Shown here: positions 1 through 64,000 of the stretch, piece by piece
Position numbering within the stretch: the first letter of the stretch is position 1
Layout of the letters: each line of letters opens with the position of its first letter
From: Candidatus Poribacteria bacterium
GTDB taxonomy: Bacteria > Poribacteria > WGA-4E > WGA-3G
Assembly: GCA_022828145.1 (NCBI GenBank)
Contig: JAJEJA010000118.1
Coordinates: 1 to 64,000, forward strand
Direction: 5' to 3'
Length of the DNA: 64,000 bases
Notes under the pieces: generated by a model
What the model was told of the DNA's origin: nothing
Database searches by the model: none
What the model saw: the letters and a program-made list of their open reading frames with translations, nothing else
Translations under genes and position numbers: made by a program

Positions 1-180
1 GTACTTGTACTACGTCAGTGCTACGCATCGGCAGTGGTTGCACACTGTCGGTGCATTTTTGTAAGCACCCTCCGATGTAATCCACGCAAAGTCTACAAAT
101 ATCGTGAATTTCCAACATCTTTAAGTATTATAGCAAATAAACAATATTTTGTCAAGAAATATTTTCAACTGGGTGTGTAA
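1..180. repeat. 180-bp interspersed repeat, copy 1
   Basis: Nearly identical to 4141-4320 over its whole length, with only a few substitutions and single-base indels. It may extend past the window edge. Read on the minus strand it starts with a consensus promoter (127-155), followed by about 120 nt of conserved leader. The leader can fold: GCAGTG near 31 and CACTGTC near 43 face each other as a stem-loop. The promoter-distal end carries a GGGTGTGTAA motif that resembles insertion-sequence termini. No open frame of convincing length fits it. Confidence 0.85.
127..155 (-). promoter_or_regulatory. Consensus sigma70-type promoter inside repeat copy 1
   Basis: On the minus strand the -35 box TTGACA (150-155) is followed by a 17-nt spacer and TATAAT (127-132), a perfect match to the housekeeping consensus. 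Transcription would start near 120 and leave the window to the left. The same arrangement is kept in copy 2, so the promoter is part of the repeat. Confidence 0.75.
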
Positions 181-206
181 AACTTTTGTCCCTAAAGATA
201 GAAAAC

Positions 207-367
207 GGGTGTGTAAAGCTTTTGTCACTTTATTTGTCAGAATCGCTGATTACGCGGAGGACACGCCCTAGTTAACATAGCTGGCATAGTTCGGCGCGGA
301 GGGGTTTCTGGATCATTATATGACTTTGATCAGCTACAAAGAGGCACAATCTAACAGAATGTGCTAC
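207..367. repeat. GGGTGTGTAA-type interspersed repeat, copy A
   Basis: This segment shares its order of motifs with 21046-21193: GTGTGTAA, CACTTTATTTGTCAG, ATTACGCGG, GTTAACATAGCTGGCA, TTCTGGATCATTATATGACTT and a closing GCACAATCT..GAATGTGCTAC palindrome. The copies differ by several substitutions and indels, so they are old. The sequence right after it (to about 390) also recurs at 20961-20990. It looks like a non-coding remnant of a mobile element. I see nothing in 391-596. Confidence 0.7.
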
Positions 368-596
368 AAGGTGGCAACTTAGGTTATTATAGCGAAGTGA
401 AACCTGGAAGCGAATTAGATTCAAATGTTTAGTATATCATTAGATTGCTGTGAAATCAAAGAGAATCAAGAAGCGTGTGAGAGTTTTGTAGAATCAATAA
501 ATGGGATGATAAGAGAATTTTACGCTGAACCCGTTATGTCGTTTGAAATACAAAGCAAAATCAATTATAATTAATTAATGAAGGAAAATCTAAAAT

Positions 597-718
597 AACG
601 TGAGTTTGATAATAGGTATATGAACTTCATATCTCTAAAAATATTACTCTCATAGGCCCGGTAGGTGCGGTTTCCTAACCGCACCGAATATAAAAATATG
701 ATTTATCAAACTCACGTT
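597..718. repeat. MITE-like inverted-repeat element
   Basis: An element of about 120 bp with terminal inverted repeats AACGTGAGTTTGATA (about 598-612) and TATCAAACTCACGTT (about 704-718). Its centre holds a second hairpin, GGTGCGGTT..AACCGCACC (about 665-685). The same inner hairpin occurs near 20854-20876 and 31371-31390, so it belongs to a dispersed family. It ends 28 bp before the next gene and could affect that gene's expression. Confidence 0.65.
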
Positions 719-746
719 AAAATATAAAAACGGAAGGAAATAAAAA

Positions 747-1415
747 ATGCAGCAAACAAAAAAACAGATAAACCTCAAATCACTTGAAGCAACAACGCTA
801 CTCCAGAACTTCGCATATCCGATAGTTTTGGTGACTTTCAAAGGGGAAAAAGAGATAACAGAACTCAGATACGCAGCCTATGATATACACACGTCCGAAG
901 AAATAATCCCAAAAAATAAAATTCTCCTCGCTTATATGAAAATAGACCAAAAAGCAATCACCGAACAGATCAAAATAGAGAACACAATCAAAAAGAAACG
1001 GCTACAAACAAGAATTCCGATCCAAGAACGTCCCACGTTATCCATTGAAGATACGCTCAAAGCAACCCACAACACACCGGTAACGGTAACAATGATGAAT
1101 GGACAGCGGATTGAAGGTAATCTCACACAGTATGATAAATATAACCTCGTTGTGAATATCAAAGATATGCCGGTGCTACTCTACAGACACGCAATATACC
1201 AGTTCCAAGATATTACACAGATTCCCACATACACCTACAGAGAAGGAAAAGATGTTGACGCATTCATTCAGAAAATACTCAAAGACTTTATATTAACAAA
1301 AGAATATCAACTCACGATAATATATAAAGGCATAAAAGAAACCGAAGCCGAACAGATCACAAAACAACTACAAACCCATATCCCAAACGCCGACATTGAA
1401 AGAAGATACTCCTGA
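747..1415 (+). CDS. Protein with an internal Hfq/Sm-like domain
   Basis: A 222-residue protein. Residues about 100-155 read like an Hfq Sm fold: a helix, then PVTVTMMNGQRIEGNL (Sm1-like, with the conserved NG), D-KYNLVV, and LLYRHAIYQF, which matches the Sm2 signature Y-K-H-A-I of Hfq. Hfq is a hexameric RNA chaperone for small RNAs, but it is usually only 70-110 residues with the Sm domain at the N-terminus. Here the domain is flanked by about 100 unrecognised N-terminal and 65 C-terminal residues. A GGAAGG ribosome binding site lies 10 nt before the ATG. RNA binding is inference. The stop TGA is followed by an in-frame open extension (next entry). Confidence 0.75.
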   Translation: MQQTKKQINLKSLEATTLLQNFAYPIVLVTFKGEKEITELRYAAYDIHTSEEIIPKNKILLAYMKIDQKAITEQIKIENTIKKKRLQTRIPIQERPTLSIEDTLKATHNTPVTVTMMNGQRIEGNLTQYDKYNLVVNIKDMPVLLYRHAIYQFQDITQIPTYTYREGKDVDAFIQKILKDFILTKEYQLTIIYKGIKETEAEQITKQLQTHIPNADIERRYS

Positions 1416-1598
1416 CAGGACAGATGCGTACCCCCGCTTGCTGGGGGTAAAGGGGCAAACCCCAAATGCAATAACTACCTGTTCTTTACAGATCAACAAT
1501 GTCAAGAATGTCTCGAAGATGAAGGAATAGACGCTCTTGCATTCATACAGAAATACGTCAGAAAAGAAATGAAAGAAATACTAAAAGAAAAAAGGTAG
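1416..1598 (+). other. In-frame open extension after the Hfq-like gene's stop codon
   Basis: After the TGA at 1413-1415 the same frame stays open for 60 codons to TAG at 1596-1598. It could encode a short cysteine-containing segment (C..C..C pattern in CNNYLFFTDQQCQEC) and a charged helix. A hairpin with 7-bp arms TACCCCC/GGGGGTA (1429-1435, 1443-1449) and a second one, GGGG-CAAA-CCCC (1452-1463), lie just after the stop. Three explanations fit: readthrough, a palindromic repeat inserted into a once longer gene, or an independent small ORF with a non-ATG start. I cannot tell them apart. Confidence 0.4.
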
Positions 1599-1600
1599 GA

Positions 1601-1636
1601 AAGAAAAAGGCAGATAACCAAATAGGATACCTGCCT
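1601..1636 (-). terminator. Probable rho-independent terminator of the secreted-protein gene
   Basis: On the minus strand, AGGCAGGTATCC pairs with GGTTATCTGCCT (arms 1625-1636 and 1608-1619, two imperfect pairs), followed by TTTTTCTT. It lies 50 bp after the stop of the 1686-2924 gene. The AGGCAGGTATCC arm recurs exactly in the terminator at 31127. Confidence 0.6.
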
Positions 1637-1685
1637 CTCTTCTAAAATCGGTTAAGAAAACAACTAATAAACAGTAAACGTGCAA

Positions 1686-2924
1686 TCATGGGTAATCTAC
1701 ATAAATCGTTCTCTTATAGGTTTTGGAACCTTTCCCCTTGCCAAAATTAACTATCGCATGAACATAATAAATACCAGATGTAGAATCAGAATCAAACGTA
1801 TAACTCAAACTTGAGGAGTAACCACCATTCACCTCATCATATTTTGCAAGTTCGTACGTATCATCAGGCATAAAAACATACCAGGAAACAGATTTTATCG
1901 GTTTACCTTCAACAACTTCGGCCTCATACGTGCCATAAGCACTGAAAGTCGTTTTGTTCTCAGAATAACCCACTTTCTTTACAGTGATATATTGTTCAAC
2001 ATTGGCTGATTTGGTCGTTCCATCAACATCGTAATTTACAGTAACAGTGACCTTACCATACCATTCATTTGCTTCTGAGAAATCTAAATCAGAAAAATCA
2101 GAATATATCCAAATCGTATTCGCAGCAATTAGATTCGATTCTACTATTGAAGTTTGACCATCCAACTTCACAGAAGCTGACGTAAGGTTTTCCATATAAA
2201 CAACAACTTTAAGTCTCTCATCAGATGTGAAAGTTGTCTTGTTAAACAATACCGTCAATGGATCATATGTGTACAACTTGAGATTGTGTTCCCTTTCTTC
2301 CCCTTCTTCCTGTGATGCTGCATATCGGCTGAAGCTCCTATTTGCTTGATCTATCCATTTTCCCGAACTGCCATAAGTCCCTCTAACCGAAATAGGCCAC
2401 GAAAGACTAACAGTCTGATTAACAGTTTTCTCCCACGCCTTAGGCGTTAATGTTATTTTACCTTCCGCATTCCAATCATAACTGTTCTTAAGCTCATGCT
2501 CCGGCACATCCTTGAGTTTACGCGAAAAGACTGCACCTACTGCAGTTGGTGCAGATCCCTTATCCCACTTACCTTTGCCTTTCTCAATCCACGCCCTGCC
2601 TACATCTTTCGTTGGATCTTGATACATTGGGAAGTTTTTTCCGAGGATAGTAACGTTTTCCAATGTCCCTTGACCAATACCGAGTCCGTATACCCACGCA
2701 GCTACGACAACACTCACATCTGGATCGTCATCCATCCATTGCTTCTTACCAGTTCTAATATTTTCTTTCATCCTAAAGGTATCATCATTACCAAATATTA
2801 TAGGAATCTTTTCTGTAGGATAAAAATTAATTACATCTGTATTCGCTTCGGAAAATGTGCCGAAAGACAACAATAAGACACTTATAAAAAAGATCGTGAA
2901 AAAAGACTTCATTGTTAAAAACAT
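1686..2924 (-). CDS. Secreted protein with C-terminal beta-sandwich, function unknown
   Basis: 412 residues with a clear Sec signal peptide (hydrophobic FFTIFFISVLLLSFGTFSEA). The start is supported by AAGGAG 7 nt before the ATG; a second ATG four codons on is possible. The first half, rich in Trp and Gly, is unrecognised. The last 200 residues are rich in alternating beta strands and look like two Ig/Fn3-type sandwiches, with SVSWYVF and a SGIYYVHAIV strand near the end. It lies 65 bp behind the 2990-3847 gene in the same direction, so the two are probably co-transcribed. The pair resembles in layout the genes at 29984-31103. Probably an envelope or extracellular protein; no enzyme motif is seen. 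Confidence 0.75.
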   Translation of the reverse strand: MFLTMKSFFTIFFISVLLLSFGTFSEANTDVINFYPTEKIPIIFGNDDTFRMKENIRTGKKQWMDDDPDVSVVVAAWVYGLGIGQGTLENVTILGKNFPMYQDPTKDVGRAWIEKGKGKWDKGSAPTAVGAVFSRKLKDVPEHELKNSYDWNAEGKITLTPKAWEKTVNQTVSLSWPISVRGTYGSSGKWIDQANRSFSRYAASQEEGEEREHNLKLYTYDPLTVLFNKTTFTSDERLKVVVYMENLTSASVKLDGQTSIVESNLIAANTIWIYSDFSDLDFSEANEWYGKVTVTVNYDVDGTTKSANVEQYITVKKVGYSENKTTFSAYGTYEAEVVEGKPIKSVSWYVFMPDDTYELAKYDEVNGGYSSSLSYTFDSDSTSGIYYVHAIVNFGKGKGSKTYKRTIYVDYP

Positions 2925-2989
2925 TCTAATTCTCCTTAGGAGTTATCCTATTTTAAAGTTAGTTTAAAGTTAAAATAAAAGACTTTCTA

Positions 2990-3847
2990 TTATGGCGATG
3001 TTAAGAGGTATTCAATTCCCATCTGTCTGCGAAGTTGAACGTTTATGTTATCCCGCGTTCTTTTACCATGAGCAAGCACACCCTCAAAGGATGATCCCGA
3101 TCCACCATAAGTAACATAACTTGAGGGTAAGGGGCCTCTGTATGTGCTTACCATCTCATCCATGATGGCGTTTAACTCTCTGATTTCGGGAGAGTTCGGT
3201 GCATTAATTTCTAAATAATCACACCGATCATTGAGTTTATGATACTCTTCCCATACATCCGGAGGCGGTCTGAATCCCATTTCAAAAACAACAGCGATCA
3301 TAGGTTCACCTTTTTTATGGATAATAGGGTATCCGTTTTCATCAAGAATGAGTTTCAGTATCCCAGAGGAATCCGACTTTAGATAGCGATACCCTTCGGG
3401 CGCAGAGATTTCTCCGCGTTCTAACTTCGCAATTGTATCTGCAAGTTCTTCCGGTGAAAGCGATACCCAATCAATGTCTATACCCGGAACGTTTGTTGTC
3501 CGAAGCACAATCGGCTTATTTAGTATCGGATTTTCAAGGTCTACCAAACCGAAATTAGGGATGATCCCAGCCCCCGTATTACTCGGAACAGTAACCGGTT
3601 TTTCTTCCGCTTGCGGTTTCTCTATTTCAACCTGTTGTCTATCTCCTTCAGCAATCGGCGGCAGGTTCTTCTTTTCCTTATCAATCGCATCTTGAATATT
3701 ACGATCTACCTGTTCTTTCTCCGATGGTGTGAGAGGGTTATAGACTTCTTCAGGTTCGGTCTCTGTCGTCCGTGTTAGCAGAAATACAGAGACACCCATA
3801 ATTAGTATAATGAGGATAGCTAAGCCCCATATCATTCTATTTCTCAT
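2990..3847 (-). CDS. Membrane-anchored periplasmic protein, function unknown
   Basis: 285 residues with an N-terminal membrane anchor (MIWGLAILIILIMGVSVFLL), a Glu/Pro-rich linker (about 30-95) and an unrecognised C-terminal region. The start has AAGGAG 9 nt upstream. It is the first gene of a likely two-gene unit. The promoter in repeat copy 2 (4269-4297) points straight at it, about 400 bp upstream. No catalytic motif is visible. Its topology parallels that of the 29984-30676 protein, although the sequences are not obviously alike. Confidence 0.7.
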   Translation of the reverse strand: MRNRMIWGLAILIILIMGVSVFLLTRTTETEPEEVYNPLTPSEKEQVDRNIQDAIDKEKKNLPPIAEGDRQQVEIEKPQAEEKPVTVPSNTGAGIIPNFGLVDLENPILNKPIVLRTTNVPGIDIDWVSLSPEELADTIAKLERGEISAPEGYRYLKSDSSGILKLILDENGYPIIHKKGEPMIAVVFEMGFRPPPDVWEEYHKLNDRCDYLEINAPNSPEIRELNAIMDEMVSTYRGPLPSSYVTYGGSGSSFEGVLAHGKRTRDNINVQLRRQMGIEYLLTSP

Positions 3848-4140
3848 GAGATATTACTCCTTATCAATGATGATAATTATCCCTTTACTTCACTGTGTCC
3901 AGCGAATAGGATAGATCAATAGATAATAGCAAAGAAAATAATAAGTATTAGGAGAATTACTTTGTAGTCCAGTCTCACTTTTCACTTCACTATTATATCA
4001 TGAAGCAGGTTAATTGTTTAGACAGACTACAGAAATTGGCAGGTAAAAGAGAAAGTTTTGCAATCCCTGTAGAGGTTGCTGGTCTCTACTACCTATTGAC
4101 TTAATGCCAATATCGTTGTATGATAGAAACCAGCTCTGTC

Positions 4141-4320
4141 GTACTTGTACTACGTCAGTGCTACGCATCGGCAGTGGTTGCACACTGTCGGTGCATTTTT
4201 GTAAGCACCCTCCGATGTAATCCACGCAAAGTCTACAAAGCATCGTGAATTTCCAAACATCTCTAAGTATTATAGCAAATAAACAATATTTTGTCAAGAA
4301 ATATTTTCAACTGGGTGTGT
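4141..4320. repeat. 180-bp interspersed repeat, copy 2
   Basis: Near-identical direct copy of 1-180. The two copies bracket the first 4 kb of the window. The first half of the non-coding stretch 3848-4438 (to 4140) shows nothing else recognisable. The minus-strand promoter it carries faces the 2990-3847 gene. Confidence 0.85.
4269..4297 (-). promoter_or_regulatory. Consensus promoter in repeat copy 2
   Basis: Minus strand: TTGACA (4292-4297), 17 nt, TATAAT (4269-4274). Predicted start near 4262. It could transcribe the two envelope genes that end at 1686. Confidence 0.75.
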
Positions 4321-4344
4321 AAGTATTTTGTTACCTTTTTTCAT

Positions 4345-4414
4345 AAGAGACGGCACTCGGAGAGTGTCCACTACTATTCAAGAGACGGCACTCGGAGAGT
4401 GCCTACTACTATTA
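4345..4414. repeat. Tandem dimer of a 35-bp palindromic repeat
   Basis: Two adjacent 35-bp units (4345-4379, 4380-4414) with core GGCACTCGGAGAGTGCC followed by TACTACTATT. The core is a perfect 7-bp hairpin with a GGA loop in unit 2. Dimers of the same unit occur at 27013-27082 and, inverted, at 50222-50283. Confidence 0.8.
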
Positions 4415-4438
4415 AGAGCAACAATTACTTTACGTACT

Positions 4439-5572
4439 CTAATCTACTACTAACCGTTTTATCTGTCCGTTTGCACCACCAACAATTATATCACTGTTCG
4501 TGGGATGCACAATCATGGAATAAATCCAACCATCAATAGCAGGATGCACAGTATCGACCTCGACCGTATCTGGATTTATGATATAGACATGTCCATCGTT
4601 ACTGGCTGCAGCAACCCTGGACCCATCGTTTAACCATGCCACGTTGAGCAGTGGTGCTTTGACTCTGGCAAACTTCACCATGCGTCCGATGCTCGGTTGC
4701 CAGAAGCGTACAGTCTGATCGTCACTTGCTGAAGCAACCATCGGTGAACCGGAATTGTTAGGACGTAGCGCAAGATCATGCACGGACATTGTGTGGTTGT
4801 TGAGACTTCTCAGTAATTCGCCAGTTGTTACGTTCCAAACGCGGATGTTCTGGTCTATACCGGTACTTACCAATGTATTGTTGTCGTTTAGGAAACATAG
4901 AGAGGAAACACCTTTGGAATGCCCTTTAAAGACTTGTATCTGTTTCTCTTTGTGAATGTCCCATAGGATAATCTGTCTGTCTAAACCGCCTGATACAATT
5001 GTGGAGGAATCTCGCCAGGATATGGCAGTAACTGAATCACGATGTCCTTTAAGGGTTTTGAGAATGGGTAGCGATCTACCTTTTGACCAGGATCGTATTT
5101 CAACTGTACCTTCTACTGAAGGATTGCCTCCACCGACAGCCAACAGTTTCCCATCAGGAGAGAATGCAATATCGTGTATGTTGTGCGCTTTTGTCTTTAT
5201 AGTTCGTTGAAGATTGAGTGTCGGATATTCGTAGATATGCAATCCTGCTTGTGAAGATGCTATGACGGATTTCCCATCCTCTGTTAGCACAAGATCAGTT
5301 ATCGGTGCCGTTGGTGTAGAATAAAGAATGGCGGGTTGATGAGCATCTTCAGAGAGTACAGACAAAGTTAAGCAGAGGAGAGATAGGGTAATAAGAATCA
5401 GTGCTGAGTTAAGTGCCAATTGATGGGCTTGAAAGGGTCGGGAATCGGAGTTCCCTCCTACCATAAGCAGTCCATCGGTAGGAGCGATCTCCGAATCGCG
5501 ACCTACAAAAATATGTTGACAAAGTACTATCAGTCTTTGACGAATAGGACTAATGGTTGGTAACGAATTCAT
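4439..5572 (-). CDS. WD40-repeat beta-propeller protein
   Basis: 377 residues by the longest frame. From about residue 80 there are six to seven WD40 blades with recurring GH..SV..I.W, S...D..I..WD and HDLA..P units, making a scaffold-type propeller. A hydrophobic stretch at about 55-74 (ALILITLSLLCLTLSVLS) is probably a signal peptide. Residues about 22-50 are encoded by a palindromic repeat (5430-5513), so the true start may lie after it; a TTG at 5419 would begin right before the signal peptide but has no clear ribosome binding site. As drawn, the gene overlaps the end of the DUF1549/1553 gene by 23 bp and closes that cluster. A partner role for the cytochrome protein is inference. Confidence 0.82.
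   Translation of the reverse strand: MNSLPTISPIRQRLIVLCQHIFVGRDSEIAPTDGLLMVGGNSDSRPFQAHQLALNSALILITLSLLCLTLSVLSEDAHQPAILYSTPTAPITDLVLTEDGKSVIASSQAGLHIYEYPTLNLQRTIKTKAHNIHDIAFSPDGKLLAVGGGNPSVEGTVEIRSWSKGRSLPILKTLKGHRDSVTAISWRDSSTIVSGGLDRQIILWDIHKEKQIQVFKGHSKGVSSLCFLNDNNTLVSTGIDQNIRVWNVTTGELLRSLNNHTMSVHDLALRPNNSGSPMVASASDDQTVRFWQPSIGRMVKFARVKAPLLNVAWLNDGSRVAAASNDGHVYIINPDTVEVDTVHPAIDGWIYSMIVHPTNSDIIVGGANGQIKRLVVD
5430..5513. repeat. Palindromic repeat embedded in the WD40 gene's 5' end
   Basis: Two linked palindromes. The clearer one (5477-5506) pairs GTAGGAGCGAT with ATCGCGACCTAC around CTCCGA. A degenerate relative lies at 42094-42119. It is open in the WD40 frame and would encode about 28 residues. 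Confidence 0.6.
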
Positions 5573-7781
5573 TGCAGGTTAACAGGCTCCATACCATATC
5601 CTCAAGAGTGGCGCGTTGGGTATTTGCAGATACATTCACATCTATGTGTTGTTTCCAGAACGTTTGCTCTTTATGCGTGGGATGTCTGCTTAATGCTGCG
5701 AGATAGAATTCTCTTACGATATCCATCGGTAATGTGCTACTTGTTATCAATTTGTCTAAGCGACTACCGGGGACACCGATTCGTGCGTTGAGGAGGTCTC
5801 CGTTAAAGAGGTGAAGTTTCCGCTGCAGCCCATCTGCTGCACCTACAGATGTTTCGCAGAATGTTTCCCGTGAACATCTTCCAAGTATATCGAGCGCATC
5901 GGAACGCGTATTTGGGTCAATTAAAGCCACAGCACGTGTGCCTTCAGGTTCAGCACCATAAGTGTCTGGTACACCCAGCACATCCGAGATAGCATCCGCT
6001 AACACCTCTGGTGCAAGTGGTTTTTTTAGGGCATGTGAATAGAAGCGGTCATCGGTCCTGTTCTGTGGTGTGGCATTTGCGCTACGGGCATAAGCGTTGC
6101 TTAGTGCTATCTGTCGGAGTGTGTGACGTAGGTCGTAACCGTTTGTAATAAAGTCATCTGCCAATGCTGTTAATAGATCGGGATGCGTTGCTGGATTGGT
6201 TGACCGAAAATCGTCAACAGGTTCTACTAATCCCCGTCCCATCATGGCTTTCCACAGTCTATTGACGATTGCTTTGGCAAAATATGGATTCGCTGGATCT
6301 GTTAACCAGTCAGCTAATTCTTTGCGACCATCAACCGCATCAACTGATAAGAAACGTTCCCCCGGAATACGCAATTGTGCCTTCTCGCGTGTAACAGGAT
6401 GGATTACCGTGCCGGTAGGTTTCAACCTGACAATCTGTTCATTCTCTATTTTTGCAAATATCGCTGCCAATCCGTGATAATCATCTTGTGTCCATTTGTC
6501 AAGTGGATGATTGTGGCAATTTGCGCATCGTAACCGTGCTCCCATGAACAGTTCACTCATCAATTCAGCTTGTTCACGTGGACCATCAACGGTGCGATAG
6601 AAGTTCGCTGCACCGACTTGATGCGAATCACCTGTGGCAAGAATAACTGAGCGTGCAATTTTGTCATAACCAACACCATCCCGAATCTGTTTAGAAAGCC
6701 ATTGGTGATAGGTATATACGCCTTGTGTGTTTCTATCCCGTGAACGCACGCGAAACAACTTGGCTAACTGCATTGTCCAATACACATTGAATTCTTCTGA
6801 GGCAAGGAGTGTATCAACCCATGTTTCACGTTTTTTCGTGTCTGTTTTGGCAAGGAATGCATTCACATGTTCTGGTGTCGGTAGTCTACCTGTTAGGTCA
6901 AGCGTTACTCTACGGAGGAAGGTGGCATCATCAGCATTTGCGGAGACTGGTAATCGGAGCGTAGCAAGAAGTTTGCGTATCTCAGTGTCTATATTATTGA
7001 CAATATTACTGGCAATTATCTCATCAGTTTTCTCTACTGTGTTGTTTGTATTGCTGTTTATGTCTATCTTATCGTTCAATGGCGCGATGAATTCAATCGG
7101 TATAACTTCTGTGAGGTACCGTGCTATGATGATATGTCTACCGCGACGATTCAGTTTTGCTATGGCTGTTGCTGGATTGATTTTGATGGCGGATGTGTCT
7201 TCTGGTGTAAAGACTGTCCATCGGGTAACATCCTTTGTTGTTCCATCTGAGAAATGTGCTGATGCCTTGAGTTGAATAGTCTGCTTGAGATCTGAGACGA
7301 TCTGTTTTTTCGGTGTGATGTGAACGTTTTTTAGATGGCGTTTTGTCTCATAGCGCGCCCCTTGCCGAATCCAATCGTGGAGCAATTGAACTGGAACGTC
7401 ATTTTTTTTGAGTACTCGACCACCCCCGTGCCGGGTCTGTGCTGTTGGTTTTAGAATGACGAGGCTCTTCTCCGGGTGCATCAGGTTGATACGTCGTCCA
7501 GCAATTTGACGCACAATTGCTACGTAGTCTGCTTGCGGATTACCACCAAACAGTGACAATTTGAACTCCCCTCTACCAGCAGCTGAACCGTGGCATGCGC
7601 CCGCATTGCAACCGAACTTGGTAAAGATGGGTATCAGGTCATTTTCGAAGTTAATACGTTCATTAGAGTCTAGGGGGTTTTTATTATCTACTGCATAAGA
7701 CGAGTTTATGTAGATTGGATAACACAAGATAAGGAGAAATGATAGGATGTTGGTTATGTGTTTTTGATGATTATTCTTCAT
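5550..7781 (-). CDS. DUF1549/DUF1553 cytochrome c-like secreted protein
   Basis: 743 residues with a signal peptide (about 8-30). A cytochrome c-like region follows (about 42-140) with heme-type C-x4-C-H in GCNAGACHG (C58, C63, H64), typical of the PSCyt1 domain of Planctomycetes. Next come a bacterial Ig-like segment (about 150-220), a DUF1549 domain (about 265-480) holding a second heme motif CANCHNHP, and a C-terminal DUF1553 domain (about 490-740). Such proteins are usually paired with DUF1501 proteins, as here (8895-10271). The family's biochemical role is unproven; periplasmic electron transfer or polysaccharide-related oxidation has been suggested. It lies 22 bp after the PD40 gene in the same operon. 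Confidence 0.9.
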   Translation of the reverse strand: MKNNHQKHITNILSFLLILCYPIYINSSYAVDNKNPLDSNERINFENDLIPIFTKFGCNAGACHGSAAGRGEFKLSLFGGNPQADYVAIVRQIAGRRINLMHPEKSLVILKPTAQTRHGGGRVLKKNDVPVQLLHDWIRQGARYETKRHLKNVHITPKKQIVSDLKQTIQLKASAHFSDGTTKDVTRWTVFTPEDTSAIKINPATAIAKLNRRGRHIIIARYLTEVIPIEFIAPLNDKIDINSNTNNTVEKTDEIIASNIVNNIDTEIRKLLATLRLPVSANADDATFLRRVTLDLTGRLPTPEHVNAFLAKTDTKKRETWVDTLLASEEFNVYWTMQLAKLFRVRSRDRNTQGVYTYHQWLSKQIRDGVGYDKIARSVILATGDSHQVGAANFYRTVDGPREQAELMSELFMGARLRCANCHNHPLDKWTQDDYHGLAAIFAKIENEQIVRLKPTGTVIHPVTREKAQLRIPGERFLSVDAVDGRKELADWLTDPANPYFAKAIVNRLWKAMMGRGLVEPVDDFRSTNPATHPDLLTALADDFITNGYDLRHTLRQIALSNAYARSANATPQNRTDDRFYSHALKKPLAPEVLADAISDVLGVPDTYGAEPEGTRAVALIDPNTRSDALDILGRCSRETFCETSVGAADGLQRKLHLFNGDLLNARIGVPGSRLDKLITSSTLPMDIVREFYLAALSRHPTHKEQTFWKQHIDVNVSANTQRATLEDMVWSLLTCNEFVTNH

Positions 7782-7803
7782 TTAAGTGCCTTTAGTGTTA
7801 TTT

Positions 7804-8904
7804 TCATAGGAATGCTGACAAACTGCTTGAGAATGCCTTAATTGCTTCTATACGTGTATTTAGGAATGCTTTGAGTTTTCCCCACTGGATCGGTTGTTTG
7901 CCAACGGGGGATACTGATAAAACATCATCGCTGATCCAATCTGGAAAGATGAAACTATCCACCATATCCTCTTTTAGAATTGTGATCTCTTGTGTCCAAA
8001 TATCATACTTATAGAGGGTATATTTTTCTATTCCCGGTTGCTCCTCATTTAACTTGTCCTGAAATGCCGTGAACACCATAGATTTATTCCCATCCATCCA
8101 ATCAAGGCCTGCACATTTATAGTTTTTTGGTATCTTGAGCTTTTGAGATTGTCCTGTTTTCATATCGTAAATAAAGTAGCGATAGGCTTGAGGGATAAGG
8201 TGATTTACACCATCTACCCGACGAGGTATAACTTCGCTTTGAAAATAAAGTAGCTGTTTGCCATCTGGAGAAACCTTCAAATAGAACCGACTAATGATTA
8301 TTGGCCTGGGTTGTGGTAATGGGGGTAAAAGTTCGCGTAAATTGCCTCCATCAGCATTTATAATCCAGATATTCGAACCGCTTTTCCCGAAGATAGGAAT
8401 ATCCGAAAACACAATGTGTTTACCATCAGGGAAAAAAGAAGGGACATTAACGTCAACATTGGCAATCTTTTTGACTACACCACTTTCAAGATGCATCAAG
8501 CAGAGATAAGATTCAACGTCATTCCCTGCTGGAGTGACTTCATCCCTATCGAAAACAATAGATTTTCCATCGGGTAAAAACGAGGGGTAACTATCATCAG
8601 AGGTGGTAAGTTTTCTTATGTCTGTTCCATCTGCATTCATGATGAAGATGTTGGATACGTTTGAATTTTGCTCAGTTCGTCTATCAAACACAATCTGTTT
8701 CCCATCTGGAGACCAACGAGGAAAACCTGCCCACGGTTGATGGGAGAGTAGCGTGATATTACTGCCATCATCATCCATGACGTAAATCCTTCTACCCTCA
8801 CCTGTCAAGGAATCTTCTGACACAAAGAGTATTTTGGCATCAGTGTGTGCTTGTGAAAGAAGCAGTAGGATAAGGCAGCAACACACAATATTCTTTATGT
8901 CCAT
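7804..8904 (-). CDS. Secreted TolB-like PD40 beta-propeller protein
   Basis: 366 residues. An N-terminal signal peptide (VCCCLILLLLSQAHTDA) is followed by repeated PD40 blades of the type WSPDGKQIVF, FLPDGKSIVF and FFPDGKHIVF, joined by I-W/F-I-NADG units. This is the C-terminal TolB propeller fold, so a periplasmic protein or carbohydrate-binding role is likely. It overlaps the end of the DUF1501 gene by 10 bp, which shows tight coupling in the cluster. A homologous-type propeller lies at 62066-63109. Confidence 0.88.
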   Translation of the reverse strand: MDIKNIVCCCLILLLLSQAHTDAKILFVSEDSLTGEGRRIYVMDDDGSNITLLSHQPWAGFPRWSPDGKQIVFDRRTEQNSNVSNIFIMNADGTDIRKLTTSDDSYPSFLPDGKSIVFDRDEVTPAGNDVESYLCLMHLESGVVKKIANVDVNVPSFFPDGKHIVFSDIPIFGKSGSNIWIINADGGNLRELLPPLPQPRPIIISRFYLKVSPDGKQLLYFQSEVIPRRVDGVNHLIPQAYRYFIYDMKTGQSQKLKIPKNYKCAGLDWMDGNKSMVFTAFQDKLNEEQPGIEKYTLYKYDIWTQEITILKEDMVDSFIFPDWISDDVLSVSPVGKQPIQWGKLKAFLNTRIEAIKAFSSSLSAFL

Positions 8905-10271
8905 ACCTCAATTACCTTAGCACCATCAGGTGCAACACGTACGGGTCTACCGTCATTAGTGTGAAGTTCTAATGCAGGATTAATTCCGAGTAACGTGTAG
9001 ATTGTTGCGGCAAGATCCGATGGTGTGACAGGATGTTCCTTCGGGAATTCTCCGAGCGAATCACTACTGCCGATAATCTGTCCGCCTTGAACGCCACCAC
9101 CTGCTAACATCACACTGAACACGTTGGGCCAATGATCGCGACCCCCCTGTGCATTGATTTTTGGTGTGCGTCCAAATTCACCCATGACCACTACGAGTGT
9201 TTCATCTAACATTCTTCTATCGGACAAGTCTTGGATCAAGGCACTCAATGCCCTATCAAGAGAGGGTAGATGCGCGTTTTGGTCGGTGGGATATCGCTCT
9301 TTCAATTGGAAAATATCTTGATGTGTATCCCAACCCGTATGGTTGACGGTCACGAATGGAACGCCGCGTTCGACCAGCCTCCGGGCCAATAGGCAACTCA
9401 TACCGATTCCATTTACACCACCTAAACCATAACGACTACGGACATTATGCGGTTCATCTGCAAGTGAGAATGCACCTTTGGCTTCGGGTGATGTAATGAG
9501 ATTATAGGCGCGCTCCAATTCTGGGTCTGTGACATCTCCTACACCAGCGTCTTTGGCACTGCTGAATTCGTTGAGTGCCTGGACGAATTGTCTACGTCGG
9601 GACAAACGAGTTATATCAATACCTTGATAGAAGTCCAGATCGCGCACCTTAAAACCGCTATTAATTTTTGCGTTTTCTTTCCCTGAACTTCCACCAACAG
9701 AAAATGGACGCGTTGCACTGGGTAAGTAACCGTTTCCGGATACCTGTCCTGTGAAGTTTGGGATAGCGATGTTCATAGGTAAAGCGGTCTGTGTATTACC
9801 TTGAGATGTGTCACCCTGTTGTGATTTGACATAAGCGACCGTTGCTCCGTAAGTAGGATACGCCAGTGCAGGTGTCGGTTTGTATCCAGTCATAAGATAC
9901 TGTGTTCCGAGGTCATGTTCACCGAGGGGGGATGTCATTGAACGGATAATCGTGATCTTATCCATTATCTGTGCAATCCGTTCCATACATTCGCTTATGT
10001 GGACACCGGTAATGTTCGTTGGAATTGTATTCAAAGGTCCGCGAACTTCTTGCGGTGCGTCAGGTTTTGGGTCGAACGTTTCGAGATGACTCGGTCCCCC
10101 ATCCAACCAGATTAGGATGCATGATTTTGCTTTTGCGGTTAACGTGTTTTTGGCTGCAAGGGTATTTTGCAGATGAAAAAAGTCAGCTAAACCGAATCCG
10201 AGGGCAGTTAACCCTCCTACGCGAATAAAGTCTCGTCGACTCATGCCATCACATCGATTTACTACGTTCAT
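8895..10271 (-). CDS. DUF1501 family protein (Tat-exported)
   Basis: 458 residues with a twin-arginine signal (SRRDFIRVGGLTALGFGLADF at about 11-31). The body matches the DUF1501 family, which has an alkaline phosphatase/sulfatase-like fold: ILIWLDGGPSHLETFDPKPDAP, GFTVNHTGWDTH-type segment, VVVMGEFGRTPKIN with GRDHWPN, and VTPSDLAATIYTLLGI. GAGGAG 5 nt before the ATG supports the start. DUF1501 and DUF1549/1553 genes are habitually adjacent in Planctomycetes and relatives. The substrate is unknown. Confidence 0.92.
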   Translation of the reverse strand: MNVVNRCDGMSRRDFIRVGGLTALGFGLADFFHLQNTLAAKNTLTAKAKSCILIWLDGGPSHLETFDPKPDAPQEVRGPLNTIPTNITGVHISECMERIAQIMDKITIIRSMTSPLGEHDLGTQYLMTGYKPTPALAYPTYGATVAYVKSQQGDTSQGNTQTALPMNIAIPNFTGQVSGNGYLPSATRPFSVGGSSGKENAKINSGFKVRDLDFYQGIDITRLSRRRQFVQALNEFSSAKDAGVGDVTDPELERAYNLITSPEAKGAFSLADEPHNVRSRYGLGGVNGIGMSCLLARRLVERGVPFVTVNHTGWDTHQDIFQLKERYPTDQNAHLPSLDRALSALIQDLSDRRMLDETLVVVMGEFGRTPKINAQGGRDHWPNVFSVMLAGGGVQGGQIIGSSDSLGEFPKEHPVTPSDLAATIYTLLGINPALELHTNDGRPVRVAPDGAKVIEVWT

Positions 10272-10308
10272 TCTTTCTCCTCAAATGTACCTACAAGTTT
10301 GCGGGATC

Positions 10309-12234
10309 TTATCTATCATCACGATTCATCTGTTCACTATCGCTTTCCATTAACCATTTTTGTACCGTAGCAGGTTTTTGCCCAATTAATTCAGCAACAC
10401 CACCGAGCACATACGGATCCGGTGAGAGCATTGGTTGTGCTAAAGCGAAGTTATGAAGCACTTTTCTGTCTTTCACCGTCAGAATAGTCTGTGCAACGTT
10501 TCTATTCAAACCGTAATTTCCAGGTCCTTCACGTCCATCCGGTGAAACACCGAGTAGAACGTTGTCTGGGATATGCGGGACAATCTTGTTTGCTTGTTGT
10601 GTTAGCGTATCCGGTGAATCGCCTAAGAATAGGACGTGGACGCTAATCTGCTGTTTAGCCATGTTATTGATTTGAGCGATTAATCGTGTAAAGCCAACTA
10701 ACCCTCGTAGTCCAAGCGGTTTTTCATTTTGAAAGATCAGAACCAGTGGTTTCTTGTCTGCTTTTGTGATGAAGTCGATAGTTTTTCCTTTAGTATCTCC
10801 GTTAATTGCTATTGCTGTCAGAGAAGGGAGTTTTTCTTTCGGTTGCGGACCGGAGAAGATAGTTTGCTCCCGATTTTGCTTGAATTCATCGGGGTTCTTG
10901 ACTTCAACCTTTCTTCGTTGTTGACGGTTGTTGCCTTCCCGGTTTGACACTGCGCGTCGTGCAGCTAACGATTCCGCTTCGTTCAGTTTACCATTACCGT
11001 CTTTGTCAAAACGTTTGATAAGTGCTTCAGGTGAAAGTGATCCTTCTCTATCTCGGTCACTTTCTCTTTCCATCCTTCTACCTTCAGGACTTTCTCTCTT
11101 GTCTCCTTCTCTTTGGATGCGTTCTTCAGGAGATGGGTCGCGGTCCTGCTTTGGATTGATATTACTGTTGTCCTTAAGAAGTGCTTCGCCTTCCTGCCAT
11201 GTGATTCCTAATTCTTTGAGTTTTTCAGCAGCTGCATCCTTGGATATTCGTCCGTTGCTAACAGCTATTCGAATTGCCTTATAACTTAACACAATGTATC
11301 TCTTTTTCAATGCGTCCAACTTCTCATTTAAATCAGTCACCTTTTCTTGATACTTTTGCAGTTCCTCTTTTTTCTTTAATTCACGTTGTTTATTCAACAG
11401 ATTTTCCAATACTGTAGGTTCAACGTCAATTGCTTGTGCCACACCACCGAGCACATGAGGATCGGTGTAAAACGAGGGCTGCGTAAAAGCGAAATTGTGA
11501 AGCACTTTACCATCCTTAGCAATCAATATGGTCTGTGATACATTACGATTGAGTCCATAACTGCCAGGACCTTCGCGTCCATCAGTTGACTTTGAGACCT
11601 TTATGTTGTCTGACTCCAGGTCCTTAAGAAATTGGTCTGACCAGTCAGGTAGTGTGTCATTATCACCTAAAAGGAAGACAATGCCAATTTGGAGTTCTTG
11701 ATCTGATTTTTCTGTTTCATTTAAAATGGACTTTCCTTTTAGGTGTTGGTTTATTCTGGAAAGCGCATCTACATTTTCATCCATCCCTTTTATAGATGCG
11801 ATATTATTATCTTGCAAGAAGAGGATGAGTGGTTTTCCACCTATTCCTGCTGTGATATCAAAAGCCTTATCTATATCCAGTCTGTCTTTTTTACCGTATA
11901 GATGCGTAACCATTAGCGGTGGAAGTTTTTCACCGGGTTGCGGTCCAGAATAGATCCTATTCTCTTGGGATTTATAGAAATCTGATGGATTGAGAACTCT
12001 AATTGCGTTTTTGTCTTTGTAATCTTTCTTCTCCTTCATTTCCATTATCTTTTTCTGGTCAGCCTTTTTCAGTTTAGATTCTTCCATCTCTTTATCAGAT
12101 TCTTTAGGCGTTTGAGACAATAAAGAGCATTGGATCGTATTCAGCTGCATCAGTTGTGCGGCTGAATACATAGTTGAGAACGTTAAAAGTAGGATTGATA
12201 TACATAGTAATGAAAGTGATATTCGCTTCATCAT
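10309..12234 (-). CDS. Secreted protein with two redoxin-like domains and an EF-hand
   Basis: 641 residues from the ATG at 12234, which has GGAGG 5 nt upstream and begins a good signal peptide (MMKRISLSLLCISILLLTF). An ATG at 12282 is also in frame and overlaps the hflC stop. Two homologous thioredoxin/redoxin-like halves (about 85-275 and 450-620) share SGPQP.EKLP, a LLGD or FLGD strand, DGREGPG.YGLNRNV.QTIL and KVLHNFA..QP. Neither keeps a C-x-x-C active site, so they are unlikely to be ordinary oxidoreductases. A coiled-coil, highly charged linker carries a canonical EF-hand loop, DKDGNGKLNEAE. This suggests a calcium-responsive binding protein; the function is unknown. Confidence 0.82.
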   Translation of the reverse strand: MMKRISLSLLCISILLLTFSTMYSAAQLMQLNTIQCSLLSQTPKESDKEMEESKLKKADQKKIMEMKEKKDYKDKNAIRVLNPSDFYKSQENRIYSGPQPGEKLPPLMVTHLYGKKDRLDIDKAFDITAGIGGKPLILFLQDNNIASIKGMDENVDALSRINQHLKGKSILNETEKSDQELQIGIVFLLGDNDTLPDWSDQFLKDLESDNIKVSKSTDGREGPGSYGLNRNVSQTILIAKDGKVLHNFAFTQPSFYTDPHVLGGVAQAIDVEPTVLENLLNKQRELKKKEELQKYQEKVTDLNEKLDALKKRYIVLSYKAIRIAVSNGRISKDAAAEKLKELGITWQEGEALLKDNSNINPKQDRDPSPEERIQREGDKRESPEGRRMERESDRDREGSLSPEALIKRFDKDGNGKLNEAESLAARRAVSNREGNNRQQRRKVEVKNPDEFKQNREQTIFSGPQPKEKLPSLTAIAINGDTKGKTIDFITKADKKPLVLIFQNEKPLGLRGLVGFTRLIAQINNMAKQQISVHVLFLGDSPDTLTQQANKIVPHIPDNVLLGVSPDGREGPGNYGLNRNVAQTILTVKDRKVLHNFALAQPMLSPDPYVLGGVAELIGQKPATVQKWLMESDSEQMNRDDR

Positions 12235-12281
12235 TTGTTCCTCCATCAAGATCCTTAGTTGAAGATAGTTTCCTTGGAACA

Positions 12282-13241
12282 TTATCTTCTGATTGCCTGA
12301 CTATCTTTGAGGTATTTATAGAGTTCACTATCGGTTGACAGAATCAGTTTTGTGCTTGCATTATTGGTTTTTCGGTATGTTTCCAGAGTCTGTAGAAAAG
12401 CGAAGAATTCAGGGTCTTTTCCGTGTGCTTCTGCGTAAATCTGAATGGCTTGTGCGTCAGCAGCCCCTCTAATCTGTTCAGCTTGTTTATAAGCCTCTGA
12501 TTGAATCCGTTCTAACTCTTTCTGTTTCTGTCCCATAATATCTGCAGCTTCACCCTCTCCTTCGGATTTATACTTTTCAGATATGCGTTGTCGTTCAGAG
12601 ATCATTCGGGTAAAGACTTTCTCCCGTACTTCTTCTACGTAGTTTATCCGTTTAATTTGAACATCCACGAGTTCGATGCCAAATCTGGGCAGAGATTCTT
12701 GTGCTTTTGCATGTATCATCTGTGTAATTTTTTCTCTACCTATGCTAATCGCTTCTAACTTTTCTGTGGATTGTCCAGCTTCTTCTTCAAGAGTTTCCGG
12801 TTTTCGTTCTAATACCGCGTTTGAATTTCTGACAGCTTCAATTAATAACTGAGCGGTTACTAAATCTCGAGCAGCAGAATCGATAATATCGTCAAGTCGG
12901 GATTGTGCCTGCACTTCTGTACCGAGTGCTTGATAATACTTGAGTGCATCCACAATTCGCCAACGTGCAGTTGTATCAAGCCATATAAACCGTTTGTCTT
13001 TTGTTGGGATCTGATTTCGAGAACCTTCCCATTCAAGGATACGTTTCTCAAAACTGTGCACCTGTTGAATAAAAGGGGTTTTGATTTTTAGTCCTGCTTC
13101 AACTATGGGTTCTCCAACGGGTCGTCCAAACTCAGTAATAACCACCTGTTCACCCTCTTCAACGATATAAAACATACCAGAGGACAAAACTACGATCAAG
13201 AGGGTAACGACAATTATGGGTATCAGTATACTTAACTTCAT
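12282..13241 (-). CDS. HflC, SPFH/band 7 membrane protein
   Basis: 319 residues: an N-terminal transmembrane segment (about 4-25), then the SPFH/band 7 domain (YIVEEGEQVVITEFGRPVGEP) and a C-terminal coiled coil rich in Glu/Ala (EGEGEAADIMGQKQKELERIQSEAYKQAEQIRGAADAQA is typical HflC). HflK and HflC form a large cage around the FtsH protease in the inner membrane and control membrane-protein turnover. It lies 14 bp behind hflK. The length fits the family. Confidence 0.95.
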   Translation of the reverse strand: MKLSILIPIIVVTLLIVVLSSGMFYIVEEGEQVVITEFGRPVGEPIVEAGLKIKTPFIQQVHSFEKRILEWEGSRNQIPTKDKRFIWLDTTARWRIVDALKYYQALGTEVQAQSRLDDIIDSAARDLVTAQLLIEAVRNSNAVLERKPETLEEEAGQSTEKLEAISIGREKITQMIHAKAQESLPRFGIELVDVQIKRINYVEEVREKVFTRMISERQRISEKYKSEGEGEAADIMGQKQKELERIQSEAYKQAEQIRGAADAQAIQIYAEAHGKDPEFFAFLQTLETYRKTNNASTKLILSTDSELYKYLKDSQAIRR

Positions 13242-13255
13242 CCTATTCTCCTTAT

Positions 13256-14203
13256 TTATTCCTTCAACTGCAAAATTGGTATAGGTGTATTGGTATTAGA
13301 GTCAATTACATAGATCTCTTTTATCTGCGGCAAGATATCCTGCATTGTTTCAAGATAGAGTCTTTTTCGTGTTACCTCTTTTGCCTTTTGATATTCTGCC
13401 CGAATTGAATTGAACTTATCAGCATCCCCCTGTGCTTCATTGACCCGTTTTAGCGCGTATCCTTGTGCTTCAGAAATTTGCTGAGATGCTAACCCTTTAG
13501 ATTTTGGGATAGATTGGTTGTAGTCGCGCCATGCTTCGTTGATGAGTCTATCTTTTTCCTGCTTTGCTTCGTTCACTGCGTTGTAGGAGGGCTTCACTTT
13601 ATCTGGTGGGTTCACATCCTGCAGCGTAACTGTTGAAACATCCAAACCTGTTTCGTACAGGTCAAGCAGTGTCTGCAAATGTTGTTCTACTTCAGTGGCA
13701 ATTTCAATCCTACCCACTGTGAGAACTTCAGTTACAGTGCGGTCCCCAACAACCCGACTCATGACCGCTTCTGATAGGTCTCGTAATGCAAACTTTGGAT
13801 TTCTAACTGAAAACAGGTATTGCTCCGGGTCTTTGATTTTGAACTGAACGACCCATTTAACATCAGCGATGCTCAGATCTGCTGTGAGTAGCAAAGATTC
13901 AGCACTAAAGTCGCGGGGATCAAATTCAGTCCGTATACCCGCCTTTAAAGTTCGAAACCCAAATTCCTCTTTAAAGACTTTTCTAACTTGAACTTTCATT
14001 GCTTTCTCAATGCCAAAAGGCAATTTAAAGTGAAGTCCAGGATCGGTGTTTCGGACAGATTTTCCGAACAATAAGACAACAGCGATTTCGTCTGCTTCAA
14101 CCGTATAGAAGCTTGTTGATAGACTTATCAAGACGACAATGCCAATTACAATTATAAGAAGGCGTTTCGGTGTAATAAGTCTTAAAAAATCTATTAAATC
14201 CAC
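13256..14203 (-). CDS. HflK, SPFH/band 7 membrane protein
   Basis: 315 residues with one N-terminal membrane span (about 15-32), then a band 7 domain (FYTVEADEIAVVLLFGKSVRNTDPGLHFKLPFGIEK) and a coiled-coil tail. The DVSTVTLQDVNPPD segment is characteristic of HflK. It is shorter than E. coli HflK (about 420) because the Gly/Pro-rich N-terminal extension is missing. Partner of the hflC gene directly downstream. Probable role: FtsH-associated membrane quality control. Confidence 0.95.
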   Translation of the reverse strand: MDLIDFLRLITPKRLLIIVIGIVVLISLSTSFYTVEADEIAVVLLFGKSVRNTDPGLHFKLPFGIEKAMKVQVRKVFKEEFGFRTLKAGIRTEFDPRDFSAESLLLTADLSIADVKWVVQFKIKDPEQYLFSVRNPKFALRDLSEAVMSRVVGDRTVTEVLTVGRIEIATEVEQHLQTLLDLYETGLDVSTVTLQDVNPPDKVKPSYNAVNEAKQEKDRLINEAWRDYNQSIPKSKGLASQQISEAQGYALKRVNEAQGDADKFNSIRAEYQKAKEVTRKRLYLETMQDILPQIKEIYVIDSNTNTPIPILQLKE

Positions 14204-14231
14204 ATTTTTCTCCTTTCATTTTTTATGCATT

Positions 14232-15215
14232 TTATATCTCATATTTCACTAATTTTCGTGCTGCATCAACAATCTGTTCTGTATCAGGAATAACGAAGTT
14301 TTCCATTACGGGTGCGAATGGAACGGGGACAGGTGCTGCAGCCACACGTTCAATGGGTGCATCAAGGTAATCAAACGCTTCTCGGACAACAAGTGCAGCG
14401 ATTTCTGCCCCGAAACCTGCTCTACCGACTGCCTCATGTGCAATCAGTAATCGGTTCGTTTTTTTCACTGACTCAAAAATGGTGTCTTTGTCAAGTGGCA
14501 TAAGCGTTCTTGGGTCAACGATTTCAGCGGAGATTCCTTCTTCTGAAAGTTCCTCAGCTGCTTCAAGTGCTTTTAAGACCATACGTGAGGTTGCTAAAAT
14601 CGTAATATCCTCACCCTCCCGCTTTACTTCCGCTTCACCCAATGGAATTGTATATTCATCATCGGGTATTTCACCTTCTTCAGTATAGAGCAGTTTGTGT
14701 TCAATGAACATAATAGGGTTGTCGTTTCGTATGGCAGTCTTTAGCAGTCCTTTTGCATCATAAGGTGTAGATGGCATGACGACGAGTAGACCCGGAATAT
14801 GTACGAACCATGCTTCAAGACTTTGTGCATGCTGTGCTGCGGATGAACGTCCGGCACCGCCTTGCGTCCGGATGACAAGAGGAACATCTAACTGTCCACC
14901 GACCATATAACGGATTTTTGCTACTTGGTTGACAATTTGATCCATTCCAACTGCAGTGAAGTCAATGTACATCAGTTCTGCAACGGGACGCATGCCTGTA
15001 ACTGCTGCGCCCAGTGCAGTCCCAATTATTGCAGATTCAGAAATGGGTGTATTTCGGATACGTTCTTTTCCAAACTGCTTATATAGACCGTCCGTAACCT
15101 TGTATGCGCCGCCATACTCAGCGATGTCTTCTCCCATAAGGAAGACGGTTTCGTCCCGTTCCATCTCTTCTATCAGTGCTTCTTTCAGAGCATCACGATA
15201 GGTTATAGTTTTCAT
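14232..15215 (-). CDS. Pyruvate/2-oxoacid dehydrogenase E1 component, beta subunit
   Basis: 327 residues, full length for the family. Typical stretches are ALIEEMERDETVFLMGEDIAEYGGAYKVTDGL, FGKERIRNTPISESAIIGTALGAAVTGMRPVAELMY, the TPP-domain QGGAGRSSAAQHAQSLEAW, and a C-terminal transketolase fold (ILATSRMVLKALEAAEELS). It forms an alpha2beta2 heterotetramer with the E1 alpha subunit to decarboxylate pyruvate or a branched 2-oxoacid. No E1 alpha, E2 or E3 gene is adjacent, which is unusual. Substrate choice (pyruvate, acetoin or branched-chain acids) cannot be read from the sequence. Confidence 0.93.
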   Translation of the reverse strand: MKTITYRDALKEALIEEMERDETVFLMGEDIAEYGGAYKVTDGLYKQFGKERIRNTPISESAIIGTALGAAVTGMRPVAELMYIDFTAVGMDQIVNQVAKIRYMVGGQLDVPLVIRTQGGAGRSSAAQHAQSLEAWFVHIPGLLVVMPSTPYDAKGLLKTAIRNDNPIMFIEHKLLYTEEGEIPDDEYTIPLGEAEVKREGEDITILATSRMVLKALEAAEELSEEGISAEIVDPRTLMPLDKDTIFESVKKTNRLLIAHEAVGRAGFGAEIAALVVREAFDYLDAPIERVAAAPVPVPFAPVMENFVIPDTEQIVDAARKLVKYEI

Positions 15216-15276
15216 TTACATTTTATTCCTTTCAATCATTATTTCTTTTGTGAGCTTCTTTGCAAATACACATTAT

Positions 15277-16869
15277 CTATACTGATGAGGGTTGTGCTTG
15301 CAAAACAGGAATGACGTAACTACGTATGGTTATATCGTCAACAGTTTCTGTTTCTACAATAGGTTCTGGATTCTCACGATGATCAAACACGACATAATAG
15401 CCTTGCTCTGTCCCTTCTATTTTCGCGTAGGTTGCAAGCTGTTTTTTACCTGATGCATAACGTGATTTTCCTTCCCATATTTTTGTTTCAACGATATATT
15501 TTTTCTGATTGTGGATGAGAAGTAGATCCATTCTGCCTCGTCCTGTTTGCACTTCAAGATGCATACTTCCGCCTACGCTTCGGATGAAATGTTCCAAATA
15601 AGAATAAAGCAGAAGTTGTCCAACGTATTCCTGTGGTTTGTTTGGAACTTGCAAAATTCTAAAACCGACACGAGCAATAAAATCTCGGAAGTTATCAAGT
15701 AGGGAGTCTATATCAATGTCCCCGGTGGATGTAAGGTAATCCAAACTACATTCATCTTTCTCCTTAGAGAAATACTCATTTTCTAACCCATTAATTGTTG
15801 GTTTAAATGCTCGAAGGATACGGTATAGGTAAATTGGATTGACTATTTCACACATCCCTTCAGAGTCTCTTTGAAGCACACCATAAGTAGCAAGTTCACT
15901 TATGATGTCATCATCAAGGTTGAATTCAACGCCATCGTCACTTGCCATAATTTTCAACAAAATGTCTTCAAAACGCGGATCTCTACGTACATTTGTAATA
16001 AGATGCTGAATATTAATATTCCGTTCTTGAAGGAGTGTTGCATGTGCTTGTGAAAAGTGTAAAGTAGAAATGGCTTCAGCCTTAGGTATTTCTAACTCCT
16101 CAGTGAGAATTTGTCCAAAGCGGTTTACAAGTACAGGTTGACCTGCAGTCTGTTTATGGATAGACGCTATTACTTCAGGTTTGAATTCTTGACCAACTTC
16201 GTCCATATACTGTCTAAATAGTTCTTTTACTTGTTCTAATGTAAAGTTCGGTAAATGAAACTCATCTTGAATATTAAATGGAGAAACAGAACGGTCATAG
16301 TTAAGCTGACTAATACTCTTTACTCCCACTATTCCGACACTATGTGGATTTTTGAGATCAACAGCAAGATATATATGTCGTAATGAATACAGAAAATCGC
16401 TCAATACATCTTGAGGAATACCATCAAATTCGTCAATAAGCAACGTGATTTTTTTATTGTCAAGAAACTTTGATAGTTCATTAAAGAACGAACCCATTGA
16501 GAAATGATCGCTTAACGGTGTTTTTTCAAAGAAGTGTGAGAGCTCCTTGACCTGTTTCATCCCTCTTTCTTCAAGTACATACTCAACATTTCTATAGATC
16601 AATTCTGAGAGTCTCTCGTAAAAGATAGGCGGTGTGCCATTTCGCATCACTTGGAAGTCCAACTGTATAGGAAAATAGTTTGGATCTTCTGCGGTAAGTA
16701 TATCCATCGCCATTTGGAAAAAGGTTGTCTTCCCGGTCTGGCGTGGTGCAAAGAGAACGATGTACCGTCCTTCTCTTACGCGGCTATTGAAGTCTGTGAT
16801 TTCTTCGGTGCGTGGAACGACATAATGTTTGTCTGGATACACGCGTCCTTGAGTTCCAAAACGTCTCAT
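15277..16869 (-). CDS. AAA-like ATPase with C-terminal PD-(D/E)XK nuclease-like domain
   Basis: 530 residues. The N-terminal AAA-like domain has Walker A APRQTGKTT (41-49) and Walker B ITLLIDEFD (about 138-146), preceded by RYIVLF. The middle region is a winged-helix type. The C-terminal 100 residues show a PD-(D/E)XK nuclease-like core: GRMDLLLIHNQKKYIVETKIW (D..ExK) and a closing QLATYAKIEGTEQGYYVVF strand. This architecture is common in uncultured bacteria and Bacteroidetes (AAA_35 or AAA-ATPase_like plus PDDEXK_9); its role is unclear, perhaps in mobile-element or defence biology. A ribosome binding site AAAGGGA supports the start. Confidence 0.88.
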   Translation of the reverse strand: MRRFGTQGRVYPDKHYVVPRTEEITDFNSRVREGRYIVLFAPRQTGKTTFFQMAMDILTAEDPNYFPIQLDFQVMRNGTPPIFYERLSELIYRNVEYVLEERGMKQVKELSHFFEKTPLSDHFSMGSFFNELSKFLDNKKITLLIDEFDGIPQDVLSDFLYSLRHIYLAVDLKNPHSVGIVGVKSISQLNYDRSVSPFNIQDEFHLPNFTLEQVKELFRQYMDEVGQEFKPEVIASIHKQTAGQPVLVNRFGQILTEELEIPKAEAISTLHFSQAHATLLQERNINIQHLITNVRRDPRFEDILLKIMASDDGVEFNLDDDIISELATYGVLQRDSEGMCEIVNPIYLYRILRAFKPTINGLENEYFSKEKDECSLDYLTSTGDIDIDSLLDNFRDFIARVGFRILQVPNKPQEYVGQLLLYSYLEHFIRSVGGSMHLEVQTGRGRMDLLLIHNQKKYIVETKIWEGKSRYASGKKQLATYAKIEGTEQGYYVVFDHRENPEPIVETETVDDITIRSYVIPVLQAQPSSV

Positions 16870-16921
16870 TTTATTCCCTTTATTGAGAGCCCTCTAACTT
16901 ATATCTTGTCATTTAGCGAGG

Positions 16922-18274
16922 TTAGGCAGAAATCAACCCATCTATTTTCATCCACTCAATTGTCTGTTCAAAAGCGTCCACGGTTGCTTCAATATCCTCT
17001 TCAGTGTGTGCAGCGGTTGTCATGCCCCCATTTGTAGCAAGATCAACACCGTTAAGCAACAGCCCACATCGGAGATGTGTCAGTAAATGTTCATCGTTTC
17101 CGCCTTTTAGTTTCTTGTAATCCCATTCATACGGATTAAAATCTACGGCACGTAGATTTTTCTCACCGTGTCCGATGAGGAGTCTGATTCCTGAAAATTC
17201 TCCGTAGATTGCCCAATCTAATCCATATTTATCAATAACTTTGTTAAGGGATTCTCGGAGTATCTGAGCAATTCTGTTTGCCTGTGCATTGGGTTTTCCA
17301 GTCTTTACGATTTTGAGCATTGCTATCCCTGCTGAAGCGGATAGAGGATTTGCGTTGAAAGTACCGGGATGGTGCATTTTCAACCCCTCTTCCTCTGCTT
17401 CCATTGAAATTAGTTTCAGTATCTCTTTTTTTCCAACGAGTGCCCCACCTGGCAGTCCTCCTGCGACGATTTTTGCAAGTGTTGTTAAATCTGGCGTGAC
17501 ATTGTAATGTGCCTGTGCACCACCGGGGGCAACCCGAAATCCTGTAATGACTTCGTCAAATATCAGGAGAACACCATGCTGTTCGGTAAGGTCGCGAAGT
17601 TGTTGCAAAAATACAACATCTGTGGGAACAGTTCCGAAGGATGCACCTGTCGGTTCAAGGATAACACACGCGATGTCTTTATCAGTTTTTAAGTGTTTCT
17701 CCACAACGTCAATATCATTGGGAGGACAGAGAAGTGTATTATCTCGTGCCTCTTTCGGAATACCCGGTATAGACATATCAAATGGTGGATATGCGCCAAA
17801 TATTAGGCTGTCATGCCAGCCGTGGAAGTGTCCCGCGAACTTTAGTACCTTATTTTTCTGCGTATAGGTGCGTGCCAGCCGAATCGCCATTAACGTTGCT
17901 TCTGTCCCTGAACTGACAAACCTGACGCGTTCTGCACAAGGAACGAGTCTTGTAATCAGATTACCCCATTCTAATTCCAATGGGTGGCAAGCACCGTAAT
18001 GTGTGCCGCGGCGCATCTGTGTTGTTACTGCTTCAACAATCTCAGGAGGGTTATGTCCTAATAACAGTGCCCCATGTCCTGCCCAATAATCGATGAATCT
18101 TTTGTCTTCAAGTCCCCATTTGTATGCCTCATCAGTATGTGTGATGTAGATGGGGAATGGCGACATAAAGCGTCCGTCATGCGTTACACCGTCGGGGAAT
18201 AACTGATTTGCCTTCTGTGACAATTCGCTGTCTTTTGCGAAGACTTTATGATACCGCTCCAAAATTGTAGGCAT
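16922..18274 (-). CDS. Class III PLP aminotransferase, glutamate-1-semialdehyde aminomutase-like
   Basis: 450 residues with fold-type I PLP features: VRFVSSGTEATLMAIRLAR (cofactor phosphate-binding SGTEA), FHGWHD, LIFDEVITGFR (Asp to the pyridine ring) and the Schiff-base lysine in LAKIVAGGLPGGA. It belongs to the HemL-like branch of class III enzymes. The genome context (amidohydrolase, ABC ATPase) does not point to heme synthesis, so it may act on another amino compound. Length is normal. Confidence 0.9.
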   Translation of the reverse strand: MPTILERYHKVFAKDSELSQKANQLFPDGVTHDGRFMSPFPIYITHTDEAYKWGLEDKRFIDYWAGHGALLLGHNPPEIVEAVTTQMRRGTHYGACHPLELEWGNLITRLVPCAERVRFVSSGTEATLMAIRLARTYTQKNKVLKFAGHFHGWHDSLIFGAYPPFDMSIPGIPKEARDNTLLCPPNDIDVVEKHLKTDKDIACVILEPTGASFGTVPTDVVFLQQLRDLTEQHGVLLIFDEVITGFRVAPGGAQAHYNVTPDLTTLAKIVAGGLPGGALVGKKEILKLISMEAEEEGLKMHHPGTFNANPLSASAGIAMLKIVKTGKPNAQANRIAQILRESLNKVIDKYGLDWAIYGEFSGIRLLIGHGEKNLRAVDFNPYEWDYKKLKGGNDEHLLTHLRCGLLLNGVDLATNGGMTTAAHTEEDIEATVDAFEQTIEWMKIDGLISA

Positions 18275-18305
18275 TCTTATCCCCTGATATTAATATTTAT
18301 TTTGG

Positions 18306-18333
18306 CTGCCTGTCAGACATGTCTGGCAGACAG
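18306..18333. repeat. 28-bp near-perfect palindrome
   Basis: Centred on CAGACATGTCTG, extended outward to CTGCCTG and CAGACAG with one wobble and one mismatched pair. It lies between the amidohydrolase and aminotransferase genes and would form a strong hairpin in RNA of either strand. It could be a weak terminator or a dispersed repeat. Confidence 0.5.
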
Positions 18334-18390
18334 TGATATGTTGTTGCTGAAAGTAATTCTATGATACACTAACAGGGAGGTTTATGTCAA

Positions 18391-19245
18391 TCAAAATGAT
18401 TGCGTTGCTTGCGAGAGTAAACGTTGTAGTGTGCCACCTAAGATTTCTGCTTTATCGTTTTCGGGGATGAAGGTGCAGTGGGTGCGAAACGCTTCCAACG
18501 CATGTTGATAGGTCATAAATTTTCGGACTACAGGATAATCGGATCCCCAACAGAGACGACCCGGACCGAAGTGTTCGTAGAGAGCGCGAACGATCCAATG
18601 TGTGTCAGAATAGGGGTAATCCCACGAAACTTGTGAAACATACGCAAATCCTGACATTTTCACATGGATATTGGGAACGTTCGCTGAAGCAAGTACTTCT
18701 GCAAGCTGGGGATGTGGATGTTCTTCACCTGCACGTGCACCCGCCATGTGGTGACAAAGAAAAGGAATTGTAGGAAACTGTGTTGCTAATTTTCGGAGTG
18801 GCGCATGTTGATGACTCCCCATTGCTATGCTTGCAATCAGACCTAATTCCGCGGTTGCTTGAAAGAAACGTCTCCCTTCATCAGAAAAGAACCAACTACC
18901 ATCATCATCTCCTTTAAGGTAATGTGTATAACCTTTTAGATTATAGGTCTCGGCAGCCATTTTGAGACGATCTGCAGCACCATCTGTGTGGTATGTGTCC
19001 GTCCAGGAACAATCAACATCGGCAAACTGTATAAGTCTTTCAGGATAACGTTTAACACAATCTGCGACGTAGTCATTGTTGTCAGGATTTCTATCAATCC
19101 TGGCACAGATAAGCACTGCCTTGTCTACATCGTGCAAGTCCATTTCGTGGAGGAGTTGTTCTACGTTGCCGCGACTTTCATCATCGGGAACGGGCGGTTG
19201 GTAGGGCCAACGAGGCCACGCGTGTGTATGTGAATCAATGATCAT
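18391..19245 (-). CDS. Metal-dependent amidohydrolase (Amidohydro_2 family)
   Basis: 284 residues of a TIM-barrel hydrolase: metal-ligand motif MIIDSHTHAW at the start, then FADVDCSW, a central PFLCHHMAG with the ligand histidines, and a C-terminal LCWGSDYPVV carrying the conserved metal-binding Asp. Members include 2-pyrone-4,6-dicarboxylate lactonases, decarboxylases and lactonases of sugar or aromatic catabolism. The exact substrate is unknown. It overlaps the end of the ABC ATPase gene by 11 bp and is translated from the same message. Confidence 0.88.
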   Translation of the reverse strand: MIIDSHTHAWPRWPYQPPVPDDESRGNVEQLLHEMDLHDVDKAVLICARIDRNPDNNDYVADCVKRYPERLIQFADVDCSWTDTYHTDGAADRLKMAAETYNLKGYTHYLKGDDDGSWFFSDEGRRFFQATAELGLIASIAMGSHQHAPLRKLATQFPTIPFLCHHMAGARAGEEHPHPQLAEVLASANVPNIHVKMSGFAYVSQVSWDYPYSDTHWIVRALYEHFGPGRLCWGSDYPVVRKFMTYQHALEAFRTHCTFIPENDKAEILGGTLQRLLSQATQSF

Positions 19246-20779
19246 TTTCGTTTACTCCAAGCATTAATGCTCCTAATTGCTGTTGGTTTGTTTCATCAGG
19301 TTTAACGATTCCCGCGATCTGACCTTTATACATGACGACAATCCTATCGCTAAGATAAAAGATTTCGTCCAATTCGGCAGAGACAAGTATCACTGCTTTC
19401 TGACGGTTTCGTGCTTGTATGAGACGTTCATGGACAAACTTGGCTGCATGAACGTCCAAACCGCGAGTCGGATGCGCGGCAATAATTAGTGTTGGATCTC
19501 CTGATAGTTCTCTTGCAACTACAACCTTCTGTTGATTTCCACCAGACAACGTTTTCATTTTATCTGATATACTACCGAGTCTGATCTGATATTTATCAAG
19601 TGCATTCATTGCAAATTGACGGATGTTTTTCTTTCGCAACAGCGCATTGCGTGAAAACAAGCTCTGTTTGTGTTTACCGACGATAAAGTTCTCATCAATT
19701 CTACTGTTCAGACTAACCCCGTGTCGATGTCTATCGGCGGGGAGATGTGCCACGAGTTTTTCTCTGAATTCTGCGGTTGAATAACCGAGCATGGATTCAC
19801 CGTTTAATGTAATTTTACCACTCTGTATCTGTCTTAATCCCGTAAGCACTTCAATCAGTTCCGTTTGTCCGTTTCCCTCCACACCGGCAATCCCAACGAT
19901 CTCGCCAGAATAGACATCAAGGTTTATGCTGTCAAGTTTACCAGAGAAAGTGTCTAATGAGTCATCTTCTGATTCTGTCGTTACATCCTCTAACTGCAAT
20001 ATAGGTGTGTGATGTGTGATTTCCTTCCGTTTAATAGTATCTTGAGAAACGGATTTACCTATCATAAGTTCAGCTAATTGCTGTGGATGCGTCTCGGTAA
20101 TTGGAAAAGTAGCGATCATTTTTCCACCACGCATGACTGTGACAGTATCAGCAATTTCCATAACTTCATCCAGTTTGTGCGTGATAATGATGATACTTTT
20201 TCCATCTTGTTTGAGACCACGCATACATGTAAACAGTCCCTCTATTTCCTGTGGCACAAGCACAGCTGTAGGTTCATCCATTATCAGAATATCAGCACCG
20301 TGATACAGTACTTTTAGGATTTCAGTGTGTTGTTGTGTGCCAATTGGGAGAGATTCTATGGGTGTGTTTAGAGGTACATCAAACCCTAAATTTTGAGCAA
20401 GTTCGGTGACAACTGTTTCTGCTTTTTGATAATCAAGGAATGTGCCGAATTTACAGGTTTCTTTTCCCAGTATTATATTTTGAAGACTCGTGAATGCGGG
20501 AATCAATGTAAAGTGTTGCTGGATCATTCCGAGTCCCAGGCGCATTGCATCACGTGGTGAAGAGATTTTGACAGATTTGTTATTTACGGCAATCTCACCA
20601 GAATCGGGTTGATATAGACCGTAGAGGATTTTCATCAATGTAGATTTCCCAGCGCCGTTCTCTCCGACTATTGCGTGTATTTCACCGCGCTGGAGTGTGA
20701 AATCTACAGCATCATTGGCGTGAACATTGCCAAAATGTTTGCTGATGCCTCGCATTTGGATTATGGGTGCTTGTGTCAT
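19235..20779 (-). CDS. Tandem ABC ATPase, nucleoside/simple-sugar importer type
   Basis: 514 residues with two nucleotide-binding domains. Domain 1 has Walker A GENGAGKSTLMK and LIMDEPTAVL; domain 2 has a Walker A-like GVEGNGQTELIE, signature LSGGNQQK and the AAHPTRGLDV variant of Walker B that is typical of the BmpA-linked (YufO/NupO) nucleoside family. The signature of domain 1, LPIGTQQ, departs from LSxGxQQ. Permease and binding-protein genes normally lie next to this gene; here only the amidohydrolase follows and nothing lies upstream for 500 bp. Confidence 0.9.
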   Translation of the reverse strand: MTQAPIIQMRGISKHFGNVHANDAVDFTLQRGEIHAIVGENGAGKSTLMKILYGLYQPDSGEIAVNNKSVKISSPRDAMRLGLGMIQQHFTLIPAFTSLQNIILGKETCKFGTFLDYQKAETVVTELAQNLGFDVPLNTPIESLPIGTQQHTEILKVLYHGADILIMDEPTAVLVPQEIEGLFTCMRGLKQDGKSIIIITHKLDEVMEIADTVTVMRGGKMIATFPITETHPQQLAELMIGKSVSQDTIKRKEITHHTPILQLEDVTTESEDDSLDTFSGKLDSINLDVYSGEIVGIAGVEGNGQTELIEVLTGLRQIQSGKITLNGESMLGYSTAEFREKLVAHLPADRHRHGVSLNSRIDENFIVGKHKQSLFSRNALLRKKNIRQFAMNALDKYQIRLGSISDKMKTLSGGNQQKVVVARELSGDPTLIIAAHPTRGLDVHAAKFVHERLIQARNRQKAVILVSAELDEIFYLSDRIVVMYKGQIAGIVKPDETNQQQLGALMLGVNENDH

Positions 20780-21294
20780 GGTTAGGTATCCGATTGTTGA
20801 CTAAAACTGCAGAGATTTCACAATCTTGTGCTTTATACCGAATCCAGGATATCCGGTTCGGTTAGGAAACCGCACCTACTGGGTCTGAGAAAAATAAAAT
20901 ATTACCCAATTTAAGACTTAAACTTCATACAGATTAAGACTTAAACTTCATACAGATTGTGCTGCAAGGTGGCAACTTTGGTTATTATATTAGACTTTGT
21001 GAGCTGAGTCAAGACTTTAGATAGATTGATAGTTCGGCATCTCCAGGATGTGTAAGTTCTTGCACTTTATTTGTCAGAAGCTCGGATTACGCGGATTACG
21101 CGCCAGTTAACATAGCTGGCACGGAAGGGTTTTCTGGATCATTATATGACTTAGATCGGCTACAAAGAAGCACAATCTGGAAGAATGTGCTACGGCGAAG
21201 TATTACATTTTTGGCTATAGTGATTTATCTATCACGGATTTATCTGAAATGTTGTATGATATTATGAATGGAAATAACTTCAGGTTGGTATTGA
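20780..21294. other. Repeat-filled non-coding stretch
   Basis: It holds a GGTTCGGTT..AACCGCACC hairpin (about 20853-20877, relative of the one in 597-718), a tandem duplication of a 23-bp unit containing ACTTAAACTTCATACAGAT (20912-20934, 20935-20957), a segment CAAGGTGGCAACTT shared with about 367-380, and the second copy of the GTGTGTAA repeat (next entry). No gene is seen. Confidence 0.7.
21046..21193. repeat. GTGTGTAA-type interspersed repeat, copy B
   Basis: Shares its motif order with 207-367, including GTTAACATAGCTGGCA and TTCTGGATCATTATATGACTT. It ends in the palindrome AAGCACAATCTGGAAGAATG followed by TGCTAC (about 21168-21193). Confidence 0.7.
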
Positions 21295-22476
21295 TTATTG
21301 ACTTCTGGAAGAAAAGCATTTTTTGTACAAAGAGACTATTTCTTCTTGTGAGGCGTGTCGTGGGTTGTTCGCTGGACTTCCACTCTCTATTGCATCCAGT
21401 GCCATCTGATTGATGACTGCCTCAAACTTCATTTCATCAATACCAATTTCCCCAAGTCTTGGCATCTGAATATCGTTTAGGAGACGTTCCACTGCGGAAA
21501 TTGCTGCATCTGCTTGCTGCATTAATGATAATCCATCGGTCATTTCTCCCATGGCTTGTGCAATATCGGCGAAACGTTTAGGTACGCCAACGACGCTGAA
21601 TTCCATGACATCAAGCAGTAACACGGCGTTTGACAATCCGTGATGTATATGGAAATAAGCACCTATAGGTCGCGACATTCCGTGAACTAATGCAACAGAA
21701 GAATTACTGAATGCCATACCTGCAATTGTTGCACCGATCATCATATCGGTTCTTGCTGGGATGTTATCTCCATCTGCCCACGCCTGTCGCAGTGACCCTG
21801 ATATCAATCTGATTGCCTCTAATGCCAGAATGTCTGTAAGTGGCTGTGCACGTTTAGAGATGTATGCTTCTATCGCATGTGTCAGTGCATCAACACCTAC
21901 TGCTGCCGTGAGGTGTGGGGGTGTTGTGAGTGATAATAAAGGATCTACCAATGCGAATGAAGCGAGTAAACAGGGACTGCTCAGCATCATTTTCACATTA
22001 CGTTCTGTGTCTGTAATGACGGTGACTTTTGTAACTTCACTCCCCGTTCCTGCTGTGGTTGGGATTGCAATATGTGGAACGCCAGGATTTGGGATTCTGT
22101 CAACTCCCATATAATCGGAGAATTCTCCTTGATTGGTGAGTTTCATGGCGATGCCTTTGCCGCAATCTATGGAACTACCGCCACCAATGCTCACAATTAA
22201 ATCACAGGACTCGTCAACGTATTGCTGTAGTCCATCTGTGACGTTTTGTAACGTGGGATCGGGTGTGACATCGGAGAATGTTGAGGAAGATATGCCAGAG
22301 TTGTTTAGGTTATTGGTGATATTAGCTGTATAGCCGAGTTTTGCGATGCCTGGGTCTGTCACAATAAGTGCTTTTGTTGCACCGAGTCGCTTTGCTTGTT
22401 CACCGGCTTTTTCTGATGCACCTGCACCTGTAATAATTTTAGGCGGAATAGAGAATGTTAATGAATTGTTGTTCAT
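21295..22476 (-). CDS. Iron-containing alcohol dehydrogenase family protein
   Basis: 393 residues from the ATG at 22476, chosen because GAGG lies 6 nt before it; a GTG at 22488 is also in frame and overlaps the purH stop. It has the group III Fe-ADH pattern: GGGSSIDCGKGIA (NAD binding), GTGSEVTKVTVITD, DPLLSLTTPPHLTAAVGVDALTHAIEAY and HGMSRPIGAYFHIHHGLSNAVLL, which supply the Asp and three His metal ligands. It probably oxidises or reduces a short alcohol or aldehyde; maleylacetate reductase-like or lactaldehyde activity cannot be excluded. Coupled to purH upstream. Confidence 0.92.
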   Translation of the reverse strand: MNNNSLTFSIPPKIITGAGASEKAGEQAKRLGATKALIVTDPGIAKLGYTANITNNLNNSGISSSTFSDVTPDPTLQNVTDGLQQYVDESCDLIVSIGGGSSIDCGKGIAMKLTNQGEFSDYMGVDRIPNPGVPHIAIPTTAGTGSEVTKVTVITDTERNVKMMLSSPCLLASFALVDPLLSLTTPPHLTAAVGVDALTHAIEAYISKRAQPLTDILALEAIRLISGSLRQAWADGDNIPARTDMMIGATIAGMAFSNSSVALVHGMSRPIGAYFHIHHGLSNAVLLLDVMEFSVVGVPKRFADIAQAMGEMTDGLSLMQQADAAISAVERLLNDIQMPRLGEIGIDEMKFEAVINQMALDAIESGSPANNPRHASQEEIVSLYKKCFSSRSQ

Positions 22477-22487
22477 TGCGATCCTCA

Positions 22488-24050
22488 CTAATGCCGAAAA
22501 TGCCTAATACCTGTAAACACCATCGCTATACCGTAAGAGTCTGCTGTTGCAATCACGGATTCGTCATTGACAGATCCACCGGGTTGGATAATTGCCTGAA
22601 TACCTGCTTCTCCTGCAATCTCAACACCGTCGGGGAATGGGAAGAAAGCATCAGAGGCTAAGACTGAATCTTTAGCTTTTTCTCCAGCTTTACGCACTGC
22701 GATAATTGCTGCATCTACACGGCTCATCTGACCTGCACCGATACCGACAGTTTGCGTGTCCTGTGCAAGCAAGATGCAGTTCGACTTTACATGTTTACAG
22801 GCTTTCCAAGCAAAAAGTAAAGATTCAATTTCAGTGTCCGTGGGTTTCCGCTTTGTCGCAATTTGCAGATCATCTTTCGTCATATTGTGCCTGTCCTGTT
22901 CCTGCAGTAGCAACCCACCTGTAACATTGCGGATTTGTATGATGTCTTCAGAACCAGATAGAGGTCCTGTTTCAAGTATACGTCGGTTTTCTACACGAGA
23001 CAATGCCTGCAATGCTTTATCCGTATAACTTGGTGCGATTACCGCTTCAATTTTCACGCCTGCTCTTGATGCATCCCGGATAGTATTTGCAGTCTGAATG
23101 GTAACTTTGCGATTGAGTCCTACGATCGATCCGAATGCGGAAGTTTTGTCGCATTCAAGTGCGTTATTAAAAGCGTCTTTTAGGTTGTCGGCACTTGCCA
23201 GTCCACATGGGTTATTATGCTTGATGATTGCACAGGTAGGTTTCTTGAAGTCCTTAACACTCTCAAGCGCAGCATCTAAATCCAGTATGTTGTTAAACGA
23301 TAAAGGGGGGCCATTGCGTTGCTCTGCCCATGCTGCACACGGTGCAGGAGATGTTTCCGTTCTATAGAACGCAGCCTTCTGATGCGGATTTTCGCCATAC
23401 CTTAAGGATTCCGCTTTTCTGTAAGTCAATATTAAGACATCATGGAATCCATCTCGGTTTTCAGTATGCGTTAAGTACGTAGCGATCGCACTGTCGTAAT
23501 GAGCAGTATGCAGAAAGGCAGTTTTTGCTAAACCGAAACGTTTCTCCTCAGTAAGACATCCATCATGACTATCTAAATCGTTGATTATCTCCTGATACTG
23601 TTTTGGGTCTGTTAAAACAGCGACATGCTTGTAATTCTTCGCAGCGGCGCGTAGCATCGTTGGACCGCCAATATCAATGTTTTCTATCGCTTCTGTTAGT
23701 GTGACATCGGGTTTAGCAACGGTTTCCTCAAATGGATAGAGGTTACAGATCACCATGTCAATCGGTTTAATGCCGTTGTCTTTTGCTTGATTTACATGTT
23801 CTGGATTTGACCAATCTGCCAGTAATCCACCGTGAATTTTTGGGTGAAGTGTCTTTACCCTACCTTGTAACATCTCAGGAAAACCGGTGTAATCAGATAC
23901 ATCAATAATTTCAATACCTGCGTCGCGAAGGTGTTTTGCTGTGCCACCCGTAGATAGAATTTCTACATCTTTTTGCACAAGTACAGATGCGATCTGCAAG
24001 AGATCGGTTTTATCGTAAGTGCTTATGAGTGCGCGTTTGATTTTTTTCAT
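22488..24050 (-). CDS. PurH, bifunctional AICAR transformylase / IMP cyclohydrolase
   Basis: 520 residues, full length. The N-terminal MGS-like IMP cyclohydrolase domain (about 1-150) has ALISTYDKTDLLQIA, STGGTAKHLRDAGI and VSDYTGFPEMLQGRVKTLHPKIHGG. The C-terminal transformylase domain has LRYGENPHQKAAFY, IIKHNNPCG (catalytic Lys/His region), DAFFPFPDGVE and QPGGSVND. It catalyses the last two steps of de novo purine synthesis. Confidence 0.97.
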   Translation of the reverse strand: MKKIKRALISTYDKTDLLQIASVLVQKDVEILSTGGTAKHLRDAGIEIIDVSDYTGFPEMLQGRVKTLHPKIHGGLLADWSNPEHVNQAKDNGIKPIDMVICNLYPFEETVAKPDVTLTEAIENIDIGGPTMLRAAAKNYKHVAVLTDPKQYQEIINDLDSHDGCLTEEKRFGLAKTAFLHTAHYDSAIATYLTHTENRDGFHDVLILTYRKAESLRYGENPHQKAAFYRTETSPAPCAAWAEQRNGPPLSFNNILDLDAALESVKDFKKPTCAIIKHNNPCGLASADNLKDAFNNALECDKTSAFGSIVGLNRKVTIQTANTIRDASRAGVKIEAVIAPSYTDKALQALSRVENRRILETGPLSGSEDIIQIRNVTGGLLLQEQDRHNMTKDDLQIATKRKPTDTEIESLLFAWKACKHVKSNCILLAQDTQTVGIGAGQMSRVDAAIIAVRKAGEKAKDSVLASDAFFPFPDGVEIAGEAGIQAIIQPGGSVNDESVIATADSYGIAMVFTGIRHFRH

Positions 24051-24083
24051 TTGTAATTTTCTCGTAAGTTCTTTTAATTGAGT

Positions 24084-25364
24084 TTATGTCTGTGTCACAT
24101 ATCTTGGGAAACCGAATCCATCATTTGCGACGTGGCTTCGTGCGGGAATCTGTGCGCGTGTGGGAATAATCAGATCTATTTCGGATGTATTTTCAATGAC
24201 TGTGCCGTCCCCGATTCGCACTTCGTCACCTATCATAATTTTACCCGGATGCTCAGCTGCACCTCGGATAGTACCGATAACAACTGATGAGCCGATGCGA
24301 CACCGCTGGTCAATCTCTACGAACCCGTAAATTTCGGTATTTGTTCCGATCGTCGTATGGTCAGCAATTTGGACTGGACCGAGCAGACTTGTGTCTGTGC
24401 CGATCTCTACAAAGTCACCAATAACAGGATGCCGTTGTTTTACTTTAACACTCAACCCACCTAATGTGCAAGGATAGATAACACATCCTGAACCGATGAT
24501 ACCGGTTTGTCCAGTCGTTACACCGCGATGTGGATGTTCTAATAGATTGGCATCACCTATCTGTGTTTCGGGGTGTAGATCGGCTTGGTAATAGCGTCCG
24601 CCAAGTTCAGCAATTGCTCGTGGTAAGAGGGGGACCGGTACTCTGTGTAGATCAGAGTTGTCTTCCAATGGTTCGCTGCGGGTGAGTGCGTGTGCAACAT
24701 CGTGATAGAATAGCACGCGCCATCCTGGATATGTGCTAACAACGAGTTGGAGTTGGTAGTCAAGTACTGAAGCCAAGTTCAGAGACCCTAAAAAATCCTC
24801 ATAAGGTTCAAAGACTCTTTCTCTAATTGCATTATCTATTTGTGCCCTGAAGTCAAGTGCTGCGATTTTTTCGCGAGAGATTCCGTTGTGCAGTAAATAT
24901 GCATCCCAAACCGCAGGATCTTTAAGGGAAGCAAATCGATTCCACAACGCGCGTTTCTTTAGACGCGGGAGTTCCCAGAGTAGTGAAAAAGCCGTTTCAA
25001 GTGCTCCGTTGAGATGTGTTTCATCTGTAACTGCCAGAAACGATTGTGCTATCATGGCATATAACTGATCCGCTACCTCTTCAATTGCTTCTGAGAGCTC
25101 ACGTTTTTGATTTTGAAGATGGGGTGCGTTGTGAGAACCGGGCGCAACACATTCCAATAAATTACCGAGCACAGTCTCAAGGATGTCTCGGTTTACAAAT
25201 CCACGTCCTGACCTTTGTGACAACCCCTCTCGACTTGTACTATCTATCCGTAAGGCATTAAGTTCGGACTGGCTGTAAATGGGACGCAGCCGGTCTAATG
25301 TCTGTTTCAATAATGGCTTTTTCATAAGTTCATAAGAAGCATCAAAGAGTGTTGTTTCAGACAT
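24084..25364 (-). CDS. Serine O-acetyltransferase, long form
   Basis: 426 residues. The N-terminal half is helical and has the conserved YPGWRVLFYHDVAHAL (serine acetyltransferases: Y.G......R.AH.L). The C-terminal left-handed beta helix follows: LHPETQIGDANLLEHPHRGVTTGQTGIIGSGC, YPCTLGGLSVKVKQRHPVIGDFVEIGT, then hexapeptide repeats to about 400. This matches the CysE/EpsC family, which makes O-acetylserine for cysteine synthesis, but it is longer than the usual 180-300 residues. It lies 33 bp upstream of purH with a likely promoter of its own at 25440-25468. Confidence 0.87.
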   Translation of the reverse strand: MSETTLFDASYELMKKPLLKQTLDRLRPIYSQSELNALRIDSTSREGLSQRSGRGFVNRDILETVLGNLLECVAPGSHNAPHLQNQKRELSEAIEEVADQLYAMIAQSFLAVTDETHLNGALETAFSLLWELPRLKKRALWNRFASLKDPAVWDAYLLHNGISREKIAALDFRAQIDNAIRERVFEPYEDFLGSLNLASVLDYQLQLVVSTYPGWRVLFYHDVAHALTRSEPLEDNSDLHRVPVPLLPRAIAELGGRYYQADLHPETQIGDANLLEHPHRGVTTGQTGIIGSGCVIYPCTLGGLSVKVKQRHPVIGDFVEIGTDTSLLGPVQIADHTTIGTNTEIYGFVEIDQRCRIGSSVVIGTIRGAAEHPGKIMIGDEVRIGDGTVIENTSEIDLIIPTRAQIPARSHVANDGFGFPRYVTQT

Positions 25365-25439
25365 GGTTTTATGGGTAGTGGTAATCGAAATAACCTGCTA
25401 TCCCGTTCCTTCCTTCTGTTTGTTCAATAATTGTACTCA

Positions 25440-25468
25440 CAATAATCTTATCCATACATTTTTGTCAA
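25440..25468 (-). promoter_or_regulatory. Probable promoter of the serine acetyltransferase-purH unit
   Basis: Minus strand: TTGACA at 25463-25468, 17-nt spacer, TTATTG at 25440-25445 (or TATTGT with 18 nt). The -35 box is perfect, the -10 box is weak. It lies 76 bp before the ATG at 25364. Confidence 0.45.
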
Positions 25469-25508
25469 GAATCCTATACCATTTCTATTGATAATGACTT
25501 ATTCTTTC

Positions 25509-25587
25509 GTTGGTCGGGTATCGGAACGAAACTCGACTTGATGTACATAATTTAAGGTGTCGGGTTTCGTTCCTCTACCCGACCTAC
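25509..25587. repeat. GTAGGTCGGGT-family inverted repeat, short form
   Basis: Outer arms GTTGGTCGGGTA and TACCCGACCTAC, with a GGAACGAAACTCGAC/GTCGGGTTTCGTTCC inner stem. Relatives lie at 39057-39091, 43601-43730 and 61884-62014. Confidence 0.75.
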
Positions 25588-25620
25588 AGCAAAATGAGAT
25601 AGAAACAAATAGCATTGGTA

Positions 25621-26754
25621 TTATTTCTTGAATATCTCTTGAACAGCGGTTACACCCGCACCGATAGGCATATCATAACCGATATCTGCTAATCCTCTCT
25701 CAAATGCAGAGATAGCAACAATAACATCGTTTTCATTCATCCAACCGAGGTGTGCGATACGGACTATCTTACCACTCAATTCTCCTTGTCCACCTGCGTA
25801 AGTGATACCGTGTTTTTCTCTCATCATCTTCACGAACATTTTACCATCAATTTCATCTGGCAATCGGATTGAAGTTAACGTGTTGGCAGGAGATGTAGCG
25901 AATAGGGATAGACCGATTGCTTTGATAGCATTACGCGTCGCAGATGCCATCATGCTGTGACGTGAGATTGTATTTCGGATACCTTCCGCACAGATATGAT
26001 TGAGTGCGATCTGTAATCCCGCGAGTAGCGTAATCGCGGGGGTATATGGGACGGATCCTTCTAATCCACGTTGATGTGCTTTACGGTAGTCTAAGTAGTA
26101 TTTCGGTAGGTCTGATCGTTCAGTTACCTCCCATGCCCGAGAACTCAGTGCAGCAAAAGCGAGACCTGGTGGTGTCATCAATCCCTTTTGAGAACAAGAG
26201 ACAACGACATCTACTCCCCAATTGTCCATCTGCAAATCATCTGCCCCCAATGCACTCACTGCATCTACAACAAGTAGGGTTGGTGTCTGTTGTGTAATAT
26301 GTGCGATCGATTGAATATCGTGCAACGCGCCTGTTGATGTTTCACAGAGGGTAGCAAAAACCGCTTTTGCATCAGGATTCTCACTTATCTGTGTTTCAAC
26401 TGTTTCTGGCGGCACAGAATCACCCCATTTAATATCAATAGGAATAACATTTATTCCGTAAGCTTCACATATTTCAGTCCACCGTTCACCGAATTTTCCG
26501 CTCCGTATGACTATTACTTTATCACCACGGCACAATAGATTAGCGACAGCACCTTCCATCGCACCTGTCCCAGATGACGTTAAGAAAAGCACATCATGCT
26601 CTGTCTGGAAAACATGTTTGAGTTTTTCTAATACATCTAAGATCAGAGCAGTAGATTCTTCACTGCGATGATAATCAATTGGCTGCGCCATGGCTAACAG
26701 CGCATCGTGCGGAATTGGGGTAGGCCCAGGTGTAAAGAGATAATTCTTTTTCAT
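25621..26754 (-). CDS. Class V aminotransferase (alanine-glyoxylate / serine-pyruvate type)
   Basis: 377 residues: LFTPGPTPIPHDAL at the start, FLTSSGTGAMEGAVANLL (PLP phosphate), VVDAVSALGADDL (Asp), and the lysine in VVSCSQKGLMTPPGLAF. These are diagnostic of the fold-type I, class V alanine:glyoxylate aminotransferase group, which interconverts amino acids and glyoxylate or pyruvate. It begins 6 bp after the stop of the 71-residue small protein gene, so the two are translationally linked. Confidence 0.93.
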   Translation of the reverse strand: MKKNYLFTPGPTPIPHDALLAMAQPIDYHRSEESTALILDVLEKLKHVFQTEHDVLFLTSSGTGAMEGAVANLLCRGDKVIVIRSGKFGERWTEICEAYGINVIPIDIKWGDSVPPETVETQISENPDAKAVFATLCETSTGALHDIQSIAHITQQTPTLLVVDAVSALGADDLQMDNWGVDVVVSCSQKGLMTPPGLAFAALSSRAWEVTERSDLPKYYLDYRKAHQRGLEGSVPYTPAITLLAGLQIALNHICAEGIRNTISRHSMMASATRNAIKAIGLSLFATSPANTLTSIRLPDEIDGKMFVKMMREKHGITYAGGQGELSGKIVRIAHLGWMNENDVIVAISAFERGLADIGYDMPIGAGVTAVQEIFKK

Positions 26755-26760
26755 TGCAGT

Positions 26761-26976
26761 CTATGCTGTTCCAACAGCCCCAGGACTTTTTCCTTCCACA
26801 CTGAGGACAACCCACTCACGACTCAGCAGTTGAAGCATTGCTACAATTGCTTCTCGCTGTCCAGCACTATCCATCGGCACTTCAATGGTAAGTGTGGCGA
26901 ATTCCTCTTTTTGCACATCACCGTCTTTGTCGAACTTCATCGGTGTAATTTGTATTTTCTTTAATTTTGCATCCAT
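26761..26976 (-). CDS. Small conserved-looking protein, function unknown
   Basis: 71 residues, mixed charge, no signal or membrane segment (LTIEVPMDSAGQREAIVAMLQLLSREWVVLSVEG). I recognise no family. Support comes from the tight 6-bp spacing to the aminotransferase and from an AAAGG about 12 nt before the ATG. It may be a small regulator or partner of the aminotransferase. Confidence 0.55.
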   Translation of the reverse strand: MDAKLKKIQITPMKFDKDGDVQKEEFATLTIEVPMDSAGQREAIVAMLQLLSREWVVLSVEGKSPGAVGTA

Positions 26977-27012
26977 TAATGATTTTACCTTTCGTTGAAC
27001 GTTTTTGGATCA

Positions 27013-27082
27013 ATATGACGGCACTCAGAGAGTGCCTACTACTATTAATGTGACGGCACACGGAGAGTGCCTACTACTATTA
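27013..27082. repeat. Tandem dimer of the 35-bp palindromic repeat
   Basis: Units at 27013-27047 and 27048-27082, both ending GTGCCTACTACTATTA, with cores GGCACTCAGAGAGTGCC and GGCACACGGAGAGTGCC. It overlaps the stop codon of the next gene by 3 bp. Confidence 0.8.
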
Positions 27083-28102
27083 AGAAATGCGCATAAACGA
27101 GTCAAGCGTGATACATTCTCCGTTACGTTTTGAAGATTCCCAACCAGCTAAAACAGGTGCTAAAGAGTAGAGACCATCATGATAATCGCTTTGTAATATG
27201 CTTGCATCCTCTGTCTCAACAGCACGGATGAAGGTTCTATCCTGCTCTAACCAAGGATTGAATTCTTCGGCTTGATAATGGACTTCTCCGTTTACTTCTA
27301 TCCTATCATATCTATAGACAGCAAGGTATCCTCCTTCATAGTAGACTGTAAACCAAGGTTCACTTTTTGGCGTTGTGCCTGAAGAAACGAAACTCAGTGT
27401 CATCGTTGCCCTGTTTTCGAAACAGTAATTGATGATTGATGTCAATGGTGCTGCATAAGGTGTCCGTTCACAATAGAACGCTTGTGAATATTTAACGTTA
27501 AGTCCGGTCATAAAACGACTGTAGTCCGTTGCATGAACACCCCAGTCGAGTGCGCGTCCACCGGATCTATCCATATCTGCCCACCACGTTTCTGCTTTGT
27601 TGTTTGCTGTAGCTGGTAAACCGGCATAACTTTGGAAACGCACATGGACAATTTTTTTATCCTCCAGAAACTCGCGTGCTTTTTGAAAGATAGGACGATA
27701 CCTTTCTCGGAAGCCAACAGTGCTAATCACACCCGATTTACGGATAGCTTCATCAATACGATTTGCTACCGTCATGGTAATTGCTTGCGGTTTTTCACTG
27801 AAGATGTGTATACCTTTTTCTGCAGCAATGACTTCAACATCAGTTCTTGCATAAGCTGGAACGATTGAGTATAACACATCAAAATCTTCGACGTCAAGCA
27901 TCTCGTGTGCGCCACCGTTTTCGCTGTGGTATACACGTGGTATGTCAAAATGTTCTGCAGTTTCTTGTGCGGCAATCGGGTTACTATCGCATGCAGCAAT
28001 TATATTAACGGAATCCAACTGCAAAAGGTTCGGAATTCGGTTTTTTTTCGCAAAATTCCCGCAACCATAGATAGCGACACGAATACCTGTAGATGTTTTC
28101 AA
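27080..28102 (-). CDS. Gfo/Idh/MocA family oxidoreductase
   Basis: 340 residues from a TTG at 28102 (AGGAG about 9 nt upstream); a GTG at 28141 is also in frame. The N-terminal Rossmann fold has IRVAIYGCGNFAKKNRIP and the Asp that binds the NAD ribose (IIAACDSNP). The family's EKP motif is in IHIFSEKPQAIT. The C-terminal sheet has WWADMDRSGGRALDWGVHATDY with the catalytic-type His. NAD(P)-dependent sugar or inositol dehydrogenase is the likely activity; the substrate is unknown. Confidence 0.88.
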   Translation of the reverse strand: MKTSTGIRVAIYGCGNFAKKNRIPNLLQLDSVNIIAACDSNPIAAQETAEHFDIPRVYHSENGGAHEMLDVEDFDVLYSIVPAYARTDVEVIAAEKGIHIFSEKPQAITMTVANRIDEAIRKSGVISTVGFRERYRPIFQKAREFLEDKKIVHVRFQSYAGLPATANNKAETWWADMDRSGGRALDWGVHATDYSRFMTGLNVKYSQAFYCERTPYAAPLTSIINYCFENRATMTLSFVSSGTTPKSEPWFTVYYEGGYLAVYRYDRIEVNGEVHYQAEEFNPWLEQDRTFIRAVETEDASILQSDYHDGLYSLAPVLAGWESSKRNGECITLDSFMRIS

Positions 28103-28320
28103 AGTCTGTGTTCTCCTATCAAAATCTTGCCGACAGGACACCGGAGCTTTAGCTCGGTGGTGTAGTCGACACTCAGTGCTATATTGAAAAATTTAATCTT
28201 TTTAATATGCGAAACGTATTTGGTTTCAAGTTTGAATAATTAACACGATATTTCCGCTATATGCCACAGGTGATTTGTAGAAGTATGTGTAGGTCAGGGG
28301 TATTGAGTTTTAAGTGCCTA

Positions 28321-29055
28321 TTAAGGTAGTTTCAACTCTGCCCGAACCCCTTGGCGCACCTTTTCACAGATTCGCATGGCATATTCAGCATCTGCAGCAG
28401 TTGGAGATTGACCTACATATCGCGTGTCTACTGCATGTTTTGATAATACTGCAAGTTCGGTTTTCCAAGAATGCCAAGATTGTATTGTCGGTAGAATCAA
28501 GTCTAATAATTCCTCTAAATTGTGTGTCCTTGGAACAGGGATATTATTCTCTTGGAGCCATGCCTTTAGATATTTTTCTGCACACTGTTGAGCATGGAAA
28601 CACATACCGTTCAGCATTGCCAGTTGTTCTCGTTGAATTAATATTGCTATAGCATGATCTTCTTCAGCTAATTCAATCCACTCCGAAGTTAAAGGATTCA
28701 TATCAGTATTCTCTTTTTTGTGTGGTTTAAAATAAAAATCATTGGATTCATAAAGCACTTGACCTTTCTCAGTGACTTCTCGGAGAAACCAATCGTTGTG
28801 TGAGACGCGATAAGCAATTTCTTCTGGTGAACGCACAAGGATGTCCATACTGAATCGGCGTGGGATTCGTTGACGTATTTCTACTGCTTGATCGCGCGTT
28901 TCCGAGTTTGCTATCGGCATCACGACTAACAGATCAACATCCGAATATTCAGATGGCGTACCATACGCATACGACCCAAAAAGGATTACCTGCAGCGGTG
29001 CAAATTCACGTACAATATCATCACACGTGGCTTGAATGTCTTTGTGGCTAACCAT
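28321..29055 (-). CDS. MNT nucleotidyltransferase fused to HEPN domain
   Basis: 244 residues from the ATG at 29055, where AAGGTG lies 6 nt upstream; a longer frame starts at 29106. Residues 20-105 are a minimal nucleotidyltransferase: GSYAYGTPSEYSDVDLLV (GSx10DxD, D39 and D41) and a third acidic residue in MDILV (D71). Residues 120-240 are a HEPN domain (FHAQQCAEKYLKAWL, RTHNLEELL). MNT and HEPN normally form a two-gene toxin-antitoxin pair in which MNT AMPylates the HEPN RNase. Here they are one chain, and I see no clear Rx4-6H RNase motif in the HEPN part. It may be a self-regulated or defunct toxin. Confidence 0.85.
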   Translation of the reverse strand: MVSHKDIQATCDDIVREFAPLQVILFGSYAYGTPSEYSDVDLLVVMPIANSETRDQAVEIRQRIPRRFSMDILVRSPEEIAYRVSHNDWFLREVTEKGQVLYESNDFYFKPHKKENTDMNPLTSEWIELAEEDHAIAILIQREQLAMLNGMCFHAQQCAEKYLKAWLQENNIPVPRTHNLEELLDLILPTIQSWHSWKTELAVLSKHAVDTRYVGQSPTAADAEYAMRICEKVRQGVRAELKLP

Positions 29056-29287
29056 TTTTTCACCTTTGTTCAGTTTATAGTCTAAACTTTGCTTGCAACT
29101 CATCAAGAAATCCTATTATCCCAGGTTGTATTAATTATGCTATATATCTTTTGCACTTTCAAGAAAAATTTCACCAAGAGTAGAACGGACACATTATCAC
29201 TGAATGAAATTAACATTATCAGCACTTACGCAGTTTTGAACTATAGAGACGATTTTACCTCTTTCATGGTATAATTGAGGGCACAGC

Positions 29288-29392
29288 ATGAGACAGAACT
29301 ACAAAATCCTTATCACGGACATTATTGTATTTGCCATGTTCATCTCAAGCGGTTTATTGATGTTTGGGGCACTTGGTGCCCTCACTCGCTGA
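29288..29392 (+). CDS. Putative 34-residue membrane protein
   Basis: A short ORF starting ATGAGACAG with GAGGG 6 nt upstream. It encodes MRQNYKILITDIIVFAMFIS and a further 14 mostly hydrophobic residues, one possible membrane span. A TGGTATAAT extended -10-like box at 29267-29275 lies so close that a transcript from it would be almost leaderless, which conflicts with use of the ribosome binding site. Evidence is limited to length, composition and the Shine-Dalgarno sequence. Confidence 0.35.
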   Translation: MRQNYKILITDIIVFAMFISSGLLMFGALGALTR

Positions 29393-29399
29393 TGTCTGT

Positions 29400-29900
29400 A
29401 AGATTCGGTATAAAACTGTTTCTTCTATGAAGAGTTAAAATTGCGATCAGATGCCATACTTATTGGAAATCTATTGGTGATATATTAGAGGAGTTCAATT
29501 TGAGTAATTTTCACAGGATTGTCGTTTTTTGCCCGTTTTGACTGAAATTTTAGAAAAAATTCACTTTTTTTCGTTTTATACAGCATTTTATGCACCTATT
29601 TGGGTATAAAACTGTGGCTTTAATGATAGAGGGTATGTGAGTGATTTTCATGGATTTTATCGGTTTATTACCTATTTTTAGTAAAAATGTAGAAAAAGTT
29701 CATTTTTTTCCTTCACTTGCACCCTTTAGATCGAAACCTGTGTCATTAATTATAGAGGGTATTCTATCTCGTTGTTTGAGTAATTCTCTAAATAAACGCA
29801 TTGTAATAGTTTTCTTGATGAATTAGAAAAATAGAGCATGTTTTACTTTTTTCAGATTTGCACTCTTTTGGAATTAATTCTGTGTCTATAAATTATGAAA
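29400..29900. repeat. Degenerate AT-rich repeats
   Basis: Three to four related units of about 130-190 bp. Recurring landmarks are (A)AACTGTG..T.AATTATAGAGGG (about 29412, 29602, 29733, 29875) and TTTTAGAAAAA..TTCATTTTTTTCxTT (about 29550, 29680, 29830). No open frame runs through them. Most of the non-coding stretch 29056-29983 is explained by these and by the small ORF at 29288. Confidence 0.5.
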
Positions 29901-29983
29901 GGCATTTTATGCAGCAATTTGGAAAAATCTGTTTGCCGCATTTTGCGTAAGTTCGATTAGATAATTAGATAAGGAGAAAAGAG

Positions 29984-30676
29984 ATGAACAGAAGAAATTA
30001 TTTTGGACTCGGTATTCTCACTATAACCCTGATTGCTGCAGGTGGATTTATCTACTGGCAGTGGTCAGATGTGCAGAAGTTCAAGGAAAAGCTTGCACAA
30101 GACGCGAAACACCTTGAAGGAAACGATAAACCAGTAACGGAGGATGCACTGCCTCCTGCTGCCCCTGGTAAGAAGTGGGTGCCGCATGGGAATCATTTCC
30201 ACGAGGTTCCGGTTGATGCACCCGATGTATGGCAGGGCAAACCGATTGTTGATGTTTCTGATGACACGGTTCCAACCGAAACAAAAACGTATGATGGGCC
30301 CCTAACCTATCACGCAGAACTGCTGGAAACGAACCCTGTTGAAGCACTACATCTACAATCAGAAGAACGCGGACACTGGAGTGCGAAATGGATCCCGCCA
30401 TTTCCACCAGATGATCAGGAAGCTCAAGTGCTTGCTAGGACTGCATATCTCATTGTCTACTACACAAGTACAAGAGAAATAGATAAGCCTGAAGCAGCAC
30501 AGGTACTCAAGGACTACGGTTCAATGTTACAGAGAATCAAGGATAGTGAGGAGTATAATGATGAAAACTTAACGCTCCTTGAAGACTTAATGAAACTCAC
30601 GTGGCCGATAATAGATGGAAGAGTTATTCAGGATCCTTATCGTTGGAATTCAAACTTTTCTTTACCACGAAAATAA
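29984..30676 (+). CDS. Membrane-anchored periplasmic protein, function unknown
   Basis: 230 residues with an N-terminal anchor (YFGLGILTITLIAAGGFIYW), AAGGAG before the ATG, and a Pro/Ala-rich linker leading to PPAAPGKKWVPHGNHFHEVP, a His-rich motif of the G-H-x-H-x-V-P kind that is often repeated in sponge-symbiont surface proteins. The remainder is helical and charged. It is followed after 20 bp by a broken secreted-protein gene, giving the same layout as 3847-1686. Confidence 0.7.
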   Translation: MNRRNYFGLGILTITLIAAGGFIYWQWSDVQKFKEKLAQDAKHLEGNDKPVTEDALPPAAPGKKWVPHGNHFHEVPVDAPDVWQGKPIVDVSDDTVPTETKTYDGPLTYHAELLETNPVEALHLQSEERGHWSAKWIPPFPPDDQEAQVLARTAYLIVYYTSTREIDKPEAAQVLKDYGSMLQRIKDSEEYNDENLTLLEDLMKLTWPIIDGRVIQDPYRWNSNFSLPRK

Positions 30677-30696
30677 CAGGAGGTTGTTGTAATACT

Positions 30697-31103
30697 ATGC
30701 AGTTCGTATTTATGCAAAGATATAGTGTAGGTTACAGCCACAACACATCCGCTAATACCCGCACAACTTCACTTGTAGTTTTCACGCCGAATTTATCTTT
30801 GACGTTGTATAACAGGAGAACAGGTGCTGTGTCCACGACTGCTACGGTAAACTAACCGATTTATGGTGCAGACCTATATGTGCGTTCTCCTGGGAGGCAA
30901 GTAAATACGGTACAAAAATCAGATGGACTGCTGAGAATAGTAATAGAACTACGTATTCATTACCAGTGAGTTATACAATTTCATCAACTGCTGCGAGTGG
31001 GTCGTATAAGTTCACGGTACGTGTGTATCCGTTTAATGACAGCGGATCGGGTGATCCGTGGGGAACTCCGCATGATGTTACCAAATACGTGACGGTACAG
31101 TGA
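30697..31103 (+). pseudogene. Broken gene for a secreted beta-sandwich protein
   Basis: GGAGG lies 10 nt before an ATG at 30697 whose frame stops at 30855 after 52 codons. A shifted frame open from about 30820 carries coding-like sequence to TGA at 31101-31103: IRWTAENSNRTTYSLPVSYT, SGSYKFTVRVYPF and a closing VTKYVTVQ. This resembles the C-terminal sandwich of the 1686-2924 protein (YSSSLSYTF, SGIYYVHAIV). A frameshift near 30820-30855 is the simplest explanation; a sequencing error would look the same. A terminator follows. Confidence 0.55.
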
Positions 31104-31126
31104 AAAGATTAGCATTGAAAACTATC

Positions 31127-31160
31127 AGGCAGGTATCCTAATCGGGTATCTGCCTTTTTT
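31127..31160 (+). terminator. Rho-independent terminator
   Basis: AGGCAGGTATCC (31127-31138) pairs with GGGTATCTGCCT (31144-31155) over 12 bp with two G-T wobbles, followed by TTTTTT. The left arm is identical to one in the terminator at 1601-1636, another link between the two envelope-gene pairs. Confidence 0.8.
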
Positions 31161-31355
31161 ATTTTTCCCAGACTCGGTAGGTTCGGTTTCCTAAACAACT
31201 CAGAATACCAAATGCGTATTCTAACATACCTATAGGCGTCAATTTAAGAAGACAAACACAATCTAATAGTAACCTCAGTCCCTACGGGACTAAAGAGGGG
31301 CAATCTCAATAATCATGTGCCTTTAGAGGTGTTCACAATAACCCAGACATTTCTA

Positions 31356-31405
31356 AAATTGACACTTATGGTGCGGTTTGCTAACCGCACCATAAGTGTC
31401 AATTT
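31356..31405. repeat. Perfect 23-bp inverted repeat
   Basis: Arms 31356-31378 and 31383-31405 pair perfectly around the loop TGCT: AATTGACACTTATGGTGCGG against CCGCACCATAAGTGTCAATT and flanks. Its apical part is the GGTGCGGTT/AACCGCACC hairpin of the 597-718 family. The stretch 31104-31768 otherwise holds two palindromes (31416-31443, 31507-31533) and a promoter. Confidence 0.75.
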
Positions 31406-31415
31406 AGTGTAGAAG

Positions 31416-31533
31416 GAAGCACAATCAAGGATGAATGTGCTACAGCACCATCAAGTTTTTTTCCTGTGCAGAGAAAGGTAATGTAGGATGAATGTGTTTG
31501 TAGAAAGAAGCACAATCTGAAAGAATGTGCTAC
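31416..31533. repeat. Two GAAGCACAATC..GAATGTGCTAC palindromic repeats
   Basis: Units at 31416-31443 and 31507-31533, each able to pair AGCACA with TGTGCT. Further copies close the repeats at 343-367 and 21167-21193. Confidence 0.65.
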
Positions 31534-31587
31534 TTACCCTATTTTGTTCCCACAAAAGTGAAAGTTATGGCATATCACCCGCAAATA

Positions 31588-31596
31588 TGATATAAT
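31588..31596 (+). promoter_or_regulatory. Extended -10 promoter before the 31769 gene
   Basis: TGATATAAT, a perfect TGn-TATAAT extended -10 box, about 170 bp before the ATG at 31769. No good -35 is seen. It could serve the operon that runs to recD2. Confidence 0.45.
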
Positions 31597-31768
31597 ACAC
31601 TGTGTGTCAATCTGATTTACATGTGCTATGGATATGATAATTGTGTAAGATATATATGGTCAGAGAATTGAAAATAGTTCAAGGAACGTTAATTTAGAGC
31701 CGTTAACCCGAACATGCAAGACAAATATGCAGATATGGGTGTTGCAGTTTTTATAAATAGTCTAAGAA

Positions 31769-33184
31769 ATGTTGTATTATGGACTGGTTTGCACAGCGAT
31801 TACTAAAGATAGACAAAACTTGCGAGAGGGTACACGTCTTTTAGCAAATTTGGCACATAAACACAATATTCCGGTTACGTGGGCGATTACTGCAGATACA
31901 GCACAGTTCTTGGCAAAAGACTTAACGGCATGGCATGCAGAATTCGGTGATGAACCGCTGCTCATGTTAGATATAAAAACGGTATGGAATAAATACTGGT
32001 CATCACTCACGGGTCAACCTGAGGTTGACAGTGAAGATATTGATAGTGAACATATTATAGAGACAGAAGAAATTCTCGCTCCACCTGAGATAGTAGCGGA
32101 ACATCTGGTGAACATGCGAGAAGTTCTACCGAAGTATATTCGGACAGAGTGGAAGAAAATTGCACATGCAATGGATTGGGTTGAACCGAGTATCGTTGGG
32201 GCTGATTGGAAACATCAGCTTTTGGTAAATGCGTTGGAACTGACCGGTTTCAAAGGTCTATGGGGGTATCAATATGATGCACGCGGGACAGATGCTGAAG
32301 CTGATCGGGGATGTCCTTTTGGTTGCTTCTATCCATCCGGCGAACAACATAATTTCAGTACACCTGCGGCGGGTAGCATCGCTGCTATACCGTATCATAG
32401 TGCTGCGCATTTGCAGAAAACAGAGATGAGTTTGAGGGCATCCCTAATTGGAGATAGAATTCAAGACTTCTATAACATCTATTCAGAGAATCAAAAGTGG
32501 AATAGATGGTTAAGTTTTGTTGAACATGTTAATCTGTGGGACGTAAAACTGTTAGGACAGGAATCATTGGAGAAACTTGGTACATATTTTGAACACGTAT
32601 CCAGTAGTGCTCTAACTAATGTTCTACCCCTATCAGAAATTGTAGATGATTATTGGGCGAATTGTCAACAAACTGAACCGACATTCATCGTAGCTGATGT
32701 TCCAGATGTAGAAGTAGTGTCTTCAACTGATGGGGCGGATCCTTCTGCAACAGTTGAAATGAATGCTGTTGGAAAACACGAGAACAAGAAACTTTTCCAC
32801 TATTATGATGCAGAATGTCAATTCATTTTTGTTGAAGGTGAGATGGAACCGACTCAAATGAACAACTATATCTCACCACCGATCATTGAAAGTCATGGCA
32901 GAGATTCTTTGCATGATTATGGGTCTATGCATGGGATTGAGTTTCATTTACCGAAGATTTCGGGTTTCAGACCTATCAGAAAACGTTCGCGCTTGCACAT
33001 TGTTTTTTCGGTAGAATCTACGAAATCAATGCCTTACGGTATTGCAGTTTGGGGAAATCATCTGGGTTTACAGTTGGAGCATACGAATACCAAAGAGGTA
33101 AAATGGGTAGATGAGCATCTGCTGTTTATCCGTCTTGCTTTGGAACAGGGAACTAACGAATTTGAGATCGTATTGACGATATAA
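31769..33184 (+). CDS. Polysaccharide deacetylase-like TIM-barrel protein
   Basis: 471 residues without a signal peptide. The N-terminal part reads as a NodB-like barrel: TRLLANLAHKHNIPVTWAITADTAQFL, then EFGDEPLLML. A central GLWGYQYDARGTDAEADRGCPFGCFYPSG segment resembles the DUF3863 family of carbohydrate-active proteins. The C-terminal 150 residues are beta rich. The assignment to a deacetylase or glycosidase-like fold is tentative. It lies 25 bp before thrC in the same direction. Confidence 0.6.
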   Translation: MLYYGLVCTAITKDRQNLREGTRLLANLAHKHNIPVTWAITADTAQFLAKDLTAWHAEFGDEPLLMLDIKTVWNKYWSSLTGQPEVDSEDIDSEHIIETEEILAPPEIVAEHLVNMREVLPKYIRTEWKKIAHAMDWVEPSIVGADWKHQLLVNALELTGFKGLWGYQYDARGTDAEADRGCPFGCFYPSGEQHNFSTPAAGSIAAIPYHSAAHLQKTEMSLRASLIGDRIQDFYNIYSENQKWNRWLSFVEHVNLWDVKLLGQESLEKLGTYFEHVSSSALTNVLPLSEIVDDYWANCQQTEPTFIVADVPDVEVVSSTDGADPSATVEMNAVGKHENKKLFHYYDAECQFIFVEGEMEPTQMNNYISPPIIESHGRDSLHDYGSMHGIEFHLPKISGFRPIRKRSRLHIVFSVESTKSMPYGIAVWGNHLGLQLEHTNTKEVKWVDEHLLFIRLALEQGTNEFEIVLTI

Positions 33185-33209
33185 TACCATTAATTATTTG
33201 GAGGAGAAT

Positions 33210-34442
33210 GTGGCAAAAGTATTAGGTTTAAAATGTAGAGAGTGTGGAAGGGAATATCCGAAGGAGCCGCTTCATGTTTGTGAGTTCTGTTTCGGTCCTT
33301 TAGAGGTGAACTACAACTACGATGAAATCAAAACGTCTATCTCAAGGCAGTCAATAGAACAGGGACCTGAAAGTTTGTGGAGATATGCTGACCTTTTACC
33401 TATTGATGGTGATCCGACGGATGGACTTAATTCCGGTTTCACACCCTTGATTCGTGCAAAGAATCTTGGAGATGCGCTTGGTGTATCAGAAATCTATGTT
33501 AAGGACGATTCTGTATGTCATCCAACGTTGTCCTTTAAAGACCGTGTCGTTTCTATTGCCTTGAGCAAGTCAAAGGAATTTGATTTTGATACGGTTTCAT
33601 GTGCGTCAACAGGTAATTTGGCGAATGCTGTTGCAGCACATGCTGCGATTGCAAATCTCAATTGTTACATCTTCATTCCGGCAGACTTGGAAGCAGGTAA
33701 AGTTGTTGCCTCTCTTGTTTTTGCTCCCACAGTTGTTGGCATTATGGGAAATTATGACGATGTCAATCGGCTATGTTGTGAGATAGCAGGTGTGTATCCG
33801 TGGGCATTCGTGAATATCAATATCCGTCCATACTATGCAGAAGGTTCGAAGACGTTATGTTTTGAGATAATAGAACAGCTCGGTTGGGAAGCTCCCGACC
33901 ATATTGTTGCACCCGCTGCGGGGGGTTCACTTATAACAAAGATCGGAAAAGCCTTAAAAGAATTTCATCTATTAGAATTGATTGAAAAACCGAACACAAA
34001 AATACATGTTGCCCAAGCAGAAGGATGTGGACCGATCGTCAATACATACAAGGAGAATAGTGATTTTGTCAAACCTGTCAAACCTGATACGATTGCGAAG
34101 TCTCTCGCTATCGGCAATCCTGCAGATGGAATCTATGCTGTTGATACCGTAAGAAAATCGGGTGGTGTTGGTGAACATGCCACTGATGATGAGATTGTTG
34201 AAGCGATAAATCTTCTGGCTGCAACAGAAGGTATCTTCACAGAGACAGCTGGCGGGGTTACGCTTGCTGTAACGAAGAAACTAATAGATAACGGTGACAT
34301 TGGACGTGATGAAAAAATAGTTGTTGCGATTACGGGTAACGGTTTCAAGACGATTGAGGCAATTGAGGACCAAATGGATCAACCCCATATAATTGCACCG
34401 CAACTGAATGCATTCCGGAAACTCATGACGAAGATTGAATAA
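33210..34442 (+). CDS. Threonine synthase
   Basis: 410 residues from the GTG at 33210, preceded by GGAGG; a TTG at 33198 is less likely. An N-terminal zinc-ribbon-like segment (LKCRECGREYP..CEFC) is followed by the PLP fold-type II core with HPTLSFKDRVVSIAL (Schiff-base Lys), ASTGNLANAVAAHAA, AAGGSLITKIGKAL and ATEGIFTETAGGVTLA. It converts O-phosphohomoserine to threonine. The N-terminal ribbon is the form found in many archaea, Cyanobacteria and other non-enteric lineages. Confidence 0.93.
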   Translation: MAKVLGLKCRECGREYPKEPLHVCEFCFGPLEVNYNYDEIKTSISRQSIEQGPESLWRYADLLPIDGDPTDGLNSGFTPLIRAKNLGDALGVSEIYVKDDSVCHPTLSFKDRVVSIALSKSKEFDFDTVSCASTGNLANAVAAHAAIANLNCYIFIPADLEAGKVVASLVFAPTVVGIMGNYDDVNRLCCEIAGVYPWAFVNINIRPYYAEGSKTLCFEIIEQLGWEAPDHIVAPAAGGSLITKIGKALKEFHLLELIEKPNTKIHVAQAEGCGPIVNTYKENSDFVKPVKPDTIAKSLAIGNPADGIYAVDTVRKSGGVGEHATDDEIVEAINLLAATEGIFTETAGGVTLAVTKKLIDNGDIGRDEKIVVAITGNGFKTIEAIEDQMDQPHIIAPQLNAFRKLMTKIE

Positions 34443-34491
34443 TCTTTGTATAGTGTACATCGAGTTGTAGTTATACGCGGAGGAGTAAGCT

Positions 34492-35061
34492 ATGACACAT
34501 CAAGAGAGATACGATCCCTTACAAAACATCTCCTCGTCTGTTCGTGTTACGATGACAATAGATGAGTTCCTTGAGAAGGATGTAGAGGGATTTGAATATG
34601 TTAAAGGGGAATTAGTGCCGATGCCTGCAGCATCAATCAGACATGGTGCCATAAGTATCAGAATCATCCGATATTTAGATCCTTATGTGCATCAGAATGA
34701 TCTTGGTCACTTATATACAGCAGAAACATCGTTTAAGGTTGGCGATCGGGTGCTAAAACCTGATGGCGCCTATGTTTCAAATGAACGCATAACAGGTGAT
34801 GAAGATAAAGGCTTTTCTATACCCCCTGATCTGGCAATAGAGGTCGTTTCCCCATCAGATATTCGGTCAAGAGTAATTGACAAAGTACACGCTTATCTGA
34901 GTGCAGGAACACGTTGTGTTTGGGTGATTGAACCTGACACTGAGACTATCACAGTTTACCATTCTGAAACAGACATTAAAATACTCTCGATTGATGATAC
35001 ACTCGCTGGAGATGATGTCGTTCCAGGTTTCTCCTGTCCAGTTGAACTACTGTTTGCGTAG
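34492..35061 (+). CDS. Uma2-family (DUF820) putative endonuclease
   Basis: 189 residues. The pattern TIDEFLEKDVEGFEYVKGELVPMPAAS, KPDGAYVSNER, DLAIEVVSPSDIRSRVIDKVHAYLSAGTRCVWVIEPDTETITVY is typical of DUF820/Uma2, a PD-(D/E)XK restriction-like fold (catalytic D in KPDGA, E in AIEVVSP). It lies 6 bp before recD2. A second member lies at 53693-54283. Function in vivo is unknown. Confidence 0.9.
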   Translation: MTHQERYDPLQNISSSVRVTMTIDEFLEKDVEGFEYVKGELVPMPAASIRHGAISIRIIRYLDPYVHQNDLGHLYTAETSFKVGDRVLKPDGAYVSNERITGDEDKGFSIPPDLAIEVVSPSDIRSRVIDKVHAYLSAGTRCVWVIEPDTETITVYHSETDIKILSIDDTLAGDDVVPGFSCPVELLFA

Positions 35062-35067
35062 TAGATT

Positions 35068-37389
35068 ATGGATACACTAAATGGCATTCTTGAACGGATA
35101 GTATTTGAAAATCCTGATTCCGGTTATACAGTCGGCAGGCTCTCTGCGCGGGGTCATGCAGAACTAATTACTGTCGTTGGAAACCTTGTCTCTGTTAATC
35201 CTGGCGAAAGTCTGCTGCTGAGCGGTGAATGGGTCAACAATTTCAAATATGGCAGACAATTCCAGATTGAGAAATATGAGACGATTCAACCGGCAAATGT
35301 GATGGGTATACGTAAGTATCTCGGTTCTGGATTGATTAAGGGTATTGGTCCCAAAATGGCTACGCGCATTGTTGGTCAATTCGGACTGGACACAATTGAT
35401 GTGATTGAGCAGCACCCCCAAAAGTTAGCGAGTGTACCTGGAATCGGTCAGAAACGCGTTAAAATGATCCAGCAGGCGTGGGAAGAACAGCGGGAAATAA
35501 AGAATGTCATGCTTTTTCTGCAATCTCATAATGTTAGCACCTCACATGCAGCGAAGATATACAAAACCTACCAAAATGAAGCGATCCCAATTGTAACTGA
35601 AAATCCCTATCGTCTTGCTGATGATATATACGGTATAGGTTTCGTTATTGCTGATACTATTGCACAGAAACTCGGTATTGATAAAAACGACCCGCATCGT
35701 ATACAAGCGGGGATCAAGTACGTTCTTAGTCAGAAAGCGGATGAAGGACATGTCTTTCAACATCCCGATGAATTGTGCAATGCATGTAAAGAGATGCTTG
35801 AGCAAGAATCAAGCACAATAGAATTGGGTATAGTAGCACTTACTCATAAAGAGGAAATAATACTGTCGTCAGGAGAAAAAACGGTTGAATTCATCAGCGA
35901 ACATAACATCATAAATGAATGGCTGAACAGGAGTTCCAAAGCAACATCATTCGTGGAGAGTGAAAATAGATACATTGAGACTGTAGACGATACTGACGTT
36001 TTTACCGAGATGAAACTATCTGAAGAAACAACTAAATCAATTGAGGAATCTGCGGTATATCTGTCACCATTTTATTATGCAGAAATAGGCGTTGCCAATC
36101 ATCTCACACGTCTGTTGCATAATAATTTAAGGAAAACGACTGAATTGGATATCAACACATCTTTGCAGCAATTAGGAAGTGAATTGCAGATCGAATTTGC
36201 TCCACAACAGAGGGAAGCAATTCAAACAGCACTCTCAGAAAACGTGATGATTCTCACGGGTGGACCAGGTACAGGGAAAACGACTACTACGGTAGGTATG
36301 ATTCATCTGTTTGAGAAAGATAAGAGGACAATTGTATTGGCAGCACCGACAGGTCGTGCAGCGAAACGTCTGAGTGAAACAACGGGTAGGGAAGCGAAGA
36401 CTATTCATCGTCTACTTGAATACTCTTTTCAAGATAATGGATTCAAGCGGAACAAGGATAATCCATTAGAGGCAGATGTCTTGATAGTGGATGAAATGTC
36501 TATGGTAGATCTTGTCCTAATGAATAGGTTGATCCAAGCGGTACCAACAGGTGCAACCGTTATCTTGATAGGGGATACAGATCAACTCCCATCAGTTGGT
36601 GCGGGGAATGTTCTACGCAGTCTAATTGAATCAGAAAGGATATCTGTTGTAAAACTTACGGAGATATTCAGACAAGCACAGCAGAGCATGATCGTTACAA
36701 ATGCACACTTAATTAATTCAGGTGAATTCCCAAAGACATCAGGTACAGATGACAGAAATTTCTTCTTTATTGAAGAAGATGAACCGGAAGCTTGTGCGGA
36801 ACAGATTACATCTTTGATTTCTATGAGATTACCTGAACATTTTAACTTGCATCCTATAGACGATATACAGTTGCTATGTCCCATGCGGCGGGGGATTCTC
36901 GGTTCGGAGAACCTGAATAAGTGTTTGCAAGAAAAACTGAATCCACATGCTGAAGAAGTCATCCGCGGTTGGCATGCATTCAGACGGGGGGATAAGGTGA
37001 TGCAGATACGGAACAACTACGACTATGATGTGTATAATGGTGATATCGGTAGGATTCTGGACATTGACTCTGTTGAAAAGCAGGTTAAGGTACGATTTCC
37101 TGAAAAGACTGTTGTTTATGATATAGCTGACCTAAATGAACTGGTCTTAGCGTATGCTACAACTATTCACAAGTCGCAAGGGAGTGAATATCCTGCTGTT
37201 GTCATTCCTGTGCATACGCAGCATTATATCATGTTGCAACGGAATCTACTTTACACAGGTATAACGCGGGCAAAAGAACTTGTCGTAATAGTCGGCACAA
37301 AGCAAGCACTTGGAATATGTATACGCAATAATAACGTGATGGAACGTAATAGTTTTCTTTCACAGCGACTAAAATATGTGAGCAATTAG
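35068..37389 (+). CDS. RecD2, SF1B 5'-3' DNA helicase
   Basis: 773 residues. N-terminal OB-like domain (LNGILERIVFENPDSGYTVGRL), helix-hairpin-helix ASVPGIGQKRVKMI, Walker A LTGGPGTGKTTTTVGMI (about 395), Walker B VLIVDEMSMVDLVLM, GDTDQLPSVGAGNVL (motif III), FRQAQQS (motif IV) and the C-terminal VLAYATTIHKSQGSEYPAVVIP and LLYTGITRAKELVVIVG. RecD2 works without RecBC and takes part in DNA repair and recombination. It is slightly longer than the usual 720-740 residues, with a divergent insert at about 255-335. Confidence 0.95.
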   Translation: MDTLNGILERIVFENPDSGYTVGRLSARGHAELITVVGNLVSVNPGESLLLSGEWVNNFKYGRQFQIEKYETIQPANVMGIRKYLGSGLIKGIGPKMATRIVGQFGLDTIDVIEQHPQKLASVPGIGQKRVKMIQQAWEEQREIKNVMLFLQSHNVSTSHAAKIYKTYQNEAIPIVTENPYRLADDIYGIGFVIADTIAQKLGIDKNDPHRIQAGIKYVLSQKADEGHVFQHPDELCNACKEMLEQESSTIELGIVALTHKEEIILSSGEKTVEFISEHNIINEWLNRSSKATSFVESENRYIETVDDTDVFTEMKLSEETTKSIEESAVYLSPFYYAEIGVANHLTRLLHNNLRKTTELDINTSLQQLGSELQIEFAPQQREAIQTALSENVMILTGGPGTGKTTTTVGMIHLFEKDKRTIVLAAPTGRAAKRLSETTGREAKTIHRLLEYSFQDNGFKRNKDNPLEADVLIVDEMSMVDLVLMNRLIQAVPTGATVILIGDTDQLPSVGAGNVLRSLIESERISVVKLTEIFRQAQQSMIVTNAHLINSGEFPKTSGTDDRNFFFIEEDEPEACAEQITSLISMRLPEHFNLHPIDDIQLLCPMRRGILGSENLNKCLQEKLNPHAEEVIRGWHAFRRGDKVMQIRNNYDYDVYNGDIGRILDIDSVEKQVKVRFPEKTVVYDIADLNELVLAYATTIHKSQGSEYPAVVIPVHTQHYIMLQRNLLYTGITRAKELVVIVGTKQALGICIRNNNVMERNSFLSQRLKYVSN

Positions 37390-37487
37390 GAGAACTTCCT
37401 AAACGTATATGTGTCAAGCAAGAATCAATTTGTGGTAAAACAGTGGGAAACGCAATCCCATAACTACTTACAAAAAAGGAGATACTA

Positions 37488-39023
37488 ATGAAAATAGGTT
37501 TAATCATTTTGATAGGTGCCTTGATGATGTCACACAGTTTTGCATTTGCGGAGGTAAAGTTACCCCGTATTTTCGGCAATAACATGGTGCTACAACGGGA
37601 AATGCCTGTACCAATCTGGGGTTGGGCAGAGGCAGAAGCAGAAGTTACATTGACTCTCTTGGATGGTAACACGAACAGTGAAATTGAAACAATAACAGTG
37701 GCAGCGGATGCAAAAGGCAACTGGCGAACTAAACTACAAGCCAGACCTGCAGGGGGTCCTTACACACTTAAGGTTGTGGGTAAAAACTCTGTAATCTTCA
37801 CAGATATACTTTTCGGTGAAGTGTGGGTCTGTTCTGGACAGTCAAATATGGGTTGGACCGTCAACGCCTCAGACAACAGTCGGGAAGAGATTGCTGCGGC
37901 AAATTATCCGAATATCCGTCTGTTCAATATACCGTTGCGATCTTCTGGATTACCATCAGAGGAGGTGGAGACAGATTGGCATCCAACATCCCCTGATACA
38001 ATCCGACAATTCTCCGCTGTTGCATACAACTTTGGCAAACATGTCCACAAGGAGCTTGATGTTCCGATAGGCTTGATTGACACGTCCTGGGGTGGTACAC
38101 GTGTTGAAGCTTGGACAGCACCTGTAGGGTTTGATTCTGTCCCCGCGCTGTCATCTATTTCTGAGGAAATTCGCGATATTGACAAAAACTATCGCATGGG
38201 TTTACCTGAGAAGATTAGTGAACTCGAAGAGTGGATTGCAGAAACACGTGAGGCATTGGAAACTGGTGGCACTATTTTTGAATTACCCGATAATCCGCAT
38301 CCCTTAACCCCGCATAATCGTCCAACCGCAATCTATAACAAGATGATCTATCCCATTGTTCCATTTGCCATTCGCGGTGCGCTATGGTATCAAGGTGAGT
38401 CAAATGTAGGTGATGGAATGATGTATTATGAGAAGAAGAAAGCTTTGATAAATGGCTGGCGTAAACTCTGGGACCAAGGTGAATTTCCGTTCTATTTTGT
38501 TCAACTTGCACCGTGGGGTGGATATGATAGGAACAATCCTGATGTGCTTCCGAAATTTTGGGAAGGTCAAACTGCAACGTTACAAGTACCCAACACGGGT
38601 ATGGTAGTAACGACTGACATTGGAAACGTCAATGATATTCATCCGAGAAACAAACAGGATGTCGGTTTACGACTTGCTTATTGGGCACTCGCCAAGACTT
38701 ACGGACAGGATGATCTCGTCTGTTCGGGCCCACTATACAAATCCATGCAGATTGATGGAAATTCCATCCGTTTAAGTTTTGATCATGTTGGCAGCGGTTT
38801 AGCGGCACGAAATGATGAAACGTTATCTTGGTTTCAGATTGCAGGTGAAGACCAAGAGTTTGTTGATGCTGTAGCATTTATTGATGGTAATACGGTTGTA
38901 GTTTCAAGTGAGTCGGTTGAGTCACCTGTTGCTGTGCGATTCGGTTGGGATAGGAGAGCTGAACCGAATCTCATGAACAAAGAGGGATTGCCAGCTTCTC
39001 CATTCAGGACAGATTCCTGGTAA
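37488..39023 (+). CDS. Sialate O-acetylesterase (SASA family)
   Basis: 511 residues with a signal peptide (LIILIGALMMSHSFAFA). SGNH-type hydrolase: nucleophile in VWVCSGQSNMGWTV, GTRVEAWTAPVGF, oxyanion-region ALWYQGESN and catalytic D-x-H in NDIHPRNKQ. The enzyme removes O-acetyl groups from sialic acids or plant/animal polysaccharides in the periplasm. Fits a host-glycan degrading lifestyle; the exact substrate is unknown. Confidence 0.93.
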   Translation: MKIGLIILIGALMMSHSFAFAEVKLPRIFGNNMVLQREMPVPIWGWAEAEAEVTLTLLDGNTNSEIETITVAADAKGNWRTKLQARPAGGPYTLKVVGKNSVIFTDILFGEVWVCSGQSNMGWTVNASDNSREEIAAANYPNIRLFNIPLRSSGLPSEEVETDWHPTSPDTIRQFSAVAYNFGKHVHKELDVPIGLIDTSWGGTRVEAWTAPVGFDSVPALSSISEEIRDIDKNYRMGLPEKISELEEWIAETREALETGGTIFELPDNPHPLTPHNRPTAIYNKMIYPIVPFAIRGALWYQGESNVGDGMMYYEKKKALINGWRKLWDQGEFPFYFVQLAPWGGYDRNNPDVLPKFWEGQTATLQVPNTGMVVTTDIGNVNDIHPRNKQDVGLRLAYWALAKTYGQDDLVCSGPLYKSMQIDGNSIRLSFDHVGSGLAARNDETLSWFQIAGEDQEFVDAVAFIDGNTVVVSSESVESPVAVRFGWDRRAEPNLMNKEGLPASPFRTDSW

Positions 39024-39056
39024 TACCATTTCTAAATGATGTTGTAGCATTATTTC

Positions 39057-39091
39057 GTAGGTCGGGTAGAGCGAAGCGAAACCCGACCTAC
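39057..39091. repeat. GTAGGTCGGGT-family hairpin, minimal form
   Basis: Perfect 11-bp arms GTAGGTCGGGT / ACCCGACCTAC. The flank TTTAGTCTGGACTATCCA (about 39096-39113) recurs inverted before the copy at 61884. It lies between convergent genes and could act as a terminator for both. Confidence 0.8.
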
Positions 39092-39112
39092 TTATTTAGT
39101 CTGGACTATCCA

Positions 39113-40051
39113 CTATGCTGCTAATGCTGCAAACAGAGCTTTAATGTATCCGACAGAATATGCTAACCCAACGTTCCCTTCCAGTCTTGGAATATGGTCA
39201 GCATTGATACATCCATCAAATCCGACCTTTCTTAGTTCGCGAACGATCCTGAACATGTTCATGTCGCCGTCATCAAGTAGTGTTTCCTCAAATGCCCCTG
39301 CAGTTGCAAGACTACCTCTCACATTGCGGAGATGAACCATAAAGATCCGTCCTTTGCGTCCGTAGTTGTTTATTTCATCAAGTACGATCGTACTTCCTCC
39401 TGCTTCAGCACGAGTGCCACAACAGTACAGATAACCAACATTCTTACTTGGAAAGGCATCAATAACGCGATGAAATCCAAGACTACCCAAGGGTGTGTCA
39501 GGATTCGGGACATCTGATGGATGAATTGCAAGTTTGATGTCGTATTCATCTGCAATTGGTACTAATGCCCCGTAGACTTGACAGAAACGTATCCACCATT
39601 TGGCAAGTTCTTCCATAGTCGGTGTGTCAGGAGGGTTCTTTGTTGCAGCTCGACTTTCACCTCGCGAGGTATATCCGCCACGATGGACTGCAGAATATCG
39701 TGTCATAAGGTAGTCAAACGTATCTCCCCCAAACCTTTGTCGTGCGATGGGTACTCCTGCTTCAGCAAACACTTTAAGAGCGTTGCATGTGTTTTCTAAT
39801 TCTATTTCTCTATCGGGTAGTCCTTTCATGAACTCTACGGTGATGTTAGGCAGTGTCACTCGGTTTATGTCTAATCCGAAAGAGCGAATCTGCTTTTTAA
39901 TTTTTAGCAATTCATCCAGATCAGGATACCCCTGTTCCTTAACCCCTGGAAATGAACCCCCATTTCCAAAGTCGATGCAGTCTGCACCGAGTTGTGTTAC
40001 CTGTTTCAAGTATGATTCTGAAAGTCCGCCATCCCATACAGATACTTTCAT
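39113..40051 (-). CDS. Mannonate dehydratase-like TIM-barrel protein
   Basis: 312 residues from the ATG at 40051, which has GGAGG 5 nt upstream. It resembles UxuA: IKKQIRSFGLDINRV, IPIADEYDIKLAIHPSDVPNPDTPLGSLG, IFMVHLRNVRGS, LLDDGDMNMFRIVRELRKVGFDGCINADHIPR, matching the family's HPDDPP, RNV and D-GD-D. UxuA dehydrates D-mannonate to 2-keto-3-deoxygluconate in uronate catabolism. It follows an oxidoreductase gene by 11 bp, a sensible pair for sugar-acid breakdown. Confidence 0.78.
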   Translation of the reverse strand: MKVSVWDGGLSESYLKQVTQLGADCIDFGNGGSFPGVKEQGYPDLDELLKIKKQIRSFGLDINRVTLPNITVEFMKGLPDREIELENTCNALKVFAEAGVPIARQRFGGDTFDYLMTRYSAVHRGGYTSRGESRAATKNPPDTPTMEELAKWWIRFCQVYGALVPIADEYDIKLAIHPSDVPNPDTPLGSLGFHRVIDAFPSKNVGYLYCCGTRAEAGGSTIVLDEINNYGRKGRIFMVHLRNVRGSLATAGAFEETLLDDGDMNMFRIVRELRKVGFDGCINADHIPRLEGNVGLAYSVGYIKALFAALAA

Positions 40052-40062
40052 ATTGTCCTCCA

Positions 40063-41067
40063 TTACAACGGCAATTCTACCAGTTTTCCGGTTTCCACGG
40101 ATTGATATGCGGCTAAAGCGATTTCAACAGCAGCACGTCCATCAACCCCTGTGATAGGTGGGTCTGTATCATTGCGAATTGCATCAACAAATACACGAAC
40201 TTCCTGCTGTACAGGTGGTGGTACTCTAATATCACCAATCCTTATGCTCCTGCCTTCACTTTCAAAGGGTTTAACTTGGATTGCAGCGTCTCCGCCCCAA
40301 ATTTGTGGGAAGTAGATAGTCCCTTTCTCACAATCCACCCGTCCGCCATATCCGCCAACTGCTGCGACATGACTTGAGTGTAGTAATCCGACAGCACCGT
40401 TTTCAAAATTGAGTGAAGCTAATACGATGTCAGGATAGTCAGTATCTTCCTGTATATACGTCCCGCCAGTAGCGTAGACAGATTTTACATCTCCAAAAGT
40501 CCATCGCATGAAGTCTATTTCGTGTGCATTGATTTCCATCAGGCTTCCGCCAGATTTTGCGCGTTCCAGACGCCAAGGTGTTCGGTTTCCTCCTCGCCAG
40601 GGACCTCCGATACGATGCACCATCATATTGACCGGCGCGCCAAGCTCTCCGCTATGTACTATTTCTCTTACTTTTGAATGCGTTGCATGATAGCGACATA
40701 CCAATCCGATTGTGAGTTTGACACCGTTCTCAGAAGCAGCATTTAGCATCGCGTCACAAGCTTCTAAAGTTGGTGCCATCGGTTTTTCAGAGAAAACGTG
40801 CTTACCTGCTTTTGCTGCATCAACTGCCATCTGTGAGTGTAAGAATGGGGGTGATGCGATCAATACAACGTCGATATCTTCATTTTCAAGCAATTCATGA
40901 TAGTCGGTTGTGTATGCTGTTTCAAGGTTATCGGCGAGGGTTTTCGCCAATTCCGCTTGAAGGTCGCTAACGCAGATAATGTTGATTCCTTCAACAGCAT
41001 TTGCCGCATTTGCGAGACTTCTTCCCATCCCTCCACATCCGATAACACCAATACCGATTGTTTCCAT
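40063..41067 (-). CDS. Gfo/Idh/MocA family oxidoreductase
   Basis: 334 residues: Rossmann motif IGIGVIGCGGMGRSLANAA, EKP motif in HVFSEKPMAPTLEACDAM, and a C-terminal sheet with SGGSLMEINAHEIDFMRW. NAD(P)-dependent dehydrogenase of sugars or sugar acids. It is upstream of, and probably co-transcribed with, the mannonate dehydratase-like gene, so a uronate- or aldonate-related substrate is plausible. Confidence 0.92.
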   Translation of the reverse strand: METIGIGVIGCGGMGRSLANAANAVEGINIICVSDLQAELAKTLADNLETAYTTDYHELLENEDIDVVLIASPPFLHSQMAVDAAKAGKHVFSEKPMAPTLEACDAMLNAASENGVKLTIGLVCRYHATHSKVREIVHSGELGAPVNMMVHRIGGPWRGGNRTPWRLERAKSGGSLMEINAHEIDFMRWTFGDVKSVYATGGTYIQEDTDYPDIVLASLNFENGAVGLLHSSHVAAVGGYGGRVDCEKGTIYFPQIWGGDAAIQVKPFESEGRSIRIGDIRVPPPVQQEVRVFVDAIRNDTDPPITGVDGRAAVEIALAAYQSVETGKLVELPL

Positions 41068-41107
41068 ACAATTCTCCGTATAGATTCTGTTTAAAAGTAT
41101 AAATATA

Positions 41108-41138
41108 ATAGGAGCGTGTCACAAACGCTCCTATTTTT
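41108..41138 (-). terminator. Hairpin terminator between LamG and oxidoreductase genes
   Basis: Perfect 10-bp arms ATAGGAGCGT (41108-41117) and ACGCTCCTAT (41125-41134), loop of seven. On the minus strand, where the LamG gene ends 58 bp upstream, the arms are followed by an AT-rich tail; on the plus strand by TTTTT. Confidence 0.65.
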
Positions 41139-41191
41139 AGTTTATATATGATCTTAATGTTCGGATGCGTCTTATCCAATAGCGTTGATGC

Positions 41192-42025
41192 TTATCTTCT
41201 ACTCGATTTTATGTGTGCCCATGTGACACTCAGATGGTTTGAAGTTGGAGCAACATCAAGCCCTGTAGCATCCATATTATTTTGTATTTCGGCTGCAGTT
41301 AAAGCTCTATCGTAGATTCGGAATTCGTCTATGTAACCTTGAATAGCATCACAATTACAACCATCTGATCGATCGCCGATAGACAGTTGGAGACCACCTT
41401 TTGGGATCTTCCCAGCGGGCACGTTGTGTGTCTTCGCAAGTTTCCCATTAACATAGTAGTTTGCGACTGTTCCATCATAGGTGCCTACCAGATGTAACCA
41501 TTCTTCAAGCGGAATATCTTCTAAAACAGTATGTTGCGCAGCTTGTGTCTCTTCTCCACTTGCCTTTACGTAGAATCCGTGTCGGTTGTCATCATCATCA
41601 TAGTAGAGACTAACAACTGCAGAATTTGTCGGCATATCATCCAGTGAAATTATTCTATTCCAACTATCATCTAATGCATTTATGTAGGTCCAACATTCTA
41701 ATGATATTTCATTCCAATCACGGTCAATTTTCGCTGGTAAAGAATCTTCAACGAATAAGTAATCTCCATTACCGTCAAATAGGATACATTCTCCGACTTT
41801 GCAATCTGATGCTGAAGCAAGTTCTGGGTCACCATTGACATTTGCGATGAGTCCTGAAAAGATGTCTTCTGCGCTTTCTTGTATTTTTACTGTTTCTTTG
41901 TTGAATGACCAATATCCTACGAGACCGTCTTCAACCGCTCCCTTGATAGCGTTTCCTTTTGGTACATTTAACAATAACAACATAATCAGGAAAGAAACTA
42001 TGCAGAATATTGTCTTTTTGAACAT
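41192..42025 (-). CDS. Secreted LamG-like (concanavalin-type) domain protein
   Basis: 277 residues: signal peptide (IFCIVSFLIMLLLLNVPKGNA), then a LamG/laminin G-3 domain with LVGYWSFN, ILFDGNGDYLFV, EISLECWTYI, WLHLVGTYDGTVANYYVNGKLA and YIDEFRIYDRALTAAEI, which are classic. It probably binds carbohydrate or a matrix component outside the cell. Cysteines in DCKVGEC and GCNCD may form disulfides. Confidence 0.9.
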   Translation of the reverse strand: MFKKTIFCIVSFLIMLLLLNVPKGNAIKGAVEDGLVGYWSFNKETVKIQESAEDIFSGLIANVNGDPELASASDCKVGECILFDGNGDYLFVEDSLPAKIDRDWNEISLECWTYINALDDSWNRIISLDDMPTNSAVVSLYYDDDDNRHGFYVKASGEETQAAQHTVLEDIPLEEWLHLVGTYDGTVANYYVNGKLAKTHNVPAGKIPKGGLQLSIGDRSDGCNCDAIQGYIDEFRIYDRALTAAEIQNNMDATGLDVAPTSNHLSVTWAHIKSSRR

Positions 42026-42093
42026 TTTTTCGCCTCCTATAATCTATGTTGCCACATAGTGGCACAAACTTCAAAATTCACTATTTGTGTTAA

Positions 42094-42119
42094 GTTGCGA
42101 TTCGGAGATCTCTTCCTAC
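42094..42119. repeat. Degenerate palindromic repeat (GCGATTCGGAGAT type)
   Basis: GTTGCGATTCGGAGATCTCT followed by TCCTAC, related to the palindrome embedded at 5477-5506, in the gap between the LamG and crystallin genes. Confidence 0.45.
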
Positions 42120-42151
42120 AGAAAAACAGTGCTGAACAATCCACCAGAAGT

Positions 42152-43543
42152 CTAAAACAGGTCTCTTGCGGCACGTCGGCGACGGTCAGCCAAATCGTCT
42201 TCTCTTTCTTCATCCGAAACTTGGTCAACGGCAAATGCATCGATTGGACGGTATTGTGACACTTCTCCTCTGCGTTTGAAGAGGCGGAAATAGTCAAATC
42301 TCGTTAATGTCGGCGGGATATTTCCGGGACAGAGTGAATGCAGACCCACTTGAACTCGGGGGCCCATCGCAACGCGCGTTACGCCGACGCCTCGCCAATG
42401 AATACCATCCTGACTTGCATACGCCGTGAATTGATTTCCCCGACGTTCCAGTCGCAAGAAAAGTTCTCTGACTCTCCGCATCCCGCCGCGTGCGACCAGG
42501 GCAAAACGTCGGTTAACGTGTCTTTCAAAACGGACATCTCCTCTAAACGCGTGTGGACCAGAGGTTTTTTCCAAACGTAGAAACTGGTTTTGGTTTTTCC
42601 AAACAATTAGACCGCCGTGCTCTCTGAGTTGGGGTGAAATACGCATACGGGTTTCAATTGCGAAGTCTTCAGAAACTTCCATCAGGAGTCGTGGTGCGTC
42701 CATGTCACCACCTTGTCCGTTTGGACCGTGCCACAGGTCTTGACCTGGATCAGTTCTCATTTCAAGGTATCCTTGTCGTTCTGACCATTGTCCTCCGCCT
42801 TGTGGATCCTCCCAACGCCACTCAGGTCGCATATCATTTCCTATGAATTCATCGTCAAACACCATCTCTGTGAACTCACCTGATGATGCCCATCCCTCAA
42901 TTTTTATAGCCGATATTGAATCACCGAAACTTTGTGGTAATAGATGTAAGTTCGGCAGTTCTTTTTTGAATTCGGAAGGTTCCATCCGTACCTGCAGTTT
43001 CTGACCTTCAAATTCTGGATGTTCATAGAAAATAATATCTGCACCTTCGGCTGGGAAATCGGGACCTTTAAACATGCGAATAGATGAAATTCGGTCTTCA
43101 AACCATGTGCCACCTTGGGGGTCACGTAAGTTTGCTATATCTCGCAGTATCGTAATCTTTTTACCTCTAAATTCTACATGTTCAAAGCAGTCAACGATGA
43201 CAGGGATTGTACCCCACTCTGGTCCTACAACGTCAATGGATGAACCGAAATTGATAGAAGAGACTCTATCAGCGAAATTATACGCAACATCATGCAAATT
43301 GGGGTAGAATCCTGGTCCGAGGGATAACTTTTTACCTTTAAAGTTCGCGTGCTGATAAAGATTTACTTTGTAATTTGGACTGCCTGAGAAATTCGGGCCT
43401 TTAAAAACGCGTAGAGAAGAGATATTGTCTTGAAATCCAATTCTACCGGTGTGTGGCACCGGCTCTAAGACATATCCCATCCTACCACGAAAGTTAACAT
43501 GTTGAAAAATCTCTACGATAAGGCGGGGTATTACGACTGGCAT
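42152..43543 (-). CDS. Four-motif beta-gamma-crystallin protein with DUF1349-like domain
   Basis: 463 residues without a signal peptide. Four Greek-key motifs of the beta-gamma-crystallin type are clear: EIFQHVNFRGR (11), NLYQHANFKGK (61), DCFEHVEFRGK (118), IFYEHPEFEGQ (171), each followed about 30 residues later by D-x-x-S-S/A (DNISSL, DRVSSI, DRISSI, DSISAI). The calcium-binding N/D-N/D-x-x-S/T-S element keeps its second Asp but not its first in all four. Residues about 226-430 look like a concanavalin-type DUF1349 domain (ITETRMRISPQLREHGGLIVWKNQNQFLRLEK-like strands). A charged Arg/Asp tail ends it. The role is unknown. Confidence 0.88.
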   Translation of the reverse strand: MPVVIPRLIVEIFQHVNFRGRMGYVLEPVPHTGRIGFQDNISSLRVFKGPNFSGSPNYKVNLYQHANFKGKKLSLGPGFYPNLHDVAYNFADRVSSINFGSSIDVVGPEWGTIPVIVDCFEHVEFRGKKITILRDIANLRDPQGGTWFEDRISSIRMFKGPDFPAEGADIIFYEHPEFEGQKLQVRMEPSEFKKELPNLHLLPQSFGDSISAIKIEGWASSGEFTEMVFDDEFIGNDMRPEWRWEDPQGGGQWSERQGYLEMRTDPGQDLWHGPNGQGGDMDAPRLLMEVSEDFAIETRMRISPQLREHGGLIVWKNQNQFLRLEKTSGPHAFRGDVRFERHVNRRFALVARGGMRRVRELFLRLERRGNQFTAYASQDGIHWRGVGVTRVAMGPRVQVGLHSLCPGNIPPTLTRFDYFRLFKRRGEVSQYRPIDAFAVDQVSDEEREDDLADRRRRAARDLF

Positions 43544-43600
43544 TTTATTCTCCTATGTGTTGAAATTATATTTAACTGGTGCTTTGTCAAGTGCAATTTT

Positions 43601-43730
43601 GTAGGCGGGTATAGCGGAGTGAAACCCGACAATGCCAAACGTGTATTTGGCGTTGATTTAGACCTGATAGACATAATCAATACGTGTCGCCAGTTAATAT
43701 TTTAATGGCGCTCCGCTCTACCCGACCTAC
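43601..43730. repeat. GTAGGTCGGGT-family element, long form
   Basis: 130 bp, starting GTAGGCGGGTATAGCGGAGTG and ending CTCTACCCGACCTAC. It is the reverse complement of the 61884-62014 element over its length, with shared internal CGCCAGTTAATATTTTAATGGCG. Confidence 0.8.
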
Positions 43731-43781
43731 GGGAGAAAACTATGTATTGAAATTATATCTACCTGTCCGATATATCTAATT

Positions 43782-44780
43782 CTATTCCTCAAAAGCTGCA
43801 TCAAAAGCGACTGCAGAGGGTTCAAAATCAAAACCTTTCACAGCACCGCACGCTTCGCTTGCGCCGTGTTCACGATCCATCCCGCTATCTTCCCATTCAA
43901 TTGAGAGGGGTCCATTATATCCAATGTTGTTTAACGCACGGATTATCTCTTCAAAATTGATGCTACCACGACCAATAGAGCGAAAATCCCAGAAACGTTT
44001 CGAATCCCCGAAGTTGAGATGACCACCAAAAACACCTGATAATCGGGGGGTGTCTGCCCACCATACATCCTTCATGTGAACGTGATAAATTCTATCACTC
44101 AGCCGTTCAATGAATGCAACGTAATCCACACCTTGGTATCCGAGATGACTGGGGTCATAATTGAAACCGAATGTCTCTCTGCCGTTGACTGCCGCAATGG
44201 ATCTTTCTGCAGTGACAATGTCAAAAGCAATTTCTGTCGGATGAACTTCAAGACCGAATTTGACACCGACTTCATCAAAGACATCAAAGATGGGATTCCA
44301 CCGATTAGCGAAATCTTCAAAACCTGCATCAATCTGTGCGGGGTCTACAGGTGGAAATGAATATAGCAGATGCCAGATAGAACTACCTGTAAAACCGTTG
44401 ACAACATCAACACCGAGTTTTGCTGCAGCACGTGCAGTGTTTTTCATCTCTTCGGCAGCACGTTCTTGAACACCATCTGGATCACCGTCTCCCCAAATAT
44501 CCTCCGACAAAATGGATTGATGTCGTGCGTCGATATTGTCACAGACAGCTTGTCCAACAAGGTGATTACTGATTGACCAGACTTTCAGATCATACTTTGC
44601 AAGTAGGTCGTGTCTCCCTTGACAGTAGGCATCGTCAGAAAGTGCTTTGTCAACCTCAAAATGGTCTCCCCAGCATGCGAGCTCTAAACCGTCATATCCC
44701 CATTCCCTGGCTTTCTTTGCTAAATCTTCAAGTGTAAGGTCTGCCCATTGTCCTGTAAACAGTGTGACAGGTCTTGCCAT
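43782..44780 (-). CDS. Sugar phosphate isomerase/epimerase (xylose isomerase-like TIM barrel)
   Basis: 332 residues: [82 protein letters not shown] and [13 protein letters not shown] supply the Glu/Asp/His metal ligands of the AP endonuclease 2-type barrel. Often paired with Gfo/Idh/MocA enzymes in inositol or sugar catabolism, as here with the gene that starts at 46005. Confidence 0.92.
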
Positions 44781-44832
44781 TATAATTCTCCTTTATATTT
44801 TTATATATATTCGTTAAAGGCTCTCAATCTAC

Positions 44833-46005
44833 TTATGCAGGTGGTGTATAGCTTGCATCAACCCATCCGCGCTGTTTACCACTTTCAACAGCAGTATTTA
44901 TGAAATGGACGCCGCGTGCACCATCCTGAACAGTTGGGAAATCGGTGTCAAATTCTCCAGGACTATCTCCTGCAATTTTTGCCGACATTGTACGGGAAGC
45001 GTTGACATAGATGTTTGCAAAAGCTTCAATAAAAGCTTCAGGATGTCCGAACGGTATCCTTGAGTTGTGTTGCGTGATTTCCGCGAGATAATCATTTCCT
45101 CTTTTGTAAACCTGTTCGGGTCCATCGGGGAAACGTACGGATAGATAGTTAGGATTTTCCTGATGCCATTCTAACGAAGCATCTGTCCCATATACACGTA
45201 TGCGTAGATTGTTTTCCTCTCCAACTGATATCTGTGAGGCGTATAAGACTCCTCTGACACCCTTCTCATAATGAACTAATATATTACCATCGTCTTCTAA
45301 GAGGCGTCCTTCAACGAAGGTCGTCATATCAGCGCATATCTCTTCCATTTCAAGTCCTGTGATGTAGTGTGCCAGGTTCTCAGCATGGGAACCGATGTCT
45401 CCGATACATGACGACGCGCCGGCTTGTTTGGGGTCGGTCCGCCAGACGGCTTGTTTTGCGCCTTCGTCTTCCAAGAATGTTGACAACCATCCTTGTGGAT
45501 ATTCAACGACGATTTTTCGTAATGTTCCAAGTTTACCCTCTTTAACAAGCTCACGCGCCTGTTTAACCATCGGGTAACCGGTATAATTGTGTGTTAATGC
45601 GAAGACAACATCGTTTGATTTTACTAAATTGCAGAGGGATTCCGCATCTTCAACTGTCGTTGTCATCGGTTTATCACAGACGACGTGGAAACCTGCTTCT
45701 ATGAAGGTTTTTGCGACATCATAATGTACGTGATTGGGTGTGACGATAGAGACGAAGTCAATGCGTTCACCGTCGGGTAGTTGACTCTCTTTTTCTGCCA
45801 TCTCCTTATACGACCCGTAAGTTCTATTATCATCAAGAAAGAGTTCAGCACCTTGTTGTTTTGATTTTTCTGGTGACGATGAAAATGCACCAGCGACCAG
45901 ATCAATCTCACCATCCAACGCAGCAGCCTTGCGATGCACAGCTCCGATGAAGGCGTCCGGTCCACCACCAACCATTCCATAACGTATTTTCCTACCAAGT
46001 GGCAT
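44833..46005 (-). CDS. Gfo/Idh/MocA family oxidoreductase (long form)
   Basis: 390 residues from the ATG at 46005 (MPLGRKIRYGMVGGGPDAF); an upstream in-frame ATG at 46062 would add an unlikely basic leader. It has FVSIVTPNHVHYDVAKTFIEAGFHVVCDKPMTTT (the EKP motif as DKP) and GASSCIGDIGSHAENLAHYITGL (catalytic-type His). Residues about 270-300 mark the longer inositol/levoglucosan-type subfamily. It lies 52 bp before the isomerase. Confidence 0.9.
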   Translation of the reverse strand: MPLGRKIRYGMVGGGPDAFIGAVHRKAAALDGEIDLVAGAFSSSPEKSKQQGAELFLDDNRTYGSYKEMAEKESQLPDGERIDFVSIVTPNHVHYDVAKTFIEAGFHVVCDKPMTTTVEDAESLCNLVKSNDVVFALTHNYTGYPMVKQARELVKEGKLGTLRKIVVEYPQGWLSTFLEDEGAKQAVWRTDPKQAGASSCIGDIGSHAENLAHYITGLEMEEICADMTTFVEGRLLEDDGNILVHYEKGVRGVLYASQISVGEENNLRIRVYGTDASLEWHQENPNYLSVRFPDGPEQVYKRGNDYLAEITQHNSRIPFGHPEAFIEAFANIYVNASRTMSAKIAGDSPGEFDTDFPTVQDGARGVHFINTAVESGKQRGWVDASYTPPA

Positions 46006-46197
46006 ATTTTGTATCCATTCCTTTTTTCTTTTGCGTTGAAGTCTGTACTCTACTGGCAACAATTACTGGCAACAATACATCAACGCACATGATAGATTAA
46101 AATTCCTTGTATATGAATTATGTCATGTTTTTTGACAATTTTCAAGGTATTTTTGTCAAGAACGCTGAATTCCTTTAACTGTCCTCTCGCTTTTTTC

Positions 46198-46226
46198 TTG
46201 ACATACTTTTTATGGATTGCTAAAAT
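46198..46226 (+). promoter_or_regulatory. Near-consensus promoter reading into the IsrB element
   Basis: TTGACA (46198-46203), 17 nt, TAAAAT (46221-46226); start expected near 46233. It lies outside the element, about 60 bp before its left hairpin. It may have been the promoter of the plus-strand operon at 47659-52855 before the insertion, and could now also transcribe the omega-RNA. Confidence 0.65.
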
Positions 46227-46297
46227 ACAAATTGCAGTCTACACACGGGAACACTTCAACCGAGTTGTCGGAACTCAGGAGAATAGTGTGTCAGTAA

Positions 46298-46495
46298 CCC
46301 CAAGCTAAAGCCTGGGGCTTGTGCGAAGCGGATGCCAACCGTTCACTCCACGAGTTAAACTATTGACTACAGTAAAATATCACATTACGAACTATTGGTA
46401 AGTTATTGATGTTTCAGATGCTCCCCAAGTCTGAATCCACTCTGTAATGTGATCTGGATGGGGCAACATATACCCTGAAAGGGAGATTAGAACTT
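46298..46495 (+). ncRNA. Probable omega-RNA of the IsrB system
   Basis: About 200 nt with no open frame between the left-end hairpin and isrB. Visible structure: a 10-bp long-range stem ATCACATTAC (46379-46388) with GTAATGTGAT (46444-46453); inside it TTCAG (46413) with CTGAA (46431); a possible pseudoknot CCCCA (46423-46427) with TGGGG (46459-46463); and CCCT-GAA-AGGG (46473-46483) just before the start codon. Known omega-RNAs of IscB/IsrB lie at this position and carry the guide at the 5' end, taken from the flanking DNA. The guide should then be the roughly 16-20 nt left of the element. Confidence 0.65.
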
Positions 46496-47524
46496 ATGTT
46501 TATTCCAGTAAAGACGAAAGATGGACAGCAACTGATGCCGACGCATGCATCGCGTGCAAGAAAACTTATCAAGCGTGGTGAAGCAACGCCTTATTGGTCT
46601 AATGGCATCTTCTGTATACGCCTTAACAAAGAACCCGGTGATCGTGAGACGCAGGATATAGGAGTAGGCGTGGATCCTGGAAGCAAGAAAGAAGGATTTA
46701 CTGTAAAATCAGAGTCTCATACGTATCTAAACGTGCAGGCTGATGCACACAACAAAGTGTCAAAAAAGGTTGCTAAGCGTAGGGAGTTGCGTAGGTCAAG
46801 GCGTTCACGAAAGTGTCCAAACCGAAAGAATAGGACTAATCACCTTGCTAACAAAGAGCGTATTCCAGCAGGCACGCGTGCAAGATGGGATTGGAAGTTG
46901 CGTATCCTTGATTGGCTTTCAAAACTATATCCAATCACACACGTCTGTGTGGAAGATATAAAAGCAAGGACTATTGAACGTGCTAAGAAGTGGAATCAAT
47001 CATTTAGTCCGTTGCAAGTAGGTAAAGAATGGTTTTATTTTGAAGTCGAAAAGCGATGGGAACTGCTAACCCTGCAAGGTTATGAAACGAAAGAGATACG
47101 CGATAGACTTATCTTGAAAAAATCATCTAACAAGTTAGCAGAAACTTTCGGTGCTCATTGTGTTGACTCGTGGTGTCTTGCATATCACACTGTAGGCGGT
47201 GAACCTATACCTGATAATACAGATATTTTCTGCATTTCACCGATACCGATTGCAAGGCGAAATCTACATCGTGAAGTCCCAAAGAAAGGTGGCATTCGTA
47301 GCAGATACGGTGGGACAATTCTAAAAAATGGGTTGGTGAAGAATACACTTGTTAAACATGCCAAATACGGATTGACACGACTGGCAGGTATAAACTCAAA
47401 AGGGTTGTTTTCAGTCTACAGCCTTGATGGAAAACGACTAACAACAGGTGCAAAACAGAAAGACTTTACAATTTTGAGAAAACTAAACTTCAATTATAGG
47501 AGCGGGCATTCCTCCCCAAGCTAA
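46496..47524 (+). CDS. IsrB-like RNA-guided nickase (RRXRR/PLMP, RuvC without HNH)
   Basis: 342 residues. PLMP/RRXRR domain (MFIPVKTKDGQQLMPTHASR, then ARKLIKRGEA; about 1-45); RuvC-I IGVGVDPGSKKEG with D60; arginine-rich bridge-helix-like RRELRRSRRSRKCPNRKNR (95-113); RuvC-II THVCVEDIKA with E153; RuvC-III GAHCVDSWCLAY with H221 and D224; then RRNLHREVPKKGGIRSRYGG (254-273). RuvC-II runs on without the HNH insert of IscB. IsrB proteins nick non-target DNA guided by omega-RNA. The stop lies inside the right-end hairpin, as usual. All three RuvC acidic sites are kept, so it looks active. Confidence 0.87.
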   Translation: MFIPVKTKDGQQLMPTHASRARKLIKRGEATPYWSNGIFCIRLNKEPGDRETQDIGVGVDPGSKKEGFTVKSESHTYLNVQADAHNKVSKKVAKRRELRRSRRSRKCPNRKNRTNHLANKERIPAGTRARWDWKLRILDWLSKLYPITHVCVEDIKARTIERAKKWNQSFSPLQVGKEWFYFEVEKRWELLTLQGYETKEIRDRLILKKSSNKLAETFGAHCVDSWCLAYHTVGGEPIPDNTDIFCISPIPIARRNLHREVPKKGGIRSRYGGTILKNGLVKNTLVKHAKYGLTRLAGINSKGLFSVYSLDGKRLTTGAKQKDFTILRKLNFNYRSGHSSPS

Positions 47525-47544
47525 AGCATGGGGTCTCCTGCCCG
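47503..47544 (+). other. Right-end hairpin of the IsrB element
   Basis: Outer stem CGGGCA/TGCCCG, internal loop TTCCT and TCTCC, inner stem CCCCAAGC/GCATGGGG with loop TAAA. The isrB stop codon TAA (47522-47524) is the inner loop. Confidence 0.7.
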
Positions 47545-47658
47545 AAGATTGATGAACGAAGCACAGAAATACCTATTTGATTTGACAAGTTATCTCATTG
47601 TTGAAAACACACTTTCAACGATGGAACTTCCTCACATCAGGCATTGATGGATTGTATT

Positions 47659-48606
47659 ATGGCTAATTTAAATGTTTGTGTTATCGGGTGTGGTAGTCGT
47701 GGGCGCGGGCACATGCAAATCTTGTCAGAGTTTGATGATACTCGGCTTGTTGCTGTCTGCGACCCATCAGAAAACGCACGAAATAACGCAGGAAACTTAT
47801 TCAACATTCCAAATCGTTATGATAATATAGAAGAATTACTAGATAATGAAACACTTGATGCAGCTTTTGTTGCCACACCAGCACATCTTAACGGGGAAGC
47901 AGCCTTACCTTGTTTAGAACGTGGTATCAATACACTGCTTGAAAAACCACCTGGGATGACTGTTAAAGAAACAATCAATTTGCGTGATGTTGCTAAAAAA
48001 ACCGGGGCAAAAGGGATGGTTGGTTGGAATCGTCGTTTTCATCCGATTATTGTGCAAGCATCACAGATGGTAAAAGCACGGGGATACATCACGCAACTTG
48101 TTGGTGAATTCCATAAGAGTATTACGCGTTTAGCACAATCTGGTAGATTTCCTGAAATACTGATGGATAATATGTTTCTGGAAACCCCAATCCACGCATT
48201 AGATACACTCCGTGCAATTGCAGAATCGGATGTTAGTGAAGTCTATAGCATTGTTAAGCGAACAATCTCAGACTACAAGGATATACATGCTGCAATGATC
48301 CTATTTGATAATGGTTGCGTAGCACAACTCATTGCGAACTATACAACAGATGCACGACTTGAAAGATATGAGATCCATGGCAACAACATTTCTGCATATC
48401 TTGAGGGAGTATCTCACGGTACAATTTTCTGTGATGGCACGCAGCACAAACTTACAGAACCGGGAAGTGGCGGCACCGTTGAACAGAATAGGTATTTTTT
48501 AGATTGTGTAAAATTTGATACACCTATTTCACTACCTGCAGCGAATTTGGACGAAGCAGTTAAAACTATGCAACTTGCTGACAGTATTTTAGGTAGTATT
48601 AAATAA
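47659..48606 (+). CDS. Gfo/Idh/MocA family oxidoreductase
   Basis: 315 residues from the ATG at 47659 (MANLNVCVIGCGSRGRGH); in-frame ATG 47647 and TTG 47644 precede it. It has the Rossmann glycine motif, ALLEKPPGMTVKE as the EKP motif (INTLLEKPPGM) and TPIHALDTLRA. First gene of a plus-strand group of five. The IsrB element ends about 110 bp upstream, so insertion may have separated this operon from its promoter. Confidence 0.9.
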   Translation: MANLNVCVIGCGSRGRGHMQILSEFDDTRLVAVCDPSENARNNAGNLFNIPNRYDNIEELLDNETLDAAFVATPAHLNGEAALPCLERGINTLLEKPPGMTVKETINLRDVAKKTGAKGMVGWNRRFHPIIVQASQMVKARGYITQLVGEFHKSITRLAQSGRFPEILMDNMFLETPIHALDTLRAIAESDVSEVYSIVKRTISDYKDIHAAMILFDNGCVAQLIANYTTDARLERYEIHGNNISAYLEGVSHGTIFCDGTQHKLTEPGSGGTVEQNRYFLDCVKFDTPISLPAANLDEAVKTMQLADSILGSIK

Positions 48607-48646
48607 GTTGGATTTGGAAAAATAATCAATACAACAGGATACTCCA

Positions 48647-49471
48647 ATGACGACATTAGATGAAAGATTGGAAGCATATAAAACCGATGGTTTCACAATC
48701 TTTGAAAGCGTTTTTGATGAAACACAGATGCAACTTTGGAAAGAAAAACATAAAGAACTTTCTGCGGCAAATAATGGACAAACATGGTTTGGAAACACTT
48801 TAGAATTGGCACCGGATCTTATGTGGCATGCTGTCTCTAATCCTACAATTCTTGAGTTTCTTGAGAAAGTTATGGGACCGTTTGTTCAGTTAGACAATCT
48901 TACCTTGGCAGCATTTCCCTCAATTAAAACAGATGATGCTGAAGGTAAAGTATCTGGTTGGCATCGGGATCGGTGGGCACATGTGCCTTTTACGGATGCC
49001 TATCATCGACCGAATGCCATTAATGCAATCTCATACCTTCAAGACTTAACGGATGCGTTTGGTCCTCTCCGTGTGATTGTAGGTTCCCACCTGAGACCGC
49101 TGACCATCGCAGATGCTGACCGTAGTAAACCGCATCCTGATGAAACACTCATCCACATGAAAGCGGGTGATGTGGTAATCACTCACAACGGACTTGTTCA
49201 TTCTGGCACACCGAATACATCGGGTGAATTGCGTTACTTTTTCAGTATTTACTACAACTTGACGTGGCTTAAACATACTGACCATCATTCCGGCCCACAT
49301 ACACAAAGATTACTTGCTGAAGCAAAAGAAGCAAACAACCATCAACACATGCGACTTCTCGGTGTTGATGAGCAACTTCAGCCACGATGCAACTCCGGTT
49401 TTCTTCAGTGTGATGAAGAACGATGGGAAGCCTGGGTTGCAGCTGATCGTGCAGCAATTAAGGAGGAATAG
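48647..49471 (+). CDS. Phytanoyl-CoA dioxygenase (PhyH) family protein
   Basis: 274 residues. Fe(II)/2-oxoglutarate dioxygenase fold: YKTDGFTIFESVFDETQM at the start, the HxD half of the facial triad in SGWHRDRWAHVP, the distal His in THNGLVHSGTPNTSGELRYFFSIYY, and the 2-oxoglutarate-binding Arg in LRYF. PhyH-like enzymes are greatly expanded in sponge symbionts and hydroxylate many small molecules. It is 3 bp before a second member. Confidence 0.92.
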   Translation: MTTLDERLEAYKTDGFTIFESVFDETQMQLWKEKHKELSAANNGQTWFGNTLELAPDLMWHAVSNPTILEFLEKVMGPFVQLDNLTLAAFPSIKTDDAEGKVSGWHRDRWAHVPFTDAYHRPNAINAISYLQDLTDAFGPLRVIVGSHLRPLTIADADRSKPHPDETLIHMKAGDVVITHNGLVHSGTPNTSGELRYFFSIYYNLTWLKHTDHHSGPHTQRLLAEAKEANNHQHMRLLGVDEQLQPRCNSGFLQCDEERWEAWVAADRAAIKEE

Positions 49472-49474
49472 TTA

Positions 49475-50221
49475 ATGTCTGATGGACCTGTTGTACCTCC
49501 TAAACTAAATGTTGAACTTGATTATGAACTGCAGCAAGAAGTGAGTTTTTTCCTGAAATGGGGTTACCTAATTGTCAATGATGCTGCAACTCCTGAACAG
49601 ATTGAGGAACTTCGGAACGCTCTTGATGCAAGTTACGAGAGACATAATAAGAATCAATTCATCGGTGAACTGCTTGAAGAGGATGATAGGTTTGCTTTTT
49701 TGCTTGATAATGGACCAGTGATGAGACGGATGGAAGCGATTTTGGGGACTTGTGTTCAGTTACATAGTGCAACAGCGCGTATCACTGAACCTGGTACACC
49801 TGACCAGAATTGGCATCGTGATGGTCCTTGGCCAGTTGACCCATTCGGAACACCTTACGGTAGCCTTCCAGCACAGATAAACTGCGGTTATTACCTTGAT
49901 GAAGTGACCGATGAAGCAGGACCGACCGTTGTACAACCCGGTAGTCATAGAGCACCCTTTCGTCCGCCGCCAAGTCCTATTCAACTTCCGGACGAGAAAC
50001 GTGTGTTGGTTTCACCTGGGCAAGCAGTAATGTTTGATGGATGGACGTGGCACCGGGGTGCTGCAAATACTTCAACTCAACGTAGACGGGTCTGTCTTAT
50101 GTGTTATCAGAATGCATGGATGAAGTCGCGAGAACCCTTTAACGGGCCACGTGTTACCAAACTCCGGGAAGAAGGTACACCGAAGCAAAAGTTATTACTC
50201 GGTGCTATTCCAAAATGGTAA
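49475..50221 (+). CDS. Phytanoyl-CoA dioxygenase (PhyH) family protein
   Basis: 248 residues; GGAGG upstream of the ATG lies inside the preceding gene. Conserved FFLKWGYLIVNDAATPEQIEELRNALD, NWHRDGPWPVDPFG (H-x-D), AGPTVVQPGSHR and WTWHRGAANTSTQRRRVCLM (distal His and Arg). It is diverged from its neighbour, so the two probably act on different substrates or steps rather than being a recent duplication. Confidence 0.92.
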   Translation: MSDGPVVPPKLNVELDYELQQEVSFFLKWGYLIVNDAATPEQIEELRNALDASYERHNKNQFIGELLEEDDRFAFLLDNGPVMRRMEAILGTCVQLHSATARITEPGTPDQNWHRDGPWPVDPFGTPYGSLPAQINCGYYLDEVTDEAGPTVVQPGSHRAPFRPPPSPIQLPDEKRVLVSPGQAVMFDGWTWHRGAANTSTQRRRVCLMCYQNAWMKSREPFNGPRVTKLREEGTPKQKLLLGAIPKW

Positions 50222-50283
50222 TGCATAGTAGTAGGCACACTCCTTGTGCCGTTGCATAGTAGTAGGCACACTCCGTGTGCCGT
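50222..50283. repeat. Tandem dimer of the palindromic repeat, inverted
   Basis: Units 50222-50252 and 50253-50283 (31 bp), TGCATAGTAGTAGGCACACT and CC(T/G)TGTGCCGT. In reverse orientation they match the 35-bp units at 4345 and 27013. It falls between two genes of an operon without breaking them. Confidence 0.8.
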
Positions 50284-50332
50284 AATTTATATTTGGTACA
50301 AAAACTGTACCATAACCCATTGGAGAAATAAA

Positions 50333-51787
50333 ATGAATGTCGCTTACATTATCATTGATACGTTAAGATACGATCATATCGGTGCAAATGGAAATGATTG
50401 GATAGAAACGCCAAACTTTGACCGTTTTGCCTCAAAGGCGATAGCGTATGATCGTGTTTTCTGTGCTAGTTTTCCGACTATTCCTAACCGCACAGATGTT
50501 ATCACAGGTCAATACGGTTCACCTTTCCATTCCTGGAAACCCTTAAGACATGAGCGGCAGACGCTGCCGTGGACACTTGCACAAAAAGGCTATGCTACAC
50601 AACTGATACACGACACGCCGCATCTTGTCAATGGTGGACATAACTTCGATTGGCCCTTCCATGCATGGACATTTGTGCGTGGGGCAGAGGTAGACAGGGA
50701 TTGGATAATGGACACTGATCCATTTCCTGATAACTGGGCAAAAGAAGCTCTATTTGATAGTCTTGATGATAGTGCATTCAGCGCAAATATGCTGCGGAGT
50801 TATGCGCGCGCAAACCGAAATAGGAAATCGTTAGAGGATTGGAATTGCGCCAAACTCTTTAATACAGCAGCACAGTTTCTTAAAGATAATACGAAACGTG
50901 AGAACTTCTTCCTTTGGGTAGACTGCTTCGATCCACACGAACCTTGGGACGCGCCTCCTGAGTTTATGAAGAAATACGATAAGCGACTTGGATATGATGG
51001 TAGAATTGACCCGCGCAGTCTCGGTGGTAGGAACAATCGTGTGCTTTCTGATGAGGCAAGAGAACATATCAAACACCAATACTCAGCAAAATTGACTTTC
51101 ATGGACTACTGCTTCGGACAATTTCTGGATGCGCTTGAGTCCACAGGACTTGATAAGAACACTGCGGTTATATTGACTGCTGATCACGGCACGAATGTTG
51201 GTGACCGCGGATCCTTTGGCAAAGGACAACCTGTCCGTGAACAGGAAGCACACGTCCCTCTCTTTGTCCGTTTACCTGAAGGTGATACGGGTCGTAGCAA
51301 TGTGATTGTCCAACCACAAGACTTCTTTCCAACTGTTCTGAGTATTCTTGGTGAAGACCGTCCCGATGGACTACATGGTCATGACTTCTTAACGCCTGCT
51401 CGTGAAGGAAAGTCGGGTGAAAGAGAGATAGCACTGTCTGGTGGTAGCATTGAAAGATGGAGACAGGCTGCAAACAGAGAGAATGCCGTGCTATTTACCG
51501 CATTCAATCAGGAGTGGAGTTTGGAAGTTGCTGCCAAACCTGAAAATTCTAAGCTTGTCAGACTTGGTGAATTGGAATATGTTCAGGATCAGCATCAAGA
51601 TATCGTAGCAGAGATGCATGCTGTTGCAATCGATGAGATTTCACAACGCGGTACAGATCCTGGATTGGTTGAGTGGTTGCATAGTGGCGGTGAGAAGGAT
51701 TTCCCTGAAAATCCAATCTATTTTGATGGATTTCCGGGTCCTGCTGGTTACCGTCCCTATTTTGGAAAACTCTATTCCGGAGAATAA
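50333..51787 (+). CDS. Sulfatase-fold hydrolase with atypical active site
   Basis: 484 residues from the ATG at 50333 (GGAG 8 nt upstream); the frame is open back to 50246 through the repeat. Alkaline phosphatase/sulfatase fold: NVAYIIIDTLRYDHIG (metal Asp residues), TPNFDRFASKAIAYDRVF, ILTADHGTNVGDRG and QPQDFFPTVLSILG. At the usual C/S-x-P-x-R nucleophile position it has T49-I-P-N-R53 (then TDVITG), so it lacks the Cys or Ser needed for formylglycine. It may use Thr directly, like phosphatase-type relatives. Confidence 0.88.
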   Translation: MNVAYIIIDTLRYDHIGANGNDWIETPNFDRFASKAIAYDRVFCASFPTIPNRTDVITGQYGSPFHSWKPLRHERQTLPWTLAQKGYATQLIHDTPHLVNGGHNFDWPFHAWTFVRGAEVDRDWIMDTDPFPDNWAKEALFDSLDDSAFSANMLRSYARANRNRKSLEDWNCAKLFNTAAQFLKDNTKRENFFLWVDCFDPHEPWDAPPEFMKKYDKRLGYDGRIDPRSLGGRNNRVLSDEAREHIKHQYSAKLTFMDYCFGQFLDALESTGLDKNTAVILTADHGTNVGDRGSFGKGQPVREQEAHVPLFVRLPEGDTGRSNVIVQPQDFFPTVLSILGEDRPDGLHGHDFLTPAREGKSGEREIALSGGSIERWRQAANRENAVLFTAFNQEWSLEVAAKPENSKLVRLGELEYVQDQHQDIVAEMHAVAIDEISQRGTDPGLVEWLHSGGEKDFPENPIYFDGFPGPAGYRPYFGKLYSGE

Positions 51788-51805
51788 TTCCTAAAGGAGA
51801 AAAAC

Positions 51806-52855
51806 ATGCCACACACATATAAGACATGCCTCATCGGATGCGGACGGATGGGAGCAACCATAGACGATGAAGTTGCACATCGTCCTGATAACTTCATCTG
51901 GCAGCCCTTCTCTCACGCAGCGGCTGCTGTTGCATGTGATAGAACTGATCTTGTCGCTGTCTCGGATGTCTTTGAGGAAAAAGCTGAAAACATTCGAAAA
52001 CGATACGGTGCTGAACGTGCCTATACAGATTACCAAGAGATGATTGATAAAGAGAAACCTGATATCGTCTGTATTGCTACGCGCCCTGGACCGCATGCAG
52101 ATATTACTGTTTTCGCTGCTGAGAACGGTGTTAAAGGTATCTACTGTGAAAAACCGCTCTGTTGTTCTATGGATGAGGCGGACATCATGGTAGAAATTGT
52201 TCAGAAACACGGTGTAAAGTTCAACTATGGGACACAACGTCGTTTCATGCCGATTTATCGCAAGGTGCGCGAACTCGTTGACGCGGGTGAAATAGGAGAT
52301 ATTCAGTGCACCATCGCACAATACGGGGTAGGTTCTGCGCTATGGGGATTGACGCACGCGGCTGATATGCTTCTGTTTCTGGCTGGTGACCCTGAAGTTG
52401 ACTTCGTTCAAGGTACGATTTCTTGTAAGGACTCTGATTGGGATGGTAATCGTCTAAATGTTGATCCGACTATCACAAATGGGTATATCCGCTATTCGAA
52501 CGGTGTCCACGGCTATAATACAGCAGGAACTGGACCCGAATATGAGGTTTGCGGTAATCGGGGTAAAATTCGAATCCAGAACAACAGTCGCGAAGTGCAG
52601 TTTCGTAAGAAGGACGGTACTTTCTATGAGGAGGTACCGTTTCCTGAAACTTCTCGTGCTACAGGAACTTTGATGGGTATTACAGATATTGCCGAAGCTC
52701 TTGATGAAGACAGAGAGACTAAAGGTCCTGTTCACTTGGCAAGACGCAGCCAAGAGACATTAATGGGTATAATTGAGTCGAGTCGGTTAGGTGGTCAACG
52801 TGTCTCACTGCCGATGGAAAATCGGTCATTATATGTAACGCGAGATAACTGGTAA
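51806..52855 (+). CDS. Gfo/Idh/MocA family oxidoreductase
   Basis: 349 residues; AAAGGAG precedes the ATG. YKTCLIGCGRMGATIDDE is the Rossmann entry, GVKGIYCEKPLCCSMDEAD the EKP motif, and QYGVGSALWGLTHAADMLLFL the C-terminal active region. Last gene of the plus-strand group that starts at 47659, 18 bp after the sulfatase-fold gene. Confidence 0.92.
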   Translation: MPHTYKTCLIGCGRMGATIDDEVAHRPDNFIWQPFSHAAAAVACDRTDLVAVSDVFEEKAENIRKRYGAERAYTDYQEMIDKEKPDIVCIATRPGPHADITVFAAENGVKGIYCEKPLCCSMDEADIMVEIVQKHGVKFNYGTQRRFMPIYRKVRELVDAGEIGDIQCTIAQYGVGSALWGLTHAADMLLFLAGDPEVDFVQGTISCKDSDWDGNRLNVDPTITNGYIRYSNGVHGYNTAGTGPEYEVCGNRGKIRIQNNSREVQFRKKDGTFYEEVPFPETSRATGTLMGITDIAEALDEDRETKGPVHLARRSQETLMGIIESSRLGGQRVSLPMENRSLYVTRDNW

Positions 52856-52868
52856 CGTTTGTTGAGAC

Positions 52869-53100
52869 TATTCTATATTATCAGAATTCATAATATGGAA
52901 TTCTATATTTTGAAAAACAGGTAAAAGTGATAATATGGAATTCTATATTTTGAAAATTCATAATATGGAATTCTATATTTTGAATTTTGTCAATATATCA
53001 AAATATAAAACTCTATATTATCAAAAACAGCAAAAAATGATAATATGAAATTCTATATTGGCAAAAACAGCAAAAAATGATAATATGAAAAATTTTATAG
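52869..53100. repeat. AT-rich tandem repeat array before the fic remnant
   Basis: Five to six imperfect units built on ATAATATG(G/A)AATTCTATATT, some joined by (A)AAAACAGCAAAAAATG. Unit length is near 30-40 bp. The last unit contains the start codon of the fic remnant (ATAATATGAAAAATTTTATA). The TATATT/TATAAT-like boxes could act as promoter or operator sites. Spacers are not unique, so it is not a CRISPR array. Confidence 0.7.
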
Positions 53101-53617
53101 CGGGTACATATAAGCAGCAAGGTGGATATAAAAGTTTCACGCCTTCCTCAATAAATCGACATTTTGATTGGGCAAACCCACAGATAGATGTTCTATTAGA
53201 ACAAGCAGGAAGATTCTTAGGAGAACTCAACGCTTATGCAGATTTTATTCCGGATGTTGATTTTTTCATCAAAACGATTTAGAGCAATGGATTGCATTTT
53301 TCTTAAATGGAATAGCGGAAACTGCTCAGCATGGAATTGAAACATTCAAGGCGATTATTGCACTCCAGGAAGAATATAAAGAAAAAATACTAACATTAGG
53401 ATCTCGTGCAAAAAAAGCACATAAGCTGCTTCACCTTATGTACACTAAACCAAAAGTTAAAGTGAGAACGGTTGAAGACAGATTAGAAATGGATTTCTCA
53501 AGTGCTAATCGTCTACTAAAATCCTTGACAGAACTTGATATACTTGAGGAAATCACAGGATATTCCCGGAATCGTCTCTTTGTCCTTGAGAAATACCTGG
53601 ATCTGTTTAGAGATTAG
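53085..53617 (+). pseudogene. Internally deleted Fic-family gene
   Basis: The ATG at 53085 begins a normal Fic N-terminus (FIAGTYKQQGGYKSFTPSSI, then LLEQAGRFLGELNAYADFIP) that stops at 53282. From 53274 in another frame the typical Fic C-terminus resumes (DLEQWIAFFLNGIAETAQ to the winged-helix LLKSLTELDILEEITGYSRN) and ends at 53617. The whole core with the HPFxDGNGR catalytic motif, roughly 170-200 residues, is missing. Fic enzymes AMPylate proteins. The locus is non-functional as an enzyme; the C-terminal helix-turn-helix part might still be expressed. Confidence 0.82.
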
Positions 53618-53692
53618 AAAGTTCAACGCAAAACTTGACATCTCAACGTCATTCCAATATAATTGGTCTATCAGTTATTCATGGAGGAAACC

Positions 53693-54283
53693 GTGGAAAT
53701 AGGTGCTGCACAAACAATTCTGTCACCAGAGGAATACATAAGTTTTGAACGTAAATTTGTACCAGATGCAGATACGGTCAGACATGAATACGTAAAAGGA
53801 AAGATTATATCTATGTCAGGTGCAAGTCGCGCCCATAATCTTATTTCATTCAATATCGCTGCTGAACTTCACCCGCAGATAATAGATAGGGAAATTGAGG
53901 CTTACATCGGTGAAATGCGCGTGGGTTCTCCGACAATAGCATCATATTTCTATCCAGATATTGTAGTTGTATCCCAAGAACCTACATTTGAAGACGATGT
54001 ATTTGATACATTACTCAATCCAATAGTTATTGTTGAGATACTTTCTCCCAGCACAGAAGCGTTTGATAGGGGTGAAAAATTCTCACATTATCGGCAGATT
54101 GAATCCCTTCAGGAATATATACTTGTTTCTCAGGATAAAGTGAACGTGGAACGTTTCCTGCGTAGACCTGATGAATGGGGTTATACCAGTTTTCAGGATC
54201 TCAATCAGAAAGTTCCGATTGTCTCAATTGAATGTGAATTATCGTTGCAGAGAATATATCAGGGTGTGACTTTTCCAGAATAA
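53693..54283 (+). CDS. Uma2-family (DUF820) putative endonuclease
   Basis: 196 residues from the GTG at 53693, which has GGAGG 5 nt upstream; ATG codons at 53681 and 53663 are also in frame but lack a ribosome binding site. Conserved LSPEEYISFERKFVPDADTVRHEYVKGKIISMSGASRAHNLI, YFYPDIVVVSQEP (catalytic Asp), NPIVIVEILSPSTEAFDRGEKFSHYRQIESLQEYILV (Glu and Lys) match the PD-(D/E)XK-like Uma2 fold. Confidence 0.9.
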   Translation: MEIGAAQTILSPEEYISFERKFVPDADTVRHEYVKGKIISMSGASRAHNLISFNIAAELHPQIIDREIEAYIGEMRVGSPTIASYFYPDIVVVSQEPTFEDDVFDTLLNPIVIVEILSPSTEAFDRGEKFSHYRQIESLQEYILVSQDKVNVERFLRRPDEWGYTSFQDLNQKVPIVSIECELSLQRIYQGVTFPE

Positions 54284-54350
54284 ACGTTCAAAGACAATCT
54301 CTTCACTTTCACTTGCTACTACCCACAATTCATGCTAAAATACCGATAGC

Positions 54351-55733
54351 ATGAACAAACACTGTAAGCAACAACCCCTTAGAGAATTCCAATCACTTCT
54401 CGGGACGCGATACACCACCGACAGAAGTATCCGAGAAGCACATGCCAAGGATGCATCATATCACCAAGGTGCACTTCCAGATGCGGTAGTTTTTCCTGAC
54501 TCTAATAAGGAAGTTTCGGAGATTGTTAAGATATGTGCAAACTATAAAATACCGATAATCCCTTATGGGACTGGCACTGGTGTTGAGGGAGCAGTCGTTT
54601 CTTCTGAAGGTACACTCTGCTTGTCATTAAGCCGAATGAATCGAATTCTCAGTGTAAATCCGAGCGATAGAGATGCAACTGTACAGGCAGGTGTAACACG
54701 ATCAGAACTCAACACACATCTTGCTAAAATGGGAACACAGCTTTACTTTCCTGTTGATCCGGGGGCGGATGCATCTTTGGGTGGTATGGTAGCGACGCGC
54801 GCTTCGGGTACGAGTGCTGTGCATTACGGAACGATGTCGGATAACGTACTCGGATTGACAGTAATAACAGTAGATGGAGATACTATTAGTACCGGTGGAA
54901 GAGCGCGAAAATCAGCAGCAGGTTACGATCTGACACGACTCTTCATTGGGTCGGAGGGGACATTAGGGGTTATTACAGAGATTACGGTAAAGTTAGCACG
55001 GTTGCCTGAATCTGTCGCGGCTGCGGTCTGTGCATTCTCAACAGTTGATGCTGCTGTGAACACTGTCATAAAACTGATGGATACCGGTATAAACGTCGCG
55101 CGAATAGAGTTATTGGACGCATTACAAATGGAGGCAGTCAACAGATACTCAGGGCTCAATTACGATGTTGCGCCGACACTCTTCTTTGAGTTTCACGGTT
55201 CACCTAACACCGTCACAGAGAGTTCAGAAATTGCTGGATCCATAGCATCGGTGAATGGTAGCGGAGATTTTCGTTGGGCAACTGACGAGACTGAACGCAA
55301 ACAGCTCTGGCAGGCTCGTTATGATAGTTACTATGCAGCACTCAACTTGCGTCTAGGTTCGGTTGGTTATGTTACTGATGTCTGTGTGCCGATTTCTGAA
55401 TTAGCACTTTGTATCAACAAAACAAGAGCATTGCTTGATGCCTCTGAACTATCGGCAACTATGCTTGGACATGTTGGTGATGGCAACTTCCATGTCGTCT
55501 TCCCACTGGAACCGAACAACAGAGAAGAATTGGCTGAAGCACATAAAATTAGCAATCAGATTGTGGATATTGCATTAGAGATGGGTGGAACATGCACAGG
55601 TGAACACGGTATCGGCATCGGGAAACGGGGTGCGTTAAAAAAAGAACACGGCACCGCTGTTGATCTGATGCGAAAAATAAAAAATGCACTTGATCCACAG
55701 AATTTGATGAATCCTGGCAAAGTATTCTTATAG
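54351..55733 (+). CDS. FAD-linked oxidase, glycolate oxidase GlcD / D-lactate dehydrogenase type
   Basis: 460 residues. FAD-binding domain 4 (about 40-220): PDAVVFPDSNKEVSEIVKICANYKIPIIPYGTGTGVEGAVV, YFPVDPGADASLGGMVATRASGTSAVHYGTM. C-terminal FAD-oxidase domain: SATMLGHVGDGNFHVVFP, GGTCTGEHGIGIGKRG and DPQNLMNPGKVF. Oxidises a 2-hydroxyacid such as D-lactate or glycolate. It stands near a D-2-hydroxyacid dehydrogenase gene, which suggests linked 2-hydroxyacid metabolism. Confidence 0.93.
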   Translation: MNKHCKQQPLREFQSLLGTRYTTDRSIREAHAKDASYHQGALPDAVVFPDSNKEVSEIVKICANYKIPIIPYGTGTGVEGAVVSSEGTLCLSLSRMNRILSVNPSDRDATVQAGVTRSELNTHLAKMGTQLYFPVDPGADASLGGMVATRASGTSAVHYGTMSDNVLGLTVITVDGDTISTGGRARKSAAGYDLTRLFIGSEGTLGVITEITVKLARLPESVAAAVCAFSTVDAAVNTVIKLMDTGINVARIELLDALQMEAVNRYSGLNYDVAPTLFFEFHGSPNTVTESSEIAGSIASVNGSGDFRWATDETERKQLWQARYDSYYAALNLRLGSVGYVTDVCVPISELALCINKTRALLDASELSATMLGHVGDGNFHVVFPLEPNNREELAEAHKISNQIVDIALEMGGTCTGEHGIGIGKRGALKKEHGTAVDLMRKIKNALDPQNLMNPGKVFL

Positions 55734-55769
55734 CAATTGAACCTTAACTAATATAGAGGAGACTATGAT

Positions 55770-56240
55770 ATGAAATACCCAGTTTTTATCTTAGTAGGAA
55801 TATTATTCCTAACATTACCCGCTTTTTCAGAACTTAGTGACGCGGATCTCCAGCGGATTAAAGAAATTGTAAAGCTTGAAGTTACAGAGTCCGAACTACG
55901 TATACAATCAGAGATTAAGACAGAAATAAAAACCGCCATAAATGAATCTAAAACGGACATAACAGAATATATAGACACAAAATTAAAAGGGGTTGACGAT
56001 AGACTAAATCTTATGTCAGCGTTTTTAGTAGCTATAATGGCAATAATCTTAGCTGCGATTGTAATACCACAGGTCATAAATGCGATTAAGCAGCGTGGTC
56101 AAGAAGATCTCCAGACAGAAATCAAAAAGTTAAGAGCAGAAATTATAGCGATTAAGCAGCGTGGTCAAGAAGATCTCCAAACAGAAATCAAAGCGTTAAG
56201 AGCAGAAATTGAGCATCTTAAAAAGACCAGTAATCCTTGA
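55770..56240 (+). CDS. Membrane coiled-coil protein with internal duplication
   Basis: 156 residues: N-terminal signal or anchor (FILVGILFLTLPAFS), a coiled coil, a membrane span (LMSAFLVAIMAIILAAIVIPQV), and a cytoplasmic coiled-coil tail in which A-IKQRGQEDLQTEIK(K/A)LRAEI is repeated twice from a direct DNA repeat of about 66 bp (56082-56213). It resembles DUF-type small coiled-coil membrane proteins common in this lineage. The function is unknown. AGAGGAG precedes the ATG. Confidence 0.75.
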   Translation: MKYPVFILVGILFLTLPAFSELSDADLQRIKEIVKLEVTESELRIQSEIKTEIKTAINESKTDITEYIDTKLKGVDDRLNLMSAFLVAIMAIILAAIVIPQVINAIKQRGQEDLQTEIKKLRAEIIAIKQRGQEDLQTEIKALRAEIEHLKKTSNP

Positions 56241-56272
56241 CCCAATTCTACTTAGATAGCAGTAAAAAGAGA

Positions 56273-57292
56273 ATGAATGACAATTTATTAAAAGTACTTA
56301 TAACAGATTACGCGTGGTCATCTCTTGAACCAGAACGGAAGGTCTTGGCGGATGCTGGATCAGAGATTATCGTAGCAGAGACAGGTGAAGAAAGTGAACT
56401 CCTGACCCATGCACCGATGGCGGATGGTATACTCACATGCTGGAAACCTGTCCGTGAACCTATAATCGTTGCAGCGAAAAAGTGTCAGATTATCGCACGA
56501 TACGGCATAGGTCTTGATAACATAGATGTTGATGCTGCAACTGAAAACGGGATTATCGTTACGAATGTCCCGACATACTGTGTTGATGAAGTATCCGACC
56601 ATGCCATGGCACTCATACTCACTTGCGCGCGGAAAATTACCCGTTACGATAATGCAGTGAAATCCGGTATCTGGGACCAGAACATTGGACAAAATATGTA
56701 TAGACTCCGGGGTAAAACATTAGGAATCGTTGGGATTGGTAACATCGCGAAATCACTCATACCAAAGGCAAAGGCATTCGGTCTTATTGTGAATGTCTAT
56801 TCCCCGCGAACAGACTCTGATGCCATCAAATCGCTTGGAGCTCATAAGGTTACATTTGATGAACTGCTCAAGACATCAGACTATATCTCAATACATGCTC
56901 CCTTAACAGCTACAACGCTGCACATGTTCAGTGTGGAAGAATTTCGTGCTATGAAACCGACTGCATATCTTATCAATACTGCGCGTGGAGGGATTGTAGA
57001 TACAGATGCACTCTTCGCAGCATTACAGCATAATGAAATCGCTGGTGCAGGATTAGATGTCTTAGAAACAGAACCACCTAAACAGAATGAAGCCTTATTA
57101 GAGCTTGAAAACGTAATCATTACACCTCATGCAGCCTTTATTTCTGAAGAATCAATCCTTGAATTGCAGGTTACAGCTGCAAGCTGCGTTGCGAAGGTTT
57201 TAAACGGAAATCTACCAGAAACAGTCGTAAACCCATCAGTCCTAAATCAATCCAACCTTCGCTCAGCGTTGCTAAGACAACAGAGACTTTAG
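56273..57292 (+). CDS. D-isomer-specific 2-hydroxyacid dehydrogenase
   Basis: 339 residues from the ATG at 56273; a TTG at 56237 would overlap the previous gene. NAD-binding GKTLGIVGIGNIAKSLIPKAKAFG, with the catalytic triad: Arg in LINTARGGIVDTDAL, Glu in DVLETEPP and His in VIITPHAAF. It is closest in style to C-terminal-binding-protein-like or phosphoglycerate dehydrogenase-type enzymes but lacks the regulatory ACT domain of SerA. Reduces a 2-ketoacid or oxidises a D-2-hydroxyacid. Confidence 0.92.
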   Translation: MNDNLLKVLITDYAWSSLEPERKVLADAGSEIIVAETGEESELLTHAPMADGILTCWKPVREPIIVAAKKCQIIARYGIGLDNIDVDAATENGIIVTNVPTYCVDEVSDHAMALILTCARKITRYDNAVKSGIWDQNIGQNMYRLRGKTLGIVGIGNIAKSLIPKAKAFGLIVNVYSPRTDSDAIKSLGAHKVTFDELLKTSDYISIHAPLTATTLHMFSVEEFRAMKPTAYLINTARGGIVDTDALFAALQHNEIAGAGLDVLETEPPKQNEALLELENVIITPHAAFISEESILELQVTAASCVAKVLNGNLPETVVNPSVLNQSNLRSALLRQQRL

Positions 57293-57337
57293 ACAGACTA
57301 TTACATGCAAATCTACTATAGAATTGGAGTACTTTAG

Positions 57338-58531
57338 ATGCAACAATTACCTGATGTAACAGGACACTTCGGACAGTTCGGGGGAAGATATGTCCCCGAG
57401 ACCCTCATGCCGGCTCTCATAGAATTAGAAGATGCGTATATTGAACTCAAAGACAATCACGATTTTCAAGAGGAGTTACGATACTATCTCAGAGAATATG
57501 TTGGTCGTCCTAACCCGCTTTACTACGCAGAACGTCTTACGCAAACACTCGGTGGTGCAAAGATATATCTCAAGAGAGAAGACCTGAATCATACAGGTGC
57601 ACATAAAATCAACAGTGCAATAGGACAGGTCCTGCTTGCGCGCTGGATGGGTAAGAAACGTATCATAGCCGAAACGGGGGCAGGACAACACGGTGTTGCA
57701 ACTGCTACCGTCGCAGCAAAATTTGATATGGAATGTGAAGTCTATATGGGAGAAGAGGATATTGAAAGACAAGCACTGAACGTCTTTCGGATGCAGTTGA
57801 TGGGGACCAAGGTTGTTCCCGTAGATTCTGGTTCACGCACCCTTAAAGACGCTATCAATGCCTGTTTTCGTGACTGGGTTACGAATGTCCGCACGACATA
57901 CCTACTGCTCGGTTCTGTCGTAGGTGCACATCCTTATCCTATGATTGTCCGCGATTTTCAAGCAGTCATTGGTGAAGAAGCAAGATCCCAGGTCTTAGAA
58001 CAGGAAGGAAATCTTCCCGATTGTGTCGTTGCATGTGTCGGAGGTGGCAGTAATTCCCTCGGGATGTTCTACCCGTTCTACAATGATGAAGATGTTCGTC
58101 TTATCGGGGTTGAAGCAGCGGGTGAGAGTATTCGGAGCGGAAGACATGCAGCTCCACTCACTGCAGGCAGTGTCGGTGTTTTCCACGGCGCAAAATGCTA
58201 TCTGCTGCAAGAAGAGGATGGACAGATTACACCTGCACATTCTATCTCTGCAGGATTAGATTATCCTGGTGTAGGACCAGAACATAGTTATTACAGAGAA
58301 ACTGGCAGAGCAGAATATGTTCCTGTCACCGATGCTGAAGCAGTGGAAGGTTTTCAGTTATTGTCAGAGACAGAAGGTATCATCCCAGCGTTAGAATCCG
58401 CTCATGCCATCGCCTACCTTCGTAAGCTTGCACCGAAACTCGGTGCGGACAAGACCATCGTAGTCTGTCTTTCTGGTCGTGGTGATAAAGATGTCTATAC
58501 GATAGGAAAAGAATTGGGAATTTCCTTGTAA
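57338..58531 (+). CDS. TrpB, tryptophan synthase beta chain
   Basis: 397 residues, full length. [19 protein letters not shown] at the start, the PLP lysine K90 in [46 protein letters not shown] (phosphate loop) and [14 protein letters not shown]. It joins indole and serine to make tryptophan. No trpA lies next to it, and the neighbours are not trp genes, so the alpha subunit must be elsewhere. Confidence 0.97.
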
Positions 58532-58557
58532 CTTATCACAGTATTTGAAGGCACATT

Positions 58558-59172
58558 ATGGCAAACGATTCCTCCAACTCATTTTCAGATTTATCAATGT
58601 CCGAGAAGATCCGTCGGTTTATGCATATCTTGCCACATAAACACGGACCTCTAAGAAATTGGAGATACTTCCCTACACGATTTCTACTCCGAAAATTGCG
58701 ATCTGACTCTGCTGATATCCGCGCTTATGCTGCTGAAGGATTAGGCGGTGTCGGTGATGTCCACGCGATTACACCGCTGATTAATGCATTATCGGATGAA
58801 GATACAGCTGTGCGGCGTTTTGCTATCTCCTCTCTCGGACACCTTAGAGATGCCCGCGCTGTAGATGAACTCATCCCTTTCCTACAGGATGAAGAAGCCG
58901 ATATGCGATGCGCAGCAGTCGTTGCTCTTGGCGAATTAGGTTTAACTGAAGAGAGGGATCAATTTCCGCCTACACAGGTGATTGAAGCACTCATTAGTAG
59001 CGTTACAGACAGTGATAGGTCGGTCTGTTCTGCAGCTGTCGTCGCGTTAGGAAGAATAGGTAACCCGCAGGCAATATCTGCTCTTAACACATTAGCAGAA
59101 ACAACTGAAAGTGAATGGGTGCAAAGATATATAAGCGAAGCGCTGCATCAAATTGAGGAACAAAATTTATAA
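58558..59172 (+). CDS. HEAT-repeat protein
   Basis: 204 residues. After a basic N-terminus come four to five HEAT/PBS-lyase-type repeats: LLRKLRSDSADIRAYAAEGLGGVGDVHAITPLINALSDEDTAVRRFAISSLGHLRDARAVDELIPFLQDEEADMRCAAVVALGELG, and so on. Such alpha-solenoids bind proteins; no enzyme domain is present. It follows trpB by 26 bp, which suggests co-transcription without a functional link. Confidence 0.88.
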   Translation: MANDSSNSFSDLSMSEKIRRFMHILPHKHGPLRNWRYFPTRFLLRKLRSDSADIRAYAAEGLGGVGDVHAITPLINALSDEDTAVRRFAISSLGHLRDARAVDELIPFLQDEEADMRCAAVVALGELGLTEERDQFPPTQVIEALISSVTDSDRSVCSAAVVALGRIGNPQAISALNTLAETTESEWVQRYISEALHQIEEQNL

Positions 59173-59176
59173 GGAA

Positions 59177-59205
59177 TTGATAAAACCTGATTCTTGTGTT
59201 ATACT
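59177..59205 (+). promoter_or_regulatory. Promoter of the WD40 gene
   Basis: TTGATA (59177-59182), 17-nt spacer, TATACT (59200-59205). Predicted start about 59212, 22 nt before the ATG at 59234. Both boxes have one mismatch to consensus. Confidence 0.65.
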
Positions 59206-59233
59206 TCTTGGAAACGAAGAAAGGATCAGACTT

Positions 59234-60151
59234 ATGATGAACACCGAAAAAGAACAAACAGGTACACATTTGGAGCTTCCAGAAGGGGCAAAGTTTCGAC
59301 TCGGAAAAAGTAGCATTATTGGAAATGTAGCATTTTCTGCTGATGGCACGCGCCTTGCTGTCGCAGGGGACATTGGAACATGGATATATGATATTCAGAG
59401 TGGAGAAGAAATTAGTCTCCTTGCAGGACATACAGAATATGTGTGGAGTGTGGCATATTCTCCTGATGGTGACACTGTTGCTACCGGTAGTTATGAAGAG
59501 ATATGGTTATGGGATAGTTCAACAGCACTTCCGACAGCAACGCTCTCTGAACATAGAGATTACGTGAGAGCATTGGCATATTCACCTGATGGCAGCACGC
59601 TTGCAAGTGGGGGGGCAGATAATATTGGTATTCTGTGGGATGTCGCTTCTGAAGAAGCGAAAGCAACACTGAAAGGTCATGCAGGATCAATCAGAAGTTT
59701 GGCATATTCACCTGACGGCAGCACTATTGCGACTGCAAGTTCGGATGAGTTAGTTATACTTTGGCAAGCTGCGACAGGTCAGTCAAAAGCATCGCTGAAA
59801 GGACATACACATGTCGTAAATTCTGTCGCCTTTTCACCCGATGGAGGCACAATCGCTACGGGGAGTTCTGATGGGACGGTGCGATTGTGGGACGCATTTA
59901 CATCAAAACGAAAAACCACACTCGCGGATTTCAAATTCTATGTATGGGGTGTTACGTATTCACCTGATGGTGAAACAATTGCTATCGGTGGAAGGGATGG
60001 TGCGGTCCATTTGGTAGATGCAGAAACAGGTGATGTTCAGAAGGTCTTGAAAGGCCATATAGGTTCTGTCCGAAGTGTTGCATATTCTCCTGATGGCAAT
60101 ATAATTGCAAGTGGTAGCGAAGACCATTCGGTGCTTGTGTGGCAATGCTAA
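59234..60151 (+). CDS. WD40-repeat beta-propeller protein
   Basis: 305 residues from the ATG at 59234 (AAGGA about 9 nt upstream). Seven WD40 units recur with the pattern LKGH..SV.S.AYSPDG..IA.GS.D..V.LWD, closing with ASGSEDHSVLVWQC. It has no signal peptide, unlike the propeller at 4439-5572, so a cytoplasmic scaffold is likely. It ends flush against the convergent RNase J gene. Confidence 0.93.
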   Translation: MMNTEKEQTGTHLELPEGAKFRLGKSSIIGNVAFSADGTRLAVAGDIGTWIYDIQSGEEISLLAGHTEYVWSVAYSPDGDTVATGSYEEIWLWDSSTALPTATLSEHRDYVRALAYSPDGSTLASGGADNIGILWDVASEEAKATLKGHAGSIRSLAYSPDGSTIATASSDELVILWQAATGQSKASLKGHTHVVNSVAFSPDGGTIATGSSDGTVRLWDAFTSKRKTTLADFKFYVWGVTYSPDGETIAIGGRDGAVHLVDAETGDVQKVLKGHIGSVRSVAYSPDGNIIASGSEDHSVLVWQC

Positions 60152-61846
60152 TTAAACCCGCATCACGACAGGTAAAACTAAGGGACTACGTTGCATCTGC
60201 TTAGAGAAGAATTTGCGGAGCACAGTCCTAACTTCATCCTTTACAGTCTCCGTTTCTTGTCTCTGTTCATCCGTTAGTTTGTCAATGACATTCCTCGTAA
60301 TGTTCTTCGCTTCAGTGAAAAGTTCCTCTGAATCATCAATAAGGACAAATCCACGGGAGATTATCTCTGGCTCCGTTGCTATTGCACCGCCATCGCTCTG
60401 TAAGACTATTATTGGGATCACCATGCCATCTTGGGAGAGTTGGATACGGTCTCGCAAAACAATATCCTCAAGTTCAATATCTGGTTTTCCATCCACCAAA
60501 ACTCTGCCTGATCTTCCTTGTCGTTCGAATACTTCACAAGACTCTGACGTAAGACTAATGCGTTCACCGTCTTCAACTACACTGATATTATTCTTTGCGA
60601 TTCCTACAGATTCTGCCAGTTCAGCATGCCGCACTAAATTCTGATATTCCCCGTGAATAGGAACGAAAAACTTTGGTCTTAGTAGGTTGAGCATGAGTTT
60701 AAGGTCTTCACTTGAACCGTGTCCAGACACATGGACATTAGCATTCCGTTCGTGGTAAATCGTCACACCCCGTCTGAGCAGATGGTTAATGACATTACCT
60801 ACGGTTTTTTCGTTTCCAGGAATAATCCGTGCTGAGATGACGACGGTGTCATTCGGTTCAACTGTTAAGAAGGGATGATTGTCAAGCGCAATTAGGGACA
60901 TCGCGGAACGGGGTTCCCCCTGGCTACCAGTGCTAAGAATGACTACCTCATGGGGTTTATACAGGGAAGCGTCTCGTGCGTCAATCAGATAATCTACATT
61001 CAGTTTGAGGTGTCCCAGTTCTGTTGCGGTACGGATATTATTTATAAGAGAACGTCCTGTTACAGCAACGAGTCTGCGATGTTTTACTGCTAAATCAATA
61101 AACTGTTGTAACCGATGTAGACTTGATGAAAAAGTGCAAAGAAAGAGTCGCTGTTCAGTCTTTTGGAAGATACTGTCAATTGAGTCAAGAATACTACGTT
61201 CTGAAGGAGTCTGTCCCTGCCAGTTAGCGTTTGTGCTATCGGAAAGCAGCAATTGTACACCTTCCGAGCCGAGTCGTGCTAAAGTCTGAATGTCCGTTAG
61301 TTTACCGTCAACAGGGGTTGCGTCGAATTTGAAATCACCTGTATGGACAACAATACCTGCAGGTGTTCGCAGTGCAATTGCTACCGAATCTGGTATACTG
61401 TGTGTGACATGAATAAACTCTGCAGTGAAATCTCCTAAGCTCACTTTATCCCCTGGAACAATAGTGTTTAATTCCGCCTTATCCAACACCCCGTATTCTC
61501 TCAATCTGCCACTTGCTATTGAGAGTGTTAACTGCGTCCCGAACACAGGTGCGTCAATTTGCTGTAGCACATAAGCTAAAGCCCCAATGTGATCTTCATG
61601 ACCGTGTGTCAATAGAATGCCACGCACCTTTTCATGTCTTTCAACCAAATAGTGGATATCTGGAAATATGAGATCTACCCCAGGCATGTCTGAATTCGGT
61701 AGCATGAATCCTGTATCAATTACAATAATATCCTGTTCGGTTTCATAGACCATCATATTGAGTCCGAATTCACCCAGACCCCCTAATGGAATGATGGATA
61801 GATTACCTCCATCCTGTATTTCAATGTTCTTCTCTAAATTTGTCAT
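60152..61846 (-). CDS. Ribonuclease J
   Basis: 564 residues. Metallo-beta-lactamase domain with HGHEDH (81-86) in LLTHGHEDHIGALAYVL, VAIALRTPAGIVVHTGDFKFDATPVDG, a beta-CASP domain (TFSSSLHRLQQFIDLA, VILSTGSQGEPRSAM) and FFVPIHGEYQNLVRHAELA (metal His). The C-terminal domain is typical of RNase J1/J2. It is a 5'-3' exo- and endoribonuclease of RNA decay and maturation. Confidence 0.95.
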   Translation of the reverse strand: MTNLEKNIEIQDGGNLSIIPLGGLGEFGLNMMVYETEQDIIVIDTGFMLPNSDMPGVDLIFPDIHYLVERHEKVRGILLTHGHEDHIGALAYVLQQIDAPVFGTQLTLSIASGRLREYGVLDKAELNTIVPGDKVSLGDFTAEFIHVTHSIPDSVAIALRTPAGIVVHTGDFKFDATPVDGKLTDIQTLARLGSEGVQLLLSDSTNANWQGQTPSERSILDSIDSIFQKTEQRLFLCTFSSSLHRLQQFIDLAVKHRRLVAVTGRSLINNIRTATELGHLKLNVDYLIDARDASLYKPHEVVILSTGSQGEPRSAMSLIALDNHPFLTVEPNDTVVISARIIPGNEKTVGNVINHLLRRGVTIYHERNANVHVSGHGSSEDLKLMLNLLRPKFFVPIHGEYQNLVRHAELAESVGIAKNNISVVEDGERISLTSESCEVFERQGRSGRVLVDGKPDIELEDIVLRDRIQLSQDGMVIPIIVLQSDGGAIATEPEIISRGFVLIDDSEELFTEAKNITRNVIDKLTDEQRQETETVKDEVRTVLRKFFSKQMQRSPLVLPVVMRV

Positions 61847-61883
61847 AAGTTTTTCTTCGCTATTGGATAGTCCAGACTAAAGA

Positions 61884-62014
61884 AGTAGGTCGGGTAGAGG
61901 AACGCCATTAAAATATTAACTGGCGACCCGTGATGATTATGTTTATCATGTACAAAACAGTGTCAAATGCGCTTTTGGTATTTGTCGGGTTTCGCTTCGC
62001 TCTACCCGACCTAC
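61884..62014. repeat. GTAGGTCGGGT-family element, long form, opposite orientation
   Basis: 131 bp from GTAGGTCGGGTAGAGGAACG to CTCTACCCGACCTAC. It matches the reverse complement of 43601-43730, sharing CGCCATTAAAATATTAACTG and GATTATGT(T/C)TATCA. The 5' flank TGGATAGTCCAGACTAAA is the reverse complement of the flank at 39096-39113. Confidence 0.85.
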
Positions 62015-62065
62015 AAGTTCATCTTGGTCTATTCACTATTGCTATAAGTTTGTTGTGCGTTTCCT

Positions 62066-63109
62066 TTATTTCCAGTGAAGATTGATGAAATCGTAGATAG
62101 TTGATGTTATCTGTTCCATTTTTCCACTTTCAACGTGTATTGTAAAGATTTCACTGGTTCTACGTCTGTTTGAATCGCTGCCAATAAAGGCTACGTAACT
62201 TCCATCAGGTGACCATGTCGCTTCACGACCAGCATACAGACTTAGATTCCGATAGTTCTGAATCTCTCCTTTTTCCACAGAAACCGTACAGATCTCACCT
62301 GAAGTATAAAACAGGACCTGCTTTCCATCTGGTGACCATTCTTCAATGTTGCCACACGGCGGTTCATCAAGTTGCAGAAACCAGGATCTCCCCATACTGA
62401 CAACATCTGGTTCTGCCAGTGCAAGCAAACCATCCGTTTTAAAAGCGATCCATCTTCTGTTTGGTGACCACTCGGGCCAGCTTATACCTTTCGGTAGTAC
62501 CTCAATCAATCTTCTATTTGGTTCTTTAACCTCTTCACCACTTTCATCCCAATGTAGCCAACCTTTTGCCCACCGTTCACTTCGCCAACGTTTTACTTTT
62601 CCTTCAACTGTTACTTCCCAATTTTCCAACCGGTCTTTTGGTCGGTCAATCTCTACGACGACTAATAGTGCGTTACTTGCAGGCGACCACCAGAAATCAT
62701 GTATATCATACTCTCTCTTAATTAACTGTTTTTTCTCAGTGCCATCTGCAGACATCACATAGAGTGATTTCGATTTTTCAATTCCGGATATGTATGCGAT
62801 TCGTTCTCTATCTGGTGCCCAACGTGGGTTGTATGAGACACCATCATCGGTTAGACGTTGGAAGTCTGTTCCATCTGGATTCATTGAACAGACATTATAC
62901 TGATAATATTCCCACCAATTAGATGTATCACGTCCTCTCTCCAAGGTACGTGTTATGACCCGGAATCCATCTTCGTTTTGTAAAGGTTCGCGGATTGCCA
63001 CAACAAATTTACCAACTAAATCCTTTCCAAATGCATCTCCAGTAACGATACATGACACGATTAACACACATATCAAATAACTCTTGTAAAATATTCCATG
63101 AATTCTCAT
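62066..63109 (-). CDS. Secreted TolB-like PD40 beta-propeller protein
   Basis: 347 residues: signal peptide (SYLICVLIVSCIVTGDAFG), then six PD40-like blades with NPRWAPDRERIAYIS, FWWSPASNALLVVVE, WPEWSPNRRWIAFKT, EEWSPDGKQVLFYTS and ATWSPDGSYVAFIGS. A periplasmic propeller of unknown partner, same fold as 7804-8904 but without the DUF1501/1549 neighbours. Confidence 0.88.
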   Translation of the reverse strand: MRIHGIFYKSYLICVLIVSCIVTGDAFGKDLVGKFVVAIREPLQNEDGFRVITRTLERGRDTSNWWEYYQYNVCSMNPDGTDFQRLTDDGVSYNPRWAPDRERIAYISGIEKSKSLYVMSADGTEKKQLIKREYDIHDFWWSPASNALLVVVEIDRPKDRLENWEVTVEGKVKRWRSERWAKGWLHWDESGEEVKEPNRRLIEVLPKGISWPEWSPNRRWIAFKTDGLLALAEPDVVSMGRSWFLQLDEPPCGNIEEWSPDGKQVLFYTSGEICTVSVEKGEIQNYRNLSLYAGREATWSPDGSYVAFIGSDSNRRRTSEIFTIHVESGKMEQITSTIYDFINLHWK

Positions 63110-63143
63110 ATTTATAACCCTAACCTAAGTTACCACATAAGTA

Positions 63144-63215
63144 GCACAACCTTCCAATCTTCCATCCCTTCCACCCATTCCCTCTTCCACCCTTCCATTC
63201 TTCCACCCTTCTAAC
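63144..63215. repeat. Polypyrimidine tract of degenerate CTTCCACCC units
   Basis: Runs of CTTCCA(T/C)CC and CTTCCATTC; the minus strand is almost purely purine (GGAAGGGTGGAAGAATGG type). It lies between the leuS stop and the propeller gene and could form triplex DNA or slow transcription. Confidence 0.6.
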
Positions 63216-63219
63216 CTTC

Positions 63220-64000
63220 CTAAACGACTATATTGATAAGACGATTCGGAACATAAATAACTTTCCGAATTTCTTTACCTTCAATAAACCTTTGGACTCT
63301 TTCATCCGCAAGTGCGTTTTCTTCAATCTGTTCTTTTGGTGCATCAACAGGAAGTTGAAGTCTATTTCTGAGTTTTCCGTTGACTTGAACAACTATCGTC
63401 ATAGTTTCAGTTTCAAGGATACTCTCATCATGTTTTGGCCACGTATTGTGTGCGATGAATCCGGTTTCTCCCAGACGATGCCACAACTCCTGAGAAATAT
63501 GTGGTGCATAAGGTGCCAATAGATGAAGGAATGTCTTTACTATCTCAATCGGGAGTGTTTCAGTTTGCGTCGCAGTGTTAACGAAGATCATCATCTGACT
63601 AATAGCGGTATTCATCTTGTCAATAGATTCAGTATCTTCTGTTACCTGTTTGATGGTCTTATGCAATTCCCGCCAAAGTTCTGATTCTGAAGTACTGTCA
63701 GTGTCTGTCAACTTTTCATTTAGTTCCCCATTGTGAGGGTTCACAACGAGTCTCCAGACGCGGTGTAGGAACTTATACACCCCTTCCACCCCGGTGTCCT
63801 GCCACGGCGCGCTCTTCGTAACCGGCCCGATAAAGAGCAGATAGAGTCTCAGAGAATCGGCGCCATATTTTTCTATCACATCATTGGAATTGATAACATT
63901 GAAACGTGATTTTGACATCTTTTCCATCTGGACTCGCAGCGGTTTTCCTGAAGTCTTGACACTTGCTTTGTCATTTTCCCGTTTTACTTCATGCGGGTAA
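63220..64000 (-). CDS. Leucyl-tRNA synthetase, C-terminal part
   Basis: The gene runs off the right edge; the frame is open from 63999 to the stop, giving about 259 residues. KPLRVQMEKMSKSRFNVINSNDVIEKYGADSLRLYLLF holds the class I KMSKS loop. The anticodon-binding domain follows (LHLLAPYAPHISQELWHRLG), then VVQVNGKLRNRLQLPVDA and KVIYVPNRLINIVV, the standard LeuRS C-terminal domain. It charges tRNA-Leu. Confidence 0.96.
   Translation of the reverse strand, partial: YPHEVKRENDKASVKTSGKPLRVQMEKMSKSRFNVINSNDVIEKYGADSLRLYLLFIGPVTKSAPWQDTGVEGVYKFLHRVWRLVVNPHNGELNEKLTDTDSTSESELWRELHKTIKQVTEDTESIDKMNTAISQMMIFVNTATQTETLPIEIVKTFLHLLAPYAPHISQELWHRLGETGFIAHNTWPKHDESILETETMTIVVQVNGKLRNRLQLPVDAPKEQIEENALADERVQRFIEGKEIRKVIYVPNRLINIVV

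What the first reader, a model, noticed from the sequence alone, without database searches (positions are those of the whole stretch)
46198..47545. IsrB-type RNA-guided nuclease element with a visible omega-RNA and an external promoter
The 342-residue protein keeps D60, E153 and D224 of RuvC, a PLMP/RRXRR N-terminus and an arginine-rich bridge segment, but has no HNH insert. That is the IsrB layout, the proposed small ancestor of IscB and Cas9. Upstream lie 200 nt without an ORF but with a 10-bp long-range stem and a possible pseudoknot. Matching end hairpins bound the unit and no tnpA is present. A TTGACA-17-TAAAAT promoter in the flank would produce a transcript with host-derived 5' sequence, which is where an omega-RNA guide is expected.
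Basis: partly seen in the sequence, partly recalled or inferred. Interest (0 to 1): 0.85.

Follow-up and report, generated by a model that had tools for sequence, protein, structure and literature searches.

The report
RNA-guided nickase transposon with target-reading code
The stretch is a small jumping gene that carries an RNA-guided DNA-nicking protein (IsrB) and its guide RNA, sitting just before the start of a bacterial gene, and its relatives suggest that the protein and the DNA end of the element change together when the element changes its landing site.

Summary
The limits were wrong: a sister species keeps the empty site, which sets the element at 46290-47551, between the ribosome-binding site and the ATG of a phytanoyl-dioxygenase-like gene. 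The 'external promoter' is that gene's own, so guide and omega-RNA would be read from it. The family is multi-copy in Candidatus Poribacteria, with stand-alone omega-RNA elements. New here: (1) over 108 Poribacterial copies the tetranucleotide beside the right end (RTGA, ATGG, ATAA, ATAG) covaries with two TAM-domain residues (window R314, T317, aligned to DtIsrB R323, Q326): 107 of 108 for base 3, 106 of 108 for base 4; R314 ranks first of 342 columns for base 3. (2) Two bases beside the right-end hairpin follow an IS608-like DNA-guide rule (70 of 82 parsed ends). (3) TnpB elements of the same genome carry closely similar ends in mirror image. ATAA/ATAG targets are absent from the six IsrBs assayed in the paper read. 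Independent switches are few, and nothing was tested at the bench.

The parts
46198..46226 (+). host promoter TTGACA-17-TAAAAT outside the element; would drive guide + omega-RNA + isrB
   Evidence: sequence; TTGACA-17-TAATAT found 53-64 nt before the start codon in 5 of 7 relatives looked at (L304, L288, L289, L290, L293; not L291, L294)
46270..46289 (+). predicted 20-nt guide: last bases of the host 5' leader, includes the host AGGAG ribosome-binding site (46277-46281)
   Evidence: directly abuts the element end fixed by the empty site; position and length by analogy with DtIsrB (PMC9581776); not tested
46290..47551 (+). whole element, 1262 bp, no target duplication
   Evidence: empty site in G013:C118, where window 46289 and 47552 are adjacent; joined flanks align over 158 nt at 88%
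46290..46495 (+). omega-RNA scaffold (HEARO-like), up to the isrB start codon
   Evidence: Rfam HEARO 31.2 bits, E 0.0007, below gathering score 83; covariation in 63 sequences, the window's included; own model R1 216 bits (the window copy is a member of the model)
46298..46317 (+). left-end hairpin (SL1 of the omega-RNA)
   Evidence: 7 of 7 pairs with changes on both sides, 89.3% of cells paired
   Evidence: helix 5 (9 pairs counted): 96.9% of cells paired, 5 of 9 pairs with changes on both sides
46496..47524 (+). isrB, 342 aa; stop codon lies in the loop of the right-end hairpin
47435..47446 (+). codons of R314 and T317 (with the two between), aligned to DtIsrB R323 and Q326, the TAM-reading residues
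   Evidence: alignments; association with the flank
47503..47544 (+). right end: outer stem (47503-47508 with 47539-47544), linker TTCCT (47509-47513), inner hairpin 47514-47533, linker TCTCC (47534-47538) whose bases 47536-47537 are the proposed DNA guide
   Evidence: same architecture in relatives; complement rule 70 of 82; reversed, 98% identical over 58 nt to the left end of TnpB elements of the same genome
47552..47555 (+). ATGA: predicted TAM, and start codon of the interrupted host gene
   Evidence: empty site; host ORF intact, 262 aa, PhyH family, in G013
47552..47647 (+). remnant of the host PhyH gene: 31 codons and stop left after an internal deletion
   Evidence: comparison with L304 and L288-L291

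Best explanation
An IsrB-type OMEGA transposon of the IS200/IS605 superfamily. Shown by sequence: IsrB protein, omega-RNA with covariation, exact ends, empty site, multi-copy family, TnpB elements with mirror-image similar ends. Inferred: a Y1 transposase (TnpA) supplied in trans moves it; a two-base DNA guide beside the right-end hairpin sets the landing tetranucleotide; after landing, the host's 5' leader becomes the RNA guide, read from the host promoter; IsrB loads this RNA, reads the same tetranucleotide as TAM through residues 314 and 317, and nicks the empty allele, favouring return or retention of the element by recombination. When a lineage changes landing site, DNA guide and protein residues change together.
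For: Family; catalytic residues 67 of 67. RNA. Ends and empty site. Target-protein association: 107 of 108 (base 3) and 106 of 108 (base 4), unprompted ranking over 342 columns. Tree without the TAM-domain columns: target base 3 changes 7 times, residue 314 6 times, base 4 6 times, residue 317 5 times; independent pairs on starred branches go the same way in 4.5 of 5 and 4 of 6 on average and never the other way, while the crossed traits go the same way in at most 0.3. Outside Poribacteria, read by eye: first viral set of 31: R+Q or R+L with ATGA 20, R+Q with ATGG 1, RR with ATGG 1, RR with ATGA 1, no clear right end 8; second set of 31 new loci: R+Q with ATGA 21 (L362 with a weak end; several share a contig or its near-copy), R+K with ATGG 1, unclear 9. 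Lab precedent: R323 reads G3, Q326 reads A4, Q326R accepts G4 (PMC9581776). DNA guide: IS608 precedent (PMC5934647). Similar ends of TnpB elements.
Against: No bench data. TAM domain and right end are neighbours and can be swapped together by recombination; few independent switches, sign tests only p 0.06-0.13; near-identical copies are among the 108. Exceptions: L169, L216, L165, L232, L253, and L203, which I left out of the 108. By MI/sqrt(H) three other columns (S340, S306, A297) rank above T317 for base 4. ATAA/ATAG were seen only in the Poribacterial set. No tnpA locus read has an end of the RTGA type of its own; 5 of 15 printed show the ATGTAG type. The window's host gene has decayed.
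Confidence: 0.85

Rival explanations
1. The protein residues only hitchhike: the landing site is set by the DNA guide alone, and the TAM-domain end of isrB follows because it is physically linked to the right end.
For: Adjacent in DNA; TAM-domain types look modular by eye; the last isrB codons are shared with the left end of a TnpB element.
Against: The top columns of an unprompted scan (R314 for base 3; T317 for base 4 by MI) align with those that contact TAM bases 3 and 4 in DtIsrB, where Q326R widened the TAM to G4 (PMC9581776). Nearby columns such as S306 and G337 rank lower for base 3; for base 4, S306 comes close.
Confidence: 0.15
2. A decaying or inactive copy: no longer mobile or active.
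For: In the own genus 4 of 18 genomes, the own included, have a protein match; the host gene decayed; several copies in the genome are fragments.
Against: Intact ORF and catalytic residues, intact RNA structure, empty site in a sister species, a copy on C84 82% identical at another place.
Confidence: 0.08
3. The start-codon position is actively chosen rather than the outcome of an RTGA target plus loss of insertions inside genes.
For: 40 of 96 unique sites are start-like against 271 of 1438 RTGR control sites outside ORFs (odds ratio 3.1, p 6e-7); in the viral sets many sites look like gene starts by eye (not counted).
Against: GTGA sites are start-like in 1 of 7; ATAA and ATAG sites (11) cannot be by definition; start codons make up a good part of RTGA sites outside genes, and the controls contain real gene starts.
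Confidence: 0.25

Closest known systems
DtIsrB (Desulfovirgula thermocuniculi IsrB, PDB 8dmb, PMC9581776)
   Same: Full-length match (E 8.6e-34 phmmer; 1.3e-59 profile), fold TM 0.80, no HNH, R323/Q326 counterparts, NTGA-type flank
   Different: 29% identity; Q326 is T in the window copy; relatives have ATAA/ATAG flanks, whereas the six IsrBs assayed in that paper have TAMs NTGA/TTGA, NTG or NTGG
HEARO RNA (Rfam RF02033)
   Same: Same place and overall layout, model matched from 1 to 211 of 211
   Different: 31 bits, far below the gathering score 83; six relatives searched gave no match at gathering score
IS608 / IS200-IS605 transposition (PMC5934647)
   Same: Two guide bases beside the end hairpin complementary to target bases in the same order (A+16:T-3, A+17:T-4); no target duplication
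   Different: The element has no tnpA; the coding direction is mirrored, so the guided end is the right end of the IsrB unit
TnpB elements of the same genome (L275, L276)
   Same: Left end 98% identical over 58 nt to the reversed IsrB right end (61 nt with the ATGAA flank); right end similar to the reversed IsrB left end (scores 14.5 and 14, shuffled maxima 7 and 8)
   Different: Encode TnpB (OrfB_IS605, Cas12f1-like_TNB), a different nuclease family, in the opposite sense

Membership tests
IsrB | PLMP/RRXRR N-terminus, bridge helix and split RuvC with its acidic motif | tested here: met
IsrB | no HNH domain, about 350 aa | tested here: met
   five IscBs of relatives show HNH with the same tool
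IsrB | groups with IsrB rather than IscB | tested here: met
   fold ranking; tree of 47 proteins, (DtIsrB and TnpB are not in the tree)
IsrB | structured omega-RNA upstream, guide at its 5' end from the flank | tested here: met
   structure by covariation; flank origin by empty site; that it serves as guide was not testable
IsrB | NTG(A)-type TAM at the right flank | tested here: met
   ATGA at the empty site, by position only
IsrB | RNA-guided nicking of the non-target strand | not testable with these tools
   needs biochemistry
IscB | HNH insert | tested here: not met
HEARO RNA (Rfam) | score above Rfam's gathering threshold | tested here: not met
   31.2 against 83 bits
IS200/IS605 superfamily element | hairpin ends, no target duplication, fixed target tetranucleotide | tested here: met
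IS200/IS605 superfamily element (autonomous) | own Y1 transposase | tested here: not met
   none beside the copy; two Y1_Tnp matches elsewhere in the genome

The most novel reading that the evidence does not exclude
A readable three-way code: landing-site bases 3 and 4 are written twice in each IsrB element, as two DNA bases in the transposon end (for the transposase) and as two amino acids (R or Q at 314 for G or A; T/Q/L/F or R at 317 for A or G) for the nuclease. Natural IsrBs with NTAA and NTAG TAMs would then exist, and IsrB and TnpB elements would share one transposase-recognised pair of ends whose two strands serve opposite guide RNAs.
Probability: 0.7. Interest if true: 0.8.

Novelty: new variant of a known kind. 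Interest (0 to 1): 0.72.

Why it matters
IsrB is the proposed small ancestor of IscB and Cas9. A natural set of about 100 copies with four landing sites gives a testable rule for its TAM, suggests that the protein and DNA target readers change together, and ties IsrB and TnpB elements to similar ends. It also explains where the guide transcript would come from in this locus: the promoter of the interrupted gene.

Tried and rejected
Taking 46198 as the left end: rejected by the empty site. NCBIfam guided_IscB: only the N-terminal half matched, below cut-off. Structure from the shallow alignment A1 had mean pLDDT 53 and was not used; the deeper A4 gave 84.7. An automatic parser of the right-end linkers failed on 26 of 108; of its 12 mismatches in 82, L165, L169 and L216 are flank exceptions in which guide and residues agree with each other, and most of the rest look like a register shift of one or a small indel by eye. 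An earlier, stricter parser left 30 of its loci without a call and was replaced. Rows dropped: of 124 unique Poribacterial loci 120 entered, 10 had no call, and of the 110 called I dropped L147 (arm and residues misplaced) and L203 (arm misplaced; R+Q with ATAA by the rule, so it would be an exception). In one search L098 was mislabelled ATGA; its flank is ATGG, as one search finds. I considered insertion at start codons as a special mechanism; the enrichment is real but modest in Poribacteria, so I kept it as a rival. Paper searches were seen as capped listings; besides the papers cited I saw passages of PMC13180657 and PMC9956272. In these I saw no report of the TAM-residue-guide association, of ends shared by IsrB and TnpB elements, or of these Poribacterial elements. 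The 2009 HEARO paper and the 2021 OMEGA paper are not held and may already describe parts; I recall, without a source here, that HEARO elements were reported next to ATGA or GTGA.

Full report
What was checked. The ORF 46496-47524 (342 aa) matches Pfam RRXRR with 110 bits and, over its full length, DtIsrB of PDB 8dmb (E 8.6e-34); a 45-row profile matches the same chain with E 1.3e-59. IscBs match only in their N-terminal part. A predicted structure (mean pLDDT 84.7) finds DtIsrB first (TM 0.80 by query length, E 1.5e-27) and IscBs next. No HNH is found, whereas five RRXRR proteins of related genomes carry one. In a tree of 47 proteins the window copy falls with the 10 other Poribacterial IsrBs used, apart from those IscBs. 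D60, R99, E153, H221 and D224 are invariant in 67 of 67 copies; in the larger set of 151 aligned proteins a few rows depart at D60, E153, H221 or D224, which I did not follow.

Host and spread. The window lies in an unnamed 5.06-Mb assembly. The named-genome scan found 166 relatives and kept the best 80, all from records titled Poribacteria; that the window's host is one too is inferred. Of 59 genomes searched, the own included, 25 have a match, some of them IscBs; in the own genus 4 of 18. The own genome has one other full copy (C84), a nearly full one at a contig start (C33), and fragments.

Exact ends. In the sister species G013, window 45602-46289 and 47552-47619 match side by side, and the joined flanks align over 158 nt at 88% identity. 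So the element is 46290-47551, without target duplication, and the flank begins ATGA. In G013 this ATG opens an intact 262-aa PhyH-family gene, preceded by AAAGGAGG; four further relatives (L288-L291) have the same start. In the window the gene is reduced to 31 codons. It is therefore most likely the host gene's promoter, and the bases that would serve as guide are the host's leader.

Omega-RNA. Rfam HEARO matches 46290-46526 at 31.2 bits, E 0.0007, under its gathering score. Of 64 sequences picked for low redundancy I aligned 63, the window's included (L099 left out). 93.7% of cells of the named structure are paired, 33 of 47 pairs show changes on both sides (shuffled mean 20.6, 0 of 500 as high), and sliding the partners gives at most 41.4% paired and 19 such pairs. 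Nine of ten helices have at least one pair with changes on both sides, among them the left-end hairpin and the long-range stem. The CCCC/GGGG pseudoknot is conserved in sequence and so neither supported nor refuted by covariation.

The target code. For 120 Poribacterial loci a rule blind to the protein took the last G-[AG]T[AG][AG] after the outer stem of the right end as the flank; 110 gave a call, and I kept 108. Base 3 is G with R at position 314 in 94 and A with Q in 13, with one exception (L169). Base 4 is A with a residue other than R at 317 in 94 and G with R in 12, with two exceptions (L216; L165, which can also be read as GTGA). Ranking all 342 columns, R314 comes first for base 3 and T317 first by mutual information for base 4 (with the entropy-corrected score S340, S306 and A297 stand above T317). 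These positions align with DtIsrB R323 and Q326 in two alignments; the paper says that R323 reads G3, Q326 reads A4, and that Q326R accepts G4 (PMC9581776; parts 1 and 2 and section 8 read, passages elsewhere). On a tree built without the TAM-domain columns both target bases and both residues changed several times; independent pairs run the same way and never the other way, though too few for a significant sign test. Recombination of the 3' part of the element could also give this picture.

The DNA guide. The right end has an outer stem, an inner hairpin and two linkers. In the linker 3' of the hairpin, bases 3 and 4 are typically TC for RTGA, CC for ATGG, TT for ATAA and CT for ATAG, that is, complementary to target bases 4 and 3. 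The rule holds in 70 of 82 automatically parsed ends, 26 of 108 being unparsed. IS608 reads its target in the same way and order, A+16 with T-3 and A+17 with T-4 (passages of PMC5934647). The linker 5' of the hairpin also changes with the target: TTCCT, TTCCC or similar, TACAT, TACAC.

Similar ends. Two TnpB elements of the same genome (L275 and L276; OrfB_IS605 and Cas12f1-like_TNB) begin with the reversed IsrB right end, 98% identical over 58 nt (61 nt with the ATGAA flank), and end like the reversed IsrB left end (alignment scores 14.5 and 14, shuffled maxima 7 and 8). Of seven loci with an isolated right end that I took from the 29 matches (L108-L114), five show a TnpB N-terminus beside it, and two (L109, L112) an omega-RNA-only element. 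The genome's stronger Y1 transposase match (C3, cut by the contig end) has a left end of the same layout with TTATC and ATGTAG, the reversed ATAA type. Of 15 tnpA loci whose upstream DNA was printed, 5 show ATGTAG (L021, L115, L123, L130, L133), and L134 and L281 show it; none has an RTGA-type end of its own (in L116 it belongs to the IsrB copy). Hence the inference, not shown, that one TnpA serves IsrB and TnpB elements with different DNA guides.

Outside Poribacteria. In two sets of IsrBs from viral contigs, read by eye, position 4 mostly follows the same rule. First set, 31 loci: R+Q (once R+L) with ATGA 20, R+Q with ATGG 1, RR with ATGG 1, RR with ATGA 1, no clear right end 8. Second set, 31 new loci: R+Q with ATGA 21, R+K with ATGG 1, 9 unclear; several of these share a contig or its near-copy. 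Position 3 was G in the sites read.

Start codons. In the joined flanks of 96 unique sites 40 open an ORF of at least 100 codons with a closed frame upstream; of 1438 control RTGR sites outside ORFs 271 do (odds ratio 3.1, p 6e-7). 24 of the 40 have a ribosome-binding-site motif, against 15.7% of those controls. The controls include real gene starts. I read this as an RTGA target plus loss of insertions inside genes, with a chosen site as the rival.

Most likely working. Shown: anatomy, ends, RNA structure, association of target, protein residues and DNA guide. Inferred: movement by a TnpA in trans; transcription of guide and omega-RNA from the host promoter; nicking of the empty allele so that the element is kept or restored, in the manner reported for TnpB in plasmids (passages of the preprint PMC11870625). 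Verdict: a member of the IsrB kind, with a spread of targets that I found in no paper seen here and a compact code that can be tested directly.

Noticed in passing
G000 contigs C85 and C89 (left side), C106 and C107 (right side); L280, L268, L112, L109: Stand-alone omega-RNA elements: RNA scaffold and right end without isrB, broken by the assembly, seemingly at least two copies.
   Followed up: partly
L279 from about 876 (G000 C94): A mini-element of about 0.22 kb with left end and right end but little of the RNA core, placed before an ATG that opens a Gfo/Idh-like reading frame (by eye).
   Followed up: partly
L116/L281 (G034 C2): An IsrB copy sits exactly at the start codon of a Y1 tnpA that is followed by a tnpB-like gene; what looks like the unit's own left end (TTATC, ATGTAG) lies upstream.
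   Followed up: partly
window 47552-47647: The interrupted PhyH gene has lost its middle; two further reading frames nearby (48647-49471, 49475-50221) look PhyH-like to me but were not searched.
   Followed up: partly
L227, L231, L234, L243, L252, L254 (viral contigs): IsrB genes without a clear right-end hairpin, some followed closely by another gene's start: possibly fixed in phage genomes.
   Followed up: no
L375 (viral contig): K at the position aligned to 317, with an ATGG flank: a possible further letter of the code.
   Followed up: no
L046-L050: HNH-bearing IscBs live in genomes of the same family, order or class as the window's host.
   Followed up: partly
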